Shown here: positions 1-64,000 of the stretch, one piece after another
Layout of the letters: each line of letters starts with the position of its first letter
Position numbering within the stretch: position 1 is the first letter of the stretch
NCBI RefSeq assembly: GCF_016919385.1
Contig: NZ_CP070351.1
Location: 1,612,001 to 1,676,000, forward strand
From: Gordonia sp. PDNC005
Lineage (GTDB): Bacteria; Actinomycetota; Actinomycetes; Mycobacteriales; Mycobacteriaceae
DNA: 64,000 nucleotides
Reading direction: 5' to 3'
The notes under the pieces: generated by a model
Seen by the model: the letters and a program-made list of their open reading frames with translations, nothing else
Told to the model about the DNA's origin: nothing
The model's database searches: none
Translations under genes and position numbers: made by a program

Positions 1-924
1 GAGCCGAGCGACGCGGTCGTGCGCTTCGTCCTCGGTGTCGTCGAGGAACACGACGAGGTCGGCGAACACGTGGATCGTTTCGTCGCCGCGGCCCGCCGCC
101 GCTGCGGCGGCGCGGATCGAGGCGACACTGTCGACGGCCTGGGCCTGGGTGTGCGGGGTGATCAGTCCGATGTCGGCGGATTCGCCGATGAGCTCCAGTC
201 CGCGCGGCAGATGAGCGAGAGCGACGACCGGCGGCTGCCCCTGCGGTGGCCGAGGGGTGATCGACGGTCCTTTCACCGAGAAGTTCGGACTCTCGAAGTC
301 GATGTAGTGCAGTTTGTGCCGGTCGATGAATCGGCCGGTCGCGATGTCACGGATCTCGGCGTCGTCCTCCCAGCTGTCCCAGAGACGGCGGACGACCTCG
401 ACGTAGTCGGCGGCCTCCGCGAACAGCGTCGACTCCGCGGCGGCGAATTCGTCGGCGCCGATGTCGGTGATGCGGACATCGGGGATCTGCCGTCGACCGA
501 CGTTGCCGTTCGCGTGTGGCGTCGCGGCGACCTGAACCCGCAGACCGGCTCGGCCGCTGCTCACATAGTCGAGAGTGGCGACTGCCTTGGACAGGTGGAA
601 TGGTTCGGTGTGGGTGACGACAGCTGTCGGCACGAAGCCGACGGACGCCGTCGCCGGGGCGACGCGTGCGGCGATCTCGACCGCGTCCAATCGTCCGCGA
701 ACCTGGTCTGTGCGTTCGTCGGGGGAGAACGGGTCCGCGGACTGGACGGTCAGGGCGTCTTCGATGGTGACGAAGTCGAGCAGTCCCCGTTCGGCGGTCC
801 TGGCGAGATCGATCCAGTACGCGGCGTCGAACAGGTCGGCCGGTCGGGCCTGCGACTCGCGCCATGCGGCGGGATGCCAGCCTGCGCCGTCGAGGGCGAC
901 GGCGAGATGCAAGTGATCAGTCAT
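1..924 (-). CDS. LLM-class flavin-dependent monooxygenase (3' end outside window)
   Basis: This frame is open from an ATG at 924 to the left edge, so about 308 N-terminal residues are present and the C-terminus is missing. The start reads MTDHLHLAVALDGAGWHP, and the body has the luciferase-like (beta/alpha)8 pattern of the NtaA/SnaA/DszA flavin monooxygenase branch, with a YVSSGRAGL segment and a PRPPQGQPPVVALA segment. Such enzymes use reduced FMN to oxidise sulfonates, sulfides or amines. It is the last visible gene of a four-gene transcript with an amino-acid-type ABC transporter, 37 nt after the solute-binding protein. The upstream SAM-IV riboswitch points to an organosulfur substrate; the precise substrate is inferred only. 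Confidence 0.85.
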   Translation of the reverse strand, partial: MTDHLHLAVALDGAGWHPAAWRESQARPADLFDAAYWIDLARTAERGLLDFVTIEDALTVQSADPFSPDERTDQVRGRLDAVEIAARVAPATASVGFVPTAVVTHTEPFHLSKAVATLDYVSSGRAGLRVQVAATPHANGNVGRRQIPDVRITDIGADEFAAAESTLFAEAADYVEVVRRLWDSWEDDAEIRDIATGRFIDRHKLHYIDFESPNFSVKGPSITPRPPQGQPPVVALAHLPRGLELIGESADIGLITPHTQAQAVDSVASIRAAAAAAGRGDETIHVFADLVVFLDDTEDEAHDRVARL

Positions 925-961
925 GGTGTGGGCTCCTCGTGTGCGTCGGAACGTCGACGCG

Positions 962-1921
962 TCAGAAAGTCGTAGGGGGATTGAGCTCGGAGCGCTCGAT
1001 CTTGTTGCCTGGGACCTGCCACTTGTCGAAGATCTTCTGGTAGTCGCCGGTCGTGATGAGTTCGTTGACGGCGTCGACGATCGCGGGTGCGATGGGCGAG
1101 CCCTTCGCAGAGATGAAGCCCACCGGCGACTTGTAGATCTCGCCGAGATACCGCGTGTGGGGGATCCTCGACTCTGCATACTGCAGGGCGAGCGACGGCC
1201 CGAAGTAGAGGTCGAGCTTGCCGTTCTGCAGCCCGAGGGTGATCGGTGCGGAGTCGGTGAAGTATTGGACGGTCCAGTCGGGCTTGCCGATCTTCTTGCA
1301 CGCGTCGGCGTTCTGTTCGAGCAGAGTCTGGAACGACGATCCCGGCGCGGTGCCGATCCGGTACCCGCAGGCGTCGCTGATCTGAGTGAACTTGTCCTGT
1401 GTCACCTTCTCGGTGCCGAGGAACCCTTGTCCGTCGGTGACGAAGGTCGCGAAGTCGACGACCTTCTCCCGGTCCTTCGTCACACTGAAGTTGGCCTGGC
1501 CGACCTGGTAGCGGCCGTTCTGAATGCCGGGCAGGATCGACGGGAACGTTCCGTACTGGTAGTCGGCGGTGAGGCCGAGCACCTTTGCGACGGCGTCGGT
1601 GAGGTCGCGGTGGAGACCGACGGGCCGGCCGTCGACCTCACCGCCGATGGGCAGGGATGCGAGTCCGGGAGTCTTGATGGTCCCGATGGTGAGCTTGCCG
1701 GATGCGCGAACGTCGGCGGGCAGCTTCGCCGCGATGGTGTCGACCTTCGTGATGCCGGACACGACGTCTTGCGTGGGCACGGCGGGTGCGGTGCCGCCAG
1801 CATCGGTGCTCGGGTCGTCGGACGAGCCGCAGGCGGTCAGGGTGATGGATGCGGCCGCGAGAAGGGCCGTCGTAGCCGCAGCGAAGCGGACCGAGCGGCG
1901 GCGGGAACGTGATGTGGGCAT
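962..1921 (-). CDS. ABC transporter substrate-binding lipoprotein, family 3
   Basis: A 319-residue extracytoplasmic solute receptor. It has an Arg-rich n-region, a hydrophobic core and a lipobox LTAC with the lipidation Cys at about residue 31, followed by a Gly/Ser/Asp linker. The mature part is a type 2 periplasmic-binding fold of the polar amino acid class (LTIGTIKTPG, then GLHRDLTDAVAKVLG and REKVVDFATFVTDG). It should feed the permease and ATPase encoded just upstream on the same strand. With a flavin monooxygenase downstream and a SAM-IV riboswitch at the head of the transcript, a sulfur-containing amino acid or derivative is the likely ligand, as in the B. subtilis yxe and ytm loci. 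Ligand identity is inference. Confidence 0.9.
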   Translation of the reverse strand: MPTSRSRRRSVRFAAATTALLAAASITLTACGSSDDPSTDAGGTAPAVPTQDVVSGITKVDTIAAKLPADVRASGKLTIGTIKTPGLASLPIGGEVDGRPVGLHRDLTDAVAKVLGLTADYQYGTFPSILPGIQNGRYQVGQANFSVTKDREKVVDFATFVTDGQGFLGTEKVTQDKFTQISDACGYRIGTAPGSSFQTLLEQNADACKKIGKPDWTVQYFTDSAPITLGLQNGKLDLYFGPSLALQYAESRIPHTRYLGEIYKSPVGFISAKGSPIAPAIVDAVNELITTGDYQKIFDKWQVPGNKIERSELNPPTTF

Positions 1922-1966
1922 GGTGGAGCCTTTCGAGGAGGGGGGAGTAGGGGAGACGGGTGGGGT

Positions 1967-2728
1967 TCAGAGAACGGCCGACACGAAGGACCGGGTCCGT
2001 TCGTTGGCTGGTGAGAGGAGCACGTCGTCGGGCGGCCCGGACTCGACGATCGTCCCGTCCTCGAGGAACACGACGGTGTCGGCGACCTCTCGGGCGAAGC
2101 CCAGTTCGTGAGTGACGATCAGCATCGTCATGCCATCGGCGGCGAGGTCGCGGATCACCGACAACACCTCTCCCACGAGCTCGGGGTCGAGTGCACTGGT
2201 CGGCTCGTCGAACAGCATCAGGCTCGGCCGTTGTGCCAGGGCCCGGGCGATCGCGACGCGCTGTTGCTGACCGCCCGACAGCTGGCGCGGGTACGAGTCT
2301 TCGCGCCCGGCGAGCCCGACCCTCTCGAGCAGTTCCGAAGCATGACGCAGCGCATCGCGTCGCGACTGGCCTGCGGCGACGGGACCTTCGATGATGTTCT
2401 GGGCCACGGTTCGGTGTCCGAACAGGTTGAACTGTTGGAAGACCATTCCGATTCGCGCCCGCTGTGCTGCGATCTCGCGAGACGGACGTTCGCGGAGGCG
2501 TCCACCGACGTGCCGATATCCGATGATGTCGCCGTCGACCTCGACGAATCCCGCGTCGGGTTTCTCGATGTGATTCACGGTGCGGAGCAGTGTCGACTTG
2601 CCCGATCCCGACGGACCGAGGAGCACCGTGACTTCGCCTTCGTTGACGTCGAGGTCGATGCCCCGCAACGCCGGGTGTGCTCCGAACGATTTGGTGAGTC
2701 CACGCACGCGGACCAGCGGGCGGCTCAT
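1967..2728 (-). CDS. Polar amino acid-type ABC transporter ATP-binding protein
   Basis: 253 residues, starting MSRPLVRVRGLTKSFG. It has a Walker A GPSGSGKST, signature LSGGQQQRVAIARAL, Walker B LMLFDEPTSALD and an H-loop in MLIVTHELGF, the full set of a GlnQ/HisP-type importer ATPase. The ATG overlaps the stop codon of the permease gene in an ATGA arrangement, so the two are translationally coupled. The frame stays open about 244 codons further upstream, but that extension lies within the permease gene and is a shadow. It powers uptake with the neighbouring permease and lipoprotein. Confidence 0.93.
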   Translation of the reverse strand: MSRPLVRVRGLTKSFGAHPALRGIDLDVNEGEVTVLLGPSGSGKSTLLRTVNHIEKPDAGFVEVDGDIIGYRHVGGRLRERPSREIAAQRARIGMVFQQFNLFGHRTVAQNIIEGPVAAGQSRRDALRHASELLERVGLAGREDSYPRQLSGGQQQRVAIARALAQRPSLMLFDEPTSALDPELVGEVLSVIRDLAADGMTMLIVTHELGFAREVADTVVFLEDGTIVESGPPDDVLLSPANERTRSFVSAVL

Positions 2729-3708
2729 GCCCTGCCTCCAACGGTGCGGCTCTGAAGAGTGCCGAACAGTGGCAGGTTGTCGCGGAACGTTTGAGCGAAC
2801 GACGACGGCTGCTGTCGACGACGGCCGCGGTTGTAGTGGCGTTCGACGAAGTACTGGCCGATCGACAAGATGGTCGTGAGGATGATGTACCAGACCGTCG
2901 CTACCAGGAGCAGCGGGATGACGAGGTAATTCTGCTGGTAGATGAGCTGGGTCGAGTACAAGAGATCCTCGACTGCGATCACGCTCACGATGGATGTGGC
3001 TTTCAGCAGTCCGATCAACAGGTTTCCGGTCGACGGGACGATGGCGGGCATGGCTTGCGGCAGCACGATCCGCCAGAAGATCCGACCCCGGTTCAGGCCG
3101 ATCGACTGCGCAGCTTCGGTCTGGCCCTCCTCTACCGACAGCAGTCCGCCGCGAACGATCTCGGCGGAGAACGCAGCGACGTCGAGTGTCAGAGCGATGA
3201 ACGCCGCGACCACCCCGGTGATGAGCGTGGCCGTGTCGAATGTGACGAAGCTCGGACCGAACGGGACGCCGATCGAGAGTTGGGGGAACAGCGACGCCAA
3301 TTGGAACCAGAACAACAGCTGGACGAGGGGCGGGACAGACCTGATCAGCCAGACGTATCCGAAACTGATCGACGACAGGACCGGACTCGATGAGAGCCGC
3401 ATCGCTGCCAGCAGGACGCCGAGCACGAAGCCCACGACCATGGTCGCGGCCGTCAGCCACAGGGTCAGCCAGAGGCCGTTGAGGACAGACGAACTCGCGA
3501 AGTAGTCACCGACGACGTCCCACTGGAATCGGTCGTTGGTGACGAGCGTGTGCACGAACATCGCGGTCAGCACGAGCACAACGCCGGTGCCGACCCACTG
3601 CCACGGATGGCGTGCGCCGACTACCGGCGCGGCGAGGAGATCATCGTCGCCCGGACGGCTCACGGGGCCGACCGATCCGGGAGACGACGGGGATATGACA
3701 GCAGTCAC
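2725..3708 (-). CDS. Polar amino acid-type ABC transporter permease
   Basis: 327 residues from a GTG at 3708, preceded by the ribosome-binding site AAGGAC. The N-terminal ~40 residues are Pro/Ser-rich and cytoplasmic, followed by a first membrane segment (VVLVLTAMFVHTL) and a HisM/GlnP-type permease domain with about five further helices. The EAA-loop region is EEGQTEAAQSIGLNRGRIFWR. The frame is open 94 codons upstream, but that stretch is the riboswitch leader, so the GTG is preferred. It is the first gene of the operon and its translation is the likely target of the SAM-IV element. Confidence 0.9.
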   Translation of the reverse strand: MTAVISPSSPGSVGPVSRPGDDDLLAAPVVGARHPWQWVGTGVVLVLTAMFVHTLVTNDRFQWDVVGDYFASSSVLNGLWLTLWLTAATMVVGFVLGVLLAAMRLSSSPVLSSISFGYVWLIRSVPPLVQLLFWFQLASLFPQLSIGVPFGPSFVTFDTATLITGVVAAFIALTLDVAAFSAEIVRGGLLSVEEGQTEAAQSIGLNRGRIFWRIVLPQAMPAIVPSTGNLLIGLLKATSIVSVIAVEDLLYSTQLIYQQNYLVIPLLLVATVWYIILTTILSIGQYFVERHYNRGRRRQQPSSFAQTFRDNLPLFGTLQSRTVGGRA

Positions 3709-3714
3709 GGGGGA

Positions 3715-3720
3715 GTCCTT
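3715..3720 (-). promoter_or_regulatory. Ribosome-binding site of the permease gene
   Basis: Reads AAGGAC on the minus strand, 6 nt before the GTG at 3708. It lies only a few bases after the 3' end of the SAM-IV aptamer, so ligand-dependent masking of this site is a reasonable model. It also decides the GTG start over upstream alternatives. Confidence 0.6.
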
Positions 3721-3726
3721 ACTGGG

Positions 3727-3843
3727 TTTTGCGCTTACCGAAGCGCAGGGAGCGCACGGTCGGGTTCTCACCTGGAGCACCCCGCCGCAGAGTGGAGGGT
3801 TGCCGGCCAGCAAGCCAGGGCTTGTCGCTGACGCTCGTAACCG
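3727..3843 (-). promoter_or_regulatory. SAM-IV riboswitch (S-adenosylmethionine-responsive leader)
   Basis: Read on the minus strand, the leader contains the P2 hairpin CAAGCC-CT-GGCTTG, then GCTGGCCGGCAACCCTCC, GGCGGGGTGCTCCAGGTGA and AACCCGACC, followed by a 3' hairpin around GCGC-TTCGGTAA-GCGC. This matches segment by segment the SAM-IV aptamer of mycobacteria as I remember it, including GGCCGGCAACC, the GGGGTGC-CC-GGGTGA core and the six-base-pair P2. SAM-IV is known from actinomycetes upstream of sulfur genes. The aptamer ends about 20 nt before the start codon of the ABC permease. When SAM is plentiful it should switch off the downstream operon, probably at translation. Confidence 0.85.
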
Positions 3844-3976
3844 GATACGACCGTAAGCCGAGAGCGGACGAAGACGGAGACTAAGGCGCACGCTGAGTCG
3901 AATAGCTGCCGGATCCTCAGTCGCAGAGGTACATTCGCCGTGGTCTCCATTCCGTGCCGGCGAGCGGGAACGCGCG

Positions 3977-3982
3977 TAACTT
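3977..3982 (+). promoter_or_regulatory. Candidate -10 box of ppc (leaderless)
   Basis: TAACTT ends 6 nt before the ppc ATG at 3989, the spacing expected if transcription starts at the initiation codon. No clear ribosome-binding site lies in between. Confidence 0.4.
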
Positions 3983-3988
3983 GAGGAC

Positions 3989-6832
3989 ATGACACCCGAG
4001 CCGCATCACGATTCCGAAGCGATCGCGCGGGCGATCGCAACGCCGATGGTCGACCGGATTCGCGTCGACGACACTGGCCGATCGGCCACCGAACCACTCC
4101 GTGACGACATCCGCTTCCTCGGCGGACTGCTCGGCGAGGTGATCAGATCCCAGGCCGGAGACGACGTGTTCGACCTGGTCGAGGACTCGCGGAGGGATGC
4201 GTTCGGCATCCGCTACCAGGACGTGTCCCGCGATGAACTCGCGGAGCGGTACACCGGCAGAGACGTGTCGGAACTGATGCCGGTGGTCCGGGCGTTCACC
4301 AACTTCGCACTGTTGGCCAACCTCGCCGAAGACCTTCACCGCGAGCGACGGCGACGGATTCATCTGATCGCCGGGGACCCGCCGCAGGCATCGTCGCTCG
4401 GAGCGACGTTCGCCCGACTTGCCGCTGCCGGTCTGGAGGACGAGCGTGTGCATCGGTTGATCGCCGACGCCAACGTGGTCCCCGTGATCACCGCTCATCC
4501 GACCGAGACTCGCCGCAAGAGTGTGTTCGACGCGCAGAACCGCATCAACGAACTCATGCGAGTCCGCGGGCGGACCGAATTGACCGCCGACGAGGAGTCG
4601 ACGATCACTCGGGAGATCTCCCGCCACATCCTGATGCTGTGGCAGACGGCGCTCATCAGGATGCGACGCCTGACGATCAGTGATGAGATCACCACCGGCC
4701 TCCGCTACTACGGCGCCTCCTTCTTCGACGTGATCCCGTCGTTGAACAACGACGTCAGGAGATCGCTGCAGGCGACGTTCCCCAGCGCACGACTCGACAC
4801 GTCGATCATCACGATGGGCTCGTGGATCGGTGGAGACCGCGACGGCAACCCATTCGTCACCGGCGACATCGTGACCGAGGCGACATCGGCGGCCGCGGCC
4901 ACCGCCATGCGGCACCACCTGGACGAGCTGACCGCCCTGCATCAAGAGCTCAGCATGTCGGTGCGCCTGATCAGTGGAGTGACCGACGAACTGACGGACC
5001 TCGGAGCGGGGTACGCGCCCGAGACCCCGGACGGCGTGGACGACGAGCCGTTCCGGTCGGCCGTGACCGCGGTCAGGTCACGGCTGCTGGCGCGGGCGGT
5101 CGTCACTCTCGGCGACGACGTCGTGGCGCCTGCCGACCGACCTCTCGCGGCAGAAGCGGAGCCGTACGCCGACGCGGCGGAGTTCCTGGCCGACCTCGAC
5201 GTGATCGACGCCGCCCTGCGGGCGGTCGTTGACGACGCCATCGCCGACGACCGTCTCGCGGCTCTCCGCGAGGCGGTCCGCACCTTCGGGTTCCACCTGT
5301 CGGGGCTGGACATGCGGCAGAACTCCGAGACACACGAAGAAGTGGTCGGCGAACTGCTCGCGTGGGCCGGGGTGTGCGACGACTACGCGTCTCTCGACGA
5401 GCACGACAGAGTCGCGGTGCTGACCGCTGAACTCACCTCCCGCAGGCCTCTGACCAGTCTGGACGCGCGACTCAGCGACCTCGCAGTGAAGGAGCTGGGC
5501 GTTGTGCACGCGGCCGCGGCCGCGGTCGAGCGCTTCGGACCGAAGGCAGTGCCGGTGTACATCATCAGCATGTGCCAGTCCGTCTCGGACATGTTGGAGG
5601 CGATGATCCTCCTCAAGGAGGCCGGTCTGTACGATGCGGGCGACGGATCACCGGCGTGCAGCGTGCGAGTGGTTCCACTGTTCGAGACCATCGAGGACCT
5701 CCAGGCCGGCGCGGGCATCCTCACATCCGCGTTGGGCGTGCCGTTCTACCGCGAACTCATCCGGTCCCAAGGTGATGTCCACGAAGTGATGCTCGGTTAC
5801 TCCGACTCCAACAAGGACGGCGGCTACCTGGCGGCCAACTGGGCGTTGTACCGCGGTGAGCTCGATCTGGTGGACGCGGCGCGCACCGCAGGAATCCGGC
5901 TCCGGCTCTTCCACGGCAGGGGCGGAACCGTCGGCCGGGGCGGAGGCCCGAGCTACGACGCGATCCTCGCGCAGCCCCCGGGAGCGGTGCAGGGATCGCT
6001 GCGGCTCACCGAGCAGGGCGAGATCATCGCCGCGAAGTACGCCGAACCGGTCCGGGCTCGCCGCAATCTCGAGTCGCTGGTCGCCGCGACACTCGAATCA
6101 TCCTTGCTCGACGTCGAGGGCCTCGGCGACGAGTCAGCCGAGGCCTACCGAGTGTTCGATGAGCTCGCCGCGTCCGCACGCGCCGCCTACTCGCGACTGG
6201 TGCACGACACGCCGGGGTTCGTCGAGTACTTCACCGCGTCGACACCGCTGTCGGAGATCGGCGCTCTGAACATCGGAAGCCGCCCTACGTCGCGGAAGCA
6301 GACCACGGCGATCTCCGACCTGCGGGCGATTCCGTGGGTGCTGTCGTGGACCCAGTGCCGGGTGATGCTGCCGGGCTGGTACGGAACGGGAACCGCGTTC
6401 GCCGAGTGGATCGGCGACGACCCCGATCGCCTCGCTGTGCTCGCCGACTACTACCGCAGGTGGCCGTTCTTCCGTTCGGTGATGTCGAACATGGCTCAGG
6501 TTCTCGCGAAGAGCGACATGGGCTTGGCCTACCGGTACGCGCAGTTGGTACCCGACGTCGAACTCCGCGAGCGAGTCTTCACGATGATCGTCGACGAGCA
6601 CGAGAGGACCATCGCGATGTGCTCGGCGATCACCGGCACCGACGATCTCCTCGCCGACAACGACGCGCTGAAGCGGTCAGTTGTGAACCGCTTCCCGTAC
6701 CTCGAACCGCTCAATCTGCTGCAGGTGGAACTGCTTCAACGATTCCGCGCAGGTGACGATTCGCCACAGATCCGGCGGGCCATCCAACTCACCATGAACG
6801 GACTCGCCACCGCGCTTCGCAACAGCGGTTAG
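3989..6832 (+). CDS. ppc: Phosphoenolpyruvate carboxylase
   Basis: 947 residues, a usual length for bacterial PEP carboxylase, which makes oxaloacetate from PEP and bicarbonate to replenish the TCA cycle. Visible signatures are [13 protein letters not shown] (catalytic His, about residue 170), [11 protein letters not shown] (about 603) and [15 protein letters not shown] (about 641-655). The C-terminus reads [14 protein letters not shown]; the final tripeptide is usually NTG, so Ser replaces Thr here. The ATG at 3989 is the first in-frame start after the divergent riboswitch leader. It ends 18 nt before the converging pentose phosphate operon. In Corynebacterium ppc sits with glycolytic genes; those are not adjacent here. 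Confidence 0.97.
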
Positions 6833-6850
6833 GCGGTGATCCGCGAGAAC

Positions 6851-7570
6851 CTACAGCCGGGAGGCGGCGGCGGGATCGAGGAACCAGACGGTGCCGTCGG
6901 TCCCGCTCGCGCCCGCGCACGGCCAGTCCTCACGTGACGCGCCGTTGTGTGCGGCAGCGACGGCTTCGGCCTTCTCCGCTCCCGACACCAGGAACCACAC
7001 CTCACGCGAGGCGTTGATCACCGGGAACGTCAACGTCAACCGTGCAGGCGGCGGCTTCGGCGAGTCGGTGACGGCCACCACGGGCTGAACGTTCTCGGCC
7101 GTCGCATCCGTGTGCGGGAACAGCGAGTTGACGTGGCCTTCGCCGCCCATGCCGAGAAGGTGAACGTCGAAGACGGTGTCGTCGCCGATGAGACGAGCGT
7201 AGTCGCGCGCGGCGGCGGCGATGTCGTCGCCGAACTCTCCGTCGGACGGCGCCATGACGTGCACGCGCGACGGATCGACGGCCACGTGATTGAGGAGCGC
7301 GTCGAAGGCCTGCCCGGAGTTGCGTTCCGGATGTGTTGCGGGGACGAACCGGTCGTCGCCCCAGTAGATCTCGACACGTGACCAGCAGATGTCGCCGGAG
7401 TCAGCGGCGAGTGCCTTGAGCAGGCCGATGCCGTTGCTCCCGCCCGTCAACGCGACGGAGGCGATGCCACGCGCCTCCTGTGCACGGACCACGAGATCGA
7501 CGAACCGAGCTCGTGCCGTCTCGATCAGTTCGGTCGACGATTCGAAGACCAGGGTCTCGGGGGTGGTCAC
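6851..7570 (-). CDS. pgl: 6-phosphogluconolactonase
   Basis: 239 residues of the SOL/DevB type. The enzyme hydrolyses 6-phosphoglucono-lactone, the product of Zwf. Family landmarks are ALTGGSNGIGLL near the N-terminus, YWGDDRFVPATHPERNSGQAF in the middle and LGMGGEGHVNSLFPH, in which Glu stands where many homologues have Asp. The start overlaps the opcA stop by 4 nt, so translation is coupled. It is the last gene of a minus-strand operon transcribed tkt-tal-zwf-opcA-pgl, as in mycobacteria and corynebacteria. Confidence 0.94.
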   Translation of the reverse strand: MTTPETLVFESSTELIETARARFVDLVVRAQEARGIASVALTGGSNGIGLLKALAADSGDICWSRVEIYWGDDRFVPATHPERNSGQAFDALLNHVAVDPSRVHVMAPSDGEFGDDIAAAARDYARLIGDDTVFDVHLLGMGGEGHVNSLFPHTDATAENVQPVVAVTDSPKPPPARLTLTFPVINASREVWFLVSGAEKAEAVAAAHNGASREDWPCAGASGTDGTVWFLDPAAASRL

Positions 7571-8481
7571 AGCGTCTCCTCGTATTCGACTGCGGGCAGA
7601 CCATGAAGGGCCGCCTCGTACACTTCATCGGCGTCGAGGCTGCGGAGCTCTTCCGCGAGGCACTCGGCGGTGGTGCGACGTGCGAACGCTGCTCTGCCGT
7701 CGGGGTGGCCGGTGCTGCGCAGCACGCCGCCTCCGGACTCGTCGACAGACACCTCCAGTTCGCCGTTCTCCCGCAGGAGCCGGACCCCGAGATGGCCAGG
7801 TTTGCGCACGACACGCGTTTTGAGCGCATGAGCAAGCCAGCCCGCGAAGATGTCGAGGCCCGGCATGTCGAACGGTCCGCTGACCTCGGCGGACAGGACG
7901 CGGGTGTGCGGAGGACGGTCGAGTGCCGAGACCAGCATCGCGCGCCACGGCGTGATCGCCGACCACGACAGGTCGGTGTCGCCGGGGTGGTAGCCGGCGC
8001 GCCTTGCGAGGAGAAACGCGCCCGGATCCGACGACTGGCGGGCATCTGTGATGCGTCGGGAGGCGAGACGGCCGAGGCGGTCCCTCGACGGATCCTCCGG
8101 AGCGCGTCCCGGCCACCACGTGACAACGGGAGTGTCGGGCAGCAGGAACGGCATCACCACCGCATGGGGATGTTCCGCGAGTGGTCCCGACAATGTCAGG
8201 AGAACAACCTCCGACGCGCCCGCGTCGCCGCCTACCCGGATCTGAGCGTCCAGCCGGGCCTCGACGTCTCGATCGGCGCGGCAGACGACGATCACGCGGC
8301 ACGGGTGCTCACGGCTGGCGGCGTTCGAAGCGGACACCGCGGCTTCGGTGTCATCGGTCGCGTCGACGTCGATGATCAGAGTGAGGACACGGCCCAATGT
8401 GACGGCCCCGCCGCTGCTTCGCATACGGACCAGCTTCTTGCTGATCTCGGTGGTGTCGGTGTTCGGCAGATCAACGATCAT
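7567..8481 (-). CDS. opcA: Glucose-6-phosphate dehydrogenase assembly protein OpcA
   Basis: 304 residues starting MIVDLPNTDTTEISKKLV, the typical OpcA opening. The protein is needed for assembly and activity of glucose-6-phosphate dehydrogenase in actinobacteria and cyanobacteria, and in corynebacteria it takes part in redox control of the enzyme. Recognisable parts are the RVLTLIIDVD strand, VVCRADRDVEARLD and the MPFLLPDTPVVTWWPG block. It lies 25 nt after zwf and overlaps pgl by 4 nt, so it is expressed together with its partner. Confidence 0.94.
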   Translation of the reverse strand: MIVDLPNTDTTEISKKLVRMRSSGGAVTLGRVLTLIIDVDATDDTEAAVSASNAASREHPCRVIVVCRADRDVEARLDAQIRVGGDAGASEVVLLTLSGPLAEHPHAVVMPFLLPDTPVVTWWPGRAPEDPSRDRLGRLASRRITDARQSSDPGAFLLARRAGYHPGDTDLSWSAITPWRAMLVSALDRPPHTRVLSAEVSGPFDMPGLDIFAGWLAHALKTRVVRKPGHLGVRLLRENGELEVSVDESGGGVLRSTGHPDGRAAFARRTTAECLAEELRSLDADEVYEAALHGLPAVEYEETL

Positions 8482-8506
8482 CGGGCTTCCCTCGCGTCCT
8501 GCACTG

Positions 8507-10048
8507 TCACGGTCGCCTCCAGATGCGGCCGGTCCGGCTCATCATCTCGTCGGCCGACGACGGGCCCCATGTGCCCGACTCGTACTCGTCTGGTGTTCCC
8601 GACGCCGCCCACTCGGCCAGAACCGGGTCGAGGATGTCCCAACTCAACTCCACCTCCTCGTTGACGGGGAAGAGTGACGGTTCGCCGAGGAGGACGTCGA
8701 GCAGCAAGCGCTCATACGCCTCGGGTGAAGACACGGTGAACGCGCCGCCGTAACTGAAGTCCATGTTGACGTCGCGGACCTCCATTCCGCTGCCCGGCAC
8801 CTTCGATCCGAAACGCAGAGTGACGCCTTCGTCCGGCTGTACTCGGATGACCAGAGCGTTCTGTCCGAGTTCAGCCGTCATCGTGTCGTCGAAAGGCAGA
8901 TGCGGCGCTCGCTTGAAGACGAGCGCGATCTCGGTGACCCGTCGGCCGAGACGTTTGCCCGTGCGCAGGTAGAACGGGACGCCCGCCCACCGGCGGGTGT
9001 CGACTTCGAGGGCGATGGCCGCGAAGGTCTCGGTGGTCGAGTCGGCGGCGAAACCGTCCTCTTCCTTCAGCCCGACGACCTGTTCAGATCCCTGCCAACC
9101 CGGACCGTATTGTCCGCGCGCGGAATTGTCCGAGATCGGGAGGATGTTTCGGGTCGACTGCAGGACCTTGATCTTCTCGGTCTGCAGGTGTCTCGGCGAG
9201 AACGACACCGGCTCCTCCATGGCGACGAGCGCGAGGAGCTGCAGCAGGTGGTTCTGAATGACGTCTCGGGCCGCGCCGATGCCGTCGTAGTACCCGGCCC
9301 GACCGCCGAGACCGATGTCCTCGGCCATCGTGATCTGGACATGGTCCACGTAGTGGGAACTCCACAGCGGATCGAACAGCTGGTTCGCGAAGCGCAGAGC
9401 CAGAATGTTCTGGACCGTCTCCTTGCCGAGATAGTGGTCGATGCGGAACACCGACTCCTCGGGGAACACGCTGTTCACGAGTTCGTTCAGGCCGACCGCG
9501 GATTCGTGGTCGTGACCGAACGGCTTCTCGATCACGACTCGACGCCAACTGTCGCCCGAGGGGTCGGCCATGCCCGTCCGTCGGAGCTGGCTCAGCACGA
9601 CGGGGAAGGCCTTCGGCGGGATCGACAGGTAATACGCATGATTGCCGTCGGTCCCGCGGGACGCGTCGAGATCGGCGAGAGTCCGCTGCAGTTCGGCGAA
9701 TGCCTCGTCGTCCTCGAACGAGCCGGCGACGAACCGAATGCCCTCGGCCAGTCGATCCCACACCTCCTCGCGGAACCCGGTGCGGCAGTTGGCCTCCACT
9801 GCTTCGCGAACCAGGGTGGTGAAGTCCTTGTCGGCCCAGTCGCGACGGGCGAAACCGACGAGGGCGAAGCTCGGGGGAAGGAGCCCACGATTCGCGAGGT
9901 CGTAGATCGCGGGCATCAGCTTGCGACGGGCGAGGTCGCCCGTCACACCGAAGATCACCAGCGCCGACGGCCCCGCGATTCGCGGCAGACGACGGTCGTG
10001 CGGATCCCGCAGGGGATTGGTCCACTCGGGTTTCACCGCACGCGGCAT
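8507..10048 (-). CDS. zwf: Glucose-6-phosphate 1-dehydrogenase
   Basis: 513 residues from the ATG at 10048 (MPRAVKPEWTNPLRDP). It oxidises glucose-6-phosphate to the lactone with NADP reduction, the entry to the pentose phosphate pathway. The cofactor fingerprint GVTGDLARRKLMPA lies at about residues 34-47, and the substrate motif FRIDHYLGKETVQN in the middle contains the catalytic His-Tyr pair. The frame stays open upstream through tal, but those extra codons are shadow. It sits 35 nt after tal and 25 nt before opcA. Confidence 0.96.
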   Translation of the reverse strand: MPRAVKPEWTNPLRDPHDRRLPRIAGPSALVIFGVTGDLARRKLMPAIYDLANRGLLPPSFALVGFARRDWADKDFTTLVREAVEANCRTGFREEVWDRLAEGIRFVAGSFEDDEAFAELQRTLADLDASRGTDGNHAYYLSIPPKAFPVVLSQLRRTGMADPSGDSWRRVVIEKPFGHDHESAVGLNELVNSVFPEESVFRIDHYLGKETVQNILALRFANQLFDPLWSSHYVDHVQITMAEDIGLGGRAGYYDGIGAARDVIQNHLLQLLALVAMEEPVSFSPRHLQTEKIKVLQSTRNILPISDNSARGQYGPGWQGSEQVVGLKEEDGFAADSTTETFAAIALEVDTRRWAGVPFYLRTGKRLGRRVTEIALVFKRAPHLPFDDTMTAELGQNALVIRVQPDEGVTLRFGSKVPGSGMEVRDVNMDFSYGGAFTVSSPEAYERLLLDVLLGEPSLFPVNEEVELSWDILDPVLAEWAASGTPDEYESGTWGPSSADEMMSRTGRIWRRP

Positions 10049-10083
10049 TCTCGCCCCTTCGCCTGTCGTATCCGTATGTTCCT

Positions 10084-11202
10084 CTAGCGGGCCGCGTCGA
10101 GCTGCTGCGCTGTCGCCGTCAGCAGCTCGTCCCAGGCCTGCTCGAACTTCTCGACTCCCTCGGTCTCGAGGACCGCGAACACGTCGTCGAGGTCCACTCC
10201 GACACCCTGCAGCGCAGTGAACACGGCGCGGGAGCTGCCCTCGAGGCCGACGATCGACTCGGTGTTGACCCAACCGTGGTCGGCATATGCCTCGAGCGTC
10301 TTGCCGGGAACAGTGTTGACGGTGTTCGGCGCCACCAGTTCGCTGACGTACAGGGTGTCCGGGTAGTCGGCGTTCTTGGTGCCGGTGGACGCCCACAGCG
10401 GACGCTGGGGGAGAGCGCCGTGTGCCTGGAGGTCCGGGAAGCGGGTCTCGGTCTCGAAGACCTCCTGGTACGCGGCGTACGCGAGGCGTGCATTCGCCAG
10501 ACCAGCCTTGCCGCGCAGCTCGAGTGCCTCGGGGGTGCCGATGGCATTCAAGCGATTGTCGATCTCCGAGTCGACACGCGAGACGAAGAACGATGCGACC
10601 GACGCGATCTTGCCTGCGTCGTGCCCGTTGCGGAGGGCGCGGTCGAGGCCGTCCAGGTACGCGTCCATCACCTCGCGGTAGCGCTCCACCGAGAAGATCA
10701 GGGTCACGTTGACGCTGATGCCCTGCGCGATCACGTCGGCGATCGCCGGAACGCCTGCCGCCGTGGCCGGGATCTTGATCAGCACGTTGGGCCGGTCGAC
10801 GAGCTTCCAGAGCTCGGCGGCCTGCTCGACCGTCTCCGCAGTCTTGTTCGCAAGACGGGGATCGACCTCGATCGACACGCGGCCGTCGAGACCGTCGGTG
10901 GCCTCGAAGATCGGTGCGAACACGTCGCAGGCATTGCGGACGTCGTCGGTGGTGATCGCGGTGATCGCCTTGTCGACGTCGGCGCCTTCGCGGGCGAGCT
11001 GGGTGATCTGCGCCGAGTAGACACCGGCGTCGGACGAGATCGCGTTCTGGAAGATCGCGGGGTTCGTCGTGACGCCGACGATCGATCGGGTGTCGATCTG
11101 CTCCTGGAGACCGCCCGAGGAGATGAGTCCCCGAGACAAGTCGTCGAGCCACACCGAGACGCCTGCCTCGGACAATGCGGCGAGATTGCTGTTCTGGGTC
11201 AT
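10084..11202 (-). CDS. tal: Transaldolase
   Basis: 372 residues, the long single-domain form usual in actinobacteria. It transfers a dihydroxyacetone unit between sugar phosphates through a Schiff-base lysine, here in [12 protein letters not shown]. Other family blocks are [16 protein letters not shown] and [13 protein letters not shown]. The ATG at 11202 ([20 protein letters not shown]) follows a strong GAGAGGAG ribosome-binding site. It lies 20 nt downstream of tkt and 35 nt upstream of zwf in the same operon. Confidence 0.96.
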
Positions 11203-11222
11203 GATCTGTGCTCCTCTCGTGG

Positions 11223-13298
11223 TCACTTGCCGAGCAGAGTGCGGGCGGCGGCCGCGACGGCCGTCGACGTGATGCCGAACTCCTCGTAGAGCTTCTTGTA
11301 AGGGGCCGATGCGCCGTAGTGCTCGATCGACACGATCGCTCCGCCGGCGACGATCGCGTGCCACGGCATCGCGATGCCTGCTTCGACGGACACACGCGGG
11401 ACACCGGTCGGGAGGACCGACTCGCGGTAGTCCGTGTCCTGCTCGTCGAACCACTCGATGGACGGCATCGACACGACGCGGGCCTTGATGCCGTCGGCCG
11501 CGAGCGCGTCGCGTGCCTCGACGGCGAGGCTCACCTCGGAGCCGGTTCCGATCAGGACGACGTCCGGCGTGCCGTCGGTGTCGGCGAGGACGTAACCGCC
11601 CTTCGCGACACCCTCGTACGAGGTGCCTTCGAGCACGGGAACGTTCTGGCGCGTCAGGGCCAGGCCGACCGGGCGGTTCCGCCGGGTCAAGAGGTGACGC
11701 CAGGCGTGTGCGGTCTCATTGGCGTCGGCCGGGCGCACCACGTCGAGGTTCGGGATCGCGCGCAGTGCGGCGAGGTGCTCGATCGGCTGGTGCGTGGGGC
11801 CGTCTTCGCCGAGGCCGATCGAATCGTGCGTCCACACGTAGATCGGGTCGATCTCCATGAGCGCGGCGAGACGGACCGCGGGACGCATGTAGTCCGCGAA
11901 CTGCAGGAACGTTCCGCCGTACGCGCGCGTCGGGCCGTGCAGGACGATGCCCGACAGGATCGAGCCCATCGCGTGCTCACGGATGCCGAAGTGCAGCGTC
12001 CGACCGTATGGCTCGGCGTTCCACGTCGACGTCGAGATCGATGCGGGACCGAACGACGTCGCGCCGTCCATCGTCGTGTTGTTGGAGCCCGCGAGGTCGG
12101 CGGAGCCGCCCCACAGCTCGGGGAGGATCGGTGCGAGCGCCGAGAGGACCTTGCCCGACGCCGAGCGAGTGGCCACATCCTTGTCGCCGGCCTCCCACGC
12201 GGGGAGTGCTTCGGTCCAGCCCTCGGGCAGTTCGTGCGCGAAGAGGCGGTCGAACAGTTCCTTGCGCTCGGGGTTGCCGGCGGCCCAGGCGTCGAAGCCT
12301 TTCTGCCACTCGGCGCGGACCGCGGCGGCCCGCCCGACGAGCCCGCGGGTGTGCTTGATGACGTCGTCGGCGACATCGAAGCTCTTCTCCGGGTCGAAGC
12401 CCACAGCCGCCTTCGTGGCGGCGACCTCATCGGCGCCGAGTGCACTGCCGTGCGAGGCGCCGGTGTTCATCTTGGTCGGTGCCGGGAACGCGATGATCGT
12501 GCGGACACGGATGATCGACGGCTTGTCGGTGACGGCTTTGGCGGCTTCGACGGCGGCCTCGAGGGCTGCGACGTCCTCGCCGCCCTCCACGGTCTGCACG
12601 TGCCAGCCGTACGCCTCGTAGCGCTTGGCGACGTCCTCGGTGAGGGCGATCTGAGTGTCGTCCTCGATGGAGATCTGGTTGTCGTCGTAAAAGACGATCA
12701 GGTTGCCGAGCTGCTGAGTGCCCGCGAGCGACGACGCTTCGGACGTGACGCCTTCTTCGATGTCGCCGTCGGATGCGATCACGTACACGTAGTGATCGAA
12801 CGGGCTCTCGCCTGCCGGAGCGTCCGGATCGAACAGGCCGCGCTCACGGCGCGCCGCCATCGCCATGCCGACCGACGATGCAAGGCCCTGACCGAGCGGG
12901 CCCGTGGTGATCTCGACGCCCGCGGTGTGGCGGAACTCGGGGTGGCCCGGCGTCAGCGAACCCCACGTGCGCAGTGCGACGAGGTCGTCGAGTTCGAGGC
13001 CGAATCCACCGAGGTACAGCTGGATGTACTGCGTGAGGCTGGAGTGCCCGCAGGAGAGAACGAACCGGTCGCGGCCCACCCACGCCGGATCGGCGGGGTC
13101 GTGGCGCATGACGCGCTGGTACAGCGTGTACGCGAGGGGAGCGAGGCTCATCGCGGTGCCGGGGTGGCCGCTGCCGCAGTTCTGGACCGCGTCGGCGGCG
13201 AGGATGCGAGCCGTGTCGACAGCCTTGGTGTCCACATCGGTCCAGTCGGCGGGGTGAACCGGTCGGGTCAGTGCGCGAATCTCGTCGGTGATGGCCAC
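11223..13298 (-). CDS. tkt: Transketolase
   Basis: 691 residues from a GTG at 13298 preceded by AGGAG. The thiamine-diphosphate enzyme transfers two-carbon units between pentose and triose phosphates. Visible blocks are [30 protein letters not shown], the TPP-binding [19 protein letters not shown], the pyrimidine-domain [10 protein letters not shown] and [16 protein letters not shown]. It is the first gene of the pentose phosphate operon and is divergent from ctaB. The opposite strand carries a 720-codon open frame that is a GC-bias shadow. Confidence 0.97.
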
Positions 13299-13363
13299 GA
13301 TCGTGGAGTCTCCTGTGGGTCGGTGCTAGTGCTCGCCTTGTACAAAGACGATTCTCGTCGTCC

Positions 13364-13369
13364 AGCCTA
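13364..13369 (-). promoter_or_regulatory. Candidate -10 box of the tkt-tal-zwf-opcA-pgl operon
   Basis: TAGGCT on the minus strand, about 65 nt before the tkt GTG, in the 237-nt tkt/ctaB intergenic region. I see no convincing -35 partner. The rest of this gap holds a short hairpin (13502-13521, CGCGACC pairing with GGTCGCG) just before the ctaB ribosome-binding site. Confidence 0.3.
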
Positions 13370-13535
13370 GCGGGGCGAGCGCGCTGTGCGTACGACACCA
13401 CTGCGCGCGGTTGTGTGGCGGTCGTCGCACCCCCGCGCGCCCGATTCCCTCCGCGAGGATCGCCCGGTCTACCATCGCTTGTAGTAGTGGTCGGCGTGTG
13501 ACGCGACCTGATGTGGTCGCGACCGTGAGGAGTAT

Positions 13536-14510
13536 GTGGTGAAGACGTCCGATAGCGCTGGTGTCGACGTGCCGTCGTCAACCGGATGGGGACGAGTCCG
13601 CACCACAATCCTCGCCTACATCGCGTTGACGAAGCCCCGCGTGATCGAACTTCTGCTCGTCTCCACCATCCCGGTGATGCTGCAGGCGCAGCGCGGACAC
13701 GTCGACATCCGGTTGATTCTGGTCACGGTCGTCGGCGGCTGGCTCGGTGCGGCGAGCGCGAACAGCCTGAACATGGTCGCGGACGCGGACATCGATCAGA
13801 AGATGAAACGGACCCAGAAGCGCCCGCTCGCCCGCAAGGCCGTCCCGATCCGGAACGTGTTGATCTTCGGTATCGTGCTGGCCTTCGCGTCGTTCGCCGT
13901 CCTGTACTACGGGACCGCCGACGCCGACGGCAACCGTTCGTTCCTGCCGTCGATCCTCGTGTGGATCACCATCGCGTTCTACGTCTTCGTGTACACCCTG
14001 ATCTTGAAGCGTCGCACCTGGCAGAACGTCATCTGGGGTGGCGCAGCAGGCTGCATGCCGGCCCTCGTCGGCTGGGCCGCCGTGACGCACTCGCTGAACT
14101 GGCAGCCGTTTGTGCTGTTCCTCGTCGTCTTCTTCTGGACGCCGCCGCACACGTGGGCGCTCGCGATGCGGTACCGCGAGGACTATCGGGCCGCGGGCGT
14201 TCCGATGCTCCCGGTGATCGCGTCCGACGAGAAGGTCACGTTCCAGATGCTCGTCTACACGGTGCTCACCGTGATCACGTCGCTGTTCCTCATCCCACCG
14301 TCCAGCTGGATCTACCTCGTCGTCGCTATCGGGTCCGGCGTCTGGTTCACCTGGTGGGTCGCGAAGCTGTACGTCCAGACCCGCGCCGGAGTTGAGCTCA
14401 AGCCGCTGAAGATCTTTCTGGTCTCCAACGAGTACCTCGCGCTCCTGTTCTGCGGCCTCGCCGTCGACGCCGTGATCAACCTCCCGACGATCTCCAGCTA
14501 CTTCTCGTAG
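13536..14510 (+). CDS. ctaB: Protoheme IX farnesyltransferase (heme O synthase)
   Basis: 324 residues, an integral membrane prenyltransferase of the UbiA family that attaches farnesyl to heme B for cytochrome oxidase. The prenyl-diphosphate motif is NSLNMVADADIDQKMKRT and the second polar block is YREDYRAAGVPMLP; about nine hydrophobic helices follow one another. The start is GTG-GTG after a GAGGAG ribosome-binding site; I take the first GTG. CtaA, which turns heme O into heme A, is encoded 3.5 kb downstream, as in mycobacteria. Confidence 0.95.
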   Translation: MVKTSDSAGVDVPSSTGWGRVRTTILAYIALTKPRVIELLLVSTIPVMLQAQRGHVDIRLILVTVVGGWLGAASANSLNMVADADIDQKMKRTQKRPLARKAVPIRNVLIFGIVLAFASFAVLYYGTADADGNRSFLPSILVWITIAFYVFVYTLILKRRTWQNVIWGGAAGCMPALVGWAAVTHSLNWQPFVLFLVVFFWTPPHTWALAMRYREDYRAAGVPMLPVIASDEKVTFQMLVYTVLTVITSLFLIPPSSWIYLVVAIGSGVWFTWWVAKLYVQTRAGVELKPLKIFLVSNEYLALLFCGLAVDAVINLPTISSYFS

Positions 14511-14538
14511 TTCTCGGCCCGCCTCATACGATTGGCGA

Positions 14539-15762
14539 GTGAGCATGCCCTCCCCGAAACCGCATGTGACTGTCGGTATTGCTGTCGCAGTGACACTCGT
14601 AGCGTTTGCTGTTGCGGCAATCGCGGACACCCTGCTCGTCCGTTTCTTCGCAGTTGTGCTCGGCACCGTGACCGCAATCGTGCTGGTCAGGTCTGCGGGT
14701 AGCCGATCGACGCGCGCAGGCGTCGCAGGCGTATTCCTTGTCCCCGTCGTCATGCTCGGTCTCGGGACCACTGTCGTGGGCGCTCTAACCGATGGATCGG
14801 ACACCTCCTCGACCAACTTCAGCGCAGACTCCGATTCGCTCAAGGATCCGGATTCACGTCTCGCCGCGGCTCTCGACCGCGCTGACGACATGCTGGAGCG
14901 GGGCTCCAGTCAGTTGTTGTCGATAACGATCGACTCCGGGTCGACCGATGTGGACATCTTGGATCCAGCCACCGGGCGACGTATGTCCAGCAGCGACTAC
15001 GGAGACGGCTGGAGGGACGTCACAATCAGTTCCGCACCGAGCCGCTTGGTGTTCGCGCGGTCGACCGTGGCGTCGCTGCGCTTGGGGGACACGATGCGGG
15101 ATGTCGACGCCGCAGTCGCAGCGATGGGGCCGGGTCCCGACAACGTGTCGTCGACGTCGTCGATCACCGTCGCTCCGCGCGGGGATTCAGACAACAAGTT
15201 GGTGGCGACCTTCGATGTCGGCGGCGGCCTGTATATCGAGGCCGACATGAAGAATCGGCTCGCCGGAACTTTGGACGCGGGCCAATTCGGGACCGTGATG
15301 GTCGCCGCGAACCGGATGATGGCAGACCTTGGAATGAACCCGGCCCGCCGAAATCTGAGGGCGATCGACTTCATGGCGCTCGCTGAAGGATCGGACAGCG
15401 TCGGTGGATCGTCGATCATGATCGATGGAGGAGTGGAGCTCGAGTTCGACGGCGGACGCTACAGCCGCGTATTCGTCAAACCCGGTCGCTTCCCCGTGGC
15501 GACCGAACGCGACGAACCAGCCGACTACAGCGACACCGCGTTTGCGCTCGCCAGATTGGATCAGCCGACGCTCACCGCGATCCGTGACGACATGATGCGG
15601 AGGTTCTCGATCCCGGGATACGACCGTGAACGTGTCGGATTCACAGTTGAACGATCGGGTAGCGACGACGAACTGTCAGTCCAGATGTCAGTGGGGCCGT
15701 TCAGCAACGGAGCGCGTGCTTTCTATTCGACAGCGGGCGTGTTCCTCCGTACTTCCAACTGA
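14539..15762 (+). CDS. Membrane-anchored protein of unknown function
   Basis: 407 residues, not recognised. The first ~90 residues hold three hydrophobic segments (starting VTVGIAVAVTLVAFAVAAIA, then a second helix, then VAGVFLVPVVMLGLGTTVVG). The remaining ~300 residues are polar, rich in Ser, Asp and Gly, and should lie outside the membrane. The GTG at 14539 or an ATG two codons later could be the start. It follows ctaB by 28 nt and may share its transcript. The 3' end converges on a minus-strand gene. M. tuberculosis has other genes at this place, so it looks lineage-specific. Confidence 0.65.
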   Translation: MSMPSPKPHVTVGIAVAVTLVAFAVAAIADTLLVRFFAVVLGTVTAIVLVRSAGSRSTRAGVAGVFLVPVVMLGLGTTVVGALTDGSDTSSTNFSADSDSLKDPDSRLAAALDRADDMLERGSSQLLSITIDSGSTDVDILDPATGRRMSSSDYGDGWRDVTISSAPSRLVFARSTVASLRLGDTMRDVDAAVAAMGPGPDNVSSTSSITVAPRGDSDNKLVATFDVGGGLYIEADMKNRLAGTLDAGQFGTVMVAANRMMADLGMNPARRNLRAIDFMALAEGSDSVGGSSIMIDGGVELEFDGGRYSRVFVKPGRFPVATERDEPADYSDTAFALARLDQPTLTAIRDDMMRRFSIPGYDRERVGFTVERSGSDDELSVQMSVGPFSNGARAFYSTAGVFLRTSN

Positions 15763-15779
15763 CAGTCAGTAGAGCGGTG

Positions 15780-16544
15780 TCAGGCCTCGATCGCCATCTG
15801 CACCCGGGTGGCGAGTTCGGCACTGATCCGGTCGACCGGAGCCACGATGCCACGATCGGCGAGGCGATCGACGGTCGTGATGACCTGTCCCAGGTACGAC
15901 GCGCGTTCCTGACCGCTCGCGCCGTCTGCGTGACGCAGCAGTTTCAGAGCGCGGCGGCAGTCACGAGCGTCCTCTTCACCGAGTTGGTCGGTTCCGGTGC
16001 TCCGTGCGAATCGATCGGCCTTCGTCCACGCGCTGCGCAGCATGTCGACAGACGCGATGTAGTCCTCCGCGTCTGACGGGTCGACCGGGAAAGCGTCGGT
16101 GCGGAGTCCGCCCGCCATGTCGAGCGCGTCGTGGAAATCCATCACCGGCTGTGCGCTGAGGTCCCACAGGGCCGGATACTGCAACAGCATCGCCGGGTCG
16201 AGCTCATATGCGCCGTACGCGCCGAGAACACCGTCGTGGTGTCGGCAGGCACTTGTCCAACGAAGGTTCAGCGGGGGGCCACGCTGGGGTTCAGGCTTCG
16301 ATCGCGGCGTCGTGAATTGCTTCGCCCGGCCCTGTTCCTTGTCACGTTCGCGCTTCACCTCGGCCGCGGCCACGCTGAGGTCTTCCAGACCCGGCATCGC
16401 GACAGCGACCAGCAGCATCCCGAGGAGGAGTGCATAACAAACGATCTGTCCCGCGGGCGGGAACGGCCGGACGACTGTGATCACAACCAGTCCGGCGACC
16501 GCCGTGACCGCGAGGGCGATCTTCTTCGGGGGAACTGTGCTCAT
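15780..16544 (-). CDS. Hypothetical protein with two N-terminal membrane segments
   Basis: 254 residues from ATG 16544 (MSTVPPKKIALAVTAVAG). Two hydrophobic helices (about residues 8-25 and 32-50) are followed by a charged linker and a helical cytoplasmic or external domain with WDLSAQPVMDFHDALDMAGG and DARDCRRALKLLRHADG. I do not recognise the family. The start overlaps the qor stop in an ATGA arrangement, so it is co-translated with the quinone oxidoreductase. The frame is open further upstream across qor, but without a plausible start there. Confidence 0.7.
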   Translation of the reverse strand: MSTVPPKKIALAVTAVAGLVVITVVRPFPPAGQIVCYALLLGMLLVAVAMPGLEDLSVAAAEVKRERDKEQGRAKQFTTPRSKPEPQRGPPLNLRWTSACRHHDGVLGAYGAYELDPAMLLQYPALWDLSAQPVMDFHDALDMAGGLRTDAFPVDPSDAEDYIASVDMLRSAWTKADRFARSTGTDQLGEEDARDCRRALKLLRHADGASGQERASYLGQVITTVDRLADRGIVAPVDRISAELATRVQMAIEA

Positions 16545-17506
16545 GGGATCAGCGCCGTCGCGCCGGTGGTGGAGCGGGCCTCGAGTGCGCGGTGAGCGTC
16601 GGCCGCGTCGGCGAGGGGGAACGTTTGACCGACGTCGACGTGCAACACCTCGTCGGCAATGGCGCCGAAGAACTCGTCCGCACGCCACGCGAACTCGGTC
16701 GGGTCGGCGATGAAGTGGCCAAGCGAGGGACGGGTCACCGACAGGGATCCTTCGCGGTTGAGACGCTGGAGGTCGAACGGCGGGACGGGGCCGCTCGCGG
16801 CGCCGAACAGCACAACGGTCCCGCGGACGGCGGCCGCGTCGAGCGATGCGTCGAACGTCGACGCCCCCACACCGTCGTACACCACAGACGCGCCGCGTCC
16901 GTCGGTCAGCTCTCGCACGCGGTCGGCGATCGGGTCGTCGTACCGCAGGACGTGTGCCGCGCCGGCCTTCCGGGACAACTCGGCCTTCGCATCCGACGAG
17001 ACCGTGGTGATCACGGTGATTCCCCGCGCAGCCGCCCACTCGGTGAGTATCAGACCCACACCGCCCGCGCCGGCGTGAACGAGCACGGTGTCGCCGGACG
17101 TCGGATGAGCGCTGCCGTCGAGGAGATAGTGGGCGGTGAGACCGCGCAGGAGAGCGGACCCCGCGACGTCGAACGGCACACCGTCGGGCACGTGCAGCGC
17201 GTCGACGGCGGGTACGGCGACCTGTTCCGCGTACGAGGACACGACGTCACACCAGGCCACGCGATCACCGACCGCAAAAGCAGTGACGTTCGACCCGACG
17301 GCGGAGACGATCCCGGATCCCTCGAAACCGGGAATGTACGGAGGCTCGGAGGGATACACACCTTCCCTCAGATACGTGTCGATGAAGTTGACGCCGACGG
17401 CTTCGACATCGACCAGAAGGTCGTCGGGTCCGGCAGTGGGAGAAGGGACGTCGACACTCGCCAGAACGTCGGGACCACCGTGACGGGACACATGGATCGC
17501 ACGCAT
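16541..17506 (-). CDS. qor: Quinone oxidoreductase, zinc-independent MDR family
   Basis: 321 residues starting MRAIHVSRHGGPDVL. It is an NADPH:quinone reductase-like member of the medium-chain dehydrogenase superfamily, with the groES-like N-terminal half, the RLREGVYPSEPPYIPGFEGSGIV-type region and the Rossmann motif GAGGVGLILTEWAAARG at about residues 145-161. No zinc-ligand cysteines are present. The position between ctaB and ctaA matches Rv1454c. It is divergent from the small gene at 17541, with only 34 nt between the two starts. Confidence 0.9.
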   Translation of the reverse strand: MRAIHVSRHGGPDVLASVDVPSPTAGPDDLLVDVEAVGVNFIDTYLREGVYPSEPPYIPGFEGSGIVSAVGSNVTAFAVGDRVAWCDVVSSYAEQVAVPAVDALHVPDGVPFDVAGSALLRGLTAHYLLDGSAHPTSGDTVLVHAGAGGVGLILTEWAAARGITVITTVSSDAKAELSRKAGAAHVLRYDDPIADRVRELTDGRGASVVYDGVGASTFDASLDAAAVRGTVVLFGAASGPVPPFDLQRLNREGSLSVTRPSLGHFIADPTEFAWRADEFFGAIADEVLHVDVGQTFPLADAADAHRALEARSTTGATALIP

Positions 17507-17527
17507 GGATCCATTTTGGCACGCCGG

Positions 17528-17533
17528 TATGAT
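17528..17533 (+). promoter_or_regulatory. -10 box of the gene at 17541 (leaderless)
   Basis: TATGAT, a consensus -10, ends 7 nt before the ATG at 17541. This spacing supports that ATG over the upstream in-frame ATG at 17505, which would overlap the divergent qor start. Confidence 0.6.
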
Positions 17534-17540
17534 CACCCGT

Positions 17541-17903
17541 ATGAGTGATGACTCCGCAGTGACGACGACCGTGTCCGCACCGGCCGACGTGGTCGGTTCC
17601 ATCCGAAAGTTCGTCGCAGCCGAGGGCGGCTCGGCCAAGGCCGTCCTTCAAGCGGCAGGCGACGCAGGCGTTCGGATCACCCTGGTCGGCGGCTCGAACG
17701 GCGTGCTCGGCGACCGTGTGGTCCGCGACATGGCGACGGCCGAAGCCGTGATCGACGCCGTCGAAGGACTCGAGAAGGCCGAATGGGACCGCGACCTGAC
17801 GTCGTCCGCGACGGTCACGCCGTCGCACTGGCGCAAGATGGCAGGCTGGGTGGCACGCCAGAAGCGCTTTCCGAAGGCGCGCAACCGCAAGATCCTCGAC
17901 TGA
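17541..17903 (+). CDS. Conserved small protein (Rv1455-like position)
   Basis: 120 residues, MSDDSAVTTTVSAPADVV onwards. It is a soluble, charged protein with an apparent alpha/beta N-terminal part (VVGSIRKFVAAEGG, GVRITLVGGSNG) and a basic C-terminus (VARQKRFPKARNRKILD). Function unknown. It occupies the place of the conserved hypothetical Rv1455 between qor and ctaA. The start was chosen because a TATGAT -10 box lies 7 nt upstream. The gene ends 26 nt before a strong palindromic terminator. Confidence 0.7.
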   Translation: MSDDSAVTTTVSAPADVVGSIRKFVAAEGGSAKAVLQAAGDAGVRITLVGGSNGVLGDRVVRDMATAEAVIDAVEGLEKAEWDRDLTSSATVTPSHWRKMAGWVARQKRFPKARNRKILD

Positions 17904-17929
17904 CGCCGCAGCCGTAGCCGACGCTCCTT

Positions 17930-17971
17930 CAACGACAGACGCTCCCCTCGCGAGGGGAGCGTCTGTCGTTG
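17930..17971 (+). terminator. Bidirectional terminator, perfect palindrome
   Basis: A 42-nt perfect inverted repeat between two convergent genes, with arms opening CAACGACAGACGC and closing GCGTCTGTCGTTG around a CTCGCGAG centre. It is followed by no U-tract on either strand. It separates the small plus-strand gene from ctaA. Confidence 0.75.
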
Positions 17972-17993
17972 ACAGGAGGGAACGGCGTTGGTG

Positions 17994-18935
17994 TCAGAAC
18001 GTCTTCGCCGTCGACACCGTGGACCGGGCCGCGGAGACCAGCAGGTAGGTGGCGCCGACCATGAGCAGGGCACTGCCGAACATGTGCAGGACGACCATCC
18101 ACTCGGGCAGGCCCGCGGCGTACTGGATGTAGCCGATCAGTCCCTGCAAGACGATGACACCGCCGAACGTGATCGCCGCGCGCCGCGACGGGAGCTTCGC
18201 GATGACCGTGAGCAGGATCAGTCCGATCGAGATGCCGACGAGTGTCCACACCGCGTCGACGTGCAATTGGGTGGACTGGGTGGGCTCGAGGCCATTGCGA
18301 TGCGATTTGATGTCACCCGCGTGCGGTCCGGAGCCTGTCACAACCGTCCCGAGGTAGATCGTCACCCATGTCAGTGCGTACACGACCCAGGAGGCCGCGA
18401 TCGCCAGCCGCGTGACGACGGGGGGAGCATCCGGCGCAGTGTCATGTTCGCGGGCCGGGTTGGTGTGGAACACCAGCCAGGTCGCGAGCGAGATGATCAG
18501 GACCGTCGCCAGGAAATGGAACGAGACCACCCATGGATTGAGGTTGGTGAGCACGGTGACGCCGCCGACCACAGCCTGAAGAGGTACTCCGAGAGCCACA
18601 CCGGTCGCGAGACGACGAGCGAGCCGATCCATCGGCCGGTACCGCATCGCGGCGACCCAGGCGCCCACGGCGACCACGACCAGCACCCACGTGAGCATCC
18701 GGTTTCCGAACTCGATCACGCCGTGAATGCCCATCGCCGCATGCGGGGTGAGCGACCCCGACGTGCACTGCGGCCACGTCGGGCATCCGAGACCGGAGTC
18801 GGTCACGCGGACCGCGCCGCCGGTCACGACCAGCAGGATGTTCGCGGCGAGGTTGGCGATCGCCCACCTGTACAGGAAGACGCGTGTCGGGGCGCGGAAG
18901 CCTCCCCACGACTGCGACAACGATTGAGTGCTCAT
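17994..18935 (-). CDS. ctaA: Heme A synthase
   Basis: 313 residues with about eight membrane helices, the COX15/CtaA family that oxidises heme O to heme A for aa3-type cytochrome oxidase. Landmarks are GGAVRVTDSGLGCPTWPQC near residue 40, HGVIEFGNRMLTW with a heme-ligand His, and a second half with SHRNGLEPTQSTQLHVDAVW. The paired cysteines in GCPTWPQC resemble the loop cysteines of the family. The start overlaps the preceding permease gene's stop by 4 nt, so it shares that operon. Confidence 0.94.
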   Translation of the reverse strand: MSTQSLSQSWGGFRAPTRVFLYRWAIANLAANILLVVTGGAVRVTDSGLGCPTWPQCTSGSLTPHAAMGIHGVIEFGNRMLTWVLVVVAVGAWVAAMRYRPMDRLARRLATGVALGVPLQAVVGGVTVLTNLNPWVVSFHFLATVLIISLATWLVFHTNPAREHDTAPDAPPVVTRLAIAASWVVYALTWVTIYLGTVVTGSGPHAGDIKSHRNGLEPTQSTQLHVDAVWTLVGISIGLILLTVIAKLPSRRAAITFGGVIVLQGLIGYIQYAAGLPEWMVVLHMFGSALLMVGATYLLVSAARSTVSTAKTF

Positions 18936-19735
18936 TCGAACCGGAACCACCTCACTGCGAGGGCGCCGCCGACGACGGCCCACGCCGCCAGCACGCCGAT
19001 GCCGAACAGATCAACTGAGCCCGCCAACGCCTGCGTCAACGCTTCGGTGAGTGCTCCCGAGGGGGTGCACCGTGCCGCCCAGTGGACGGCCGACGGGACG
19101 TGCTCGTCGAAGACCACAAGACTCGAGACGCCGAGCAGGACGAACCAGATCAGGTTGCCCAGAGCCAGCACCACTTCGGCTTTCATGGTGCCGCCGAGCA
19201 GAAGACCGAGCGCCGCAAAGGCGACAGTGCCGAGCACGATCACGATCGCGCCGACAGCGAGTCCGCCGATGCCGGGTCGCCATCCGAAGGCCGCGCCGAT
19301 CCCGCCGATGATCAGCGCCTGCAGGACGACGACGATGGCGACGGCCGCTGATTTGCCCGCGATGATTCCCCAGCGGGGTATCGGGGTGGCGCCGAGTCGC
19401 TTGAGTGCTCCGTAGCGGCGGTCGAAACCGACGGCGATGGCCTGGCCCGTGAACGCCGTCGACATGATGGCGACTGCGAGGATCGCAGGCACGAACGTCG
19501 TCGCTCGGGCTGCCGCGGTGTCACCCGAACCGGTGTCGATCGGCAGGATCGACAGCCCGATCAACAGGGTGATCGGAATGAACATCGTGAGCAGCAACTG
19601 TTCGCCGTTGCGCAGCAGCAGGGTCAGTTCCATCCGCGTCTGCGCCGCGAGCATGGCCATGAGCGGCGCGGGCGACGGGGCGGGCGAGAACGTGCCCGCA
19701 GGGAAGCGGTTAGGCGTGGCGGTCTGGTCGGTCAT
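18932..19735 (-). CDS. ABC-2 type exporter permease
   Basis: 267 residues from ATG 19735 (MTDQTATPNRFPAG). A Pro-rich N-terminus is followed by about six membrane helices typical of ABC-2 exporters (for example MFIPITLLIGLSIL and AVAIVVVLQALIIGGIGAAF). It overlaps both the ATPase gene upstream and ctaA downstream by 4 nt each, which makes one tightly coupled transcript. Mycobacteria have the same pair (Rv1457c-Rv1458c) beside ctaA. The substrate is not known; a role linked to heme or oxidase assembly is only suggested by position. Confidence 0.88.
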   Translation of the reverse strand: MTDQTATPNRFPAGTFSPAPSPAPLMAMLAAQTRMELTLLLRNGEQLLLTMFIPITLLIGLSILPIDTGSGDTAAARATTFVPAILAVAIMSTAFTGQAIAVGFDRRYGALKRLGATPIPRWGIIAGKSAAVAIVVVLQALIIGGIGAAFGWRPGIGGLAVGAIVIVLGTVAFAALGLLLGGTMKAEVVLALGNLIWFVLLGVSSLVVFDEHVPSAVHWAARCTPSGALTEALTQALAGSVDLFGIGVLAAWAVVGGALAVRWFRFE

Positions 19736-20667
19736 GCACGCACCTCGCGGCCGGTGAGCTCCAGGAACACGTCCTGCAGAGAATTGGTGTCCACCGCGAG
19801 GCCCGTCACGAGCACATCGTGCTCGGCACACCACGCGGTGACGACAGCGACGATGCGGGGAGTGATGTCGCCCGCGACGAGGACGTCGCCCGCGGGTGTG
19901 CGCTTGCACGAATAGCCGTCGGGCAGCGAGGTCTCCAACGCTGACTCGTCGAGCCCGTCCGCGGTGACACGCAGTTGGCCCTCGGCGTCGCGTCGCACCA
20001 GGTCGGCGGGCGTCCCGGACGCGACGACCCGACCGCGGTCGACGATCACGATGCGGTCAGCGAGCTCCTCGGCCTCATCCAGATGATGGGTGGTCAGCAG
20101 GACCGAAACCCCATCCGACTTGAGACGGTTGATGAGCTCCCAGACCATGATGCGGGCGTGAGCGTCGAGACCTGCCGTCGGCTCGTCCAGAAACACAAGT
20201 TCAGGGCGGCCGACGAGTGCACAGGCCAGGGACAGGCGCTGCTGCTGTCCGCCCGACAGCCTCCGGAAAGGAGTGGCTGCCACGTCGGCGATGCCGAGCA
20301 CGTCCATCAACCAGTCGGGATCGATCGGATCGGCGCTGTACGACGCGCACAGACGCAGCATCTCGGCGGCCTTCGCCCCGGGGTATGCGCCTCCGCCCTG
20401 CAACATGACGCCGATTCGGCTGCGGAGCGCGTCGTTGTCGGCGATCGGATCAAGACCGAGGACCGCGACTCGGCCTGAATCCGGGGTACCGAATCCTTCG
20501 CAGATCTCGACGGTCGTCGTCTTCCCTGCACCGTTCGGGCCGAGGAGTGCGAGGACCTCCCCGGTATGGAGTTCGAGGTCGAGGCCGTCGACGGCGACGA
20601 CGTCGTCGAACCGTTTGACCAGCCCACTGATGCTCAGGGCTACGGAGGAGACTGACGGTTCGGGCAC
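19732..20667 (-). CDS. ABC-2 type exporter ATP-binding protein
   Basis: 311 residues from a GTG. It has Walker A GPNGAGKTTTVEICEG, signature RLSGGQQQRLSLACAL, Walker B LVFLDEPTAGLD and the switch His in LLTTHHLDEAEELADR. The ~80-residue C-terminal extension is characteristic of drug/heme exporter-type ATPases. It begins the operon with the permease and ctaA. The gap to mptB upstream is 63 nt on the same strand, so read-through from mptB is possible. Confidence 0.9.
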   Translation of the reverse strand: MPEPSVSSVALSISGLVKRFDDVVAVDGLDLELHTGEVLALLGPNGAGKTTTVEICEGFGTPDSGRVAVLGLDPIADNDALRSRIGVMLQGGGAYPGAKAAEMLRLCASYSADPIDPDWLMDVLGIADVAATPFRRLSGGQQQRLSLACALVGRPELVFLDEPTAGLDAHARIMVWELINRLKSDGVSVLLTTHHLDEAEELADRIVIVDRGRVVASGTPADLVRRDAEGQLRVTADGLDESALETSLPDGYSCKRTPAGDVLVAGDITPRIVAVVTAWCAEHDVLVTGLAVDTNSLQDVFLELTGREVRA

Positions 20668-20730
20668 GCCTGCCAGCCTAAGCCAGGCGCGGCCCGCGAA
20701 CGGTGCCGGGTGCGACCGAGGCGGCGTGTG

Positions 20731-22497
20731 TCACACCTTGTGTCGGCGGCGGTTGATCCAGACGCGAATCGGACTGTCGATGAAGAACGCGGTGGCCGCC
20801 ACACCGACCATCAGAACTCCCGTGGCCAGTCCCTGCGCGACAGTCAGGGGCGGAGTGTCCGAGCTCGTCGGCATGACCACTACGGACATGATCCCGGAGA
20901 TGATCACGGTTCCGAGGCGGAACCAACGGGTAGTGGCCCAAGCGGCAAGCGGAATGATCGCCCACAAGAGGTACCAGGCCTGCACGAACGGGAAGAACAC
21001 CACGAAGGTCGCCATCGCGATGCCGAGGCCGCCGAGTGCGTGGACACGACCTGCGAGGCACGCGAGCAGCCAACGGATCACGAAGACTCCCGCGATCACC
21101 TGCCCGATCGGTCGTGCGATGTCGAGGATGGCCTGTGTCTGCTCGCCGAGCCCGAGCCACAGTCCAACACGACCGGAGACGACGCCGAGCAGAGTCGGCA
21201 TGGACATCCAGGAGCGGACGATTCCTCCGGTACTGAGAGTGCCCGTCCATCCGAAGCCGAGACCGGTCGCGGTGCCGATGCCGCCGATCACGATCGCCGA
21301 CACCGCCAGGAGGATCGACGCCGACTTGGTGAGGGCGACGATCGATGTCTTCGATCTAGTCCACCATTGGCCGATCGGGGCGTGTCTCAAAGCGGGGAGA
21401 GTGGCACCCCACCGCCTGGCGAGGGCGATTCCGATGAAGCCGAGGGCGAGCATCGACGCGACCTTGATCATGGCCGACGCCGCGATCAGGGCCGCGCCTC
21501 CGATCAGAATCCAGCCGGCTCGGGACGGCAGGGGTCCGGACGGCCGCCGCAACGCGTCGGAGCCTTCGATTGCCCGGAAGCACAACTCCATGCCGACGAG
21601 CATCATGCCCAGCATCAGCGACTCGTTGTGGATGCCGCCGACCAGGTGAAGGATCAGGAGCGGGTTGAGAGCTCCGATCCAGAGAGCCGCAACCGTAGAC
21701 ACACCGCAGCGGCGTGCGAGGCGCGGGAGAGCCCACACGATCATCGCGACGCCGGCCAACGCGATCAGTCGATGCAAGAGAACGGCGGCAGTGATGTTGT
21801 CGCCGGTCAGGGCCGTGACGTGTTCGCCGATCCACAGGAACAGGGGGCCGTACGGCGCAGGCGTGTCTTTCCACAAGTTCGGGACGGACAGTGTCAGGGG
21901 ATGATCGACGCCCAGCCCGCGCATCGGGCTGTAGGTGTACGGGTCCATGCCCTTGTACGCGATCGCGCTCTGTGCGAGATACGAGTACACGTCCTTGCTG
22001 AGCAGCGGCGGCGCAAGGAGAAGGGGAGTGATCCACATGATGAGTGTGGTGTCGGCCTGTCTGCGCGACATGCGCCGCGCAGGGCTCCGGCCCTCCGCCA
22101 CTTCGACGGAGAACCTGCCGATCGCGTATCGGCCGAGCAGGAGCCACGCGACGACGAGCATCATCATCCCGCCGATGGAGACGGTCAACGCCGTCGAGTA
22201 CATGCGAGACGGGAGCGACAGGATTCGGGTGCCGACGATCGGGTTCTGCAGCACCGGGAGCATGCCCGTGCCGAGCGACCCGATGAGGATCAGGACTGTG
22301 CCCGTCGTCCCGAAGAGTTGAATTCGTCGCAGACGATTGTTCTCGTACGCGTTGAGGGGTCCGACTTCGGCCTCGTCGTCGTGCATCCGAGCGAGTCGAG
22401 AGCCGTAGTCGCCGGTGTCGTCGACGGAACGCTCGACGGGCGGCTTGGCCAGGCCCAGATAATCGAGGCCGCGGCGCAACAGGGGGAGTTCCGGCAC
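20731..22497 (-). CDS. mptB: Polyprenol-phosphomannose-dependent alpha-1,6-mannosyltransferase
   Basis: 588 residues, GTG start. A GT-C type integral membrane glycosyltransferase with about 13-15 helices and, after the first helix pair, a conserved extracytoplasmic loop region (SKDVYSYLAQSAIAYKGMDP, with the acidic residue typical of the GT-C first loop). MptB uses polyprenol-phosphate-mannose to build the mannan core of lipomannan and lipoarabinomannan. Placement next to the exporter and sufR matches Rv1459c. The last residues are basic (RVWINRRRHKV). Confidence 0.87.
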   Translation of the reverse strand: MPELPLLRRGLDYLGLAKPPVERSVDDTGDYGSRLARMHDDEAEVGPLNAYENNRLRRIQLFGTTGTVLILIGSLGTGMLPVLQNPIVGTRILSLPSRMYSTALTVSIGGMMMLVVAWLLLGRYAIGRFSVEVAEGRSPARRMSRRQADTTLIMWITPLLLAPPLLSKDVYSYLAQSAIAYKGMDPYTYSPMRGLGVDHPLTLSVPNLWKDTPAPYGPLFLWIGEHVTALTGDNITAAVLLHRLIALAGVAMIVWALPRLARRCGVSTVAALWIGALNPLLILHLVGGIHNESLMLGMMLVGMELCFRAIEGSDALRRPSGPLPSRAGWILIGGAALIAASAMIKVASMLALGFIGIALARRWGATLPALRHAPIGQWWTRSKTSIVALTKSASILLAVSAIVIGGIGTATGLGFGWTGTLSTGGIVRSWMSMPTLLGVVSGRVGLWLGLGEQTQAILDIARPIGQVIAGVFVIRWLLACLAGRVHALGGLGIAMATFVVFFPFVQAWYLLWAIIPLAAWATTRWFRLGTVIISGIMSVVVMPTSSDTPPLTVAQGLATGVLMVGVAATAFFIDSPIRVWINRRRHKV

Positions 22498-22612
22498 AGA
22501 ACGACTGTAGCGGCCCGGTGCCCGGCGTTCGGCGAGGGCGGGTGAACGTCCGCGGGTTCCGCGGCGTGGAGGCTTAGGTCACCCTTGCTGGTAGAGGGGA
22601 ATCAATTAAGAC

Positions 22613-22627
22613 ACACTTGTGTTGTGA
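22613..22627 (+). promoter_or_regulatory. SufR operator, ACACT-N5-TGTGA
   Basis: The 15-nt element ACACT-TGTGT-TGTGA lies directly before the sufR ATG at 22633. It equals the inverted-repeat motif reported, as I recall, for mycobacterial SufR at its own operon. It overlaps an alternative GTG start at 22624. A second, partly overlapping palindrome ACACA-CT-TGTGT is centred in the same place. It should let apo- or holo-SufR repress sufR-sufT transcription. Confidence 0.7.
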
Positions 22628-22632
22628 AAAGC

Positions 22633-23400
22633 ATGACCGACTCGAAGCAGCTGCCGTGGCAGCAGCACGCGGACGGGCCTGGCGCAGACGGCCAGACCCG
22701 AGCCGCAGTCGTGTCTTTGCTGGTCGACGAGGGGCCGATGACGGCGAGTGATATCGCCGAACGTCTCGGGATCAGTCCCGCCGGCGTTCGACGCCACCTC
22801 GACAACCTCACCGAGTCCGGCGACGTCGACATTGCGCCCGCCGGATTCAACAAGGGCGGCCGAGGTCGCCCCGCCAAGTGGTTCCAGCTGACCCCGACAG
22901 GTCGCGGCAAGCTGCGTCACGCCTACGATGATCTCGCCGGAGCGGCCATCCGCTCGCTGCGCGACATCGCAGGTCAGGAAGCAGTCGAGACGTTCGCACG
23001 TGATCGTGTGAACGGCATCGTCGCGAAGGTTCAGCCCGTCCGTGAGTCCGGCTCGGTCATCGCGACCGTCGACCAGATCGCAGACGCGCTGACCGGTGCG
23101 GGATACTCGGCAGACACCCGGCAGGTCGGAAACGGCGTGCAGATCTGCCAGCACCACTGCCCGGTGGCGCACGTCGCCGCGGAGTTCCCGGAACTGTGCG
23201 AAGCGGAGACAGCGGCCTTCACCGAACTGCTCGGCACCCATGTTCAACGTCTGGCGACGATCGCCAACGGCGATTGTGTCTGCAGCACGCACGTGCCGGT
23301 CAACACAGTCGCCGCCACGGCGCTCAAGAACACGTCAGACCCGAAGGCGGACGCTCAGCCCGGCGCCGCCGACAACCCCGATGGAAAGGTCCCCCGATGA
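22633..23400 (+). CDS. sufR: Fe-S cluster-binding transcriptional repressor of the SUF operon
   Basis: 255 residues from the ATG at 22633 ([15 protein letters not shown]). An N-terminal winged helix-turn-helix ([24 protein letters not shown], about residues 37-60) is followed by a C-terminal domain with cysteines in [21 protein letters not shown] and GDCVCSTHV that can hold a [4Fe-4S] cluster. SufR represses the suf operon according to cluster status. The gene heads the operon, and its stop overlaps the sufB start (ATGA). A GTG at 22624 is an alternative start but lies inside the operator. Confidence 0.93.
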
Positions 23401-24836
23401 CGGTCACCGATCCCGCCGCACCGCAGCAGCTGTCCCAGGAAGAGACGATCGCTTCCTTCGACCGCTACGGTTACGGCTGGTCAGACAGCGACGACGCAGG
23501 CGCCGCCGCTCAGCGCGGTCTGTCCGAGGCTGTCGTCCGCGACATCTCGTCGAAGAAGAACGAGCCGGAGTGGATGCTGGAACAGCGCCTCAAGGCTCTG
23601 CGCATCTTCGACAAGAAGCCGATGCCCAGTTGGGGCGGCGACTTGTCGGGCATCGACTTCGACAACATCAAGTACTTCGTGCGCTCCACGGAGAAGCAGG
23701 CGGAATCGTGGGAAGACCTCCCCGAGGACATCAAGAACACCTACGACAAGCTCGGCATCCCGGAGGCGGAGAAGCAGCGTCTCGTCGCAGGCGTCGCCGC
23801 GCAGTACGAGTCCGAGGTCGTTTACCACCAGATCCGCGAGGACCTGGAGGAGAAGGGTGTCATCTTCCTCGACACCGACAGCGGTCTGCGCGAGCACCCG
23901 GAACTGTTCCAGGAGTACTTCGGCAGCGTGATCCCCGCAGGCGACAACAAGTTCTCTGCGCTGAACACCTCCGTGTGGTCGGGCGGATCGTTCATCTATG
24001 TGCCGAAGGGTGTCCACGTCGACATCCCGCTGCAGGCGTACTTCCGCATCAACACCGAGAACATGGGCCAGTTCGAGCGGACGTTGATCATCGTCGACGA
24101 GGACGCTTACGTCCATTACGTCGAGGGCTGCACCGCTCCGATCTACAAGTCCGACTCACTGCACTCGGCCGTCGTCGAGATCATCGTGAAGAAGGGCGGA
24201 CGTTGCCGCTACACGACGATCCAGAACTGGTCGAACAACGTGTACAACCTGGTCACCAAGCGTGCCAAGGCCGAGGCCGGCGCGACGATGGAATGGGTCG
24301 ACGGCAACATCGGTTCGAAGGTCACCATGAAGTACCCGGCAGTGTGGCTCACCGGTGAGCACGCCAAGGGCGAGGTGCTCTCGGTGGCGTTCGCGGGCGA
24401 AGGCCAGCACCAGGACACCGGATCGAAGATGGTTCACCTCGCGCCGTACACCTCGAGCAACATCGTCTCGAAGTCGGTGGCACGTGGCGGTGGGCGCTCG
24501 TCGTACCGCGGCCTGATCAAGGTGAACCCCGGCGCACACGGCAGCCGCTCCACGGTTCAGTGTGACGCGCTGCTGGTCGACCAGATCAGCCGCAGTGACA
24601 CCTACCCGTACGTCGACATCCGTGAGGATGACGTGACGATGGGACACGAGGCGACAGTCTCGAAGGTCAGCGACGATCAGCTGTTCTACCTGATGAGTCG
24701 CGGACTCACGGAGACCGAGGCGATGGCGATGGTGGTCCGCGGATTCGTGGAGCCGATCGCCAAGGAACTCCCGATGGAGTACGCACTCGAGCTCAACCGG
24801 CTCATCGAACTGCAGATGGAAGGATCGGTCGGCTGA
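23397..24836 (+). CDS. sufB: Fe-S cluster assembly scaffold SufB
   Basis: 479 residues starting [16 protein letters not shown]. SufB is the scaffold of the SufBC2D complex that assembles iron-sulfur clusters in the cytosol. Conserved blocks are [46 protein letters not shown] and the C-terminal [18 protein letters not shown]. The M. tuberculosis SufB carries an intein; the uninterrupted 479-residue length shows none here. Starts by overlap with sufR and ends by overlap with sufD. Confidence 0.96.
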
Positions 24837-26023
24837 TGGCAGACCTCGAGACCACCGCTCCCGGCGCCGGCACAGGAAGCGTCGTCGTCAACAAGGGCGA
24901 GATGTTCAGCTCATTCGACGTCAACGCGTTCGAGGTGCCCGCCCAGCGTGAAGAGGCGTGGCGTTTCACCCCGTTCCGACGACTACGCGGACTGCACGAC
25001 GGCTCTGCGACGGCTACTGCGTCGGTCGATTACGCGGTCACCGAATCGGTCGACGGCGTGACCGTCGAGACCGTCGGACGCGACGACGAGCGTCTCGGAC
25101 GCGGGGGAGTGCCGTTCGACCGGATCGCCGCGCAGGCGTACTCGTCGTTCACGTCGGCCACCGTGATAACGGTGGCAAAAGAGGCGCAGGTCGCCGAACC
25201 GCTGTTCATCACCTTCGACGGCCCGGGTGAGGGCGACGTCGCGTACGCGCACCTCCAGATCCACGCCGAGCCGTTCTCCAAGGCAGTGATCGTCCTCGAT
25301 CAGCGTGGGAGCGGGACCATCGGTGAGAACGTCGAGTTCGTCGTCGACGACAGCGCGCACCTCACCGTCGTGAACGTCCACGACTGGGCCGACGACGCCG
25401 TCCACGTCGCAGCGCACCACATCTCGGTGGGACGAGACGCGGTCATCCGGCACTTCGCGGTGAGCCTCGGCGGCAACCTGGTCCGCCTCTCGCCCCGAGT
25501 CCAGTACCGTGCTCCGGGCGGCGACGCCGAGCTGTGGGGCCTGTACTTCGCGGACGCAGGCCAACATCTCGAACAGCGTCTGCTCGTCGATCACTCGGCG
25601 CCGCACTGCCGTTCCCATGTCACGTACAAGGGAGCGCTGCAGGGCGACCCCTCGGGTGACAAGCGCGGTGAAGCTCACACGGTGTGGATCGGCGACGTGC
25701 TGATCCGTCCGACGGCCGAGGGCACCGACACGTACGAGCTGAACCGCAATCTGGTGCTCACCGACAACGCGCGCGCCGACTCGGTTCCCAACCTGGAGAT
25801 CGAGACCGGTGAGATCGTCGGTGCCGGACACGCCAGCGCGACCGGTCGATTCGACGACGAGCAGCTCTTCTACCTGCAGTCACGCGGCATTCCGGAGGAC
25901 CAGGCCCGTCGTTTGGTGATCCGCGGCTTCTTCGGCGAAGTGCTTGCCAAGATCGCCGTTCCCGAACTCCGCGAGCGACTCGAGGCGGCGATCGAAGCCG
26001 AACTCGAGACCGCAGGCGCCTGA
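24836..26023 (+). CDS. sufD: Fe-S cluster assembly protein SufD
   Basis: 395 residues. SufD is the paralogous partner of SufB in the SufBC2D scaffold. The right-handed beta-helix core and the C-terminal pattern FYLQSRGIPEDQARRLVIRGFFGEVL are typical. Its ATG shares a base with the sufB stop (TGATG), so translation is coupled. A 49-nt gap with an AAGGA ribosome-binding site separates it from sufC. Confidence 0.95.
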   Translation: MADLETTAPGAGTGSVVVNKGEMFSSFDVNAFEVPAQREEAWRFTPFRRLRGLHDGSATATASVDYAVTESVDGVTVETVGRDDERLGRGGVPFDRIAAQAYSSFTSATVITVAKEAQVAEPLFITFDGPGEGDVAYAHLQIHAEPFSKAVIVLDQRGSGTIGENVEFVVDDSAHLTVVNVHDWADDAVHVAAHHISVGRDAVIRHFAVSLGGNLVRLSPRVQYRAPGGDAELWGLYFADAGQHLEQRLLVDHSAPHCRSHVTYKGALQGDPSGDKRGEAHTVWIGDVLIRPTAEGTDTYELNRNLVLTDNARADSVPNLEIETGEIVGAGHASATGRFDDEQLFYLQSRGIPEDQARRLVIRGFFGEVLAKIAVPELRERLEAAIEAELETAGA

Positions 26024-26072
26024 GCGCCTTCGCCCCACAGACACACATTCTTACGAAGGAACTTCACTTCAC

Positions 26073-28127
<2,055 letters not shown>

Positions 28128-28128
<1 letters not shown>

Positions 28129-28577
28129 TGCGGATGGAGCAGATGTACCAGGACGTGATCCTGGACCACTACAAGCACCCGCACGGGCGTGGACTCCGTG
28201 ATCCGTTCGACGCGGAAGTGCACCACGTCAACCCGACGTGCGGGGACGAGATCACCCTGCGCGTCTCGGTGGTCGACGGCGAGGTCGCCGACGTCTCGTA
28301 TGACGGCCAGGGCTGCTCGATCTCGCAGGCGTCGACGTCGGTGCTGTTCGATCAGATCGTCGGATTGAGTGTCCCTGACGCGATGACCGCGCTCGACTCG
28401 TTCAACACGATGATGACGTCGCGTGGGCAGGACGAGGGCGATGAAGACCTGATCGGCGACGGCATAGCCTTCGCCGGCGTGAGCAAGTACCCGGCACGCG
28501 TCAAATGTGCGCTGCTCGGGTGGATGGCGTTCAAGGACGCGGTCGCCCAGACCGTGGCCGGACAGACTGGAGCGTGA
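28128..28577 (+). CDS. sufU: Zinc-dependent sulfurtransferase SufU
   Basis: 149 residues if the GTG overlapping the sufS stop (TAGTG) is used, or 147 from the ATG at 28134. The IscU-like protein has the three zinc-ligand cysteines in NPTCGDE, YDGQGCSISQ and VKCALLGW, together with the extra segment between the second and third that marks SufU. In the Firmicutes and Actinobacteria SufU relays sulfur from SufS to SufB. The gene order SufS-SufU is conserved. Confidence 0.94.
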
Positions 28578-28581
28578 ACCG

Positions 28582-28920
28582 ATGACCGATACCGTGACGA
28601 CCTCGCTGCCGAGCGAGGACGACGTCGAAGAGGCGATGCGCGACGTCGTCGACCCGGAACTGGGGATCAACGTCGTCGATCTGGGGCTGGTGTACGGCTT
28701 CGAGATCAACGACGAGGCGGCGGTCCGCCTGGACATGACGTTGACCTCGCCCGCGTGCCCGCTGACCGACGTGATCGAGGATCAGACGCGGAACGCACTG
28801 GTCTCGAGCGGTCTGTGCACCGACGTGGAGATCAACTGGGTGTGGATTCCCGCATGGGGTCCGGACAAGATCACCGACGACGGTCGCGAGCAGCTGCGAG
28901 CCCTCGGCTTCACCGTCTGA
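28582..28920 (+). CDS. sufT: Fe-S maturation factor SufT (MIP18/DUF59 family)
   Basis: 112 residues starting MTDTVTTSLPSEDDVEEAM. The DUF59 fold is marked by DVVDPELGINVVDLGLVYG and TSPACPLTDVIEDQ, which holds the conserved Cys. SufT supports maturation of Fe-S proteins under high demand. It lies 4 nt after sufU and is the last gene of the SUF operon; the following 145 nt contain no gene and no clear terminator. Confidence 0.92.
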   Translation: MTDTVTTSLPSEDDVEEAMRDVVDPELGINVVDLGLVYGFEINDEAAVRLDMTLTSPACPLTDVIEDQTRNALVSSGLCTDVEINWVWIPAWGPDKITDDGREQLRALGFTV

Positions 28921-29065
28921 CGGGCACAGAACCCGCCGGTAGGCGCAGAATCGTGCCGATGAATCCCATTCAGCGGGCATGAATCGTCGGGTGGATCACG
29001 TTTGGTGCAAACATGTGAGGCGCGTCATAACGTCGCTCTGATCAAGCCCCGAAGGAATCCTCCCC

Positions 29066-29857
29066 ATGATCCATCAGAAGTCACTCCGCGCCCGCCTGGG
29101 CGCAGTTGTCATAGCTGCGGCCACTGCGGCATGTGTCGCGGCAGTCGTGCCGGCTGCGTCCGCGAAGGCGGCGCCCGAGCTCACGATCACATTCGTCCGG
29201 CACGCCGAATCGGCGGGCAACGCGTCGGGCCTCGTCGACACCAAGACTCCTGGCCCTGCGCTGACCGACCTCGGCCGAACGCAGGCCCGTCAGGTCGCCG
29301 TGCTGCTCGAGGACCGCAAGTTCGACGGAGTGTTCGCCTCGCGCATGATCCGTACCCAGCAGACTGCGGCGCCATTGGCCCGCAAGCTGTTCAAGCATCC
29401 TGTGGTCCTTCCCGGCATCCACGAGATCCTGGCGGGCGACTACGAGGGCACTCCGGAGCGTGACGCGCCGGCCGGATACATGCTCGCACCGCAGCAGTGG
29501 CTGCGTGGTGACCTCACTGCCCGGATCCCCGGCGCCGAGAGCGGCACGGAGTTCAAGGCCCGATTCACCGATTCGATCGAGACCGTTGTGAAGGCGCACA
29601 AGAAGAACGCCGTGGTCTTCTCGCACGGCGCGACCATCATGTTCGGCACCATCCTCGCGTCGACCAATGGTCGCGAGTACATGGCACGGCTCGGCACTGA
29701 CTACATGCGGAACGTCGGTCGAGTGGTGCTGAAGGGCAACCCGACCGACGGCTGGCGGATCACGGAGTGGGTCGGCAATCCGACGCTTCCGAGTGTTCCG
29801 GACTGCATCTCGACCGGATCGATGATGATCGATCCGTCGTCGCTGGCTCCGTGCTGA
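29066..29857 (+). CDS. Secreted histidine phosphatase superfamily protein
   Basis: 263 residues. A signal peptide is visible (Arg/Lys n-region, hydrophobic core, then ASA-KAAPE cleavage near residue 33-36). The mature protein is a phosphoglycerate-mutase-like phosphatase with the catalytic RHAE motif (about residues 45-48), the second His in VVFSHGATIMFG and MIRTQQTAAPLA. Substrate unknown. AAGGA precedes the ATG. A candidate promoter TTGGTG (29002) and TAACGT (29028) lies upstream. It is monocistronic and ends at a hairpin shared with the converging regulator gene. Confidence 0.85.
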   Translation: MIHQKSLRARLGAVVIAAATAACVAAVVPAASAKAAPELTITFVRHAESAGNASGLVDTKTPGPALTDLGRTQARQVAVLLEDRKFDGVFASRMIRTQQTAAPLARKLFKHPVVLPGIHEILAGDYEGTPERDAPAGYMLAPQQWLRGDLTARIPGAESGTEFKARFTDSIETVVKAHKKNAVVFSHGATIMFGTILASTNGREYMARLGTDYMRNVGRVVLKGNPTDGWRITEWVGNPTLPSVPDCISTGSMMIDPSSLAPC

Positions 29858-29884
29858 GCTGAGGTACCTCACTCCGTTCGATGC

Positions 29885-29922
29885 GCGCGCATCTCACCTC
29901 TGGTCGGCGGTGAGGTGCGCGC
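29885..29922 (+). terminator. Hairpin terminator between convergent genes
   Basis: A 14-bp stem with one G-T wobble (GCGCGCATCTCACC against GGTGAGGTGCGCGC) and a 10-nt loop. It overlaps the stop codon of the minus-strand regulator gene at 29894 and follows the phosphatase gene by 27 nt. No U-tract. Confidence 0.5.
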
Positions 29923-30478
29923 GTTCGCCGTCTCTGTCGAAGATCGTGAGGATCTCGGCGACCTTTCGATGAGCGGTGAACGCGTGCGGGACCATCGTCG
30001 AGAACTCCGCCGCTTCGCCCGCCTCGATGTCGATCACTCGATCAGCGAGTCGCAAGCGGACGGTGCCGGACAGTACGGTGAACCACTCGTAACCGGGGTG
30101 AACCCGCTGCTCAGGCTCCACCCCGGGCTGCGGCGTGAGGCGCATCTTGGCGACGATGACGCCGTTCTCCGCTCGATCGCGGGACAACATCCACGTGACG
30201 ACGCCGGGGCGTTGATGCGGTTCGGGTCGAATCACGACGTCGCGGTCGTCCACAGGTTCCACGAGGTGATCGAGGGTGGTTCCGAGCGCCCGTGCGATCG
30301 GAACGAGCTGATCGAGGGCCACTCTGCGATGGCCGGTCTCGATGCGAGACAGCGTCGAGGGGCTGAGGTGGCACCGGCGGGCCAGGGAGTCGAGAGTCCA
30401 TCCCTGGGCGATCCGCAGGCCTCGGATGCGGGCTCGGACCAGGCTGTCGACCTCGTTCTCGATCGATTCTTGCGTCAT
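29894..30478 (-). CDS. XRE-family regulator with C-terminal cupin domain
   Basis: 194 residues from the ATG at 30478 (MTQESIENEVDSLV). An N-terminal helix-turn-helix (LDSLARRCHLSPSTLSRIETGHRR, given here as LDSLARRCHLSP then TLSRIETG) covers about residues 25-75. A cupin follows, with HPGYEWFTVLSGTVRL and IDIEAGEAAEF. Such proteins sense a small ligand in the cupin. It is divergent from a flavin oxidoreductase with only 49 nt between starts, so that gene is the likely target. A longer start at 30505 would overlap the opposing promoter. Confidence 0.85.
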   Translation of the reverse strand: MTQESIENEVDSLVRARIRGLRIAQGWTLDSLARRCHLSPSTLSRIETGHRRVALDQLVPIARALGTTLDHLVEPVDDRDVVIRPEPHQRPGVVTWMLSRDRAENGVIVAKMRLTPQPGVEPEQRVHPGYEWFTVLSGTVRLRLADRVIDIEAGEAAEFSTMVPHAFTAHRKVAEILTIFDRDGERAHLTADQR

Positions 30479-30514
30479 GGGCAAGAGTGTATGCCAGATC
30501 GGCAATCGCCGTTG

Positions 30515-30520
30515 TACGGT
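30515..30520 (+). promoter_or_regulatory. Candidate -10 box of the oxidoreductase at 30528 (leaderless)
   Basis: TACGGT ends 7 nt before the ATG. The short intergenic region to the divergent XRE-cupin gene must also hold that regulator's promoter and any operator. Confidence 0.45.
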
Positions 30521-30527
30521 CGGCTAC

Positions 30528-31466
30528 ATGAGCAACTCGACAGGCAACACCGGGGTCCGATTCGACGCAGTCATCGTGGGGGGAGGCGCTGCCGGACTGT
30601 CCGGCGCGGTCGCCCTCGGACGGTCACTGCGCACAGTCCTGGTCGTGGACAAGGGAGAACAACGGAACCTGCCGTCAGACGCCGCGCACAACGTGATCGC
30701 CCGTGAGGGGATATCACCCGCAGAGCTGGTCGCGGAGGGGCGACGGGAAGCAGCGTCGTACGGCGTCGAGTTCGCCGACGATGCAGTGATCTCGGTCGAG
30801 CGGGACGGGGACTTCACGGTCTGCCTCGGCTCCGGACGGATCGTGAAGGCCCGACGGCTGCTGCTCGCCACGGGCCTCGTCGACGAGCTGCCTCGGATTC
30901 CCGGTGTGCAAGAAGCGTGGGGGCACGGTGTTCTGCACTGCCCCTACTGCCACGGCTACGAGGTCCGAGGCCGGCGTATCGGCGTCATCGCCACCACATC
31001 GATGGGATCGGTCCACCAGGCTCTGCTCTTCGCACAGTTGAGCCGGCACGTCACCGTCTTCGCGGGTTCGGTCGAGTTCGATGATCAGCAGCGAGCCGAG
31101 CTGCGGGCGAGCGGAATCAGCGTTGTCGAAGGTGAGGTGGAGCGAGTCATCGAGCATGATCGTGAAGTGTCCGGGGTCCAGGTGGACGGCCGGGTCCACG
31201 ACGTCGACAACGTGGTCGTCGGCACGCGGATGATGGCCCGGACCGCCCTCTTCGAGCAGCTCGGCGGTGTTCCGCAGGACCATCCGTTCGGCCAGTTCAT
31301 TCCGTCCGACCCGACCGGAGCAACCGGGGTAGACGGCGTGTGGACCGCCGGAAACGCTGGGAATCTCGCCGCGATGGTATCGGTCGCCGCGGGTGCTGGG
31401 CTGTTGGCGGGCGTCGCGATCAATGCAGATCTTGTCACCGCCGACGTTCGGTCGGCGCTCGTCTGA
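30528..31466 (+). CDS. Thioredoxin reductase-like NAD(P)/FAD oxidoreductase
   Basis: 312 residues from ATG 30528. Two Rossmann motifs are visible, FAD-binding VGGGAAGLSGAVALGR near residue 15 and the NAD(P) domain around GRRIGVIATTSMGS. The redox motif HCPYCHGYEVRG is the CxxC arrangement of the thioredoxin-reductase-like family, and the end WTAGNAGNLAAMV matches the FAD/C-terminal motif. Likely a flavoprotein disulfide reductase. The divergent XRE-cupin gene is its likely regulator. Start chosen from MSNSTGNTG after a TACGGT box. Confidence 0.85.
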   Translation: MSNSTGNTGVRFDAVIVGGGAAGLSGAVALGRSLRTVLVVDKGEQRNLPSDAAHNVIAREGISPAELVAEGRREAASYGVEFADDAVISVERDGDFTVCLGSGRIVKARRLLLATGLVDELPRIPGVQEAWGHGVLHCPYCHGYEVRGRRIGVIATTSMGSVHQALLFAQLSRHVTVFAGSVEFDDQQRAELRASGISVVEGEVERVIEHDREVSGVQVDGRVHDVDNVVVGTRMMARTALFEQLGGVPQDHPFGQFIPSDPTGATGVDGVWTAGNAGNLAAMVSVAAGAGLLAGVAINADLVTADVRSALV

Positions 31467-31528
31467 GTCCGTCCCATCCACCGGGACGGCGAGAGTCGCC
31501 ATCGGGCGTCGACTGCGACCATCGGCGG

Positions 31529-33019
31529 ATGCAGATGTTCACGTCTTCGGTCCGTCCCGTCTCTATCGACCAGGTCGAAGAGTTCGACCACGAGGTTGAT
31601 GTCCTCGTCGTCGGCTTCGGGTGCGCGGGGGCGTCCGCAGCGCTCGAGGCCGAGGCTTCCGGAGCGCGGGTGGTGATCCTCGAACAGCGCAGTGGTGGAG
31701 GCGGATCGTCGGCGCAGTCGGGCGGGGAGATGTATCTCGGAGGCGGGACATCCGTGCAGAGAGCATGCGGTTTCGACGACTCCGCATCCGAGATGGAGGC
31801 CTTCCTCCTCGCCGCTCTCGGACCTGACTGTGATCTCGAGAAGGTGCGGCTGTACTGCGAGAGCAGCGTCGCTCACTTCGATTGGCTGGTCGATCAGGGC
31901 GTGCCGTTCAAGAATTCGCTGTGGCCGACTCCGACGTGGGTCCCGCCCACCGACGACGGCTTGATGTGGATGGGGGAGAAGGCGTTCCCGTTCGCGGACT
32001 TGGCGACACCGGCTCCCCGCGGTCATCGGGTCACCGCTGACGGATTCGGCGGCAAGGTGCTGATGGACGTGCTCGGCCGCCGGGTCGCCGAGTCGAGAGT
32101 TGATGTGCACGTCGACACCGTCGCCCTCCGTCTTGTCGTCGACGGCAACGAGGTCGTCGGCGTGGCCGCACGACACTTCGACACGACGGTGACATATCGC
32201 GTGCGCGGTGGGGTGGTGATCACGACAGGTGGGTTCGCCGACAACAAGGCGATGCTCGCCGAACATGCACCGGCGCTTGTCGGTCTACCGGTCAACAGTG
32301 ACGGGGGTGACGACGGGCGAGGTATCGCGCTCGCTCAGGCCGCAGGTGCCGCCGTCCGCCACATGTCAGCAGGTAAAGTCGGGATCTCGCTGATTCCCGG
32401 GATGGCTGTCAGAGGAATGGTCGTTGACGATCGTGGCAGGCGGTTCATCAACGAAGACGTGTATCCGGGCTTGATCGGGCAGGCCGCGCTGTTCAAACAT
32501 GGACTGCGCGTCTGGGTGATCCTCGACGAGGAAGCGTTCGAGGAAGTTCCCGAAGTGGAACGATGGGGCGTGCGTCCGCACTATGTGGCGGAGACGCTCG
32601 CCGAACTGGAAGCCGAGATCGGCATGCCGGACGGGGCGCTCACGTCGACAGTCGGCGAGTACAACCGACATGCGGAGAACGGCGACGACCCGTACTTCCA
32701 CAAGGCGCCCGAATGGATCAGGCCGCTGCGATCACCGTTCGCGGCGATCGACGTCCGACGCGGCATCGCGCCTCCCGAGCACGGTGGAAGTACCGGCGGA
32801 GCCGAGGTGTTCACCATCGGAGGCCTTCGGACGTCAACCGACGGAGAGGTGCTCGACATCGACGGACTTCCGATTCCCGGACTGTACGGCGCCGGCCGCG
32901 CAACCTCCGGTCTGCACTCGTGGGGCTACATCAGCGGCACTTCGCTGGGGGACGGGACATTCTTTGGTCGGCGCGCGGGAAGTGCGGCCGCGCGGAGGTC
33001 GAGCACGTCCGCGGAATAG
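31529..33019 (+). CDS. FAD-dependent flavoprotein, fumarate reductase/KstD-like
   Basis: 496 residues from ATG 31529. It has an N-terminal FAD motif VLVVGFGCAGASAALEAE and the tail GLYGAGRATSGLHSWGYISG-type FAD motif of the succinate dehydrogenase/fumarate reductase flavoprotein family, to which 3-ketosteroid delta-1-dehydrogenases belong. The SAQSGGEMYLGGG segment early in the protein is typical. Steroid or related enone reduction/oxidation is possible but not shown. Gap to the preceding oxidoreductase is 62 nt and to the thioredoxin gene 29 nt, so the three could share a redox theme. Confidence 0.8.
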   Translation: MQMFTSSVRPVSIDQVEEFDHEVDVLVVGFGCAGASAALEAEASGARVVILEQRSGGGGSSAQSGGEMYLGGGTSVQRACGFDDSASEMEAFLLAALGPDCDLEKVRLYCESSVAHFDWLVDQGVPFKNSLWPTPTWVPPTDDGLMWMGEKAFPFADLATPAPRGHRVTADGFGGKVLMDVLGRRVAESRVDVHVDTVALRLVVDGNEVVGVAARHFDTTVTYRVRGGVVITTGGFADNKAMLAEHAPALVGLPVNSDGGDDGRGIALAQAAGAAVRHMSAGKVGISLIPGMAVRGMVVDDRGRRFINEDVYPGLIGQAALFKHGLRVWVILDEEAFEEVPEVERWGVRPHYVAETLAELEAEIGMPDGALTSTVGEYNRHAENGDDPYFHKAPEWIRPLRSPFAAIDVRRGIAPPEHGGSTGGAEVFTIGGLRTSTDGEVLDIDGLPIPGLYGAGRATSGLHSWGYISGTSLGDGTFFGRRAGSAAARRSSTSAE

Positions 33020-33036
33020 ACGGCTGCACTCTGCTG

Positions 33037-33043
33037 TTAGATT
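33037..33043 (+). promoter_or_regulatory. Candidate -10 box of the thioredoxin gene (leaderless)
   Basis: TTAGATT includes TAGATT/TTAGAT; it ends 5-6 nt before the ATG at 33049. Confidence 0.45.
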
Positions 33044-33048
33044 CAGGC

Positions 33049-33408
33049 ATGGCAACCATTGATCTGACAGGCTCAGACTTCGAGCAGACCATCGTCGACA
33101 ACAAGATCGTCTTGGTCGACTTCTGGGCCGAATGGTGCGGACCCTGCAAGCAATTCGCGCCGACGTACAGCGCGGTGTCGGAGAAGTTCGACGACATCGT
33201 GTTCGCGAAGGTCGACACCGAGGCCGAGCAGCAGCTCGCGGCAGCGGCCAGCATTCGTTCGATCCCGACGATCATGGCGTTCAAGGACGGTCACCTCGTG
33301 TACAACGAGGCAGGGGCGTTGCCGCCGCAGGCACTCGAATCCCTGATCGGTCAGATCCAGGAACTCGACGTCGAGAAGGCGATCCGGGAGAGTGGTCAGG
33401 CGCAGTAG
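33049..33408 (+). CDS. Thioredoxin
   Basis: 119 residues. A canonical thioredoxin with FWAEWCGPCKQFAP (active site WCGPC at about residues 28-32), the cis-Pro loop SIRSIPTIMAF and a C-terminal helix. It resembles mycobacterial TrxB1 (Rv1471) in having DTEAEQQLAAAASIRSIPT and in locus position between suf and the ABC-F gene. A TAGATT box 5 nt upstream of the ATG suggests a transcript of its own. Confidence 0.93.
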   Translation: MATIDLTGSDFEQTIVDNKIVLVDFWAEWCGPCKQFAPTYSAVSEKFDDIVFAKVDTEAEQQLAAAASIRSIPTIMAFKDGHLVYNEAGALPPQALESLIGQIQELDVEKAIRESGQAQ

Positions 33409-33464
33409 CGCCGTCACATCGTTCGGATGAGCGACGCGGCACCGCCGCGACAGTGCGCAGACCT

Positions 33465-33470
33465 TACGAT
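33465..33470 (+). promoter_or_regulatory. -10 box of the lipoprotein gene (leaderless)
   Basis: TACGAT ends 7 nt before the ATG at 33478, favouring that ATG over the in-frame ATGs at 33469 and 33427. Confidence 0.5.
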
Positions 33471-33477
33471 GATGGGC

Positions 33478-34620
33478 ATGCGCATCCTGTCACGAGCAGC
33501 TGTCCCCGCCGTCGCTCTCGCCGTCGCCGCGGTGCTCGCCGGATGCACAGTCGACGGTTCGCCGCAGCGCGGACCCGTGGAGCTTGATCTCGGAAAGTAC
33601 GGATCGATGCAGGCGGCGACGCTGCCGACTGCCACTACCGACGCTCAGTGGGCCAAGGTGCGCGCAGTCCGTCTCGCCGACAGCGTGGTTTTTCCCGTCG
33701 ACATCGACGCCGGCATGACCGACCTCAAGATGCCGACGATGCCTATCGTCGTTCCGAAGAACCTGGGCCTGGTGATGTCGGAGATGGTCGACCTGCCCGT
33801 GATGAAGCGATTCCAATATGGCTTCAGCATGGCGGCGGGGAACGGCCCCAACGATTTCGGTGTCAACCACGTCGTCATGCGGTTCGCCGACGACCGGGCG
33901 GCAGGCGACGCCGTCACACAGATCGGCGGCATCGCCGCCAAGCCGAAGGAATACAACAAGCCCGGAGGCGGCCCGGTGTCGGTGGCGGGCATGCCCAGGG
34001 CCAGCGTCGTCATCCACAACGTCGGGTCCAGCGGCAAACACGTGTTCACTGCCGTCTCGCAGGTCGCGTCGTACCTCGTCTACACCTGGGCAGACTCACC
34101 CGACCGCGCGTGGGCTGAGCGTGCGATCGTCACTGCATTCGACAAGCAGAAGGCCCTCCTCGAGGCAATCGGGCCCGAGAACACCGACCGGAATCCGGAC
34201 CCGACCGGCCTGATCCGCGGCACCATTCGGGTGCCCGCCGATGAGCAGACCGTCTCTACCCAGATCGTGCTCGGTCAGCGCGGCGCCGCGCTGTTCTACG
34301 GAAACGGCCCCGAGGCCTACAGCGAGCTGAAGAAGGCGGGAATCACCGCCGCGGCGATGAACCAGACTCAGGCCTACCGTGCGGCCGGCCCAGCGCAGGC
34401 GGAGGGGTGGCGCGACTACCTGATCAAGGGGTTCGGCGACGACACCTCACGCAAGGCCGCCAGCCCCCGCGACCTGTCGTCGGCCAAGTGCTTCCAGAAG
34501 GACGATCGAGTCGGCTGCTTCATCGCCGTCGGCGACTACGTCGGTGAAGCGTACGGAAAAGAACTCCTCGACACTCAGCAGCAGATCTCGGCCGTCTACA
34601 CGTTCCTGAAGAAGATGTGA
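33478..34620 (+). CDS. Lipoprotein of unknown function (DUF7373-like)
   Basis: 380 residues from the ATG at 33478 (MRILSRAAVPAVALAV). A signal peptide ends in lipobox LAGC with the lipidated Cys at about residue 23. The mature protein opens TVDGSPQRGPVELDLGKYGS, like the lipoproteins of the DUF7373 type found in Gordonia and Nocardia (recalled, not searched). No catalytic motif was found. Four further cysteines or so near the C-terminus (KCFQKDDRVGCF) may form a disulfide. The last 25 nt overlap the tail of the converging lycopene cyclase gene. Confidence 0.8.
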   Translation: MRILSRAAVPAVALAVAAVLAGCTVDGSPQRGPVELDLGKYGSMQAATLPTATTDAQWAKVRAVRLADSVVFPVDIDAGMTDLKMPTMPIVVPKNLGLVMSEMVDLPVMKRFQYGFSMAAGNGPNDFGVNHVVMRFADDRAAGDAVTQIGGIAAKPKEYNKPGGGPVSVAGMPRASVVIHNVGSSGKHVFTAVSQVASYLVYTWADSPDRAWAERAIVTAFDKQKALLEAIGPENTDRNPDPTGLIRGTIRVPADEQTVSTQIVLGQRGAALFYGNGPEAYSELKKAGITAAAMNQTQAYRAAGPAQAEGWRDYLIKGFGDDTSRKAASPRDLSSAKCFQKDDRVGCFIAVGDYVGEAYGKELLDTQQQISAVYTFLKKM

Positions 34621-35705
34621 CGTATCGAATGCGCCCCGACTCTCAGACGTAGACGGCAGGGGAGCACTCGGTAGACCGACCACATCGCCCGCAACACTCC
34701 CACCGCATCGTCGCGAGTTGAGAGATACCCGCGCTGCACGTCCGGTTCGAGCCGGAAGAAGGCGTCGAAGAACATGATCAGGTCCTCGACGGTGAGACGC
34801 ACGAGAACACCGAGACCCAATCGGCGTAGGCGGAACGCAAGCCGAGCACGCCTCGTCCACAATGCGGCGTGGGGACTGCGGCCCGCGATCACCGACTCGA
34901 CGATGACGTCTGCCGCCGCCAGTGATTGCGCCACGCTGTATCCAGTGGCCGGATTCATCATGCCGCCGGCCGCTCCGAACCGGAGCGCGTCGCCCGGCCT
35001 GTGCCGCCAGGGTCTGGACGACACGAGCATAGGGAAGTCGACGTGTTCATCGATCCGCGTCGCTCCACCTCGGTCGGCGTTCCGCACTGCGAGGTCGGCT
35101 ACCGATACAGGCGGACGTCCGGCGAGGCAGGTCTCCTCGACGAGTCGGCGACCATCGCCGAGCGGGACCCGGTAGCTGAAGGACGGACCGTCGCCGTCGC
35201 TGACGGGTCGCCAGTCCATGAGCACAACATCACGCTCTGCGGAATTGATGAACGCACCCGCCGCCGTCTGTCGGGTCAGCCCGGCGACGTCGACAAGGAA
35301 TGCTCCACGAGCGTCCACGACAAACCGGGCCCGGATCACGGCGCCGTCGTCGCACGTCACCTCCGTCGCCGAGACTGTCTGGGCGCGGGCGGCGGTCACC
35401 GTCGCCCCGTCGATCGACAGCGACCGCTGGAACCGTCCCGAATCAAGGACGACGTATCCGCGTTGAACGACCCTGCGTTCGGGTGTGAAGACGGCGAACG
35501 ACGACGCTGTCGCCGCTATCGACTTCGGTTCGAGCCACGAGGGACAATCGTCGGCGTACATGCCGTACGTCGCGGTCCACGCCTTCGTCGGAGAAGGGTC
35601 GACAAGACTGACACGCAGACCTGCGGCGAGTGCACGGTGGGCGAGCGCCCGGCCGGCGGGACCCGCTCCGACGACGGCCAGGTCGACTGGTCGGCCGGCC
35701 GTCAC
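34596..35705 (-). CDS. Lycopene cyclase family protein
   Basis: 369 residues from a GTG at 35705. A monotopic FAD/NAD(P) Rossmann enzyme with VVGAGPAGRALAHRALAAG at about residues 11-29, then VRFGAAGGMMNPATGYSVAQS-type sequence (here FGAAGGMMNPATGYS) that is characteristic of CrtY/CrtL lycopene beta-cyclases. It forms the beta-ionone ring of carotenoids. The start overlaps the stop of the SDR gene upstream (GTGA), so both are co-translated. No other carotenoid gene is in the window. Confidence 0.86.
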   Translation of the reverse strand: MTAGRPVDLAVVGAGPAGRALAHRALAAGLRVSLVDPSPTKAWTATYGMYADDCPSWLEPKSIAATASSFAVFTPERRVVQRGYVVLDSGRFQRSLSIDGATVTAARAQTVSATEVTCDDGAVIRARFVVDARGAFLVDVAGLTRQTAAGAFINSAERDVVLMDWRPVSDGDGPSFSYRVPLGDGRRLVEETCLAGRPPVSVADLAVRNADRGGATRIDEHVDFPMLVSSRPWRHRPGDALRFGAAGGMMNPATGYSVAQSLAAADVIVESVIAGRSPHAALWTRRARLAFRLRRLGLGVLVRLTVEDLIMFFDAFFRLEPDVQRGYLSTRDDAVGVLRAMWSVYRVLPCRLRLRVGAHSIRHIFFRNV

Positions 35706-36484
35706 AAACTTCCGGTCGCCAGCAGTCCGCCGTCCACCCTGAGCGTCTCACCGGTGATCCAGGCGGCGTCGTCGCCGACCAGGAACGCGACGGCGTTGGC
35801 GATGTCCTCGGGGCTGCCTAGCCGCTTCATCGGGTACGGCGCTGCCGCGGCGTCCTCGCCTGCAGCGAGGAGTCCCGCTGCGAATTTCGTCTTGACGATG
35901 CCGGGAGCGATGGCGTTGACCCGAATGGTCGGTCCGAGCTGCCACGCGAGTTCCTCGGTGAGCCGAATGAGCGCAGCCTTCGACGCACCGTACGCGGCGA
36001 TGACTCCGGTCGACCGAAGACCGGCGACCGATGCGATGTTCACGACCGCACCACCGCTGTCGGCCATCCCCGCGCGATGCGCTTCCTGGATGTAACCGAG
36101 GGCGGCGACGACGTTCGTGTCGAGCAACTTGCGAAACCCGTCCAGGTCGGCCTGCATGAGGTCGCCGAAGATCGGGTTGATTCCGGTGTTGTTCACGAGG
36201 ATGTCGATGCCTCCGTTGGCGACCGCGGCGGCGACCGCTTCCGCGCGATGAGCGGCGTCTCCGGTGTTGCCTGCGACGACGCCGACCACGGCGCCCGGGA
36301 CGGCCGCGCGGATCGTGTCGGCCGCCTCGGCGAGTGCGTCGGGTTTGCGGCCGGTGATGACGACGGCCGACCCGCGGCGGGCGAGTTCAGTTGCGACGGC
36401 CAACCCGATGCCGCGGCTGCCGCCGGTCACCAGTGCCGAGCGACCAGTCAAGTCCGTTGAAGAGGTCGAGTTCGAAGTAGTCAT
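35702..36484 (-). CDS. SDR family oxidoreductase
   Basis: 260 residues from ATG 36484 (MTTSNSTSSTDLTGRS). A classical short-chain dehydrogenase with [12 protein letters not shown] cofactor motif (about residue 20), NNTGINP, catalytic Ser in NIASVAG and YGASKAAL (Tyr and Lys). The C-terminal sequence WITGETLRVDGGLL is standard. Substrate unknown; the coupling to the lycopene cyclase gene raises the possibility of a role with a carotenoid or isoprenoid alcohol. Confidence 0.85.
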   Translation of the reverse strand: MTTSNSTSSTDLTGRSALVTGGSRGIGLAVATELARRGSAVVITGRKPDALAEAADTIRAAVPGAVVGVVAGNTGDAAHRAEAVAAAVANGGIDILVNNTGINPIFGDLMQADLDGFRKLLDTNVVAALGYIQEAHRAGMADSGGAVVNIASVAGLRSTGVIAAYGASKAALIRLTEELAWQLGPTIRVNAIAPGIVKTKFAAGLLAAGEDAAAAPYPMKRLGSPEDIANAVAFLVGDDAAWITGETLRVDGGLLATGSL

Positions 36485-36535
36485 GTCGATCACGTTATGT
36501 GATGGACGATTCAGTGGAGGCGAGGTCCGGTCGAG

Positions 36536-36541
36536 TAGGCT
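36536..36541 (+). promoter_or_regulatory. Candidate -10 box of the FUSC-like gene
   Basis: TAGGCT. Transcription from about 36548 would give a 26-nt leader with an AGGGGATGG ribosome-binding region before the ATG at 36574. Confidence 0.35.
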
Positions 36542-36573
36542 CCGCTCGTGCAACGCGCAGGGGATGGGTTCCG

Positions 36574-37611
36574 ATGAGGACAACGGTGCGCCCCGACCGC
36601 GACGACCACCACCATGCGTTGCGAGTCCTCGCCGGTCTGCTCGTTCCGATGTCGGTTCTGCTGCTGATCGGTCGGCCCGAACTACTGGTCTACGCGGTCT
36701 TCGGATCATTCGCCGGCATGTACGGACGTCGGGTCGCAGGACGCCCGCGGATCGTCCGGCAGGTGCAGGCGGGAGGTCTGCTCACACTCGGAGTCGCGAT
36801 CGGCGTCACGCTCGCCGCCATCGGCACTCCCGTCTGGGTCCTGGTGATCGTGGAGACGGTGTATGCGCTCGTCGGTTCACTCGCAGCCGACGTCGCGCGG
36901 CTGCGGCCCGCAGGGCCGTTCTTCTTCATCTTCGCTCTCGGCGCCACCGCGACCGTCCCTCCGGACCTCGTCGCTCCGCCGCTGGCTGTCGCGATCTGTG
37001 CCGCCACTGCAGTGCTCGCCGTGGGAATCGGAATGATCGGCGTCCCTCGTCCGTTGGATGGCAAACCCTGGCTCACCGGCATGCGGTGGCTACTCCGCAC
37101 CCCGCCGTCCGGGGTGCGTGTCCACGCGGTCCGGTACGCAGTCGCCGTCGGCGTCGCGGGTGCCATCGGGACAGTCCTCGGTTTCGATCACGCCAACTGG
37201 GCGATGGCGGCGGCCGCCGTGCCGCTGGCGGCGATCGACGGGACCAGGCCCGGTGACGCGACAACGCGCGCGGTCCTCGTCCGAGCAGGTCATCGAACTC
37301 TGGGCACCTTTGCCGGGTTGTTGATCGCCGCGGTGCTGTTGGCGTTCGACCCGGGCGCTGCGGTAGTGGCCGCCGTGGCGGTGTTCCTACTGTGGCCGAC
37401 GGAGCTGTTCATGAGCCGTCACTACGCGGTTGCGATCGGCTTCTTCACTCCGCTCATCATGCTCATGACCGAACTCACCGCGCCCGCACCGCCGTTGGAG
37501 ATGTTGACTCTGCGCGGAGTCGACACGTTGATCGGGGTGGCGGTAGGCGTCGCGGTCGCGGTGATGATCCCTGCTCGGCCGGGTCGACGGAGGGGCGTCA
37601 GCCGCGACTGA
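36574..37611 (+). CDS. FUSC-family membrane protein (putative aromatic-acid exporter type)
   Basis: 345 residues from ATG 36574 (MRTTVRPDRDDHHHA). About ten hydrophobic segments in two sets (residues ~18-160 and ~195-335), with PELLVYAVFGSFAGMYGRRV and the repeated second half GFDHANWAMAAAAVPLAA. This two-bundle arrangement resembles the fusaric-acid resistance/aromatic efflux family, though shorter and without the cytoplasmic domain of full-length members. An upstream ATG at 36499 is open but would start before the likely promoter. Function uncertain. Confidence 0.65.
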   Translation: MRTTVRPDRDDHHHALRVLAGLLVPMSVLLLIGRPELLVYAVFGSFAGMYGRRVAGRPRIVRQVQAGGLLTLGVAIGVTLAAIGTPVWVLVIVETVYALVGSLAADVARLRPAGPFFFIFALGATATVPPDLVAPPLAVAICAATAVLAVGIGMIGVPRPLDGKPWLTGMRWLLRTPPSGVRVHAVRYAVAVGVAGAIGTVLGFDHANWAMAAAAVPLAAIDGTRPGDATTRAVLVRAGHRTLGTFAGLLIAAVLLAFDPGAAVVAAVAVFLLWPTELFMSRHYAVAIGFFTPLIMLMTELTAPAPPLEMLTLRGVDTLIGVAVGVAVAVMIPARPGRRRGVSRD

Positions 37612-37652
37612 TGCGTCTCGGGTCACACACAGTGGCGTTTCGCTATCGAGGA

Positions 37653-37683
37653 TTGGCCCTGCGACCACCGCGATCCGTACGAT
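37653..37683 (+). promoter_or_regulatory. Promoter of the ABC-F gene (-35 TTGGCC, -10 TACGAT)
   Basis: TTGGCC at 37653-37658 and TACGAT at 37678-37683, 19 nt apart. The -10 ends 8 nt before the GTG at 37692, in the leaderless arrangement. Confidence 0.45.
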
Positions 37684-37691
37684 GGACCCTC

Positions 37692-39320
37692 GTGATCACC
37701 GCGACCGACCTGGAAGTTCGAGCGGGCGCGAGGACCCTCCTGTCGGCGCCCGGAGACCAACTGCGCATTCAGCCCGGCGACCGCATCGGCCTCGTCGGCC
37801 GAAATGGAGCGGGCAAGACGACGTCCCTCCGCATCCTCGCAGGCGAGACGCAGCCGTACGCGGGCGAGATCCGCACGTCGGGTCCAGTCGGTTACCTTCC
37901 GCAGGATCCGAAGGAAGGCGATCTCGACGTCCTCGCGAAAGATCGTGTGTTGTCGGCGCGCGGCCTCGACGAGATCCTGGCGTCGATGGCCAAGCAGCAG
38001 GCGCTCATGGAAGAGGCCGCTGACGACAAGATCCGTGACCGCGCGATCGTCAAGTACGCCCGTCTCGAAGAGCGCTTCTCAGCGCTAGGCGGGTATGAGG
38101 CCGAGAGTGACGCGGCGCGTATCTGCAGCAGTCTCGGTCTGCCGGACAGGGTGCTCGAACAGCCGCTCCGGACGCTGTCGGGCGGTCAGCGACGTCGAGT
38201 TGAACTCGCTCGCATCCTGTTCGCGGCGTCCGACGGTTCGGGCAAGTCCGATATGACACTTCTCCTCGACGAGCCGACCAACCACCTCGACGCCGACTCG
38301 ATCGCGTGGCTCCGTACCTTTCTGCAGAATCACGACGGCGGACTCGTCGTGATCAGTCACGACGTCGACCTGTTGGCCGATGTGGTGAATCGCGTGTGGT
38401 TCCTCGACGCCGTGCGCGGCGAGGCCGACGTGTACAACATGGGCTGGAAGCGGTATCTCGACGCGCGCGCCACCGACGAACAGCGCCGCAAACGTGAACG
38501 TGCGAATGCGGAGAAGAAGGCCGGAGCGCTTCGTGTGCAGGCCGCGAAGCTCGGCGCCAAGGCCACGAAGGCGACTGCAGCGCAGCAGATGCTCAAACGC
38601 GCCGAACGCATGATGGACGAGCTCGACGAGGTGCGCGTCGCCGACAAGACGGCGCACATCCGCTTCCCAGAGCCGGCGCCTTGTGGAAAGACGCCGCTCA
38701 TGGCGTCGAACCTCACCAAGGTGTACGGATCGCTCGAGATCTTCACCGGAGTCGACCTGGCCATCGACAAGGGCAGCCGCGTGGTGATCCTCGGACTCAA
38801 CGGTGCGGGCAAGACCACATTGCTGAAGCTGCTCGCCGGGGTGGAGAAACCCGACCTCGGGGGACTCGAACCCGGCCGTGGGCTCAAGGTGGGTTACTTC
38901 GCGCAGGAACACGACACCCTCGACGACAACGCGACGGTGTGGGAGAACATCCGGCATGCCGCACCCGATGCGGGGGAACAGGACTTGCGAGGTCTCCTCG
39001 GCGCGTTCATGTTCACGGGCCCTCAGCTCGAGCAGCCCGCGGGCACCCTGTCGGGCGGCGAGAAGACGCGACTGGCCCTTGCCGGGCTGGTGTCGTCGGC
39101 GGCGAACGTGCTGCTGCTCGACGAGCCGACCAACAACCTCGATCCGATCTCGCGTGAGCAGGTCCTCGAGGCGCTGCGAAGCTACACCGGAGCCGTCGTG
39201 CTGGTGACTCACGACCCCGGTGCAGCGGAGGCTCTTGAACCGCAGCGGGTGATTCTGCTGCCCGACGGCACCGAGGATCACTGGTCCGACGAGTACCAGG
39301 AGCTCATCGAGCTCGCCTGA
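37692..39320 (+). CDS. ABC-F family ATP-binding protein
   Basis: 542 residues from a GTG at 37692, equal in length to Rv1473 as I remember it. Two ABC cassettes lie in tandem without membrane segments: Walker A GRNGAGKTTSLRI and GLNGAGKTTLLKL, signatures LSGGQRRRVELARI and LSGGEKTRLALAGL, Walker B LLLDEPTNHLD and LLLDEPTNNLD. Between them is the basic coiled linker (RRKRERANAEKKAGALRVQ). ABC-F proteins act on ribosomes, as translation factors or by protecting against antibiotics; which applies here cannot be told. Confidence 0.92.
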   Translation: MITATDLEVRAGARTLLSAPGDQLRIQPGDRIGLVGRNGAGKTTSLRILAGETQPYAGEIRTSGPVGYLPQDPKEGDLDVLAKDRVLSARGLDEILASMAKQQALMEEAADDKIRDRAIVKYARLEERFSALGGYEAESDAARICSSLGLPDRVLEQPLRTLSGGQRRRVELARILFAASDGSGKSDMTLLLDEPTNHLDADSIAWLRTFLQNHDGGLVVISHDVDLLADVVNRVWFLDAVRGEADVYNMGWKRYLDARATDEQRRKRERANAEKKAGALRVQAAKLGAKATKATAAQQMLKRAERMMDELDEVRVADKTAHIRFPEPAPCGKTPLMASNLTKVYGSLEIFTGVDLAIDKGSRVVILGLNGAGKTTLLKLLAGVEKPDLGGLEPGRGLKVGYFAQEHDTLDDNATVWENIRHAAPDAGEQDLRGLLGAFMFTGPQLEQPAGTLSGGEKTRLALAGLVSSAANVLLLDEPTNNLDPISREQVLEALRSYTGAVVLVTHDPGAAEALEPQRVILLPDGTEDHWSDEYQELIELA

Positions 39321-39381
39321 TCAGGAGATCCGGCCGGTCGGGATCGATCGGATCGGAATCCGGCCATCGTCGCGCGGCCCG

Positions 39382-40002
39382 TCACGAGGGCGACGCGAAC
39401 GCGATGATGTTGTCGCGATAGCCGAGCGGCGGGCCGACGAACGGTCCGCCACACGTCACCAACGCCAGGGTCTCCGGGCCGGTCTGGCGGTTGAGCTCGT
39501 CGTAGGGCACTGCATCGGTTCCGGTCCCGTTCTTCTGCGCGTCGATCACCGACGTCACGTGGTAGTCGATCCTGGCACGCGACGCGGTCACCAGGGTCAC
39601 GGTGTCACCGGCAGTCAGATCGGCGAATCGGGCCGCATAACCCGCGCCCTGCACGATGTCGTCGACGTGCCCGGCGACGACGACCGTCCCGGAACCCGAT
39701 CCGGGGAGCGACGAGTCGACCCACCAGCCGAGGCGTCCGATGTCAGTCGGTGGCAGAAGGGTGCCCTCGGCGTCGGTCGCGACCGGATCCGTGGGCGCAC
39801 CCTCGTCGTCGATCTCAAGGCTGACCGGAGTGGACGGGTGATCGGACACCGCGGTCACCGGTGGTCGCAGGCTCTGTCGCCCCTGTGTCGGGGTGGGGGA
39901 CGCCGGCTGCTCTCCGCATCCGGAGACGAGCGCCACCGTGACGAGAAGCGTCATCGGGGCGGCGAGTGCAGCGGCGATCCGACTCGTTCGGCGTGTGGCC
40001 AT
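39382..40002 (-). CDS. Class F sortase
   Basis: 206 residues from ATG 40002, which has a perfect GAGGAGGA ribosome-binding site 6 nt upstream. The N-terminus is a signal sequence with a lipobox-like VSGC (Cys at about residue 28), followed by a Pro/Thr-rich linker. The sortase core has the catalytic His in VVVAGHVDD (about 111), Cys in ALVTCGGPF (about 183) and Arg in LGYRDNII (about 195). Class F sortases transpeptidate surface proteins in actinobacteria. The neighbouring gene upstream encodes the probable substrate. A longer GTG start at 40083 lacks such a ribosome-binding site. Confidence 0.9.
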   Translation of the reverse strand: MATRRTSRIAAALAAPMTLLVTVALVSGCGEQPASPTPTQGRQSLRPPVTAVSDHPSTPVSLEIDDEGAPTDPVATDAEGTLLPPTDIGRLGWWVDSSLPGSGSGTVVVAGHVDDIVQGAGYAARFADLTAGDTVTLVTASRARIDYHVTSVIDAQKNGTGTDAVPYDELNRQTGPETLALVTCGGPFVGPPLGYRDNIIAFASPS

Positions 40003-40083
40003 CGGTCCTCCTCTCGCATGGGACATGTCGGGGCTCGACGACCTGCGGTTACCGCTCGGGTCATTCACCTGAATGATCGACAC

Positions 40084-41052
40084 TCACCCGCCCATGCCGG
40101 TCGGCACCGACTTCACGGGCACCCGGTGGGCCGGGTCGCGAACCACTCGATAACGGCTCGGCAAGTCGTAAACGGTCACTGTGACCTTCTTGCGGTCGAC
40201 CACGGTGATACGGCGTTGATCGGCGTCGACGACGAACCCCGTCGGTGTTCCCGATTCAGTGACCGAATGGCATCCTGCGGGCACACCGGTCAGACGCGCG
40301 GTGCCGTCGACTCCGGTGAACACGGTCTCGACCAAGTCGCCCGCGCATGTCTCGACGGTGAAGGCCGCGCCGCGCAGCGGCGCTCCCGTCACTCGATCGC
40401 GCGCCACCGCCACGATTGACCCGCCGCCGACGGGTTTCCGCCGGAGTTGGAAGGTGAAGGAGCTGATCTTTCCCGGTTCCACAACGCCGGATCGGAAGAG
40501 GCTGCCTTCGTAGCGGTATCCGTCGGGCGCGCCGGATGCGGTGATCGTGATCTCACCTGCAGGAACAGTGATGCTGGTCGGCGTGACGATCGAGCGCCGA
40601 CCGTTCGTGTCGGTGATCTGGAGCTCGGCGCCGCGTACGGGTTCACCAGTGTCCGAATCGAGGGCTAGCACCGACACAGTGCCGTCACCGGTGAGTTCCG
40701 ACGTCGGGGTGATCGAGATCGTCGGCGGGATGCTCGGTTCGGCCGGCGATGGTGTCGTCGGGACGGGCGTCGTCGGTTGTGTCGAGGGAAGCGTCGTCAG
40801 GCCCGGCGCGGTGGACGGTGTCAGCCGCGGCCTGTGAGGTGGGCGGCTGGCATCCGGCATCGGTGTACCCGTGCGCGGCGTGACCGACGGCGTTCCGGCG
40901 CGAGGTGGTGTGAACGTGCGCGGAACATGCGAGTCCGGGCCCGTTGTGGTGATCGGATCAGCGGCGGCAGGAGAGACGCCGACGATGAGCAAGATCACGA
41001 CTGCGCCGATCGCAAGGCGGCGTCGCCTGCGCGGCGTCTGTCGTCGATCCAT
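40084..41052 (-). CDS. Secreted surface protein with prealbumin-like/SpaA-type repeats
   Basis: 322 residues. A signal peptide with a basic start (MDRRQTPRRRRRLAIG) and AAA-DP cleavage near residue 31 is followed by a Pro/Thr/Ser stalk to about residue 115. Two related beta-sandwich repeats follow (GTVSVLALDSDTGEPVRGAEL and GSIVAVARDRVTGAPLRGAAF begin them), as in SpaA/Cna-B domains. The C-terminus ends VPVKSVPTGMGG with no membrane helix or basic tail. It lies 81 nt upstream of the sortase on the same strand, so it is the probable substrate, although it lacks a usual LPXTG sorting signal. Confidence 0.75.
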   Translation of the reverse strand: MDRRQTPRRRRRLAIGAVVILLIVGVSPAAADPITTTGPDSHVPRTFTPPRAGTPSVTPRTGTPMPDASRPPHRPRLTPSTAPGLTTLPSTQPTTPVPTTPSPAEPSIPPTISITPTSELTGDGTVSVLALDSDTGEPVRGAELQITDTNGRRSIVTPTSITVPAGEITITASGAPDGYRYEGSLFRSGVVEPGKISSFTFQLRRKPVGGGSIVAVARDRVTGAPLRGAAFTVETCAGDLVETVFTGVDGTARLTGVPAGCHSVTESGTPTGFVVDADQRRITVVDRKKVTVTVYDLPSRYRVVRDPAHRVPVKSVPTGMGG

Positions 41053-41123
41053 CGATGTGCCCCCCTGTGCGTCCTACAACCCCGTCGTCTGAACGTACTA
41101 CATAACAGAAAGATAACGAGGGA

Positions 41124-42014
41124 TCAGTGAAACGTGGCGGCCAGGAAGTCGAGTTGGTGGGTGAGCGCCGGTTCGAACCAGTCGCGCCCGTCGAAGACGT
41201 CAAAATGGTCGCAGGGATAGTGTCGGACCTGGGCTTTTCCCGCGAACGCCGCCTTCGCCGCGGCATGCGGGGGAGCCGCCTGGTCGAAGTCGGCGATCTG
41301 GACAAGCAACGGCGCATGCACGGACGACGCCGCCTTGTGCGCACGGTAACGTCCGAGCTCCGAACCGATCGACGCGTCGACCTCGTTGCGCCAACTCGGT
41401 CCGGCGATCGACTCATACGCCTCCTGGTACCCGTCGACGGTGAGTGCGGCGAGCGAACCGGGCGGACCGACGAGAGGAATGGTTGCCGGAGCGCCTCCCA
41501 ATCGCTGCCGCACGCTGCTGACCAGACCGGTCGCCGTCGACCGCGCCAATGTGGCGGGCGAATGCAGCGGTAGAGCGTGACGTGCTGCGGCCATGCCGCT
41601 CACCATCGGGACCAGGGCCAACACCGCGCCAACGTCGTCGCGACCGACAGCGGCCTGCAGCACGTGGCCGCCAGCCAGCGAGACGCCCCAGAGCACGATC
41701 CGCGCCGGATCGACGCCCGGGAGGTCGGCCACTGCGCGGCAGGCGGCACGGTAGTCGTCGACCTGCCCGGTGAGCGACACCTTCTGCCGGGGCGAGCCTT
41801 CGGACTCGCCGAAACCGCGGTAGTCGAATGCGAACACCGGATAGCCGTTCTCGGCGAAACGTCGGGCGAAGGGCGTCAGTCCGGCGTCGACGGTGCCGCC
41901 GAGCCCGTGGGCCATCACGATCACCGGCTCCGGCGTTGAGCCCTCGACGGGGAAGAACCAGCCGGAGCACCGCGTGCCGGATGAATCGAACCAGACCTGC
42001 GTCGGATCGGTCAC
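41124..42014 (-). CDS. Alpha/beta hydrolase
   Basis: 296 residues from GTG 42014 (MTDPTQVWFDSSGTRC when read with initiator Met). Alpha/beta-hydrolase features are the oxyanion HGLGG after VIVMA (about residue 40), the nucleophile elbow LWGVSLAGGHVL and the late DHFDVFDG, whose His may complete the triad with an acidic residue in LVQIADFDQ. The start overlaps the FMO stop by GTGA, so both are co-translated. Together with a flavin monooxygenase and an acyl-CoA ligase it may cleave an ester or similar product. Substrate unknown. Confidence 0.85.
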   Translation of the reverse strand: MTDPTQVWFDSSGTRCSGWFFPVEGSTPEPVIVMAHGLGGTVDAGLTPFARRFAENGYPVFAFDYRGFGESEGSPRQKVSLTGQVDDYRAACRAVADLPGVDPARIVLWGVSLAGGHVLQAAVGRDDVGAVLALVPMVSGMAAARHALPLHSPATLARSTATGLVSSVRQRLGGAPATIPLVGPPGSLAALTVDGYQEAYESIAGPSWRNEVDASIGSELGRYRAHKAASSVHAPLLVQIADFDQAAPPHAAAKAAFAGKAQVRHYPCDHFDVFDGRDWFEPALTHQLDFLAATFH

Positions 42015-43375
42015 GATGCGGCTCCTCGCTGTGCGTCGGCCCATTCGACTGGGCCGTTCTGTGCCGCTCGGCGGGCGCCTGCGGGCAACTCCTTCACTCG
42101 CATGTCGTGTTCGTACAGGAAGTAGTCGAGCTGTTGAGTGTGACGCGGGCGGTCGAGCATGTGTCCCGTGTACTTTCGCGTGTCCTCTTCGATCACCCGC
42201 CGCATCTCGCCCGGCGACGGCGGCCGGTAGCGGCCGACGGCGTATGCGCCGACGAGCCTCGCCTGCGCCTCGACGAATGGGAACAGTGTCGGTGTGGCCT
42301 GCGCGAAGCCCACGAACAGCAGATCGTCGATTCCCGGATACAGCATGCGCTTGTACAGGTCGATGCGGTTGTCGGGTGCACAGATGAACTCGGGATCGAA
42401 GAACGGGAATGTGATGTTGTATCCGGTCGCGTAGATGAGTATGTCGACGTCGTCGACACTCGTGCCGTCTGCGAAGTGCACGGTGCGACCGTCCAGTCGG
42501 TCGATGTTCGGCTTCGGGATCACATCGCCCGAGCCCAACCTCAACGGGAGTTCCACCGATTGGGTGGGGTGCGCCTCGAAGAACTTGTGGTTGGGCGTCG
42601 GAAGGCCCAGGTTCTCGGGCCGACCGGACATCAACGGCTGCCCCAACTGGGCGATCTTCCGCTGCCACGACGTCGGGACGTACGGGTTGGTCTTGTAGAA
42701 CTTGTCGGCCGGTTGCCCCGCGACGTACTTCGGGACGATCCACGCGCCCGAGCGGGTCGAGAGGTACAACTCGGTGTCCAGTGCCTTCGACGAGAGCTCC
42801 ACTGCGATGTCGGCGGCGCTGTTTCCCAGCCCGACGACGATGATCTTCTTCCCGGCGAAGTCGTGCGGCGTGCCGGGATCGATGTAGTGGTGAGCATGCA
42901 TCTCGATGCCGTCGAACGAGCCGGGGAAGTCGGGCCAGCGGGGATCCCAGTGGTGACCGTTGGCAACCACAAGAAGGTCGAATCGCCGCGTCTGCCCCTG
43001 CTGAGTGGTCAGTTCCCATCCACCGTCGGGCAGTCGTACGGCTCGGGTCACCCCGTTCTCGAACTCGATCGTCGAATGCAACCCGAAAGCCGACGCGTAG
43101 TCGTCCAGGTACTGCTTGATCTGGGTGTGGTGCGGGAAGTCGGGGTACGAGTCCGGCATCGGGAAGTCGCGGAACGACAGCTGATGCTTGGACGTGTCGA
43201 TGTGGAGCGATCGGTACGCGCTCGAATGACCGTTGGGGTTGCCGAACGCCCAGTTCCCGCCGATCCGGTCAGAGGACTCGAACACGGTGTGTGGAACGCC
43301 GTAGTCGGTGAGCATCTTGGACGAGGTGAGTCCGCTGATGCCTGCACCGATCACGGCGGTCGTGGGATTGCTCAT
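42011..43375 (-). CDS. Flavin-containing monooxygenase (class B)
   Basis: 454 residues from ATG 43375 (MSNPTTAVIGAGISG). It has two dinucleotide motifs, FAD GAGISG at residues 9-14 and NADP GLGNSA near 190, and between them the class B fingerprint FDGIEMHAHHY, which fits FxGxxxHxxxY. Baeyer-Villiger enzymes usually end this motif in W, so an N- or S-oxygenating FMO is favoured, though some FMOs do Baeyer-Villiger reactions. The C-terminal ATGYN block is present. Co-translated with the downstream hydrolase. Confidence 0.9.
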   Translation of the reverse strand: MSNPTTAVIGAGISGLTSSKMLTDYGVPHTVFESSDRIGGNWAFGNPNGHSSAYRSLHIDTSKHQLSFRDFPMPDSYPDFPHHTQIKQYLDDYASAFGLHSTIEFENGVTRAVRLPDGGWELTTQQGQTRRFDLLVVANGHHWDPRWPDFPGSFDGIEMHAHHYIDPGTPHDFAGKKIIVVGLGNSAADIAVELSSKALDTELYLSTRSGAWIVPKYVAGQPADKFYKTNPYVPTSWQRKIAQLGQPLMSGRPENLGLPTPNHKFFEAHPTQSVELPLRLGSGDVIPKPNIDRLDGRTVHFADGTSVDDVDILIYATGYNITFPFFDPEFICAPDNRIDLYKRMLYPGIDDLLFVGFAQATPTLFPFVEAQARLVGAYAVGRYRPPSPGEMRRVIEEDTRKYTGHMLDRPRHTQQLDYFLYEHDMRVKELPAGARRAAQNGPVEWADAQRGAAS

Positions 43376-43440
43376 GGGCCGGAGTGTACAAGGCTCTGGA
43401 CAGCAGTCCAATCGTTTCCGGCCGGTTCGGCACGGGACGT

Positions 43441-44982
43441 TCAGGCGCCGAGCACCTGCTTGCGCAGATCTCCCTTCACGAGCTTGCCGGTGGGTGTTCT
43501 CGGGAGTTCGTCGATGAACGCAATGTTGCGCGGCACTTTGAATGCCGCGAGTTCGGCTCGGGCGAAGTCCTTGAGTTCCTCGGCGAGTTCATCGGACGGG
43601 ACGACGTCCTCCATGAGCTGGACGAAACCGGCGGCGACTTCGCCGAGGTCGTCGTCCGGAAGCCCGATCACTCCGACGTCGTACACCGCCGGATGGTTGA
43701 TCAGCACGTTCTCGGCTTCCTGCGGATAGATGTTCACACCGCCCGAGATGATCATGAACGCCTTCCGGTCCGTGAGGTACAGAAACCCGTCCTCGTCGAC
43801 GTAGCCGAGATCGCCGGTGGTCGCCCAGTTGGGATGATCGGGATGCTGTGCGGCGGCCGTCTTCGCCGGATCGTTGTGGTAGGCGAACGGCATCTCGTCA
43901 CGCTCGAAGTACACGGTGCCGACCTCGCCCGCCGGGAGGTCTGCGCCGTCGTCGCCGCATACGTGGATCACTCCCAGCACGCCGCGGCCCACCGAACCGG
44001 GTCGCTCGAGGGCGTCCTGCGACCCGATGAGAGTGACACCGGCCGCTTCGGTGGCCGCGTAGTACTCGTTGATGATCGGACCCCACCAGGCGATCATCGC
44101 CTTCTTGACCTCGGCAGGGCACGGCGCGGCCGCATGGATGGCTACTTGGAGACTGGACACGTCGTACGACGCCCTCACCTCGTCGGGCAGTTTGAGCATG
44201 CGCACGAACATCGTCGGCACCCATTGGCTGTGTGTGACCCGATACTCCTGGATGAGGCCGAGAGCCGCTTCGGGCTCAAAACGATCCATCAGGACGACGG
44301 TCCCGCCGAGCGCGTTCACCATCGCGCAGTACCGCAGGGGCGCGGCGTGGTACACGGGCGCGGGGGAGAGGTAGACCGAGTCGGTTCCGAATCCGTACAC
44401 CGGTCCGAACACCTGCGAGATCAGATCGAAGGAGTCGTCAACCTGGGTACCGGGCAGATTCGGCTTGATGCCCTTGGGGCGACCGGTGGTGCCCGACGAG
44501 TAGAGCATGTCCGCGCCGCGCGGCTGATCGGTGAGCGGCTCAGCCGACGACCCGGCGAGGACGTCGTCATAGTCCACGAAGCCGTCGATTGGGCCGGCCC
44601 ACGCCACCCGACGGTCGGGTGCGGACAGCGCGTCGATCTCGTGCGCGAGCGACACGGCGTCCGCCACGTTCGCCGACGCGAAGACGATCTTCGCGCCGCA
44701 GTCGTCGAGGATGTAGTTCACTTCGGGTGCAGTCAGATGGTGATTGACGACGGTTACGTATAGGCCACTGCGGATCGCGGCCCAGTACACGTCGAATACC
44801 CGCAGGTCGTTGTCCGTCACGACGGCCACGGTGTCGCCGACCCTCAACCCGAGACCGCGGAGATGGTGGGCGATTCGCGTCGAGTTGTCGGTCAGCTGCG
44901 CGTAGGTGACCGTCTCACCGGTACTCGGGCGGATAACTGCCGGCTTGTCCGGGGTGGTCGTGACGTAACTGCCTGGATACAC
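43441..44982 (-). CDS. Acyl-CoA synthetase (AMP-forming, FadD family)
   Basis: 513 residues from GTG 44982. An ANL-superfamily ligase that adenylates a carboxylate and transfers it to CoA. The P-loop YSSGTTGRPKGI is at about residue 158, the A5 motif YYAATEAAGVT near 312, the A7/A8 blocks TGDLGYVDEDGFLYLTDRKA follow, and the catalytic Lys is in TPTGKLVKGDL near the end. The 65-nt gap to the FMO gene on the same strand suggests one transcription unit with FMO and hydrolase. Substrate chain type not predictable. Confidence 0.92.
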   Translation of the reverse strand: MYPGSYVTTTPDKPAVIRPSTGETVTYAQLTDNSTRIAHHLRGLGLRVGDTVAVVTDNDLRVFDVYWAAIRSGLYVTVVNHHLTAPEVNYILDDCGAKIVFASANVADAVSLAHEIDALSAPDRRVAWAGPIDGFVDYDDVLAGSSAEPLTDQPRGADMLYSSGTTGRPKGIKPNLPGTQVDDSFDLISQVFGPVYGFGTDSVYLSPAPVYHAAPLRYCAMVNALGGTVVLMDRFEPEAALGLIQEYRVTHSQWVPTMFVRMLKLPDEVRASYDVSSLQVAIHAAAPCPAEVKKAMIAWWGPIINEYYAATEAAGVTLIGSQDALERPGSVGRGVLGVIHVCGDDGADLPAGEVGTVYFERDEMPFAYHNDPAKTAAAQHPDHPNWATTGDLGYVDEDGFLYLTDRKAFMIISGGVNIYPQEAENVLINHPAVYDVGVIGLPDDDLGEVAAGFVQLMEDVVPSDELAEELKDFARAELAAFKVPRNIAFIDELPRTPTGKLVKGDLRKQVLGA

Positions 44983-45073
44983 GTGACGCTCCTCATAGTG
45001 GGGGGTGAATCCGACAGTAACCGAGCGCTCGGTCGTTCGGCGTCCCTTCGTCCGAGCCGCCTGTGCTCTCGCC

Positions 45074-45079
45074 TACGAT
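45074..45079 (+). promoter_or_regulatory. -10 box of the kinase-STAND gene (leaderless)
   Basis: TACGAT ends 6 nt before ATG 45086, which favours that start over the more upstream in-frame codon at 45005 near the divergent ligase gene. Confidence 0.5.
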
Positions 45080-45085
45080 CAGCGA

Positions 45086-48060
45086 ATGATCGAACCGATC
45101 GAGCCTGCGCCGTCCCAGCTCGTAGGCGACCGGTACCGCCTGGTCGGGCGCATCGGCCGCGGCGGAATGGGTGAAGTCTGGCTGGCGCGGGACGAACTCC
45201 TCGACCGCGACGTCGCGGCCAAGCGGATACTGACGGTCAGCGGTGCCGACACCGAACAGGCGACGATTCGCAGGCGTCGGGCGATCCGCGAGGCTCGAGC
45301 AGCGGCGCGGCTCTCTCACCCGCACGCGGTGGCGATGTTCGACGTGGTGGTCGACGACAACGATCCATGGCTCGTGATGGAGTACTTTCCGTCGGTCAGC
45401 GTCGCAGACCTGCTCCGGACCGTCGGCGCTCTCGCACCGATCGAAGCAGCGCAGATCGCCGTCCACGTCGCACAAGCGCTCGCGCAGGCGCATGCTGCGG
45501 GGCTGGTGCATCGCGACCTCAAACCCGGCAACATCCTCGTGTCCACGGCTGTCGCGGGAAGCACGGCGGGCGTGGTCAAAGTCGCCGACTTCGGAATCGC
45601 GCGGTCGGACGACGATCCCGCGATCACTCGGAGTGGGATCGTCACCGGCACACCGACGTACTTCTCGCCCGAGGTCGCGCGCGGCGCCGAACCGACATCG
45701 GCGTCCGACGTGTACGCGCTCGGCGCCACCCTGTACACGATGGTCGAGGGTCGACCGCCGCATTCGGACTCGGACAACGTGATCGCAACACTTCATCGGA
45801 TCTCGAGCACCGAGGTCCGTCCGATGACAGTGGAGACCGATCTCGACGTGGTCGTCGCCAGGCTGCTCGACAGGGACGTGGACAGGCGACCGTCGATGGC
45901 CGCTGCCCGCGAACTTCTGGCGGACTGGGTGGCGGCGTCGGCGTCCACCGCCGACCTCTCGCGGTTGGCGGACCGGTCCGACACGGCAGGCGAACTGTCG
46001 TCCTCACCCGCGACGTTGCTGCCGTCGGTGCCCTCCTCATCGATGCCCGGGCGACGCACGCGCAGCGTCCCCGCAGAGCTGACGTCGTTCGTAGGGCGCG
46101 TGGACGACCTCAACGAGGTCAACGGTCTGCTGCACGGCCACCGCATGGTTGTCGTCACCGGGCCGGGCGGTGTGGGAAAAACGCGGCTGGCCCAGCGCAT
46201 CGCCTTGTCCAGAGACGACGCTGACGGTCCGTGGTTCGTGGAGTTCGACGGTGTGGGTGATGCGTCCGGAGTGGCCGATGCACTGATCTCCGCCCTCGGG
46301 ATCACAGCTCCGGGAGGTCTGGCCGCGGTGATCCAGAATCTGGCGTTCCGCACATGCCTGCTCGTCTTCGACAACTGCGAGCACCTCGTCGACCCGATCG
46401 CCGATGCTGCGCACCAGATCCTCCAATCCTGTCCGCAGGTGTCCGTCGTGGCGACTAGCCGCACGTCGTTGGGTGTGCCGGGCGAACGGCGCCACGCGCT
46501 CGCACCGCCGGACGACGGCACCGCACTTTTCATCGCGCGCAGCCCTCACCCGGTCAGCATTGCCGATCTCGACGACGTCCGTCGCCTGTGTGACGCGGTC
46601 GATCACCTGCCGTTGGCGATCGAACTCGCCGCGGCCCGCACTCGGATCCTGTCGGTACGCCAGGTGCTTTCCGGACTGTCCGACAATCTGAACCTCCTCC
46701 GACGAGACGACAGCGGCAGGCACTCCCGGCGGACCAGCCTGTCGGCTGTGATCGGCGAGTCGTTCCAGGACCTCACCGCGTCGCGGCGCTCATTGTTGAC
46801 GGAGCTGTCGGTCTTCGTCGGCTCGTTCGACGTCGATGCGATCGCCGCCGTCACCGGACGGGAGACAGGACTCGTCGACGATCTCGCGGGGCTGGTCGAC
46901 GAGTCGCTCGTCACCGTGGTGGGAGGGGACCCACGCCGGTACCGCCTGCTCGACACCGTCCGCACGTTCGCAGCGGATCAGATGGGGGACCAACGCCGTG
47001 CAGAAGTGACGGCTCGGCGACTCGAATGGACGGTTGCCCTCGCAGCGGAGGCGTTCGCGGGGCTCCGCGGCCCGGCGTCAACGGAATGGATGAAGCGCGT
47101 CGACGCGGACATGCCCACCATCCGCGTGACGCTCGACGACGCGCTCGGCACCGACCCGGTGGCGTATGCGCGGATAGTCGGTGACCTGTACTGGATCTGG
47201 TATCGGCGTGGCCGGATCGACGAGGGCTGTCGCTGTTGGACGCGATTCTCGACGAACCCGGCTCCGCATGGGCAGTCGACACCGTCGTGGTCCGGTGTCT
47301 GGTCGGGCGGGCCTTGTTGGCTCACCTCGCCGGAGACTTCCACACGATCGCCGCGTGCGGCGAGCGGCTTCGAGAGCTCGCCGACGGGTTCGGCGAGGAG
47401 CCGCGGCCCGGTGAACAGCGACGGGCGGCCGCCGAGGCCGCGGCGATGCTCTCGTATCTGTCTGCCGGTGCAGGCGAGCTCACGGCTACGCGGGAGTCAG
47501 CCGCGCGGGCGCGTCGGTTCGCGATCGCCGAGGGTTCGGCGTGGACCGCGGCCGAGATCGAGATCGCGTTGTCGGTCGCGGCAATGCGGGGCGGCGACCC
47601 GGTGGAAGCCAGGTCGCATCTCGACGTGATGCGCCGGACAGCCGAGGAGCACGGGTTCGGTTGGCTGCACACGTCAGCCCTCTGGCTGCTGGCCAAGAAC
47701 ATCCTCCGCAGTACGGGTGACACCGCTGAACCGCGTGAGCTGTTGACGAGGATGATCACGGCCTGCGACCGGGAATCGGACCTGACGTCGTGGATGGTCG
47801 GGATGGCCACGCTCGCGTACGTCGAGTTCGTCGACGACGATCACGAACGGGCGTCGCTCCTGCTCGGCGCCGTCGCCCGCCGCAGTGACGAGTCGGGGTT
47901 CCACCCGGAGAAGCTCGATCCCGTCGACATGGCCGAGTTCACGGCGACCATGGCGGCATCGATGCCCGCCGGGGTGCTCCGGGCGGGTGACGAAGCCGGA
48001 CGTTCGCTCGATCGGAACGGCATCGCCGCACTCGTCGCCGCGTGTGCGCGTCGCCGGTGA
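45086..48060 (+). pseudogene. Ser/Thr kinase-STAND NTPase fusion, split by a -1 nt frameshift
   Basis: Starts MIEPIEPAPSQLVGDRY. Domains: Hanks-type kinase (about residues 15-275; GRGGMGEVW, AAKRIL, HRDLKPGN, DFGIA, SPE), Ser-rich linker, then a STAND NTPase (Walker A GPGGVGKTR at about 358, FDNCEHL Walker B, LPLAIELAAAR), then a TPR-like helical tail. At about 47231 the frame breaks: the upstream frame runs into unrelated Trp/Ser/Pro-rich codons to 47629, whereas the tail continues in another frame from 47236 to 48060. Restoring one base gives 2,976 nt, exactly 992 codons. The closest architecture I know is PknK-like kinase-ATPase regulators. The downstream SARP protein is paralogous over the NTPase and tail. 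Deletion, sequencing error or recoding are all possible. Confidence 0.8.
47236..48060 (+). CDS. Detached C-terminal TPR-like part of the kinase-STAND gene
   Basis: 274 codons in the frame that continues the kinase-STAND protein, opening LDAILDEPGSAWAVDTV (first codon TTG). Helical repeats resemble the tail of the SARP gene downstream: SDLTSWMVGMATLAYVEF matches its YDLTSWMVAVATLAYVAY, and SGFHPEKLDPVDMAEF matches TGYDPERMDPIDLAGY. It has no convincing start or ribosome-binding site of its own, so it is probably not an independent gene but the displaced end of the same protein. Confidence 0.5.
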   Translation: MDAILDEPGSAWAVDTVVVRCLVGRALLAHLAGDFHTIAACGERLRELADGFGEEPRPGEQRRAAAEAAAMLSYLSAGAGELTATRESAARARRFAIAEGSAWTAAEIEIALSVAAMRGGDPVEARSHLDVMRRTAEEHGFGWLHTSALWLLAKNILRSTGDTAEPRELLTRMITACDRESDLTSWMVGMATLAYVEFVDDDHERASLLLGAVARRSDESGFHPEKLDPVDMAEFTATMAASMPAGVLRAGDEAGRSLDRNGIAALVAACARRR

Positions 48061-48130
48061 CGGGTGAAGGACGGCTCCGGGTCCGATGTGACGGCTCCGC
48101 AGTGATGCGCTCGGACGTCGAATTACTCTG

Positions 48131-50932
48131 ATGCGGGTGGAGATCGACGTCGATGTGCTCGGACCGTTGCGAGTCCGTGTCGGTGGTGTGGGCGTTCCGA
48201 TCGGCGGCCCGCTGCCCCGTGCGCTGCTCTGCCGGCTGATCGACGCCGCAGGCGACACGATCCCGGAGAGCACCCTGATCGACGAACTGTGGCGCGGTGC
48301 GCCACCGAAGTCCGCCGTGTCGACCCTGCACGGGTACGTCTCGACTCTGCGGCGCTCTCTTGAACCCGCTCACGCGAAGGCTCAACCGACCGTTCTCGTG
48401 CGGAACGGAGTCGGATACGCCATCCCGCGGGACAAGGTGGCGCTCGACAGTCGGCGATTCGATGATCTCGTCGCCTCCGCCCGTGCGACCGCCGATCAGC
48501 ACGAGTGGCGCGCAGCGTTGGCGACGTTCGACGACGCGCTCGGACTCTGGCGCGGACCGGCGTACGCGGACGTGATCGAATGGGACTTCGCCCAAGTGGC
48601 GGCGGCCGCACTCGAAGCGAGGCGCGACGGTGTCGTCCTGGACCGGTTCGCAGTGCTGTCCGACCTCGGTCGTCACGACGACGCCGCAGCCGGACTCAGA
48701 GCGATCGTGGAGCAGTCGCCCCTCGTCGAACGGGGATGGGAGCTGCTGGCGCTCGCCGAGTACCGGTCGGGCAGACAGGCCGCGGCGATGGCGAGCCTGC
48801 GACGCGCTCGGACGGTCCTCGCCGAGGAGCTAGGAACCGATCCCGGACCGGGTCTACGCAGGCTCTACGAAGCGATGCTGCGCCACGACCCTGAACTGAT
48901 CCCGCGGCCCGCCACCGTCGTGCCGACCAGGCGCACCCGGTTCGTGCCTGCCGAGTTGACCACTCTGGTCGGGCGTGACGACGAGGTCGCGGCAGTGGCC
49001 GGTCTGGTCGAGGAGCATCGGATGGTCTCGGTCACCGGGCCGGGTGGAGTCGGAAAGACACGCGTCGCGCAGCGTGTGGCGGGAGTCTCCGGGCACCGCG
49101 ACGGGGCGTGGTTCGTTGAACTCGCAGGTGTCCACGATGCCGTGGGGATCAGCGATGCGATGGTCAATGTGCTCGGTCTCACGGCGCAGGGCGGGGTCGA
49201 CATGCTCGGTACGATGCTGCGCGACCGGCGGCGCCTCGTGGTCCTCGACAACTGCGAGCATCTCGCGGGCGCCGTCGCCGACGTCGCCGAGAGACTGCTC
49301 AAGGCGTGTCCGGACCTGAGAATCCTGACGACCAGTCGAGTTGCGCTCGGTGCGGACGGCGAATGGATCCATCCACTGAGCCCGCTGGCCGACGCCACCG
49401 ATCTGTTCTGCGAGCGCAGCTCGGAGCCGGTTCGCGATGCCGATCGGGACGATGTCCGGCGGTTGTGCGCGGCGCTCGACAATCTCCCTCTCGCAGTGGA
49501 ACTGGCGGCCGCGCACACCAGCGTGCTCTCCGTGCGCCAACTGCTCGAGCGGTTGGACGACCGGTTCGCGCTCCTGGAAGCCCGATCGTCGCGGACCGTC
49601 GGGCGACACCTGAGCATGCGCATGGTCATCGACGCCTCGTACGCCGCTCTGACCCCGTCGCAGCAAGCCCTGATGCAGGACCTCGCGATCTTCGAAGGAG
49701 GTTTCGACTTCGACGCCGCGGGTGCGGTGTCGAAGCGAGGGGCCGACGTTCTGCCTGATCTCGCGGCGCTCGTCGACGCGTCCTTGGTCACGGTCGTCGG
49801 TGGGGATCCACGCCGCTACCAGATGCTCGAGGTATTGCGCGAGTATGCGATCGGGGAGTGCTCACCGGAACGGCGCTCCCATCTCGTGGCAGCGCACATC
49901 GAATGGGCTGGTGCGATGGCCGAGTCGGCGTATCCCGGACTCCGCGGACCCGACTGTCTCGCGTGGATGCGGCGGATCGAGGCGGAACTGCCGAACGTGC
50001 GGGCCGCCCTGGCGAACTGCGTCGACACCGACGTCACGACCTACCTGCGGATCGTCGGCGACCTGCACTGGTTCTGGTTCCGTCGTGGTCTCATCGACGA
50101 GGGAAGCCGTCTGCTCGCCCCGGTGGTGAGCGACGCCGCGTTGTCGTCGCCGTTCGAGCAGCGGGTCCGCGTCCTCTCGGGCCGCAATCTCGTCGCGTAC
50201 CTCGCGGGGGACGGCGAGACGATCTTCGACTCTCTGCAACGTCTCCAAGCGCTGCTTGCCGAGATCGGCGACGATCCGGCGGACCCGGCCGATCGAGGGG
50301 CCGCGGCGGAGGCTGCGACGATGCTCGCCTTCTTCTTCGCCGGAGCCGGTGCGATCGTCGAGTCCGCACAATTCGCTGCCGTGTCTCGGCGTCATGTCGG
50401 GATGCACGGCGACAGCCCCGCGCGTGGAGAACTCGAACTCGCCGTCGGAACGGCGGGCCTGAGGTCCGGCGACCTCGAGTCGGCCGAGACTCATCTGGGG
50501 GAGGCCATTCGGATCGCCGACGTCAACGGCTACGACTGGCTCCTCGCGTCGGCGTGCTGGATCCTCGCGAAGAGCAGGATCGCGGCAGATGACCTGCTCG
50601 GGTCCAAGCGGCTGCTCGGGCGGATGGTCGACGCCTGCGAACGTTCGTACGATCTGACGTCGTGGATGGTCGCCGTGGCGACGCTCGCCTACGTCGCCTA
50701 TCGAACGGGTGACGAACTGATGGCTGCCCGATTGGTGGGCGTCGTTCGTCGTCGAACAGATCAGACGGGCTACGACCCCGAACGCATGGACCCGATCGAC
50801 CTCGCCGGATACGGGCGAGAGATCCACGATGGAATCGCCCCTGACGTGTACGAACGCGGCGTCGCCGAAGGCGTCGACGCCGACCGAGTCACGGTCACAG
50901 CGCTGATCGCGGGGTGCGTCTCCACCGATTGA
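48131..50932 (+). CDS. AfsR/SARP-family transcriptional regulator with STAND NTPase
   Basis: 933 residues. Domains in order: OmpR-type winged helix (about residues 6-95, GPLRVRVGGV, LIDELWRGAPPKSAVSTLHGYVSTLRR), bacterial transcriptional activator domain BTAD (about 100-245, ending RARTVLAEELGTDPGPGLRRLYEAML), STAND NTPase (Walker A GPGGVGKTRVAQR at about 302, LVVLDNCEHL, LPLAVELAAAH) and a TPR-like tail to the end. SARPs activate secondary metabolism or stress genes. The NTPase and tail are paralogous to the kinase gene immediately upstream, with only 70 nt between them, so they may act in one pathway. Confidence 0.9.
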   Translation: MRVEIDVDVLGPLRVRVGGVGVPIGGPLPRALLCRLIDAAGDTIPESTLIDELWRGAPPKSAVSTLHGYVSTLRRSLEPAHAKAQPTVLVRNGVGYAIPRDKVALDSRRFDDLVASARATADQHEWRAALATFDDALGLWRGPAYADVIEWDFAQVAAAALEARRDGVVLDRFAVLSDLGRHDDAAAGLRAIVEQSPLVERGWELLALAEYRSGRQAAAMASLRRARTVLAEELGTDPGPGLRRLYEAMLRHDPELIPRPATVVPTRRTRFVPAELTTLVGRDDEVAAVAGLVEEHRMVSVTGPGGVGKTRVAQRVAGVSGHRDGAWFVELAGVHDAVGISDAMVNVLGLTAQGGVDMLGTMLRDRRRLVVLDNCEHLAGAVADVAERLLKACPDLRILTTSRVALGADGEWIHPLSPLADATDLFCERSSEPVRDADRDDVRRLCAALDNLPLAVELAAAHTSVLSVRQLLERLDDRFALLEARSSRTVGRHLSMRMVIDASYAALTPSQQALMQDLAIFEGGFDFDAAGAVSKRGADVLPDLAALVDASLVTVVGGDPRRYQMLEVLREYAIGECSPERRSHLVAAHIEWAGAMAESAYPGLRGPDCLAWMRRIEAELPNVRAALANCVDTDVTTYLRIVGDLHWFWFRRGLIDEGSRLLAPVVSDAALSSPFEQRVRVLSGRNLVAYLAGDGETIFDSLQRLQALLAEIGDDPADPADRGAAAEAATMLAFFFAGAGAIVESAQFAAVSRRHVGMHGDSPARGELELAVGTAGLRSGDLESAETHLGEAIRIADVNGYDWLLASACWILAKSRIAADDLLGSKRLLGRMVDACERSYDLTSWMVAVATLAYVAYRTGDELMAARLVGVVRRRTDQTGYDPERMDPIDLAGYGREIHDGIAPDVYERGVAEGVDADRVTVTALIAGCVSTD

Positions 50933-51027
50933 ACCGCGGGTTCAAGCTGATTCCAATCGTCCCGGCGCATCCTGTCGACACTCAATCGGCACGGCGCTCC
51001 CGGGCGCCAGAAACGAAGGAATCACCC

Positions 51028-51681
51028 ATGACATCGATCGGCGGCCCCATCGCATTTCCAGGATCAGAACAGGCCGAACGTCTCGACACCGCTCCATTGG
51101 AGACCGTCGCCCTCCATATCGTGAGGGCTGTCGGCATCGCACTCGCGGTGAGTGCCCCGATCTGGGCGGTGGTGATAGTCCTGTACGGCGACGTCGTCGA
51201 CTTCGGATGGCGCACTCTGCTGGGCGGCGTGACCGCCCTCGCGTTCCAGTCGGCGATCGTCGGGCTGCTGCGCGTTGAGGAACGGACACGCGCCATGAGC
51301 CGCCCGGGCTCGCCGGGCACCATCGCCACGATCGGCTTCCGCGTCGAGTATGCGCTTATGGGAGGCGCCATGGTGTCAACCGTGTTGGACGCTTTCGCGC
51401 TGATCGAAGGCACAGTCGTGTGGACGGTGTTCGACGCCTGCTGGCCGCTGTCGATGCTGGGCATGGTGATCATCGGTGTGCGAATCGCGATCACCGCTCG
51501 CTGGCAGGGCGCCCTGCGGTGGCAGACGCTCTTCGCGCAGAGCTGGTTCGTATGGGGCATTCCCGCGATGGCGTTCGGGACTGTCGGCACCGTCGTCATG
51601 ATCTCCCAGGTAGTCCTCGGTTACGGGGTCCTCGGCGGTCTGCTGGCCGCCCGACCCGCCACAACGACGTCCGACGCCTGA
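51028..51681 (+). CDS. Small integral membrane protein, unknown function
   Basis: 217 residues from ATG 51028 with AAGGA 7 nt upstream. About five to six hydrophobic segments (for example IVRAVGIALAVSAPIWAVVIVL and WPLSMLGMVIIGVRIAI). No motif recognised. It lies 95 nt after the SARP gene on the same strand and ends before a strong hairpin, so it may be the output or partner of the SARP/kinase pair. This is inferred from position only. Confidence 0.7.
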   Translation: MTSIGGPIAFPGSEQAERLDTAPLETVALHIVRAVGIALAVSAPIWAVVIVLYGDVVDFGWRTLLGGVTALAFQSAIVGLLRVEERTRAMSRPGSPGTIATIGFRVEYALMGGAMVSTVLDAFALIEGTVVWTVFDACWPLSMLGMVIIGVRIAITARWQGALRWQTLFAQSWFVWGIPAMAFGTVGTVVMISQVVLGYGVLGGLLAARPATTTSDA

Positions 51682-51695
51682 CCCCGCATACGACT

Positions 51696-51738
51696 GTGCC
51701 GCCGATCGTGACCACATGCTGGTCACGATCGGCGGCAC
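51696..51738 (+). terminator. Bidirectional hairpin terminator
   Basis: An 18-bp perfect stem (GTGCCGCCGATCGTGACC paired with its complement) around a 7-nt loop ACATGCT, between the convergent membrane protein gene and the TetR gene. No U-tract on either side. Confidence 0.75.
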
Positions 51739-51752
51739 ACGTCGTACCGGCG

Positions 51753-52322
51753 TCAACTAGCCGGTTTGCGCACCGACGCCTCGACGAGGTCCAGGACCGC
51801 GTGCAGGTCGTCCGTGGACTGGCCCGATGCGAGTCTCGTGACGATCCCGTCGAGTATCACGTCGAGGTAGGTGACGAGGACTTCGGGTTCCACGTCGTTG
51901 CGGAGACTGCCCGCCTGGCGTTTGCGCTCCAGGCGCGCGAGGGTCGCCGCCTCTCGGTCGGCAGCCTGGGATTCCCATGCCTTGCGGAAACCGGGATCGC
52001 TCCGGATCTTGCGGACGATCTCAAGTCTGGTGCTCAGCCAGTCGAAGTCCTTGGGGCGCGCGAGGATGTCGCGCATCACTTGGACCAGGCCCTGTCGTGC
52101 CGCGACGTCGGCCATTCGGTCGGCGTCCTCCCGCGCGAGCGCGAGGAACAACGCCTCCTTGTCCTTGAAGTGGTGGAAGATCGCGCCCCGGGACAATCCG
52201 GTCGTCTCCTCCATCCGCTTCACGGTGGCGCCCTCATAGCCGTACTGCGCGAAACAGTGCCGCGCGCCGTCGAGAATCTCCCGACGACGCGCGGCGAGCC
52301 GGTCATCGCTGACCCGTGGCAC
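51753..52322 (-). CDS. TetR-family transcriptional regulator
   Basis: 189 residues, GTG start. An N-terminal helix-turn-helix (EGATVKRMEETTGLSRGAIFHHFKDKEALF, shown as EGATVKRMEETT then GLSRGAIFHHF) is typical of TetR. It sits 31 nt downstream of acnA in the same direction, the place of Rv1474c, which in mycobacteria lies next to aconitase and probably regulates it. The C-terminal ligand domain is helical, without recognised ligand residues. Confidence 0.92.
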   Translation of the reverse strand: MPRVSDDRLAARRREILDGARHCFAQYGYEGATVKRMEETTGLSRGAIFHHFKDKEALFLALAREDADRMADVAARQGLVQVMRDILARPKDFDWLSTRLEIVRKIRSDPGFRKAWESQAADREAATLARLERKRQAGSLRNDVEPEVLVTYLDVILDGIVTRLASGQSTDDLHAVLDLVEASVRKPAS

Positions 52323-52353
52323 TGTTACAAACTCCCGTCGTAAACTCGCCCGG

Positions 52354-55983
<3,630 letters not shown>

Positions 55984-56042
55984 TCTGTCCGACTTGACCC
56001 ATCTGTTCGGCTGACAAGCGACTGTCAGGTCCGTTACTCAAC

Positions 56043-56151
56043 TGTGACGCCATCGTGTGTTGCCGTCTTTCGTGCTGCTCATTCGCATTTCCGCAGGTAA
56101 TCACGCGTTTGTAATTCCGTGACACCAGTTTCCCGCGAGACTCCTGTGACG
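56043..56151 (+). promoter_or_regulatory. Three TGTGAC-type repeats before the NlpC/P60 gene
   Basis: TGTGACG at 56043-56049, CGTGACA at 56118-56124 and TGTGACG at 56145-56151 lie in the 227-nt gap. The third touches a candidate -10 TACGGT at 56152. MtrA boxes in actinobacteria contain GTGAC/GTCAC repeats, and ripA is an MtrA target in mycobacteria, so this may be an MtrA region. The spacing differs from a classical direct repeat. Confidence 0.3.
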
Positions 56152-56210
56152 TACGGTGCAGGAGACACTTATGGTGTGCGGGGGACGGATGTTGAGGGAG
56201 ATCACGGTAC

Positions 56211-57701
56211 ATGCGAGCTGACACGAGCACGCGATGGACGGCGCGCGGCTTCACGGTGGGCGCTCTGGCACTGACGGGTCTACTCGTCGCCGGTCCGGCC
56301 ATCGCCGAACCCAACAAGTCGAACCCCGTCGCATCATTGATCAACGAGATCGCCGACGTCGACCAGACGTTGTCCGACCTCGCAGGCGCCGTCGCGGTCA
56401 AGCAGGAGAACGTCAACCGTTCGCTGGTCGACTTCCAGAACGCGGTGGCGGCACAGCAGGTCGCAGTCTCCGCCAATCGCGGCGCGAAGGCCTCACTCAC
56501 CAAGGTGAGCTCACTCGTCGAAGAAGCCCAGCGCGATTTCGACAAGTTCATCCGCTCGGTGTACCGCCAGGGCAACAACGAAGGCGCGATGACGAAGTAC
56601 GTCGCGTCTGACGACCCGCAGAAGATCCTCGATCAGATGACCGCCGTCGATCAGGTGACCCGCCAGCAGCAGGGTGTGATCCGACGACTGCAGGTTGCGC
56701 GCAATCAACAGGCGAACCGCGTCGCGGCGACCGAGGCGACGAAGATGCAGGCCGATGCTGCCGCTCAGGATGCATCGGCGCGGCGCGCGTCGGCCGTCGA
56801 CGCGTACAAGGCGGCCACCGCCGCCGTGAAGGATCAGCAGACCAGGCGATCCACTCTGCTGAACCAACGCGACGAGCTCGCGACGCGACTCGCGAAGCTC
56901 AAGGGCGTCCCGAAGCGCAGCGTTGATGCGCCGACCTCCGGCGCGACGCTGCCGAACATCATCGCCGACGGTGTCGACAAGGCGATCAAGACAGTCCCCG
57001 GCAAGCCGGTCGCCGGTGATGACGCTCTCGCACAGGCCGCAACGGCCGCGGCGAAGCTGGCGGCCGACACGGGCCAGGCGCTGCTCGCCAGCCTGATCGG
57101 GCAGCAGCAGATCCCGCATTCGAAACTGCTCGACGAACTCGGCATCGGCGGAACCAGCCCGTTCGGCGAGGGTGACAACAACACGTTCACCCGACTGGGC
57201 AACGGCTCATTGGGCAGTCTGTTCAGCGGCAACGGAGCAACACCGGGCGCCCCGGGTCCGGTCAATCCCGGACTCAAGGGCGCGCCGGCCATCGAACTGG
57301 TCATCAACCGCATGAAGTCGCAGCTCGGCGTCACGTACGCCTGGGGCGGCGGCGATGCCAACGGCCCGACGCTCGGCATCCGTGACGGCGGTGTGGCCGA
57401 CAGTTACGGCGACTACCAGAAGGTCGGCTTCGACTGCTCGGGTCTGATGATCTACGGATTCGCCGGTGTCGGGATCGACCTTCCGCACTACACGGGCTAC
57501 CAGTACACCTCCGGTCCGCAGGTGCCGCTGTCGGAGATGCGCCGGGGCGACATGATCTTCTTCGGACCGAACGCGAGCGCGCACGTCGCACTCATCCTGG
57601 GCGACGGCACGATGATCGAGGCTCCGCAATCGGGTGACGTCGTCAAGATCTCCCCGGTCCGGACCGACGGTGCCATGCCGATGGTCGTCCGTCTCCTCTG
57701 A
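56211..57701 (+). CDS. ripA: NlpC/P60 peptidoglycan endopeptidase, RipA-like
   Basis: 496 residues. Signal peptide 1-32 (cleavage after AIA). An N-terminal coiled-coil regulatory region (about residues 38-240; long alternating helices with NRSLVDFQNAVAAQQ, EEAQRDFDKFIRSVYRQG) is followed by an Ala/Pro-rich linker and a C-terminal NlpC/P60 domain. The catalytic Cys lies in GFDCSGLMIYGF (about 409) and His in SAHVALILG (about 457). It cleaves peptide stems in the cell wall, as RipA does during daughter-cell separation. In mycobacteria a second enzyme RipB follows; here moxR comes next. Confidence 0.9.
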   Translation: MRADTSTRWTARGFTVGALALTGLLVAGPAIAEPNKSNPVASLINEIADVDQTLSDLAGAVAVKQENVNRSLVDFQNAVAAQQVAVSANRGAKASLTKVSSLVEEAQRDFDKFIRSVYRQGNNEGAMTKYVASDDPQKILDQMTAVDQVTRQQQGVIRRLQVARNQQANRVAATEATKMQADAAAQDASARRASAVDAYKAATAAVKDQQTRRSTLLNQRDELATRLAKLKGVPKRSVDAPTSGATLPNIIADGVDKAIKTVPGKPVAGDDALAQAATAAAKLAADTGQALLASLIGQQQIPHSKLLDELGIGGTSPFGEGDNNTFTRLGNGSLGSLFSGNGATPGAPGPVNPGLKGAPAIELVINRMKSQLGVTYAWGGGDANGPTLGIRDGGVADSYGDYQKVGFDCSGLMIYGFAGVGIDLPHYTGYQYTSGPQVPLSEMRRGDMIFFGPNASAHVALILGDGTMIEAPQSGDVVKISPVRTDGAMPMVVRLL

Positions 57702-57771
57702 CGCGGCGAGCCGGGGGCGATCCTCTACTGTGGTGTGAGTACGCACGCGACGAACTTCAGGAGTAACACCC

Positions 57772-58906
<1,135 letters not shown>

Positions 58907-58920
<14 letters not shown>

Positions 58921-59848
58921 CGGCCTGCCGTCTTTCCACGACGGAACTCTCAGCGATCCGGCGCTCACCGCGGCGCTCAAGTCTCTCGAGCTGACCGTCC
59001 GACGCAAGTTGGACGGCGTGCTGCAGGGAGAGCACCTCGGCTTGATCCCAGGCCCCGGTTCGGAGCCGGGGGAGGCCAGGCCCTATCAGCCCGGCGACGA
59101 CATCCGTCGCATGGAGTGGTCCGTGACCGCGAGAACCTCGACGCCGCACGTGCGTCAGATGATCGCCGATCGTGAACTCGAGACCTGGTTCGTCGTCGAT
59201 GCATCCGCCAGCCTCGACTTCGGGTCGGGAACGCGGACCAAGCGTGATCTCGCGGTCGCCGCGTGTGCCGCGATCGTCCACCTGACAGCGGGCGGAGGCA
59301 ACCGGCACGGCGCGATCATCGTGACGGGCGACGACATCGTCCGCCTGCCCGCGCGATCGGGCCGTGCGCACGACCGTGCGCTCCTCAAAGCTGTCGCGAC
59401 CACACATCGCAGCAATCCGGGAGTGCGGGGCGACCTCGACGCAGGGTTTGAGGCACTTCGACGTCCGATGAGGCGCAGGGGACTGGCGGTGGTCGTCAGC
59501 GACTTCCTCGGTCCCATCGACTGGGATCGTTCGCTTCGTGCGATCGGCGCCCACCACGAACTGCTCGGCGTCGAGGTGCTCGATCCACGGGATGTGGAAC
59601 TGCCCGACGTCGGCCAGCTGACGCTCCGGGACGCCGAGTCGGGTGAACTGCTCGACGTCGACGCGACGCCCCGATTGCGCGCCGACTATGCAGCCGCCGC
59701 CGCGGATCACCGTGGCATGGTGCAGAGGGCGTTCCGCAGCAGTGGCGGCCCCGTGCTCTCGTTGCGGACCGACCGAGATTGGCTGTCGGACACCGTCAGA
59801 TTCGTCGGCGAGCGGCGCCGGGGCATGGCGGCCGGGGTCGCCCGATGA
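58907..59848 (+). CDS. DUF58 domain protein
   Basis: 313 residues from ATG 58907 (MSADSGLPSFHDGTLS). The DUF58 block GEARPYQPGDDIRRMEWSVTART is clear (about residues 58-80), and ETWFVVDASASLDFGSG resembles a VWA metal site with D-A-S-A-S. It overlaps the end of moxR by 14 nt and the next gene by 4 nt, so the three are translationally coupled. Likely partner of MoxR in a conserved but poorly defined assembly. Confidence 0.9.
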
Positions 59849-60837
59849 ACGATCTCTTCGCCCACCCGTGGTGGCTGGCGTCGATCCTGCTCGTCGTCGC
59901 CCTCATCGCTTCGTATGTGTTCGTGCTGAGGCGCCGTAAGGCGCGTTCGTTCAGGTTCGCGAACCTCGACGTCCTCAAGTCCGTCTCTCCTGGAAAGACG
60001 GACCGCTTCCGGCATGTGCCGTTCGCGATCCTCGCCGTCGGGCTGCTCCTGTTGACGATCGCCATGGCCGGTCCGATCGCCGAGCGCGACGTCGCACGCA
60101 ACCGTGCCACAGTCGTCCTCGTGGTCGACGTCTCGCAATCGATGAAGTCGACCGACGTCGCACCCAGCCGTCTGCAGGCCGCGCAGGCCGCGGGCAAGCG
60201 ATTCGCCGATGACCTCACCGACGGCATCAACCTCGGCCTGGTCGCGTTCGCCGGCACTGCGTCGACGCTGGTGTCGCCGACCCCCGATCATGATGCGACG
60301 AAGAAGGCCCTCGACAATCTGAAGTTGGCCGAGAAGACGGCGACAGGTGAAGGCATCTTCGCAGGTCTGCAGCTCATTCAGACGTTGAATGCGGCACTCG
60401 GCGGCGACTCGGCCGCACCGCCCGCCCGCATCGTCCTCCTCTCGGACGGCAAACAGACGGTTCCCGAGAACCCCGACGATCCTCGCGGCGGCTTCACCGC
60501 CGCTCGCAAGGCCAAGGAGAAGAGCATCCCGGTCTCGACGATCTCGTTCGGCACCATGCACGGCACCGTCGAGATCGAGGGCCCGAACGGCGGATCCGAA
60601 ACGGTCGACGTCCCGGTGGACGACGAGTCGCTCAGAACGATCGCGAATCTGTCGGGCGGCGACTTCTTCACCGCATCGAGTCTCGACGAGCTCAACAAGG
60701 TGTACGCGACTCTGCAGAAACAGATCGGCTATGAACGTCAGCGCGGCGACAACTCCCGTCCGTGGCTCATCGCCGGGACGATCCTCGCGATCCTGGGTTC
60801 GGTCGCCGCCTTGTTCCTGAACCGCCGGCTGCCCTGA
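59845..60837 (+). CDS. VWA domain-containing membrane protein (BatA/Rv1481-like)
   Basis: 330 residues from ATG 59845, overlapping the DUF58 stop. Topology: a membrane helix near the N-terminus (WLASILLVVALIASYVFVL), a second around residues 55-75 (AILAVGLLLLTIAMA), a von Willebrand A domain with MIDAS VVDVSQSMKST (DxSxS), and a C-terminal helix (WLIAGTILAILGSVAALFL). Works with MoxR and DUF58. The gene precedes fabG1-inhA, as in mycobacteria. Confidence 0.92.
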   Translation: MNDLFAHPWWLASILLVVALIASYVFVLRRRKARSFRFANLDVLKSVSPGKTDRFRHVPFAILAVGLLLLTIAMAGPIAERDVARNRATVVLVVDVSQSMKSTDVAPSRLQAAQAAGKRFADDLTDGINLGLVAFAGTASTLVSPTPDHDATKKALDNLKLAEKTATGEGIFAGLQLIQTLNAALGGDSAAPPARIVLLSDGKQTVPENPDDPRGGFTAARKAKEKSIPVSTISFGTMHGTVEIEGPNGGSETVDVPVDDESLRTIANLSGGDFFTASSLDELNKVYATLQKQIGYERQRGDNSRPWLIAGTILAILGSVAALFLNRRLP

Positions 60838-60875
60838 CCTCGTAGAGCATTCCGACCCACCGCTGTGTGACTGCT

Positions 60876-60906
60876 TTGGCAGTCACGTACTCATCTGAGA
60901 TAGGTT
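60876..60906 (+). promoter_or_regulatory. Promoter of fabG1-inhA (-35 TTGGCA, -10 TAGGTT)
   Basis: TTGGCA at 60876-60881 and TAGGTT at 60901-60906, 19 nt apart. The -10 ends 8 nt before the ATG at 60915, suggesting a leaderless transcript. In mycobacteria fabG1 and inhA are also transcribed from a promoter before fabG1. Confidence 0.45.
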
Positions 60907-60908
60907 GA

Positions 60909-61646
<738 letters not shown>

Positions 61647-61685
61647 CAACTACTCTTTCCCACCCCTCGGACTAGGAGCATTCAC

Positions 61686-62519
61686 GTGACCGGCATCCTC
61701 GCAGGCAAGACAGTTCTCGTCACCGGCATCATCACCGACGCGTCCATCGCGTTCCACACCGCCAAGGTGGCGCAGGAGCAGGGCGCGACGGTGATCATCA
61801 CCGGCATCCCTGAGCGCCTGCGTCTGATCGACCGCATCGCCAAGCGTCTGCCGCAGGAGGTGCCGCCCGCCATTCCGCTCGACGTCACCGACGAGGAGAG
61901 CCTGGGCGCGCTCGCCGACAAAGTCCGCGAACTCGCACCGCAGGGAATCGACGGCGTCGTCCACTCGATCGCCTTCGCCCCCAAGACTCTGATGGGGCCG
62001 GACGCGGTGCCGTTCCTCGAAGGACCGGGTCCCGATGTCTCGCGCGCCTTCGAGATCTCGGCGTGGAGTTACGCCTCCCTCGCGCGCGCGGCGCTGCCCG
62101 TCATGAACGAGGGCGGTTCCATCGTCGGCATGGACTTCGACCCGCGCACGGCAATGCCCGACTACAACTGGATGGGCGTCGCCAAGGCCGCCCTGGAGTC
62201 GGTCAACCGGTATGTGGCACGCGAGGTCGGCGAGGCGAAGCGCATCCGCTCCAACCTCGTGGCCGCCGGCCCGATCAAGACTCTCGCGGCCAAGGCGATC
62301 TCGGGTACCGCGACCGACGATGCGAAGAAGCTCAACATGCTCAACGAGTACTGGGACGGCGCGTCGCCCATCGGCTGGAACGTCGACGATCCGGGTGTCG
62401 TCGGCACCAGCGTGTGCGCACTGCTGTCGGACTTCCTGCCCGCCACCACCGGTTCGATCGTGTACGTCGACGGCGGCGCAAGCCACAACACGTGGTTCCC
62501 GGACAACTTCCTCAGCTGA
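61686..62519 (+). CDS. inhA: Enoyl-ACP reductase InhA
   Basis: 277 residues from GTG 61686, with AGGAG upstream. Reduces trans-2-enoyl-ACP in FAS-II and is the isoniazid target in mycobacteria. The NADH motif GIITDASIA opens the protein, the active-site [11 protein letters not shown] has Tyr and Lys, and the loop [13 protein letters not shown] holds the Ser equivalent to M. tuberculosis S94. Small differences (IAFAP instead of IGFMP) lie next to it. The hemH start follows its stop by 1 nt. Confidence 0.96.
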
Positions 62520-62520
62520 C

Positions 62521-63582
62521 GTGAGCGACTCGTCGAAGGACGACAGTGCGTTCGACGCGCTGCTGTTCCTCTCGTTCGGCGGCCCCGACAAGCCCGAGGA
62601 CGTCCGCCCGTTCCTGGAGAACGTGACCCGCGGTCGTGGGGTGCCGCCCGAGCGGCTCGACGAAGTGGTCAAGCACTACCTCCACTTCGGTGGCGTGTCG
62701 CCGATCAACCGGCTCAACCTGGACATGATCGATGCGCTCCGCACGGAACTCGACCGTCGCGGCCGCAGGGATCTACCGATCTACTTCGGCAACCGCAACT
62801 GGCATCCGCTTGCCGGAGACACGCTGTCGGAGATGGTCGACGACGGTCACCGCCGCGTCCTGGTGTTCCCGACCTCCGCCTGGGGCGGCTACTCCGGGTG
62901 CCGCCAGTATCACGAGGACATCGCCGCGGCACTCGCCGCGCTCCCCGAACCCGAATCCGATCTGCTCGTCCGCAAACTGCCGCACTTCGCGGAGGAGCCG
63001 GCATTCCGAGGCGCCGTCGCCGACGCGGTCCGGGCGGCGTTCACAGGTTTCGAGGACGGGCCGACACCACGTCTGGTGTTCACAGCTCACTCGATCCCGG
63101 AGTCGGCTGATCGAGCCGCGGGTCCGGCCTCCGACGGTGGACATCTCTACTCGCGCCAGGTCGCGGCCGCGTCGGCGGCTGTGGCGGACGCGGTCGGTGC
63201 CGACGAGTTCGACGTCGTCTGGCAGTCGAGGTCCGGTCCGCCGCAGGTTCCGTGGCTCGAGCCGGACATCTGCGATCACCTGCGCGCACTGTCCGACGAC
63301 GGTGTGACCCGAGTGGTGGTGTGCCCGATCGGCTTCATCTCCGATCACCTCGAAGTGGTGTGGGACCTCGACTCGGAAGCGGCGGACGTCGCGGCCGATC
63401 TGGGGATGGATTACGTCCGAGTCCCGACTGCCGGAGCTTCTTCGCGTTTCGTCGGCCTCATCGCCGATCTCGTCGAGCGATACATCGACGGCGGGGGAGA
63501 CCTCACCGCTCTCGGCTGTTCCGACAACGGCACCGCATGTCGTCCCGACTGCTGTGTCCCGGTCCGCCGACCCGGCAAGTGA
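62521..63582 (+). CDS. hemH: Ferrochelatase
   Basis: 353 residues from a GTG that follows the inhA stop after one base. Inserts iron into the porphyrin ring. Landmarks: FLSFGGPDKPEDVRPFLENV, TAHSIPESAD (metal-binding His) and VVVCPIGFISDHLEVVWDLD. The C-terminus CSDNGTACRPDCCVP and the internal YSGCRQYH supply cysteines that fit a [2Fe-2S] cluster as in other actinobacterial ferrochelatases. It matches hemZ (Rv1485). Confidence 0.95.
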   Translation: MSDSSKDDSAFDALLFLSFGGPDKPEDVRPFLENVTRGRGVPPERLDEVVKHYLHFGGVSPINRLNLDMIDALRTELDRRGRRDLPIYFGNRNWHPLAGDTLSEMVDDGHRRVLVFPTSAWGGYSGCRQYHEDIAAALAALPEPESDLLVRKLPHFAEEPAFRGAVADAVRAAFTGFEDGPTPRLVFTAHSIPESADRAAGPASDGGHLYSRQVAAASAAVADAVGADEFDVVWQSRSGPPQVPWLEPDICDHLRALSDDGVTRVVVCPIGFISDHLEVVWDLDSEAADVAADLGMDYVRVPTAGASSRFVGLIADLVERYIDGGGDLTALGCSDNGTACRPDCCVPVRRPGK

Positions 63583-63597
63583 CGAGTGGAGTCGAGG

Positions 63598-63966
63598 TCA
63601 CCGTCGATAGTCGGTGATCAGCGTGTTGATCGCGGCTGTGCGTGCCGTGCGGGTGAGTGATGTGAGGCGCCGGAGTCGATCATCGGCGACGGTCGACTGA
63701 GCGCCGCTGACACCGAGTGTCCCGACACCCGCCAGTTGGATGATCGCGTCGACCTGAGCGGCTGCTGCGAGGACGCGGTCCACCCGTGGGTTGTCGTGGG
63801 GTGGGAGGTCGAGTCGGCGGGCCTCGGTCATGGCGGCGAGGGCGTCTCGCAGGTCAGCGGGGGAGGTCGGACGTGCGCCCGACAACCCGGCGATGATCTG
63901 GGCCGCCTCACCGACTGCCTCCAGGAGTTCGTATTCGAGTTCTCCGAGGGGCAGGTCGGACGACAT
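63598..63966 (-). CDS. Hypothetical protein, possibly longer than shown
   Basis: 122 residues from the ATG at 63966 (MSSDLPLGELEYELL). Mostly helical, Ala/Leu/Arg-rich, without signal peptide, membrane helix or known motif; DLRDALAAMTEARRLDLPPHDN and IIQLAGVGTLGVSG are the recognisable stretches. The frame remains open beyond the ATG to the end of the window, so the gene may start further upstream. It converges on hemH with a 15-nt gap. Confidence 0.5.
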   Translation of the reverse strand: MSSDLPLGELEYELLEAVGEAAQIIAGLSGARPTSPADLRDALAAMTEARRLDLPPHDNPRVDRVLAAAAQVDAIIQLAGVGTLGVSGAQSTVADDRLRRLTSLTRTARTAAINTLITDYRR

Positions 63967-64000
63967 CCGGTCGACTGCGACGGCCGTGCTGAACCTTCTC

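Follow-up and report, generated by a model that had tools for sequence, protein, structure and literature searches.

Two adjacent genes in the window, that is, the whole 64-kb stretch of Gordonia DNA that was analysed, encode paralogous STAND proteins with different N-terminal outputs. Reading the two together, we consider it fairly probable that S, a SARP-STAND, is an AfsR-like switch that was duplicated in tandem in a small Gordonia clade, and that the upstream copy, K, took a Hanks-type kinase as its output. This reading is built at the level of sequence from paralogy, tree placement, kinase kinship, synteny and purifying selection on K; the switch behaviour we infer.

The genome (G000) is assembled as one contig of 4,260,791 bases with a completeness of 100. 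The genes follow one another in the order ligase (minus strand), K (plus), K tail (plus), S (plus), MEMB (plus), TetR-like gene (minus) and aconitase-like gene (minus), the last two being names that we presume from reading the sequences:

43441-44982, minus strand: acyl-CoA ligase
44983..45085, no strand: divergent intergenic region between ligase and K, its ligase-proximal part similar to the ligase/SARP-STAND spacer of G. spumicola
45086..47629, plus strand: K, kinase-STAND, 5' frame as now read (847 aa to the stop; homology only to about 47230, remainder out of frame)
45134..45907, plus strand: Hanks-type Ser/Thr kinase domain of K (Pfam PF00069, residues 17-274)
46046..47230, plus strand: NOD of K (NTPase, winged helix, arm), by homology to S
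47236..48060, plus strand: TPR-like sensor tail of K, in another reading frame (break close to 47230)
48131..50932, plus strand: S, SARP-STAND (AfsR-like large SARP), 933 aa, intact
48218..48880, plus strand: SARP domain of S (OmpR-type wHTH, residues 30-97; BTAD, residues 105-250)
48911..50104, plus strand: NOD and arm of S (Walker A from residue 303)
50105..50929, plus strand: TPR-like sensor tail of S, assigned from its homology to that of K
51028..51681, plus strand: MEMB, 217 aa, hydrophobic helices, probably membrane, a frequent SARP-STAND neighbour
51753-52322, minus strand: presumed TetR-like gene

The STAND parts of K and S share 46% identity over 467 aa before the break (BLASTP, E 5e-131) and 40% over 252 aa of the tail after it (E 2e-56). 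The next match to the STAND part of S in its own genome reached only 35% (query 6-398), so the resemblance between K and S is well above that to the other STAND found there, and alignment upholds the claim of a first-pass annotation that the NTPase and tail halves of the two proteins are homologous. Its second claim, that only the N-terminal outputs differ in kind, agrees with the domain matches: K scored 150.8 bits against Pkinase (Pfam cut-off 31.7) with the catalytic motifs VAxK, HRD and DFG all present, and S matched PF00486 (OmpR-type wHTH) with 30.4 (cut-off 26.2) and PF03704 (BTAD) with 119.9 (cut-off 22.1). The K protein scanned against Pfam and NCBIfam was that of 45086-47626, its out-of-frame end included. 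Both proteins carry a Walker A motif (GPGGVGKT), a Walker B-like motif (LLVFDN / LVVLDN), TSR and LPLA; their AAA matches were both below the Pfam cut-offs, and neither tail had a Pfam TPR match. The frame that opens at 45086 is homologous to S as far as '...RRGRIDEG', near 47230, and continues without homology until a stop at 47629; the homologous tail of K, with LTSWMV..ATLAY, sits in a different frame (ORF 47236..48060). The first-pass annotation therefore had the coordinates of both genes and the paralogy of their STAND parts right but took the kinase protein to be a single frame, and of the motifs that it gave as common to both proteins Walker A is in each, whereas LTSWMV..ATLAY of K belongs to that other frame. 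It was silent on the break and on two points taken up below, the rarity of the pair and the older MEMB neighbour.

The SARP and NOD parts of S (residues 8-577) align with AfsR (PDB 8k60; 6e-34), and the tail beyond residue 577 lies outside this alignment. The match of S to the NCBIfam AfsR equivalog NF053617 (1.8e-50) scored 171.9 bits, far under the cut-off of 1430, so S is AfsR-like and not AfsR. Its tail is homologous to that of K, which was modelled as helical repeats in P0003, a near-copy (97%) of P0001, the K of a second Gordonia genome, G024. The P0003 model had a mean pLDDT of 70.7, low in the kinase part and good in the NOD and tail, where residues 665-1018 form repeated helices (block pLDDT mostly >90). 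Its fold matches were led by the STAND-TPR protein 6mfv, followed by Apaf-1, RPP1, MalT and CED-4, with a probability of 1.00 and TM-scores of 0.15-0.65, most of them low overall because the domain arrangements differ.

The phylogenetic analysis of the STAND parts (54 rows, LG+C20, 696 columns) placed K (4 rows) and S (3 rows) in one group (100/100), with K alone also forming a group (100/100); the K and S group was sister to four other Gordonia SARP-STAND rows within a larger SARP-STAND clade, and five kinase-STANDs of other genera fell outside the clade of K. Constraining K to join only the S of G000 and G024, which represents a duplication after the split from G. spumicola, was rejected (AU p 2e-7, in a type of test that long branches can sway, as the tool warns), and hence the duplication precedes that split. 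In G. spumicola (G052) the SARP-STAND gene lies directly beside the ligase without K, so that K was apparently lost there. The same arrangement of ligase, SARP-STAND and MEMB without K was found in G052, G011, G032 and G031. Since the ligase-side sequence upstream of K resembles the ligase/SARP-STAND spacer of G. spumicola, K would occupy the former place of S, which is now second.

In the kinase tree the domain of K stands next to a kinase that occurs widely in the family (100/99), apart from five distinct other kinase rows of its own genome (six own-genome loci were supplied, two of which gave one row). This common kinase, the nearest to the K domain, was present in 54 of 59 Gordonia genomes at E <= 1e-70, and the K kinase was matched in 185 of 401 family genomes at E <= 1e-80; among the matches listed, identity to K was 57-58% in the nearest species and 49-55% in other genera. 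The own copy of G000 (G000:C1:864935-865762) is part of an ORF of 464 aa that has a hydrophobic C-terminal stretch. A kinase donor from another genus is not favoured by the identities among these matches, though the kinase tree put the K domain outside the 30 common-kinase copies sampled from Gordonia; because of this placement, the case for a within-genus donor is carried by the identity ranking and by the 5' end of K. Over 55 nt, the 5' end of K from G024 is identical to the common kinase of G000 and G052 at 37 and 40 positions, respectively, and that of K from G000 at 34 and 37; the control, 1365 ATG windows of the 64-kb window, had a mean of 17.9, with one as high (52/55, presumably the start of K itself). 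Tandem duplication followed by N-terminal replacement, which the first-pass annotation had proposed, is supported as the likely origin of K by the STAND tree, the kinase kinship and the ligase/SARP-STAND loci that lack K.

A STAND match was obtained in 28 of the 59 Gordonia genomes (E <= 1e-40), at 34 places, and the N-terminal domain was inspected at the 30 that came with their locus, the other four having 34-38% identity. Among these 30 places a kinase N-terminus occurred only in G000 and G024; the pair therefore does recur in a relative, where the first-pass annotation would have it sought, but it is rare (2/59 Gordonia genomes). Close SARP-STANDs, with a SARP N-terminus and at least 51% identity, were found in six Gordonia genomes (G000, G024, G052, G011, G031 and G032), and the remaining Gordonia STAND places had 34-41%. 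Across the family, a SARP-STAND match was present in 28 of 401 genomes (E <= 1e-70) and in 6 of 31 genera. Seventeen of the 23 non-Gordonia genomes were inspected at the locus: all start with SARP, and none of these 17 loci has a kinase of K's type. In all, beyond the two genomes with K, 21 loci were inspected (4 of Gordonia, 17 of other genera), and each had S without K. Among the best 120 of 4732 matches from the protein database, the first two relatives were the kinase-STAND clusters P0003 and P0004, the latter the K of a Gordonia MAG, and the next 19 (P0005-P0023) carry BTAD.

A frequent neighbour of SARP-STAND genes is MEMB, which adjoins them in all 6 Gordonia loci and, among the 17 loci inspected in other genera, in 8. 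MEMB has no Pfam family, 43 relatives at E <= 0.001 in 5.8 billion proteins, and a model made up of helices (pLDDT 89.6) that found no match in PDB (best E 0.37); from its hydrophobic helices it is probably a membrane protein. Of 401 family genomes 19 have MEMB and 28 have SARP-STAND, and the two occur together in 16 against an expectation of 1.3 (hypergeometric p 1.7e-18, with no correction for kinship); the two 401-genome samples, for SARP-STAND and for MEMB, were requested alike and taken as the same draw, and G052, absent from the SARP-STAND, MEMB and kinase positives, seemingly lies outside it. By coordinates, MEMB was adjacent in 14 of the 16 genomes and about 14-15 kb off in two (G128 and G143); MEMB stood without a SARP-STAND match in three genomes (G025, G054 and G063), and it was missing from 12 of the 28 SARP-STAND genomes. 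Co-occurrence and adjacency together indicate that the older association is that of SARP-STAND and MEMB, common but not universal, which K joined late and in a single clade.

On the ligase side, a perfect palindrome, ACCGAGCGCTCGGT, lies at 45020-45033 and is the sole copy in the 64-kb window. Of the upstream sequences of 35 loci, 15 were parsed and gave 13 distinct ones; these were compared by eye, and among the 13 the exact palindrome occurred only in G000 and G024. In L083, L085 and L092, which have no gene-sized gap between ligase and TetR, an element resembling the one in the window's clade (GCTCGGTTAC.GTC) was recognisable; it was missing or altered in others, e.g., L084, L086, L088 and L093. 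Its occurrence without a gene between ligase and TetR makes it resemble a ligase element, and the ligase as a target of S through the divergent promoter is unsupported.

Between G000 and G024, dN/dS of K was 0.20 in the kinase and linker, 0.20 in the NOD and 0.26 in the tail, compared with 0.10 and 0.11 in S and 0.017 in the common kinase domain; dN of the kinase and linker was 0.18 versus 0.005 in the common kinase domain. K diverges faster than S and the flanking genes, and to judge from these rates it is retained, but loosely. A separate observation is that dS was 0.9-1.3 in K and in the SARP domain versus 0.3-0.6 in the STAND part of S and in flanking genes; this raised dS may represent exchange with another lineage.

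Conservation was scored in columns defined on 30 related SARP-STAND rows, near-copies included, at invariant and 90% levels. In the NOD, K and S each keep 66-67 of 72 invariant columns, and of the 110 columns at 90%, K keeps 88-91 and S 94-97. The arm gave 8-9 for K versus 10 for S in 10 invariant columns and 12-15 versus 17 in 19 columns at 90%. In the tail, K keeps 22 of 28 invariant columns (19/24 in the partial P0004) and S 24-25, and at 90% K keeps 39/55 to 45/63 versus 51-52/63 in S. The sensor is the least conserved and fastest-diverging part of K, with 59% identity between G000 and G024 compared with 85% for S, and 37-41% to S. On these figures, and on the 43/62 family columns kept by K in G000 versus 52/63 by S, it is quite conceivable, if still short of an even chance, that K and S share no signal, the K sensor having drifted to another ligand or partner so that the two have only their ancestry in common. 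Against such drift, eight family-conserved columns of S (W803, S807, W810, K814, D841, S844, T851 and Y854) are identical in all four K rows. Column conservation in the sensor allows a common ligand of K and S, but the case for one ligand with two outputs is weak; the interpretation offered in the first-pass annotation therefore holds for duplication with domain replacement and loses much of its force for the shared signal.

The break raises the question of whether the pair acts at all in G000. The orthologues P0001 and P0003 carry all motifs and are open across the place of the break over the whole gene, and P0004, a partial record that ends before the 3' end, is open there too. With two lineages other than G000 unbroken at 47230, a shared programmed frameshift is rejected, and the break belongs to the G000 gene copy, as a mutation or an assembly error. 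Identity between K of G000 and P0004 is alike on both sides (90.2% over 715 aa before, 91.0% over 211 aa after), so that the break is either recent or an assembly error. An assembly error, with the pair intact in the organism, is a tentative possibility somewhat below even odds: this likeness and the purifying selection on the K tail speak for it, but the genome is a single 4.26 Mb contig with a completeness of 100, the break has no run of more than three equal bases, and in the 19-kb comparison with G024 the remaining genes are matched over their length without a change of frame. As K is frame-broken ahead of its sensor, the pair in G000 probably does not operate as proposed, unless the break is an assembly error.

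Fast evolution, absence from G. spumicola and the break in G000 together mean that K may be dispensable. That K is a decaying, largely dispensable duplicate, drifted, lost in G. spumicola, a pseudogene here and in no lasting signalling with S, is nevertheless rather unlikely: dN/dS remains around 0.2 throughout K, with 0.26 even after the break, the two other lineages are open across it with all motifs (to the extent of the 3'-partial P0004), and the even identity to P0004 makes the break recent.

Kinase-STANDs and kinase/SARP neighbours are known, and what appears new here is a kinase-STAND beside its own SARP-STAND paralogue, an arrangement of which no description was found among the titles and opening lines of abstracts listed from the open-access literature. 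A class of kinase-STAND-LuxR proteins (P0055 and relatives, in Rhodococcus- and Nocardia-type genera) resembles K in joining a Hanks kinase to a STAND, but most keep a LuxR end and they fall outside the clade of K in the STAND tree. P0055 was matched in 92 of 401 family genomes (E <= 1e-150; two candidates scored per genome), many at full length and others only in STAND-LuxR. Of 20 such loci inspected, one, chosen for its visible tandem, had a STAND neighbour, itself a kinase-STAND, and none had a kinase-less STAND neighbour; the design of K plus S does not recur there.

Among known pairs of a SARP-type regulator and a Hanks kinase, EmbR and PknH of Mycobacterium tuberculosis are, to our knowledge, not paralogous. 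In the accessible part of their description they share one operon, which likens them to S and K, but EmbR differs from S in carrying an FHA domain after BTAD, with no STAND described there (PMC9239209). PknK of M. tuberculosis, a kinase fused to a MalT-like STAND in the passages available (PMC9045387, PMC4381067), belongs to the same architecture class as K, but the STAND of K is in the SARP-STAND subfamily, PknK being compared by description. AfsR and AfsK of Streptomyces are like S and K in the wHTH-BTAD-NOD order and in a kinase gene nearby. AfsK is described as membrane-associated with PQQ repeats (PMC1262709), whereas K ends in a STAND tail that has its paralogue in the neighbouring protein, and K matched NCBIfam NF053615 in the kinase domain only (105.6 bits, cut-off 1300).

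As abstracted in part from the literature, NOD and TPR restrain the SARP domain of AfsR and ATP binding relieves the restraint (PMC10936776), and MalT-type STANDs place the sensor behind the NOD and the effector at either end (PMC4381067). By analogy, S would be an ATP-gated activator and K the same switch with a kinase output. In the proposed scheme, S, from a SARP-STAND subfamily often found beside MEMB, would be a protein in which a STAND NTPase bearing a TPR-type sensor restrains the wHTH-BTAD output; in the ancestor of the small Gordonia clade it would have been duplicated in tandem, the upstream copy giving up its SARP output and gaining the 5' end, together with the catalytic domain, of a Hanks kinase akin to the genome-resident one. 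An inducer on the sensor would then lead, in both proteins, to ADP/ATP exchange and oligomerisation, which in S would free the SARP domain and in K would gather kinase domains, which would thereby be activated and phosphorylate targets, with S as a plausible candidate.

A relay in which K phosphorylates S, as in AfsK/AfsR or PknH/EmbR, seems doubtful. The genes are adjacent, as embR and pknH share an operon, and AfsK phosphorylates AfsR, with afsK two genes from afsR, yet the same partial account reports that this phosphorylation has little effect on AfsR activation in vitro (PMC10936776), and EmbR was not found phosphorylated in vivo under normal growth (PMC9239209). Of three AfsR phosphosites that could be located by eye in the alignment, S appears to have a counterpart of one, the Walker A Thr, and no Ser/Thr in place of S391 or T506; S22 and S953 fall outside the aligned part. 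Moreover, S stands without K at the 21 loci mentioned above. Least probable, and to our mind a long shot, is that K and S co-assemble mixed STAND wheels on one ligand, one hub firing both outputs with K phosphorylating S inside it; if true, natural swapping of effectors would have produced a switch with two outputs.

The association of SARP-STAND with MEMB is older and wider than the pair, and offers a handle on what AfsR-like regulators sense or control. The locus itself, with relatives of both donors in one genome, the K-less state in relatives and the fused product, is a natural experiment in STAND effector replacement, and it makes it possible to test directly if paralogous STAND sensors still share a ligand once their outputs have been swapped.

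The interval between the acyl-CoA ligase gene and the TetR-like gene (44983-51752), which holds the kinase-STAND gene and its SARP-STAND paralogue, is a variable slot: by coordinate subtraction, the gap between the two bordering genes is ~0.1-0.2 kb in several Gordonia genomes and 2-10 kb in others. Two features of this interval are the following.

45020-45033: perfect 14-bp palindrome ACCGAGCGCTCGGT, in the ligase/kinase-STAND intergenic region
51028-51681, plus strand: MEMB, member of a small protein family with the motif DxCWPLSMLGM..IG.R.AI..RW.G..RW

Of the palindrome, G. spumicola has a shorter core (CGAGCGCTCG); some other Gordonia carry more altered versions 5' of the ligase. Elsewhere in the window, a gene with a sortase domain adjoins one with a SpaA (prealbumin-like) domain (39382-41052).

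Comparison with G024, the other one of 59 Gordonia genomes in which both STAND genes were found, gave dS values of 0.9-1.3 over the kinase-STAND gene and the SARP domain (45086-48880) and lower values, 0.3-0.6, in the STAND part of the SARP-STAND gene and the flanking genes. The raised dS over 45086-48880 possibly reflects recombination with another lineage.

The G. spumicola SARP-STAND gene (L044:8304-11120) is also split: its first 97 residues are out of frame with the remainder. The public record P0005 starts after these residues. A second SARP-type gene lies near SARP-STAND, on the opposite strand, in two genomes of one genus (L165:10385-12352 and L179:9812-12001). Kinase-STAND-LuxR genes, outside the clade of the kinase-STAND gene studied here, form a tandem pair at L246 (G078:C2:147354-153949), and tandem LuxR-STAND matches also occur in G150 and G137.

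MEMB has no Pfam match and no known fold; its family probably represents membrane proteins. SARP-STAND genes and the MEMB family co-occur across Mycobacteriaceae genomes, often adjoining.
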